A DNA stretch of 15,405 bases, taken from assembly GCA_027064085.1 (NCBI GenBank), contig JAMOQH010000057.1:1-15405 (forward strand). The letters run 5' to 3'. The DNA is from a bacterium. GTDB taxonomy: Bacteria; UBP6; JAFGXH01. Below the pieces are notes generated by a model. The model was not told where the DNA came from, ran no database searches, and saw only the letters and a list, made by a program, of their open reading frames with translations. A program made the translations under genes and the position numbers. Positions 1 to 15,405 of this stretch are shown piece after piece. The first letter of the stretch is position 1, and every line of letters starts with the position of its first letter.

Positions 1-260
1 TATTCCAAATTAAAATTATTAATTATAATATTTTCTATTGCTTCAATAGTCATATCAAAATCTTTTGCAATTTCTTGTATTGAACTACCTTTTTTATAAA
101 AATTTAAAATACTTTTCTTTACTTTATTTTGAATTTCTTCTTCTCTTTCTAAAGCTCTTTCTCTTTCTAAAGCTCTTTCTTTTTCTTTTTGAGCTTTTTT
201 ACACCCAAACTCCTCTGCACTTTCAAGAGCACTTACCCTATCATGTAAAGAGGCTCTTCG
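1..260 (-). pseudogene. C-terminal remnant of an Rpn/PDDEXK-family transposase-like protein
   Basis: Reading the minus strand from 260 down to the window edge gives an open frame with no start and no nuclease core. An in-frame TAG at 261-263 cuts it off upstream. The peptide runs HDRVSALESAEEFG, then a charged ERALERE-type coiled coil, then a short helix-turn-helix-like tail (SIQEIAKDFDMTIEAIENII). This order (Ala/Glu-rich linker, charged coil, terminal HTH-like segment) matches the C-terminus of the complete Rpn-type gene at 12110-13204, so I read it as the tail of a related but distinct paralogue. The 5' catalytic part is absent from the sequence to the right. The final codon runs off the window, so the true end is unseen. 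The family assignment rests on resemblance of a low-complexity tail and is moderately secure. Confidence 0.6.
145..180 (-). repeat. 18-bp tandem repeat (2 copies) in the coiled-coil of the Rpn remnant
   Basis: Two perfect back-to-back copies of an 18-bp unit (plus strand ctttctaaagctctttct) lie at 145-162 and 163-180. On the minus strand they encode a repeated six-residue charged unit (ERALER-type). Because the unit is a multiple of three, copy-number change would alter coil length without changing frame. It parallels the 21-bp repeat in the intact gene at 12980-13042. Confidence 0.85.
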
Positions 261-282
261 CTAAGCCTTACTATATTAATGC

Positions 283-311
283 AAACTTGTTATTTTATAA
301 TTCACAAGTTT
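283..311. other. AT-rich inverted repeat, weak hairpin
   Basis: AAACTTGT at 283-290 and ACAAGTTT at 304-311 form a perfect 8-bp stem around a 13-base loop. On the plus strand it is followed by a short T-run. It could be a weak terminator reading left to right, but no plus-strand gene precedes it, so the role is unknown. The rest of the stretch from 261 to about 385 shows nothing recognisable. Confidence 0.35.
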
Positions 312-399
312 TTATTTGAAACCTATTAAGTATCAAAAAAAATTATTGATTTTTTTTTAAGTAAGTTATATACTGCTAAATATTTGAGGTAAGGTATTT

Positions 400-632
400 A
401 TGATAAAAGAAATATATACACAATTGTGCTTGCATAGCCAAATGAGTGGTATAAACACAATTGGGGTTGTACATTCGTTGTGTGGCATTCCCCACATCAG
501 AGCAACCGATTAATTTCTGATACTAACGAAATAATGGGGATAATAAGAGCTAATATGACAGAATTTATAAAATATAAACAATTAAATATCAGGGATATAA
601 CTTTACGTTATTCTCAATTTAAAAGAAGTTAA
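400..632 (+). pseudogene. Small gene, probably frameshifted (two overlapping frames)
   Basis: An ATG at 400 has a good ribosome site (AGG at 392-394, five bases upstream, within GAGGTAAGG). It opens 37 codons (MIKEIYTQLCLHSQ...) ending at TAA 511-513. A second frame is open from 438 to the TAA at 630-632 and looks more protein-like (for example EWYKHNWGCTFVVWHS, then NEIMGIIRANMTEFIKYK), but it has no well-placed start of its own. A single indel near 438-450 would join them into a protein of about 77 residues. The second frame's stop is one base before the ATG of the 634 gene (TAA-T-ATG), which suggests translational coupling. I do not recognise the family. Alternatively, only the 37-codon frame or neither is real. 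Confidence 0.4.
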
Positions 633-633
633 T

Positions 634-1407
634 ATGAACTGGTTATGCAGATATTTATTAGGTCTTCCCGCAAGGAAACAAGATATTAAGGAACTTAAAA
701 CAAATTTTCCTGAATTAATTGATTATCTTGAAAAATTAAGAGAACTTCATTATCCATTTATTATTCATCCAAGAAAATTTACTGAAAATGATTTTAAGAA
801 ATGGATTTTAGCGAGTGACGAATTAGAAAAAAATAATGATACTTCTCTAAATGAATGTCCTTTTAGCAACTGTCCATTAAAAAAACAACAAGATATAAGT
901 AATTCCCAAGAAAATGATTTACTAGAATTAATGACAATTGGTGGACATAAAAAAACACCAAAAGCATCTTTTTTTGATATGGTGAAAAAAGTTTATCAGG
1001 GAATTAATAATATAAAAAAAGTTATCTTAACCGACCCTTATCTAATCATTGATGTTAGTGCAGATGGAAATGAAGGCGGATTTAATAGTATAGTGGAGTA
1101 TTTAGAAATTATAATTGACAATGCCGAAAGCAATTTTGAGTTGCAGATTTCACCTACATTAAAGAATGATAAAAATATTAACAATTTTAAAAGGTTAATA
1201 AAGAATAAATTCACCAATGTTAGTTTTTCGTATTATAAATCAAAATATAATTTTCACGATAGATTGTTAATTACTATTGATAGTCAAAATAATTATAAAG
1301 GAATATTTGGACCATCTTTTAATGGATTAAATAGTAATTCAATAGTATTATATGGTGAGTTAGAAACAAAAAACACAATGGATAGATTAAAAAAATGGTT
1401 TGAATAA
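634..1407 (+). CDS. Hypothetical protein with PLD-like HDR motif, cassette-borne, candidate defence effector
   Basis: The gene encodes 257 residues with no signal peptide or membrane segment, so it is probably cytoplasmic. The N-terminal ~110 residues are charged and helical and contain a Cys pair region (ECPFSNCPLKK). The C-terminal half looks like a single phospholipase-D-type lobe. It has a hydrophobic strand with DPYLII near residue 136, then FHDRLLITID near 207-216 followed by a GPSFNGLNS segment. The H-x-R-(x)4-D spacing is a Lys-to-Arg variant of the HKD signature (HxKx4D); such HDR-Gly-Ser arrangements are known in PLD-like nuclease/effector proteins. The ribosome site is weak (AGAAG), and the start lies one base after the stop of the preceding frame, so coupled translation is likely. 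An attC-like inverted repeat follows 12-15 bases after the stop, as in an integron gene cassette. Function is inferred only; it could also be an inactive structural homologue. Confidence 0.65.
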   Translation: MNWLCRYLLGLPARKQDIKELKTNFPELIDYLEKLRELHYPFIIHPRKFTENDFKKWILASDELEKNNDTSLNECPFSNCPLKKQQDISNSQENDLLELMTIGGHKKTPKASFFDMVKKVYQGINNIKKVILTDPYLIIDVSADGNEGGFNSIVEYLEIIIDNAESNFELQISPTLKNDKNINNFKRLIKNKFTNVSFSYYKSKYNFHDRLLITIDSQNNYKGIFGPSFNGLNSNSIVLYGELETKNTMDRLKKWFE

Positions 1408-1420
1408 ATAACGACCACAC

Positions 1421-1548
1421 AACAACGGCTATAAGCAATGCGAGCGTAAGTGATAAAATTGAAAACAATAAATAAAAATAAACGATATAACGATTTGGAA
1501 ATGAAGTGCAATAAAAACCGAACTGCTCATAGCCAAGACCGTTGGAGC
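1421..1548 (+). other. Candidate attC-like recombination site (gene-cassette end)
   Basis: CAACGG at 1423-1428 is matched by CCGTTG at 1539-1544. Just inside, CTATAAGC (1429-1436) pairs with GCTCATAG (1525-1532) with one mismatch, leaving six unpaired bases (CCAAGA) on the right arm. An outer imperfect stem with extra-helical bases, a loop of about 90 bases, a terminal GTTGGAG close to the attC core GTTRRRY, and a position directly after a promoterless-looking gene are all integron attC traits. The core's last base departs from the consensus, and no second attC or integrase is visible, so this is a candidate. An alternative is an unrelated hairpin. Confidence 0.5.
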
Positions 1549-1629
1549 AATTGGTAAAAGAAATAAATTCACAAGTGTAAGGAGTGAATAATAAAACTAT
1601 AAATCTTGATTAAAATCAAATGTATCTAA

Positions 1630-1773
1630 CTATTTAACATCGTTTATAATTTGTTCTACTTCTTTAACAGATAATTTTAATGAAATGAATACTTGTTCTT
1701 TTGTTAAACCCATTTTTGATAAAATTAAAACAGCTTCTATTTTATCATTTAAAAGTTTTTCTTTGAAAAACAA
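1630..1773 (-). pseudogene. C-terminal remnant of a second Rpn-family protein
   Basis: On the minus strand a frame open from 1773 (in-frame TGA at 1774-1776) to a TAG at 1630-1632 encodes about 47 residues. They include KMGLTKEQVFISLKLS and VKEVEQII. By eye about two thirds of the last 33 residues match the tail of the intact Rpn gene at 12110-13204 (KMGLTKEQIANSLKLS, IKEIEKII). Only the HTH-like tail survives; there is no start codon with a ribosome site and no nuclease core. It is therefore a decayed copy of a close paralogue, much nearer to the intact gene than the remnant at 1-260 is. Confidence 0.75.
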
Positions 1774-1788
1774 TCAAATAAATACATC

Positions 1789-1815
1789 AAAATTTAAACG
1801 GAACGGTTAAATTTT
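1789..1815 (-). terminator. Hairpin downstream of the lipoprotein gene, possible terminator
   Basis: AAAATTTAA at 1789-1797 and TTAAATTTT at 1807-1815 form a perfect 9-bp stem around ACGGAACGG, in which an inner CG/CG pair can also form. It lies 42-68 bases past the lipoprotein stop on the minus strand and ends in a short U-run there. It is GC-poor, so termination would be weak. The stem is seen directly; the role is inferred. Confidence 0.35.
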
Positions 1816-1820
1816 CAGCG

Positions 1821-1839
1821 TAAAATAAAATTTATTTTA
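1821..1839. repeat. Perfect 9-bp palindrome (TAAAATAAA / TTTATTTTA)
   Basis: The two 9-base arms are separated by a single base and lie between the lipoprotein stop and the hairpin at 1789-1815. In DNA this AT-rich it may be chance, or it may be part of the same 3'-end structure. Confidence 0.3.
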
Positions 1840-1856
1840 GTTGTAGCTTACAAAAA

Positions 1857-4016
1857 CTATTGTTTATTTAATTCATAAGAAGTTAAACCATCCCAATCTT
1901 TTGGACTTGCAGGCAAAAAATCCCCCTCTTTTTTAATTTTATTCTTATGAGTTCCTTTTTTATTACCAGGATAATAAGGAGCAGAACTATTCCAATGCTC
2001 AGGAGCCCACATCATTCCAGTATTTAAATAAGTAGGATTCGTAGACTTTATAATACCTGTATCACATCTTTTTGATGCACAAAATGAAGGAGTATCATAA
2101 GTAGAAAAAATAGCCCACCTGTAATCAAAACCACCCTTACCTACATCATAACGTCCCTGTGATGAAAAATACTTAAAACCAATTATCTGAATATTACTAC
2201 TTGATGGATAAGTATCATATTCATTACCATCAGCATCAAGAAAAGCTAAGAATGTTGTTGCATGACCAGTACCATTTGTTCTGTTAAGACCAACAAAACC
2301 ACCTGGCTTTAAATCTTCAAAAGGCATTGTTTCTCCCATTCCAAAATTCTTCAAAGCATCAGGAGTTCCAGAAGAATAATCATGATTTACCCATATATGT
2401 CCCTTTATATGACTACTATTTTGTATAGTCCAACTGTTAAGAGGCAGATAATCATAAACAGAATAGTCGCCCGTTTCTTCAGCATAAAGTTGCATTGCTG
2501 TTAAAACAACCTCCATTTGTGCAGACACACACATTGTCCTTGCTCCACCTGAACGGGTAATTATCCCATAATGTCCTTCTTCGTTTATATCACTATCTCC
2601 ATATTCAATATCATGAGTTAAATTAGCACTTGCATAACCAAGTAACTTGTAATTTGCATATAAATAATCAACAGCCTCTAAAATATAATAATTAAAATAC
2701 AAGCTATCATTATTACTACCAATAGGATTAACAACAATACTCAAATTATATTGCCCTTCCATAACATCACTACCATCAACATAACTATCCATAACAAGAT
2801 AGTAATCACCTGGCTCAAGCCTAGAATAAACCGAATAATTTCCCCTTTCTATTAAAAAACTATTATCTGTTGTATTCAGTGAAGAAATTAAATGTACATC
2901 AATATCAGTACCATCTGGCTCTGGATTTTCTATACTTGCAATAAACCTTGCAGGTTCTGTTAATTTAAAATGGTAAATATATTCATGCCCACCCTCATTT
3001 AATTCGTTAGGAGGGTAACTATCAAAAAATGAACTTTGAGCATTTTTTGTATCTCTTAAATCACTGTAGTTAAATGGTAAACTTAATGTTCCAAGTTCTA
3101 TTGGTTCATCAATAGTACCTGCATAATCAGGAGTGAATTCAACTGTTAAATTATAATTACCAGCTAATACTTCATTGTCGGAATTAACATAGGTATCCAT
3201 TACTATATAATAAACGCCCTGATTTAAAGTTGCCTCTACTTGATAATGCCCTCTTGAAATTAACTTAAGCGGAGTTATCGATTTTAACAAATGAATATCA
3301 ATATCTGTATTTTCTGGTTCTGGAAAATCAATATATGCTTTTACCTTTGTTGTTTTATCTATTTTAAATATATAATAATATTCAGGTCCACCTTCATTTA
3401 AAGTATTTGGTGGATAGTTATTTATTAATGAATATTGTGAATTTTGGGTATTCTGCTGATTTGTATAAGTTTGTGAAGTATCTATTATAAATGGGTGAAT
3501 CTGACTACCATCTTGCTCTTCACAAGCATCACCAATACCATTACTATCAGTATCTGCTTGTGTTGGATTAGCGATATCCTTACAATTATCAATATCATCA
3601 CTGACACCATCACTATCATTATCATTTTGGGTATCAATAGGTTTACATTCACCATTAACTTCATAATATCCCGCATCACATTTTAACTTACACTCTCCAT
3701 TAATATATTCATATCCAGCATCACATTTTAGAACACATTCACCTGAAATTTTCTCATAATTGTTATTACAATACCATAAGCAATCATATACATCAGGGAC
3801 ATATTTTTCTCCATTATATATTTGCTCTATTTTACCATCTTTATTTATATCTTCCCAGTGACTATTATTAGGTTTTTGATTTGGACAATTTATTATTTTT
3901 TTATCTCCCTTACAAATAGAATCATTGCAATCTTTAGAGGTTTTATTTTGTTCTGTACTACACGAAATAATAAAAATTGAGAATAATAAAAATATTATTT
4001 TTTTACGATAAAGCAT
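1857..4016 (-). CDS. Modular surface/periplasmic lipoprotein with EGF-like, TSP3 and two PPC-like domains and a C-terminal Cys-His hydrolase-like domain
   Basis: The protein has 719 residues. A lipoprotein signal peptide ends in the lipobox IIS-C19. Residues 30-125 are Cys-rich with repeated GYEYINGECKLKCDAG-type units. Residues 130-168 are a thrombospondin type-3 Ca-binding repeat (DNDSDGVSDDIDNC ... DTDSNGIGDAC). Two homologous beta-sandwich repeats follow (about 185-297 and 307-430), each with YPPN-LNEGG, TDID-HL and Y-(I/L)-VMD-YV signatures, resembling bacterial pre-peptidase C-terminal (PPC) domains. The last ~290 residues contain TMC496VSAQ and GTGH585ATTFLAFLD, the spacing expected of a papain/NlpC-like Cys-His pair, so a peptidase or amidase role is inferred. 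The start has a clear ribosome site (GGAG seven bases upstream) and lies inside the 3' end of the kinase gene (14-bp overlap), so the two are co-transcribed and translationally coupled. The C-terminal domain family is not recognised with certainty. Confidence 0.85.
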   Translation of the reverse strand: MLYRKKIIFLLFSIFIISCSTEQNKTSKDCNDSICKGDKKIINCPNQKPNNSHWEDINKDGKIEQIYNGEKYVPDVYDCLWYCNNNYEKISGECVLKCDAGYEYINGECKLKCDAGYYEVNGECKPIDTQNDNDSDGVSDDIDNCKDIANPTQADTDSNGIGDACEEQDGSQIHPFIIDTSQTYTNQQNTQNSQYSLINNYPPNTLNEGGPEYYYIFKIDKTTKVKAYIDFPEPENTDIDIHLLKSITPLKLISRGHYQVEATLNQGVYYIVMDTYVNSDNEVLAGNYNLTVEFTPDYAGTIDEPIELGTLSLPFNYSDLRDTKNAQSSFFDSYPPNELNEGGHEYIYHFKLTEPARFIASIENPEPDGTDIDVHLISSLNTTDNSFLIERGNYSVYSRLEPGDYYLVMDSYVDGSDVMEGQYNLSIVVNPIGSNNDSLYFNYYILEAVDYLYANYKLLGYASANLTHDIEYGDSDINEEGHYGIITRSGGARTMCVSAQMEVVLTAMQLYAEETGDYSVYDYLPLNSWTIQNSSHIKGHIWVNHDYSSGTPDALKNFGMGETMPFEDLKPGGFVGLNRTNGTGHATTFLAFLDADGNEYDTYPSSSNIQIIGFKYFSSQGRYDVGKGGFDYRWAIFSTYDTPSFCASKRCDTGIIKSTNPTYLNTGMMWAPEHWNSSAPYYPGNKKGTHKNKIKKEGDFLPASPKDWDGLTSYELNKQ

Positions 4017-5514
4017 CTTTATCTCCTAAAACCGGTAAAGTAAAAGTAATGGTTAAACCCTTTTTATCATCATTATTTTTTGCCCATATATTACCATTAT
4101 GTTTACTGATTATTTCTTTACAAATGGATAAACCTAAACCCTTTTCTGTTATTTTATTTTGAGAATTAGTACAAGTATAAAATCTTGTAAACATTCTATC
4201 TAATTCATATTCTTCAACACCAACACCATCATCAATTACATTAAATATAACATTATCATCATCACTCAAAATCTCTATTAAAATATTTGGATTATAATTA
4301 GAATGCTTTATAGAATTATTGATTAATTCAATAAGCACCATTTTAATATTCATTGAATCGCAATATATATATCTAATTGGAGTCACAATATTAGTTTCAA
4401 CATTAATATCATATTTATTTCTTATTTCTAAAATTAAGGAGTTTAGTAAACTTATTATGTCTGTTTTGTAAAACTTAAATTTTATACCATTTAAATCCAA
4501 TTTTGCTAAAAACAACATATTTTTAACTAGTAAATTTAGTGATTCTCCACTTGTTTTTATATTTTTAAGTATTTTTTTTATATCATTATTGTTTAATTTT
4601 CTTTCAATTATTGACGCACTGTTTAATATTATATTTAGAGGAGTAAAAAACTCATGAGAAATATTAGACAGAAACTCTGATTTTGCCATATTCGCATTTT
4701 CAGCTTCTTTTTTGGCAGCACTAAGTTCTATAGTTCGGCTTTCAACTTCTTTTTTGAGTTCTTTATTATATTTTTTTAAACTTTCTTTAGCTTCTACCTG
4801 AGATGTAATATCTTGGATAATTCCTAATGATTTTATAGGAAAACCATCTTTATCATATTTTATAATCTTTCCTGTTGAATTAACCCAGATAAACTTATCT
4901 TTATTTACATGTATTCTATAAATGTTAACAAGTAATGCATTGGACTTACTTTTAATTATTTCGTTAAGTTCTGTTTGAATTCGTTTCCAATCCTCCGGAT
5001 AAACTATTTCTTTCCACTTTTTTAACGGAATAACATTAGTATTTAAATTCAACATCTTTTTAAGAGTATTGCTTATATTAAAAATTTTTAATTCTCTATT
5101 ATATTCCCAAACCCCAACCCCAATAGACTTAAAGGCCTCATAATATATAAATTGAGTCTCTAATATCCTTTGCTCTAAAAGATGCCTTTCTGTAATATCT
5201 TCTTGATATAATGAATATCCTTCTAGCCTTCCAACTGAATCGAAATTTGGCTTAATTGTATTTTTATACCACTTTTTAAAAGGCTCTTCTTTAAAACTTA
5301 TGTATTCACAACTACTTTTACTTGTTTTTGCATATTCAAATTGCTTTTTGAATATATTTATGTTTTCTTTATCTAGTATATCAAAAATAATTAGCTCATT
5401 ATATTCTTTACCTAAATTAGAAATCTTTATATAGTGATTTTTATCAGCATAAATTAACTTACCGGGTAAAACTTCTAAAAAATTATTAAACATTATAAAA
5501 TCCAACAATAACAT
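4003..5514 (-). CDS. Cytoplasmic PAS-domain sensor histidine kinase
   Basis: The frame encodes 503 residues without membrane segments. Two PAS/PAC units (about 8-112 and 118-240, each ending in a QDIT/EDIT motif) lead into a coiled coil (238-280). A HisKA dimerisation domain follows with H-box SHEFFTPLN (H287); the usual L-R is replaced by F-F. The HATPase part has N-box IELINNSIKHS (N400), G1 DDGVGV (D428), F-box FTRFY and G2 EKGLGLSI. All key residues are present, so it should be an active kinase sensing an internal signal. No response regulator is adjacent; its partner gene encodes the lipoprotein it overlaps. The first ATG (5512-5514) coincides with the predicted transcription start and has no SD. 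The ATG at 5491-5493 (MFNNFLEV), with GGA seven bases upstream, may be the true start. Confidence 0.93.
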   Translation of the reverse strand: MLLLDFIMFNNFLEVLPGKLIYADKNHYIKISNLGKEYNELIIFDILDKENINIFKKQFEYAKTSKSSCEYISFKEEPFKKWYKNTIKPNFDSVGRLEGYSLYQEDITERHLLEQRILETQFIYYEAFKSIGVGVWEYNRELKIFNISNTLKKMLNLNTNVIPLKKWKEIVYPEDWKRIQTELNEIIKSKSNALLVNIYRIHVNKDKFIWVNSTGKIIKYDKDGFPIKSLGIIQDITSQVEAKESLKKYNKELKKEVESRTIELSAAKKEAENANMAKSEFLSNISHEFFTPLNIILNSASIIERKLNNNDIKKILKNIKTSGESLNLLVKNMLFLAKLDLNGIKFKFYKTDIISLLNSLILEIRNKYDINVETNIVTPIRYIYCDSMNIKMVLIELINNSIKHSNYNPNILIEILSDDDNVIFNVIDDGVGVEEYELDRMFTRFYTCTNSQNKITEKGLGLSICKEIISKHNGNIWAKNNDDKKGLTITFTLPVLGDKDALS

Positions 5515-5518
5515 TGTA

Positions 5519-5547
5519 ATTCTATATTAAAATTATAAATTTTTCAA
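5519..5547 (-). promoter_or_regulatory. Predicted sigma70-type promoter for the kinase-lipoprotein operon
   Basis: On the minus strand TTGAAA (5542-5547) and TAGAAT (5519-5524) are separated by exactly 17 bases. Transcription would begin near 5512, which makes the 5514 ATG leaderless and favours the internal ATG at 5491-5493. The surroundings are AT-rich, so chance matches are possible. Confidence 0.5.
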
Positions 5548-5595
5548 TAAAATAGAATAAAAAAACAGATATTTTACATTTACGACAAAAAATTA

Positions 5596-5624
5596 TTGAC
5601 ATTATGCTAAGTTACACTTATTTT
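5596..5624 (+). promoter_or_regulatory. Predicted sigma70-type promoter for the site-2 protease gene
   Basis: A perfect TTGACA (5596-5601), a 17-base spacer and TATTTT (5619-5624) are followed by a strong ribosome site AGGAGGT (5637-5643) just before the ATG at 5646. The intergenic space of 131 bases thus carries divergent promoters. Confidence 0.65.
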
Positions 5625-5645
5625 ATATATTAACATAGGAGGTGT

Positions 5646-7247
5646 ATGCAAGCACTAGCTTTTATTTTAATTATAACAATTTTAATATTTATACATGAAT
5701 TCGGACACTTTATATTTGCAAAATTATTTGGAGTTAAAGTTGTAAAATTTTCAGTTGGTATGGGACCTGAAGTATTAAAATATCAGGGAAAAGAAACTAA
5801 ATATGTAATATCAATAATACCTATTGGAGGCTTTGTTTCCATGTTAGGACATGACCCTTCAATAGAAATAACAGAAGCTGATAAGGGTCGTTCTTTATCA
5901 GATAAAAAAAACTGGCAAAGATTTTTAATTATGGTTGCTGGTCCTGGTTTTAATTTATTATTTCCTTTTTTATTATATTTTATATATGCAGTATTCTCAA
6001 CGAAACACCTTTCAGCACAAGTTGGTCAGGCAGGCATTAATAGCCCTGCATATAAAGCTAACTTAATCTCAGGAGATATAATTACCTCCATAGATAAAAA
6101 ACCTGTTAGATATTGGAGCGATATATCGAGGATTGTAACACCAAATCCTGGTAAAAAAATGAAAGTTAAATATTTAAGAAACAGTAAAATATATGAAACT
6201 TATATCACAGCAACAAAAGAAAAAAATACAGATAAAATAAAAACGAGTGAATATGTTGGTAAAATTGGAATCACACCTTATTTAGATGCTCCTATTGTAT
6301 TTATTGAAAACGACCAAAATACTAAGCTCAAAAATTTTGATTTAATATTAAAAATCAATAAAAAAACAATAAAAGAAACAAGGGAATTAAATCAATTTAA
6401 AAACTTAGAAACAGTCAACATAGAAGTTCTTAGACCTAAACCATTAAATTCAAATATTTTTGATTTTTTTACACTTGAAAAAGTTATACTGACCAATGTC
6501 TCAACAACTTTTATAAATAATTTATTAAATCCAGAAATGGCAATTTGGTGGGTTCATCCTAGCTCTGTTGCATATAAAGCAGGATTTAAAAAAGGTGATT
6601 ATATACTTTCTGTTAATAATAAAACATTTAAATATTGGACATTTTTACAACATTACTTAACAAGACAAAAAGATACTAAAGAACTTATATTTAAAATACT
6701 AAGAAATGGTAAAAAAATTGAAATAAAAACTAAACAAAAACTGGTAAAAGGAGAAAGAGTTACCCAATCTTCATATTATGAATTAGGAATATCCACTTAT
6801 TTTATAAAAGAAGCCAATCAGATTATTCCTTATATTGAAAGTAAAACTCCTATCAGTGATGCTTTTAGCGAAATGATATACCAAACAACAACAATGACAT
6901 CATTAGTTTTTAAAGCCGTCATAGCTCTTGTTACAGGAAATATTTCATTTAATCACTTGGGCGGTCCTATAATGATGTATGAAGCATCTGGAATCGCATT
7001 ATCTTATGGCTGGTTATCTTTACTGAAATTAATGGCAATATTAAGTATAAATTTAGGTTTATTAAATTTACTCCCAATTCCTATGCTTGATGGAGGTCAT
7101 ATCTTGTTTATTATTGTTGAATCAATAAGGCGGAAACCTGTGAATCAAAAATTTAAAGAAGTAGTTAGTTTTGTCGGAATAATGATTTTAGTTACAGTAA
7201 TGATTCTAGTTTTCAAAAATGATATTGAGAATTTTATTTTCAAATAA
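5646..7247 (+). CDS. rseP: RIP metalloprotease, RseP-type site-2 protease
   Basis: This is a 533-residue inner-membrane zinc protease that cleaves substrates within the membrane; in E. coli it releases sigma-E from RseA. Helix 1 carries the zinc motif HEFGH (residues 17-21). GMGPE and IPIGGFVSMLGHD follow at 38-70, and the C-terminal helix carries the third zinc-ligand motif NLLPIPMLDGGH (474-485), with the conserved GGPIMMYEA loop at 439-447. Between them lie a PDZ domain (about 122-190), a degenerate PDZ-like stretch (about 205-265) and another PDZ (about 300-365). The usual family has one or two PDZ domains and about 420-450 residues, so this protein is long. It starts with AGGAGGT at ideal distance. 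Its neighbours are not the usual dxr, cdsA or bamA genes, and no anti-sigma substrate is visible nearby. Confidence 0.95.
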   Translation: MQALAFILIITILIFIHEFGHFIFAKLFGVKVVKFSVGMGPEVLKYQGKETKYVISIIPIGGFVSMLGHDPSIEITEADKGRSLSDKKNWQRFLIMVAGPGFNLLFPFLLYFIYAVFSTKHLSAQVGQAGINSPAYKANLISGDIITSIDKKPVRYWSDISRIVTPNPGKKMKVKYLRNSKIYETYITATKEKNTDKIKTSEYVGKIGITPYLDAPIVFIENDQNTKLKNFDLILKINKKTIKETRELNQFKNLETVNIEVLRPKPLNSNIFDFFTLEKVILTNVSTTFINNLLNPEMAIWWVHPSSVAYKAGFKKGDYILSVNNKTFKYWTFLQHYLTRQKDTKELIFKILRNGKKIEIKTKQKLVKGERVTQSSYYELGISTYFIKEANQIIPYIESKTPISDAFSEMIYQTTTMTSLVFKAVIALVTGNISFNHLGGPIMMYEASGIALSYGWLSLLKLMAILSINLGLLNLLPIPMLDGGHILFIIVESIRRKPVNQKFKEVVSFVGIMILVTVMILVFKNDIENFIFK

Positions 7248-7411
7248 TTATAATTTTATTCTTTTTTGGTATTTTTATTGGTTATTTATCTAAAACACGA
7301 CTTAATGTATCAGTACTAGCATTTCTTTAATTAAGAATCAAATTTTAGTTAAGCAAATTAATAAAAATCAAAAATACACCGATATTATTATATAGTAATA
7401 GATGAGGTCTC

Positions 7412-9319
7412 ATGGAAGTATTTACTGATAATAATCTTGAATTGCTCTATAAAGTACTTTTAGAGCATTCAGATTTTGGAATTTTGATTTCAGATGAAAA
7501 TGGTAAAATAATTGAAGTCAATAAAAAAGCACTAGAAATGTTGGGTTCTCCATCAAAACAATTAACCATGAAAATAAATTTATTTGATTTTAAACCACTA
7601 AGCGTATTAGGATTTTCGGATAATTTATTTGATACATTAAATAAATTTATTAAAACAGAAGGAGAAAATAAATATACTAGCAAATGGAAAAAAGATATTT
7701 ATTTAGGTTATAAAATTTATCCTGTTCAAATAAATAACAAAAAATATGCTAAAATAATTTTAGAAGATTTAACTAAAATAACTAAAATAAAAAAGAAATT
7801 CAAAAAACAAGAAAAAATACTTATCAACACTTTTAATACTCTTGAGGATTTAATTATTGTGATAGATAATGAATTTAATATCATTACTTCCACATGGGAA
7901 GATGCTAGGCTCTTAAATGCTCTTGGTGAAGAAAATAAATGTTACAATACATTTTTTGGTTCTGAATCACCATGTAAAGACTGTAAGGTAAAAAAAGTAT
8001 TTGAAAATAGAGAAAGTATAACTTATGAAAAACATGAGGAAAAGGGAAGATACTACGAAATAAAATTAATCCCAATTTTTGATTCTAATGGTGAAATAGA
8101 GGCGATTATAGAACATTATCATGATATTTCAGAAATGAAAAGAAAGGAAATTAAACTTAAAAAACTAAAAATGGCTATTGATAGATCAGATGAAACAATA
8201 GTAATAACAGATGTAAATGGAATTATTGAGTTTACTAATCCAGCCTTTACAAAAATAACTGCTTATACACAAGAAGAAGCAATTGGGCTTAATCCTAATA
8301 TATTAAAGTCAGGTGTTCACAGTAAAAAATTTTATAAAAAATTATGGGATACTATTAGTTCTGGTAAAGTATGGAGAGGAAATTTTACAAATAAAAAGAA
8401 AGATGGAAGTTTATACCAGGAGGCAGCAAGTATTAACCCTGTTTTTGACAAAAAAGGGGAAATTATTAACTATATTGCAGTAAAAAGAGATATTAGTAAT
8501 GAAATTAAACTACAAAAGCAATTAATTGAATCTCAAAAAATGGAAAGTATTGGCATTCTTGCATCTGGTATTGCTCATGAGATTAATACCCCCTTACAAT
8601 ATATTATGGATAATTTAACTTTCATAATGGATAATTTTAAAGAATTAAAAAAATACAAGAGTTTTATACATGCTCAAATTAAGTTAAATGAAGATATTAG
8701 AAAATATCAGGAAGAAATTGATATTGAATTTGTTGTTTCGGAAATCCCCAAAGCGTTAAAAGATAGTTTAGAAGGAGTAAAAACAATAAAAAACATAATA
8801 AACTCAATGAGAACTTTTTCTTATAAATCAGAAAATAAACAAATTATAGAAGATATCAATAAACACATAATTGCAACAACTGAAATTTCTAAGAATTATT
8901 GGAAAAACATATTAGATTTAAAATTAAACTTATCAGATAATTTACCTAAAATAAAAGTAAATACCAGTAAATTAAATCAAGTTTTTTTAAATTTAATTAT
9001 AAATGCAGCTGATGCAATAAAAAATGATAAAAATAAAGATAAAAAAGAGAATAAATTAATAATTTCATCGTATATAGAAGATTATAAGCTTATAATTTCC
9101 TTTGAAGATACTGGAATAGGTATTGATGAGGAAAACAAGGATAAAATCTTTGCTCCTTTTTTTACAACAAAAACTATTGGTAAGGGTACTGGGCAAGGGT
9201 TATCAATATCTTATAATATAATTGTAAATGAACATAATGGAAATATGTATTTTGAAAGTAAAAAATACAAAGGAACTACATTTTTTATTGAATTACCTTT
9301 AAATTTGGAGACATTATGA
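7412..9319 (+). CDS. Multi-PAS sensor histidine kinase (soluble, NtrB-like catalytic core)
   Basis: The protein has 635 residues with no membrane segment, so it is a cytoplasmic sensor. PAS1 is at about 8-122. PAS2 at 133-240 contains CYNTFFGSESPCKDCKV (C177, C188, C191), a Cys cluster seen in some PAS domains and possibly binding metal or sensing redox. PAS3 at 250-362 is a canonical PAS-PAC (ITDVNGIIEFTNPAF ... VKRDIS). The kinase core has H-box SGIAHEINTPLQ (H389), a long helical insert, N-box LNLIINAADAI (N531), G1 FEDTGIGID (D566), and F/G2 box FAPFFTTK ... GKGTGQGLSI. The start has GAGG at 7404-7407. The stop overlaps the next gene's ATG in ATGA, so kinase and regulator are made together and are the likely phosphotransfer pair. 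Confidence 0.95.
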   Translation: MEVFTDNNLELLYKVLLEHSDFGILISDENGKIIEVNKKALEMLGSPSKQLTMKINLFDFKPLSVLGFSDNLFDTLNKFIKTEGENKYTSKWKKDIYLGYKIYPVQINNKKYAKIILEDLTKITKIKKKFKKQEKILINTFNTLEDLIIVIDNEFNIITSTWEDARLLNALGEENKCYNTFFGSESPCKDCKVKKVFENRESITYEKHEEKGRYYEIKLIPIFDSNGEIEAIIEHYHDISEMKRKEIKLKKLKMAIDRSDETIVITDVNGIIEFTNPAFTKITAYTQEEAIGLNPNILKSGVHSKKFYKKLWDTISSGKVWRGNFTNKKKDGSLYQEAASINPVFDKKGEIINYIAVKRDISNEIKLQKQLIESQKMESIGILASGIAHEINTPLQYIMDNLTFIMDNFKELKKYKSFIHAQIKLNEDIRKYQEEIDIEFVVSEIPKALKDSLEGVKTIKNIINSMRTFSYKSENKQIIEDINKHIIATTEISKNYWKNILDLKLNLSDNLPKIKVNTSKLNQVFLNLIINAADAIKNDKNKDKKENKLIISSYIEDYKLIISFEDTGIGIDEENKDKIFAPFFTTKTIGKGTGQGLSISYNIIVNEHNGNMYFESKKYKGTTFFIELPLNLETL

Positions 9320-10455
9320 TAAAAAAAACAAAAATATTAATGGTTGATGATGATATTAGAATCCTAAGTGGTTATAAAAGAATTTTGGGTAAAGACTTTG
9401 ATATTAAAATGGCTCATGACCCTGTTGCAGGGCTTAAAATTCTAAAATCTGAAGATGATATTGCTGTTATTATTTCTGATTACATGATGCCTAAAGTTGA
9501 TGGTAATTTATTTTTTGAAGTTGCAAAAGAAATATCTCCTGACTCTGTTAGAATTATGTTAAGTGGAAATGCTGATTTAACAACTGCTGTTGATGCTATC
9601 AATAAATCAAATGTTTACAAATTGCTTATAAAACCTTTTCCTGCTATAGAATTAAAAAAAATTATTTTTGAGGCAATAAAAATATATAATAAAAATATGG
9701 AACTTAAGGATATTGAAGATAATATATTTTTAGTCGCCTCAAGTATTATAAAGAATCTAGTTGCAATGTTAAGCCCAAGAGATGGTTTTTTTATTAATAA
9801 TATTACATATATATCCAAAATTATTGTTAACAAATTACCTTATCAAAAACCTAAAAAAATAATAATAGCCTCTTATTTATCTCAACTAGGTTTTATTAAT
9901 TTACCTAATGAAATTAAATCTAAAAAATATAACAAAAAACAATTAAAACAAGATGAGGTAAAGGCATTAGAAGAACATCCTATTTTTGCTAAAAAAATTG
10001 TAATGAAGAAAGCTTTTTTGATAGATATAGCAAATGGTATTTCGTATCAAAATAAAACATTTGTACAAGCATCAACAATAAAAGATAAATTAACTGCAGA
10101 TATCGCTATGGTTTTAAGGGCTGCAATAGACTACACACTTGATTTAATTTACTATGATTCAAACAAACGAGCTATTAAAGAATTAAAAAGAAATTTTATG
10201 TTGTATGATCCCAAAATTTTAAAAGTTCTAGAAGAATATGTTTTATCTTTGGACGAAAATTATAATATTGTTGAAATATCTCCTATGGATGCTAAAGAAG
10301 GTATGATTATTGCTAGAGATTTTTTTAATACTTCAAATGAATTACTTATTACTAAAGGTTCTATTGTTACAGCTCCAATAAAACTAAAATTAATTACAAG
10401 CTGTCATTTTAATATGTGTAAACAAAAATTATTGGTTAAAATAAAAGAAACTTAA
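9316..10455 (+). CDS. Response regulator: REC domain fused to a degenerate HD-GYP-like domain
   Basis: The protein has 379 residues. The REC domain (1-122) has all key residues: acidic D11/D12, phospho-acceptor D55 in ISDYMMP, S83 in MLSG and K106 in KPF. The remainder follows the layout of RpfG-type HD-GYP regulators. SQLGFINLPNEI (189-200) aligns with the HDIGKIGIPDEIL segment, EEHPIFAKKIV (219-229) with xxHPEIGAxIL, and a closing module at about 318-352 (SPMDAKEGMIIARDF, LLITKGS) matches the end of that family. The metal-binding HD pair is replaced (LSQLG) and the HHE/GYP region reads ISYQNKT. H221 remains, but c-di-GMP hydrolysis is unlikely. An output through protein-protein contact is inferred. 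It is the probable partner of the kinase it overlaps by 4 bp. There is no DNA-binding domain. Confidence 0.9.
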   Translation: MIKKTKILMVDDDIRILSGYKRILGKDFDIKMAHDPVAGLKILKSEDDIAVIISDYMMPKVDGNLFFEVAKEISPDSVRIMLSGNADLTTAVDAINKSNVYKLLIKPFPAIELKKIIFEAIKIYNKNMELKDIEDNIFLVASSIIKNLVAMLSPRDGFFINNITYISKIIVNKLPYQKPKKIIIASYLSQLGFINLPNEIKSKKYNKKQLKQDEVKALEEHPIFAKKIVMKKAFLIDIANGISYQNKTFVQASTIKDKLTADIAMVLRAAIDYTLDLIYYDSNKRAIKELKRNFMLYDPKILKVLEEYVLSLDENYNIVEISPMDAKEGMIIARDFFNTSNELLITKGSIVTAPIKLKLITSCHFNMCKQKLLVKIKET

Positions 10456-10480
10456 ATTACATATAACTATAAATTATTTC

Positions 10481-10508
10481 TTGACAAACTTATAACTAAA
10501 AATATATT
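10481..10508 (+). promoter_or_regulatory. Predicted sigma70-type promoter for the FadL-like gene
   Basis: A perfect TTGACA (10481-10486), a 16-base spacer and TATATT (10503-10508) lie 29 bases before the ATG. A G-rich ribosome site AGGGGGA (10528-10534) follows. The gene can therefore be transcribed independently of the kinase-regulator pair. Confidence 0.6.
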
Positions 10509-10537
10509 CTACGAAATATAAATTTCCAGGGGGATTA

Positions 10538-11941
10538 ATGAGTTTCAGAGTTTTTATTTTACTTACTTTTATTGCTATTTCGGAAGTATTGTTTTCTGCA
10601 GGTTATACCTTACCTTTATTTGGCCCTAGAGATACTGCAAGAGGAGGAGCAAGTATGGTTAAATCTGATGATTTAACTGCAAACATTAATAACCCTGCCA
10701 ATATTATTAAATTAAAAGGAATTAATAGTTTCATAGGCTTAGCAGTAATAAACACTTCTGGTACTGCTGATTATTATGATAGAGATATAGAAAATGATGT
10801 TACTATGTATAAACCAATTTCTAATTCTCCTGACCCATTTTTCAATCCGACTATTGCCATTTCTGATAATTTTGGAGTAAAAAAATTTAATTTTTCACTA
10901 GCTTTTCATGGTCCTTATGCTCCTGATTATAACTACGACAAAAAATGTTCTAGAGGAGCACCAAGTTGCCCCAATAGATATTCTCTTTATGAATCAGATA
11001 TTACACTTGCTAATGCACAATTTACTATAGCTTATCAAATTCTAAAAAACTTATCTTTTGGAATTGGATTAAAATTAACTTATATAAATTTTAAATATAA
11101 TTTAGATTTAATAAATTCTAATGATAATGAATTAAGCTTATTAACGGGCCCTTCTAAAATAGGAGAAACAGATGCAAATTTAAAGTTTGATGTAACAGAC
11201 CCAATTAATTTTAACGCAATTTTGGGTTTAACTTATGAAATCAACAAATATCTTTCTATATCAGCAACATATCAAACCCCAATTTCTGTTAATGCAGACG
11301 GAACAATGGATACAAAAATTTACAAAGACTCAAAAGCATTAACAGTTAATAACACAAAAATAGAAGGTAATAAACTAAATGTAAAATTAGAATTACCTCA
11401 CCAATTTGGTTTAGGTTTTTTATTTGAAATCAAAAATACTTTTAATATAGAATTAGACTTTAACATGGAATTATGGTCTGTTCATGATAAAATCACAATA
11501 ACACCTAAAAATGTTTATGCAAAATATAAAGCAATTGGTATTGAAAAAAGTATAAAACTTAAAGCTATTTCTCAAAAAAAGAATTGGAAAAATACATATA
11601 ATATAAGTTTAGGTGGAGATATTATATTTTTAAATAATACTTTTATCTTATCACTTGGGGCATTTTATGAAACGGGGGCAATTCCTGATGAATATTTTGA
11701 TATTAGTATCGTTGATAGTGATAAATTAGGAGTAGGAATAGGCTTTAGCTATACTTGGAATTTTTTAACTTTTAATACATCATTTGCTTATGTAGATTTT
11801 TTACCAAGAGATATCACAAGTTCAGAAGTTCATCCAGGTAATGCATTGCAAAGTGATTATCCTAGTGATTTTATTGTTGGCAATGGTAAATTTGATACAG
11901 ATATACTTGTGTTTTCCACAGGATTTACTGCCAGATTCTAA
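10538..11941 (+). CDS. OmpP1/FadL/TodX-family outer-membrane beta-barrel transporter
   Basis: The protein has 467 residues. A signal peptide (MSFRVFILLTFIAISEVLFSA) is followed by GYTLPLFGPRDTARGGASM and then ANINNPANI. This matches the family's N-terminal hatch signature, in which the mature protein starts near a Gly-rich RGGA segment and an NPA motif. The rest is a run of alternating amphipathic strands (for example FGIGLKLTYINFKY, LSISATYQTPIS, HQFGLGFLFEI, LGVGIGFSYTW). The chain ends in a terminal Phe (GFTARF), the usual BAM recognition end. The predicted role is diffusion of hydrophobic compounds such as long-chain fatty acids across the outer membrane; the real substrate cannot be told. 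A possible disulfide loop (KKCSRGAPSCPNRY) sits near residues 131-144. Confidence 0.9.
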   Translation: MSFRVFILLTFIAISEVLFSAGYTLPLFGPRDTARGGASMVKSDDLTANINNPANIIKLKGINSFIGLAVINTSGTADYYDRDIENDVTMYKPISNSPDPFFNPTIAISDNFGVKKFNFSLAFHGPYAPDYNYDKKCSRGAPSCPNRYSLYESDITLANAQFTIAYQILKNLSFGIGLKLTYINFKYNLDLINSNDNELSLLTGPSKIGETDANLKFDVTDPINFNAILGLTYEINKYLSISATYQTPISVNADGTMDTKIYKDSKALTVNNTKIEGNKLNVKLELPHQFGLGFLFEIKNTFNIELDFNMELWSVHDKITITPKNVYAKYKAIGIEKSIKLKAISQKKNWKNTYNISLGGDIIFLNNTFILSLGAFYETGAIPDEYFDISIVDSDKLGVGIGFSYTWNFLTFNTSFAYVDFLPRDITSSEVHPGNALQSDYPSDFIVGNGKFDTDILVFSTGFTARF

Positions 11942-11959
11942 AATATTAATCTCTCTTAC

Positions 11960-11988
11960 TTGCACATTTACTTAATTCAAGCTATACT
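11960..11988 (+). promoter_or_regulatory. Strong predicted sigma70-type promoter for the leader and Rpn gene
   Basis: TTGCAC (11960-11965), a 17-base spacer and TATACT (11983-11988) lie 18 bases after the FadL-like gene's stop. The predicted start near 11995 gives a leader of about 115 bases before the Rpn ATG. Confidence 0.65.
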
Positions 11989-11998
11989 ATTAGTGTGA

Positions 11999-12107
11999 AG
12001 AACAAGGAGGGGGTTTTATGATAATAGTAACTATTGATTTGATTGCCTTGTCTAGCTCCTCCTTGGGAACAGGGATATTGTAACTTAAGATTTTAGAACA
12101 AGGAGGG
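11999..12107 (+). promoter_or_regulatory. Alternative-hairpin leader with duplicated Shine-Dalgarno and one anti-SD (putative translational attenuator)
   Basis: The 13-mer AGAACAAGGAGGG occurs at 11999-12011 and again at 12095-12107; each copy is the ribosome site of the start codon that follows it (12018 and 12110). Between them CCTCCTTG (12058-12065) is an exact complement of the CAAGGAGG in both copies. It can form a 10-bp stem with the first (12003-12012 with 12056-12065, one G-U) or an 8-9-bp stem with the second (12099-12107). The two structures are mutually exclusive. A ribosome held early on the leader frame would free the anti-SD to mask the Rpn SD; a ribosome passing the anti-SD would expose it. 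The pairing is seen in the sequence; the regulatory reading is inference. Confidence 0.6.
12018..12083 (+). CDS. 21-residue leader peptide upstream of the Rpn gene
   Basis: ATG at 12018 is preceded by AAGGAGGGGG with a four-base spacer, among the strongest ribosome sites in the window. It opens 21 codons to TAA at 12081-12083: MIIVTIDLIALSSSS, then LGTGIL. Codons 12-15 are four consecutive serines (TCT AGC TCC TCC) and overlap the anti-SD, so leader translation necessarily melts that pairing. The stop lies 26 bases before the Rpn ATG. It is too short for family assignment. It may act only in cis; a hydrophobic toxic peptide is possible but unsupported. Confidence 0.55.
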   Translation: MIIVTIDLIALSSSSLGTGIL

Positions 12108-12109
12108 CT

Positions 12110-13204
12110 ATGTATTTAGCGCCATTAAATTATAATAGATTTTTTAAAAAAGTCTTTGGCAAAAAAAGGATTGCAAAAGCATTTTTAGAAGATTTTTTAA
12201 ATATTAAAATAAAAAGAATAGAAATTTTAAATGATAAAAACTTTATAACAGATAAATCTCTTCCTGTTGAGTTTGACTATAGATGTGAACTTGATAATGG
12301 GGAGCAAATTATAATTGAAATGCAACAGTGGTATAAAACGGATATAATAAAAAGATTTTATTTGTATCATTCATTATCTACTTCACTACAATTAGAGAAA
12401 TTAGAAGAAAAGGTTATTTCTATTGATGTAGAAACAGGAAGTATTATCAAAGATAAACTTTATAACGATTTAAAACCTAGTATTACTCTTATTTGGATGG
12501 TTGATGATAACTTAGGTTTCAAAGAAGAAGATTTTATTGTATTTAAAATGGGAGTTGAAGAATTAGATGATTTTATAAAAGACGATAAATTATGGAATGA
12601 TCCTATTGAAAATATACTTAAAGAAAGAAAAAGAATTTTAGAGCTTAAAAACAACAATACCAAAGATTTGGGATTTTTATCTAAAAATAAATTAATTTTT
12701 ATATTTCAAAAAAATATAGTTAAGAACTTAAAAAATAAAAAGAATAAGAATTCAGGAGAATATCCTAAATGGTTTGATTTTGCTAAAAAAACTAAAAGTA
12801 AAAAAAATAAAAAGTCAGATTTTACAGAATACAAGAATGACAAATTATTTATCGATATTATGAATATGCTTCTAAAAGATAGATTAACCCAAGATGAAAT
12901 TAAATATATCACGAAAGAAGAGGAGTTAAAAGAAGCTTATATTAAATATACATCTGTTATACTTGAAGCTAAAAAAGAAGCTCAAGAAGAAAAGAGAAAA
13001 GCTCAAGAAGAAAAGAGAAAAGCTCAGGAAGAAAAGAGAAAAGCTGATGAGTTTCAGAAAAAATTAGAAGAGGAAAGAAAAAAAACAAAAGAACAAATGA
13101 AGGAAGCCGTTTTAGATTTATTTAAAATGGGTTTAACAAAAGAACAAATTGCAAATTCTTTAAAGTTATCTATTAAGGAAATAGAAAAGATTATTAAAAA
13201 TTAG
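12110..13204 (+). CDS. Rpn-family recombination-promoting nuclease / PD-(D/E)XK transposase-like protein
   Basis: The protein has 364 residues and is complete. The N-terminal half is the PDDEXK_2/Rpn-type nuclease core. It has a DNA-facing N-terminus (NRFFKKVFGKK), then catalytic D56 in VEFDYRCELDNGE and E70-x-Q72 in IIIEMQQ (the E-x-Q variant normal for this family), then KRFYLYHSLSTS with a conserved Tyr. A lysine-rich linker (about 205-237) leads to a charged coiled coil with three AQEEKRK repeats (291-311) and a C-terminal HTH-like tail (KMGLTKEQIANSLKLSIKEIEKII). Characterised E. coli Rpn proteins are DNA nucleases that raise RecA-independent recombination. It starts at ATG 12110 with AAGGAGGG. 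Related tails occur as fragments at 1-260 and 1630-1773, so the family is multicopy here. Expression is probably limited by the leader structure. Confidence 0.88.
   Translation: MYLAPLNYNRFFKKVFGKKRIAKAFLEDFLNIKIKRIEILNDKNFITDKSLPVEFDYRCELDNGEQIIIEMQQWYKTDIIKRFYLYHSLSTSLQLEKLEEKVISIDVETGSIIKDKLYNDLKPSITLIWMVDDNLGFKEEDFIVFKMGVEELDDFIKDDKLWNDPIENILKERKRILELKNNNTKDLGFLSKNKLIFIFQKNIVKNLKNKKNKNSGEYPKWFDFAKKTKSKKNKKSDFTEYKNDKLFIDIMNMLLKDRLTQDEIKYITKEEELKEAYIKYTSVILEAKKEAQEEKRKAQEEKRKAQEEKRKADEFQKKLEEERKKTKEQMKEAVLDLFKMGLTKEQIANSLKLSIKEIEKIIKN
12980..13042 (+). repeat. 21-bp tandem repeat, 3 copies, in the Rpn coiled coil
   Basis: The unit gctcaagaagaaaagagaaa+a is repeated at 12980-13000, 13001-13021 and 13022-13042. 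The third copy has one change (caa to cag). It encodes three AQEEKRK heptads, giving a continuous coil. The near-identity at DNA level suggests recent in-frame expansion. Confidence 0.9.
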
Positions 13205-13377
13205 TATTTTTTATTTCTATGATTATACTTTAAATCTAATTATTTAATTAATAAAAACAAGTGATTACAAGTATTGATAATTCATTTAAACATATTTTCA
13301 TTTATAAATGTGTATTGATAAATGATAAAGTTGCTATTTTTTTTATATTTAATACTTTTAAAATATATTATTTTACG

Positions 13378-13394
13378 GTAATGTATAACATTAC
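13378..13394 (+). promoter_or_regulatory. 7-bp inverted repeat next to the subtilase ribosome site, possible operator
   Basis: GTAATGT (13378-13384) and ACATTAC (13388-13394) are perfect arms around ATA and end three bases before the SD GGGAGGA. It could bind a dimeric regulator or form a weak RNA hairpin near the ribosome site. The rest of the 190-base gap is AT-rich; a 12-base palindrome CATTTATAAATG lies near 13299-13311, and no promoter stands out clearly. Confidence 0.4.
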
Positions 13395-13406
13395 TTGGGA
13401 GGATTT

Positions 13407-15404
13407 ATGAAAATTTTAATGTTAATATTTTTAGTAATAACAATACCATTATTTTCTAATGAATATAAAGAGTATGTCATAAAATTTAAAAACTACAATA
13501 CTAACATTATAGAAAGATATAAAAAAGATTATGATATGAAAAAATATTTTTCTCTTAGCAATGAAAAACTCCTTGAGCTAAAATTAAGTGGAGAAAAGTT
13601 AAGTGGAAATAAGTTAAATGATTTAAGAACATATTTTCTAACTAATTTAACTCAGCTGGAGTATAGAAATATAAAAAAAGATAAAAACATCTCAATAAGT
13701 TATGAAAATATCAAAAATATACCTAGACCTATAGCAGAAGATATTGCTCCTGTAACAAGTAACTGGGTAAATAGCCAAGGCTATATTGATGATTTTGAGC
13801 ATAATAGTGGTCTAAATGCTAAATATGGATGGCAATTTGTTGGTGGAAAAGGAAAAAATGTAACAGTTGTTGACATTGAAGGAGGTTGGACTACCGACCA
13901 TGAAGATTTAGGTATAGAAGATGCAAATTTATACGATGAAAACGGTATTAATTTAACAGGAACCCCAAAAGATGGAGAAGAACATGATAATAATCATGGA
14001 ACTTCTGTTTTAGGTGAAATAGCCTCTGTTGATAATGCTTATGGTACAACGGGTATTGCCCACAAAGCAAATATAAAAGTTTTAAATGATTATTCTAAAG
14101 AATATGGTTATAGCACTGCAGATGCAATTTTGCGTGGTATTTCAGTACTAGATATTGGTAGTGTTATTTTATTAGAATCTCAAAAAGGTGGACCTAATTA
14201 TCATTATGATGAAAATAATCCCAATAGTCAATTTGGTTTAGTACCTGACGAATGGTATCAAGCAGAATTTGATGCTATTAAAACAGCAACTTCTAATGGC
14301 TTTATAATTATTGAAGCTGGTGCAAATGGTGAACAAAACCTAGATGACCCTATTTACAGTACTTGCAATGGTAATAACAACACATTTTGGGGAGATAAAA
14401 GTGGTACTCAACCTTGTTTTGATATTAATACAAGAGATAGTGGAGCAATTATTGTTGGTGCAGGAAATCCTCCAAGTGGAAATTATGGTATTCCAAGGGA
14501 AAAAATGTATTATACCTCTTATGGTAAAAGAGTTGATGTTCAGGCATGGGGAATGGAAATATACACTACAGGTTATGGAGATGTTTTTTACCCTAATAAT
14601 GATGATAGACAAGCTTATACTAAGCAATTTGGTGGAACTAGTGGAGCAAGCCCTATGATTACAGGTATTGCCGCAGTATTGCAAAGCCGATATAAAGAAA
14701 AAAATAATGGCCAAACGCTAAGCTCTATTCAAATAAGAGAAATTTTAAAAAATCCAAATAATTCAAGGCCCCAAAATGGAGATGAAACTACAGAACACAT
14801 AGGACCACAACCAGATATAGAATTAATTTTTAGAAATTACTTAAATGATGTATATTCTTGTAACCCTAGATGTAATGATTGGGAATATTGTGAGCAAGAT
14901 AATGCTATTTGTAAAGTTCAAGATAATAGATGTAATAAAAATGAAGATTGTAATAGTGAATTAGATTGTAAAATAACTACTCATACTTGCGTTGACCCCT
15001 GTACTTTATTAGAATGTAAAGATTGGGAAAACTGTAATGCTCAAGCAAGAAAATGTGAATTAAAAACAGGAATGTGTAATAATAAAAGTGATTGCGAAGA
15101 AGAAGAATACTGTAATCCAGTAACTAATCAATGTATAGATTATTGTAAAAACTTAACATGCCAAGAAAACAGTACTTGTACTAGAACAGAAGATAAATCT
15201 TATGCAGAATGTGTTTGTGATACTCATTATTTAATAAATGATAATGGAATTTGTGAATATGTTGCACCTAAACCAGTTAAAAAGCCTAAAGATGATGATA
15301 GCTGTTCGTTTTCAAGTAATGGGAGTTATTTAAATTTAATATTTATTATGTTTTTTCTTTTTTTACTTAGTAAAAAAAGCTATAATTTAAAAAATAATTC
15401 TTAA
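13407..15404 (+). CDS. Secreted subtilisin-like (S8) serine protease with Cys-rich EGF-like tail and C-terminal sorting-type segment
   Basis: The true start is ATG 13407 with GGGAGGA five bases before it. An in-frame TTG at 13395 overlaps the SD and is rejected. The protein has 665 residues. A signal peptide (MKILMLIFLVITIPLFS) is followed by a propeptide-like region (about 20-110, KEYVIKFKN start). The S8 domain has catalytic D156 (VTVVDIEGGWTTDHEDL), H197 (EHDNNHGTSVLGEIAS), oxyanion N307 (EAGANGEQN) and S412 (FGGTSGASPMITG). Residues 485-618 hold about 22 Cys in EGF-like repeats (C-x-DWE-C, NKNEDCNSELDC). The end is a Lys/Pro linker, DDDSCS (C633), a hydrophobic helix LNLIFIMFFLFLL and a basic tail, resembling MYXO-CTERM-type tripartite sorting signals. 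It is thus likely surface-anchored or released after processing. Confidence 0.92.
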   Translation: MKILMLIFLVITIPLFSNEYKEYVIKFKNYNTNIIERYKKDYDMKKYFSLSNEKLLELKLSGEKLSGNKLNDLRTYFLTNLTQLEYRNIKKDKNISISYENIKNIPRPIAEDIAPVTSNWVNSQGYIDDFEHNSGLNAKYGWQFVGGKGKNVTVVDIEGGWTTDHEDLGIEDANLYDENGINLTGTPKDGEEHDNNHGTSVLGEIASVDNAYGTTGIAHKANIKVLNDYSKEYGYSTADAILRGISVLDIGSVILLESQKGGPNYHYDENNPNSQFGLVPDEWYQAEFDAIKTATSNGFIIIEAGANGEQNLDDPIYSTCNGNNNTFWGDKSGTQPCFDINTRDSGAIIVGAGNPPSGNYGIPREKMYYTSYGKRVDVQAWGMEIYTTGYGDVFYPNNDDRQAYTKQFGGTSGASPMITGIAAVLQSRYKEKNNGQTLSSIQIREILKNPNNSRPQNGDETTEHIGPQPDIELIFRNYLNDVYSCNPRCNDWEYCEQDNAICKVQDNRCNKNEDCNSELDCKITTHTCVDPCTLLECKDWENCNAQARKCELKTGMCNNKSDCEEEEYCNPVTNQCIDYCKNLTCQENSTCTRTEDKSYAECVCDTHYLINDNGICEYVAPKPVKKPKDDDSCSFSSNGSYLNLIFIMFFLFLLSKKSYNLKNNS

Positions 15405-15405
15405 T

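Follow-up and report, generated by a model that had tools for sequence, protein, structure and literature searches.

A short leader frame and a Shine-Dalgarno-sequestering hairpin form a candidate translational lock in front of an Rpn-type gene

The window, by which we mean the whole 15,405-nucleotide stretch of DNA analysed, carries on its plus strand an Rpn-type gene (12110..13204) encoding a protein of 364 residues. Residues 12-106 match the PDDEXK_2 family PF12784 (E 8.3e-10; 39.2 bits against a cut-off of 27.4), with the match covering only the N-terminal half of the profile, and the NCBIfam model TIGR01784 scores 34.9 bits, under its cut-off of 52.1 and too low to place the protein in that subfamily. 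The C-terminal part is coiled-coil-like, with 7-residue repeats. RpnL/RpnS likewise combine a PDDEXK nuclease domain with a repeat-bearing, variable C-terminal part (PMC10327210), and family membership suggests that the window protein has nuclease activity and is toxic. About a dozen PF12784 matches from at least two subfamilies occur in the genome, several of them cut at contig ends (contigs C157, C30, C7, C110, C188, C100, C180, C96, C52 and others), and some of these proteins have their C-terminal tails in common with the window protein. Near the other end of the window, the minus strand holds two fragments of such Rpn tails (e.g. MGLTKEQVFISLKLSVKEVEQIIND), at 18-203 and 1642-1749, that lack the nuclease domain. 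An Rpn pseudogene is present on the minus strand of C69 (~13573-13605), where a deletion fuses a 5' leader (GATTTTAGAACAA) to the C-terminal third of rpn. Elsewhere in the window are a sorted-surface-protein-like subtilase (PF00082; 13395-15404), which has cysteine-rich modules and, at its C-terminus, a hydrophobic stretch plus KK, and a protein of 719 residues that looks secreted and matches a thrombospondin type 3 repeat (1857-4016, minus strand).

In front of rpn, the 13-mer AGAACAAGGAGGG is present twice on the plus strand. The first copy, SD1 (11999..12011), is the putative ribosome site of a leader frame of 21 codons (MIIVTIDLIALSSSSLGTGIL*; 12018..12083, with ATG at 12018 and TAA at 12081-12083) and lies ~6-7 nt from its ATG, while the second, SD2 (12095..12107), is the rpn ribosome site and lies just 2-3 nt from the rpn ATG. 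Within the leader frame, CTCCTCCTTG at 12056-12065 is complementary to both SDs, and CCTCCTTG at 12058-12065 is the exact complement of the eight bases CAAGGAGG found in both 13-mers. Ser codons 12-15 (TCT AGC TCC TCC, 12051-12062) overlie this anti-SD because the anti-SD sequence itself requires them; they are partly rare, with TCC and AGC used 2.6 and 5.1 times per thousand codons. The two 13-mers, the 21-codon frame, the anti-SD and the four Ser codons all lie at the positions claimed in the original prediction. At this base composition, chance would place ~1.5e-4 exact copies of CCTCCTTG in every 100 nt. Genome background was counted by pattern searches: across 3.65 Mb, CTCCTTG-N12-42-CAAGGAG was confined to the window locus and C181/C15, both before rpn, and its backward control gave 0 matches in the whole genome.

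Transcription of the leader would start from a candidate upstream promoter pair, TGCACA-16 nt-TATACT (11961..11988, plus strand), which can also be read with a -35 of TTGCAC from 11960 and a 17-nt spacer. Both readings are consensus matches only, in a scan that found 2 promoter-like sites versus 1.8 expected. TTGCA..TATAAT-like stretches also occur 5' of the leader or of rpn in C8, C181, C144 and C157. No Rfam 15 family matched the leader at its gathering score; the only match below it was L17DE, at 22.9 bits versus 37.

In the predicted fold, which we call hairpin B, the left arm TAGC-T-CCTCCTTG (12053..12065) pairs with the right arm CAAGGAGG-GCTA (12099..12110), which lies over SD2 and the A of the rpn start codon, where the hairpin ends. 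The pairing with SD2 is extended by UAGC/GCUA across one bulged base to twelve pairs in total, and the 33-nt loop (12066..12098) contains the leader stop codon. The mean pairing probability of hairpin B is 0.83 in the window, 0.92 in C181 and 0.95 in C8, the C8 leader having been joined to the C15 tail for folding only. Hairpin A, in which the anti-SD pairs with SD1, is a minor state in the same three folds (0.12, 0.08 and 0.05). The fold thus bears out the proposal that the rpn SD is sequestered by a left arm inside the leader frame; the further proposal of mutually exclusive hairpins holds as to exclusivity but not as to equal competition, since hairpin B dominates. The probability of a fully open rpn SD is 2e-3 in the window, 4e-4 in C181 and 2e-4 in C8/C15, compared with 0.13 in the leaderless paralogue C144 (<=0.002 in all leader copies). 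By this modelling, the default fold would close the rpn site and leave SD1 partly accessible. The fold of the whole 141-nt leader is not unusually stable (z -0.76 versus shuffles), a value that is uninformative. A transcription terminator or attenuator was rejected, with no terminator-like site and no U-run 3' of the hairpin.

The genome is a 195-contig assembly of 3.65 Mb, and all known copies of the leader lie within it: two complete rpn loci, one truncated copy and one degenerate copy. The second complete locus spans C181 and C15, which were counted as one because the contig ends overlap exactly by 127 bases. In C8, the leader frame reaches the contig end and the next gene is unassembled. 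The leader peptides are MIIVTIDLIALSSSSLGTGIL in the window, MITVTIVLIALSSSSLGTGLL* in C181 and MITVTIVFIALSSSSLGMGLL in C8, where the contig ends. Homologous sequence in C181 and C8 starts at 11999 of the window. C181 has both hairpin arms unaltered, and C8 the left arm, so that the leader frame and anti-SD are conserved in two further copies within one genome. Leader identity between the C181 copy and the window is 89% overall and 86% at third codon positions; the rpn genes behind are less alike, at 73% overall, 59% at third positions and 63% at third positions of codons 1-30. This better conservation of the leader points to a constraint at the nucleotide level, judging from the sequence comparison; gene conversion ending near the ATG could instead account for it. 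A 36-nt rpn-leader piece (GATATTGTAACTAAAGATTTTAGAACAAGGAGGG and neighbours) lies on either side of the leader frame in C181, and C144 has the promoter-like stretch and TTTTAGAATAAGGAGGG directly before its leaderless rpn. From these two observations, a duplication inside the rpn 5' leader is the probable source of the leader frame.

A CRISPR array with Rfam RF01315 repeats holds the fourth copy (C39:1464-1549) at its distal end. This copy aligns gap-free to window positions 12027-12110 and is without the leader start, AAGGAGG and an rpn gene behind it. Its loop is 33 nt, as in the window and C181, with the 5' two thirds variable. Upstream of the hairpin, its 5' end matches at 16 of 20 nt, which has a chance P of ~7e-6 at that register and argues that the copy is homologous. 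All 12 pairs are retained, two of them with both bases replaced (CG to UA and CG to GC); the compensatory changes that had been sought in related genomes are thus seen in a copy from the same genome. The covariation shuffle control is weak with three sequences, as 51 of 500 shuffles reach the value, and the two compensated pairs are adjacent and may reflect a single template-switch event in a quasi-palindrome. A plain DNA operator, comprising two direct and one inverted CAAGGAGG, is disfavoured because the C39 copy alters the motif yet retains the pairing. The same array (C39, L062) also contains an 80-nt hairpin-forming element at 1003-1082, 1282-1361 and 1559-1638, which three times splits the CRISPR repeats between GAGGAA and TTGAAAC. 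This element was not found elsewhere in its own genome or in the two relatives searched.

Contrary to the expectation that Rpn homologues of related genomes would share the leader, it was not found in two genomes of the same family, whose rpn homologues (54-72% identity) have ordinary leaders, or in about ten Bacteroidota rpn homologues, which also have ordinary leaders. The same is true of the rpn paralogues C144, C157 and C30 in its own genome. In C157, C30 and the Bacteroidota homologues, SD complements were limited to chance, A+T-rich matches. A DNA search of 61 genomes gave, outside its own genome, matches to the rpn start only, all leaderless, and a covariance model run against 28 genomes of the phylum found no convincing copy outside its own genome; matches in G001 and G002 (E 0.04-0.06) were rejected because they lie inside an apparent dehydrogenase coding frame. 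Phages and plasmids gave no DNA match. Viral contigs had 77 exact pattern matches, all without the partner arm, and no rpn relatives were found among viral contigs or plasmids. Absence from the relatives searched indicates that the feature, read as a translational lock, is species- or genus-level rather than a conserved Rpn attenuator, as far as these comparisons reach.

We simulated the effect of leader translation with the ribosome as a barrier extending 15 nt to each side. A ribosome at codons 1-9 of the leader keeps the rpn SD shut; in the window, SD2 is fully open with a probability of 2e-6 to 2e-4 for positions at codons 1-7, compared with 6e-3 to 1.6e-2 at codons 10-22, up to the stop. 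C181 shows the same opening step. With hairpin A forced, SD2 opens to 1.3e-2 in the window and 5e-3 in C181. Even without the left arm, SD2 is predicted to be fully open only ~1% of the time, since other stretches near the rpn start pair with it as well, which limits the modelled switch in the window to ~8-fold at most from the free state. These models predict more rpn translation when the leader is translated, and the rare TCC and AGC codons would prolong the open state.

By a narrow balance, we regard it as probable that the 110 nt 5' of rpn act as a translational lock, opened by leader translation past codon 10. On the free mRNA, 12053-12065 would pair with the rpn ribosome site and start at 12099-12110, and rpn would hardly be translated. 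SD1 would stay partly accessible, allowing a ribosome to start at 12018. On reaching about codon 10, this ribosome would strip the left arm or cover it until the leader stop, freeing SD2 for a second ribosome. Behind the leader ribosome, the left arm may pair with SD1, which would delay re-closing and shut the leader. Such ribosome-dependent opening of SD2 would couple Rpn synthesis to leader translation. The predicted outcome is that a potentially toxic nuclease is made at a low level and in bursts, in line with evidence that some Rpn proteins are toxic nucleases whose activity is kept under control (PMC10327210), and Rpn output could be adjusted by whatever alters leader initiation or elongation. 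All of the evidence is computational and comes from one assembly with contig breaks at repeats. C144 and other rpn paralogues manage without the leader, which speaks against the lock.

The original prediction compared the leader to an erm/cat-type attenuator, in which a ribosome stalled by the Ser codons or the nascent peptide would hold hairpin B open and induce rpn. The predicted anatomy matches in part: as in erm (PMC5118997), there is a leader frame with its own SD, a left arm within that frame (here at codons 12-16, with rare TCC and AGC codons) and a stem-loop over the main SD, and the simulation predicts that SD2 opens when a ribosome is held at codons 10-22. The comparison fails with respect to the resistance gene, replaced here by a PDDEXK_2 nuclease gene, and to presence in the relatives searched; moreover, the two SDs are identical copies, so one anti-SD can serve both, unlike in erm/cat systems. 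This mechanism also needs a stall and an inducer, and no inducer or stall motif is known. Conservation of the Ser codons is no evidence for the peptide because the anti-SD dictates them. Since, in the simulation, any ribosome at codon 10 or beyond opens SD2, plain coupling suffices without a stall and accounts for the identical anatomy. We therefore think stall-based induction quite unlikely, and the lock coupled to the upstream frame is the better and most economical reading. It is unlikely, if somewhat less so, that the arrangement is a by-product of tandem duplication, with a copied SD and a fortuitous mini-frame and complement that spread with the rpn paralogues and have no regulatory role. 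The 36-nt piece flanking the C181 leader frame on both sides, the shared ancestry of the paralogues and the absence of the leader elsewhere are all compatible with such an origin. However, the leader outconserves the rpn codons behind it, its exact complement is improbable by chance, and the arms are unchanged between the window and C181 (the left arm in C8 as well) and kept in C39 through both-sided changes.

The C39 copy raises the question of whether the hairpin acts as DNA, either as an insertable mini-element or as a recombination site, perhaps used by Rpn, with any effect on translation being secondary. Here an intact hairpin lies in a CRISPR array, with rpn, AAGGAGG and a leader start all missing, and it adjoins repeats split by another 80-nt hairpin element; in addition, a role in promoting recombination has been described for E. 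coli Rpn proteins (PMC5350276). However, there is a single non-rpn copy, and a target duplication or empty site is not in evidence. The right arm in all rpn copies is a perfect SD, correctly placed for rpn, and it belongs to that gene because TTTTAGAATAAGGAGGG also precedes the leaderless rpn of C144. Of the readings considered, we give this one the least credence. A combined scenario is very unlikely in our estimation: a small insertable hairpin, also present in the CRISPR array, might have been captured before rpn as a lock (a mobile hairpin turned defence-gene switch), or Rpn might recognise the hairpin and control its own mRNA or locus.

Returning to the coupled lock, SD sequestration combined with coupling to an upstream frame is an established solution for toxin mRNAs. 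Initiation of hok at an inaccessible SD relies on coupling with mok translation (PMC11228461), and the simulation is compatible with a dependence of this kind. As in hok/mok, a stem-loop closes the SD of a toxin-type gene, and ribosomes translating a small frame upstream would open it (PMC11228461). Unlike in hok/mok, the leader frame ends 26 nt before rpn, with no overlap, and the product is a large nuclease rather than a small membrane toxin. No antisense RNA was found, with no minus-strand site in 11900-12300 by a sigma-70-type scan. The putative upstream frame of timP is not needed (PMC11228461), and trusting leader anatomy alone therefore calls for caution.

Elsewhere, the control of RpnL toxicity falls to the intragenic antitoxin RpnS, a small protein whose translation begins within the gene; the accessible part of that report (PMC10327210) mentions no leader control for RpnL/RpnS, in contrast to the control proposed here. 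A simple scan, which misses weak sites, found no in-frame internal ATG, GTG or TTG after a GGAG/GAGG/AGGA-type site in the window rpn. The RpnL/RpnS authors noted unexplained expression differences that suggest additional regulation (PMC10327210). No translational lock on an Rpn gene was found in the literature searched, of which coverage was partial. Rpn nucleases are widespread phage-defence toxins, and the restraint of their synthesis is poorly understood beyond the intragenic antitoxin. Putatively locked rpn copies beside unlocked paralogues in one genome would offer a natural comparison for translational gating of such nucleases.
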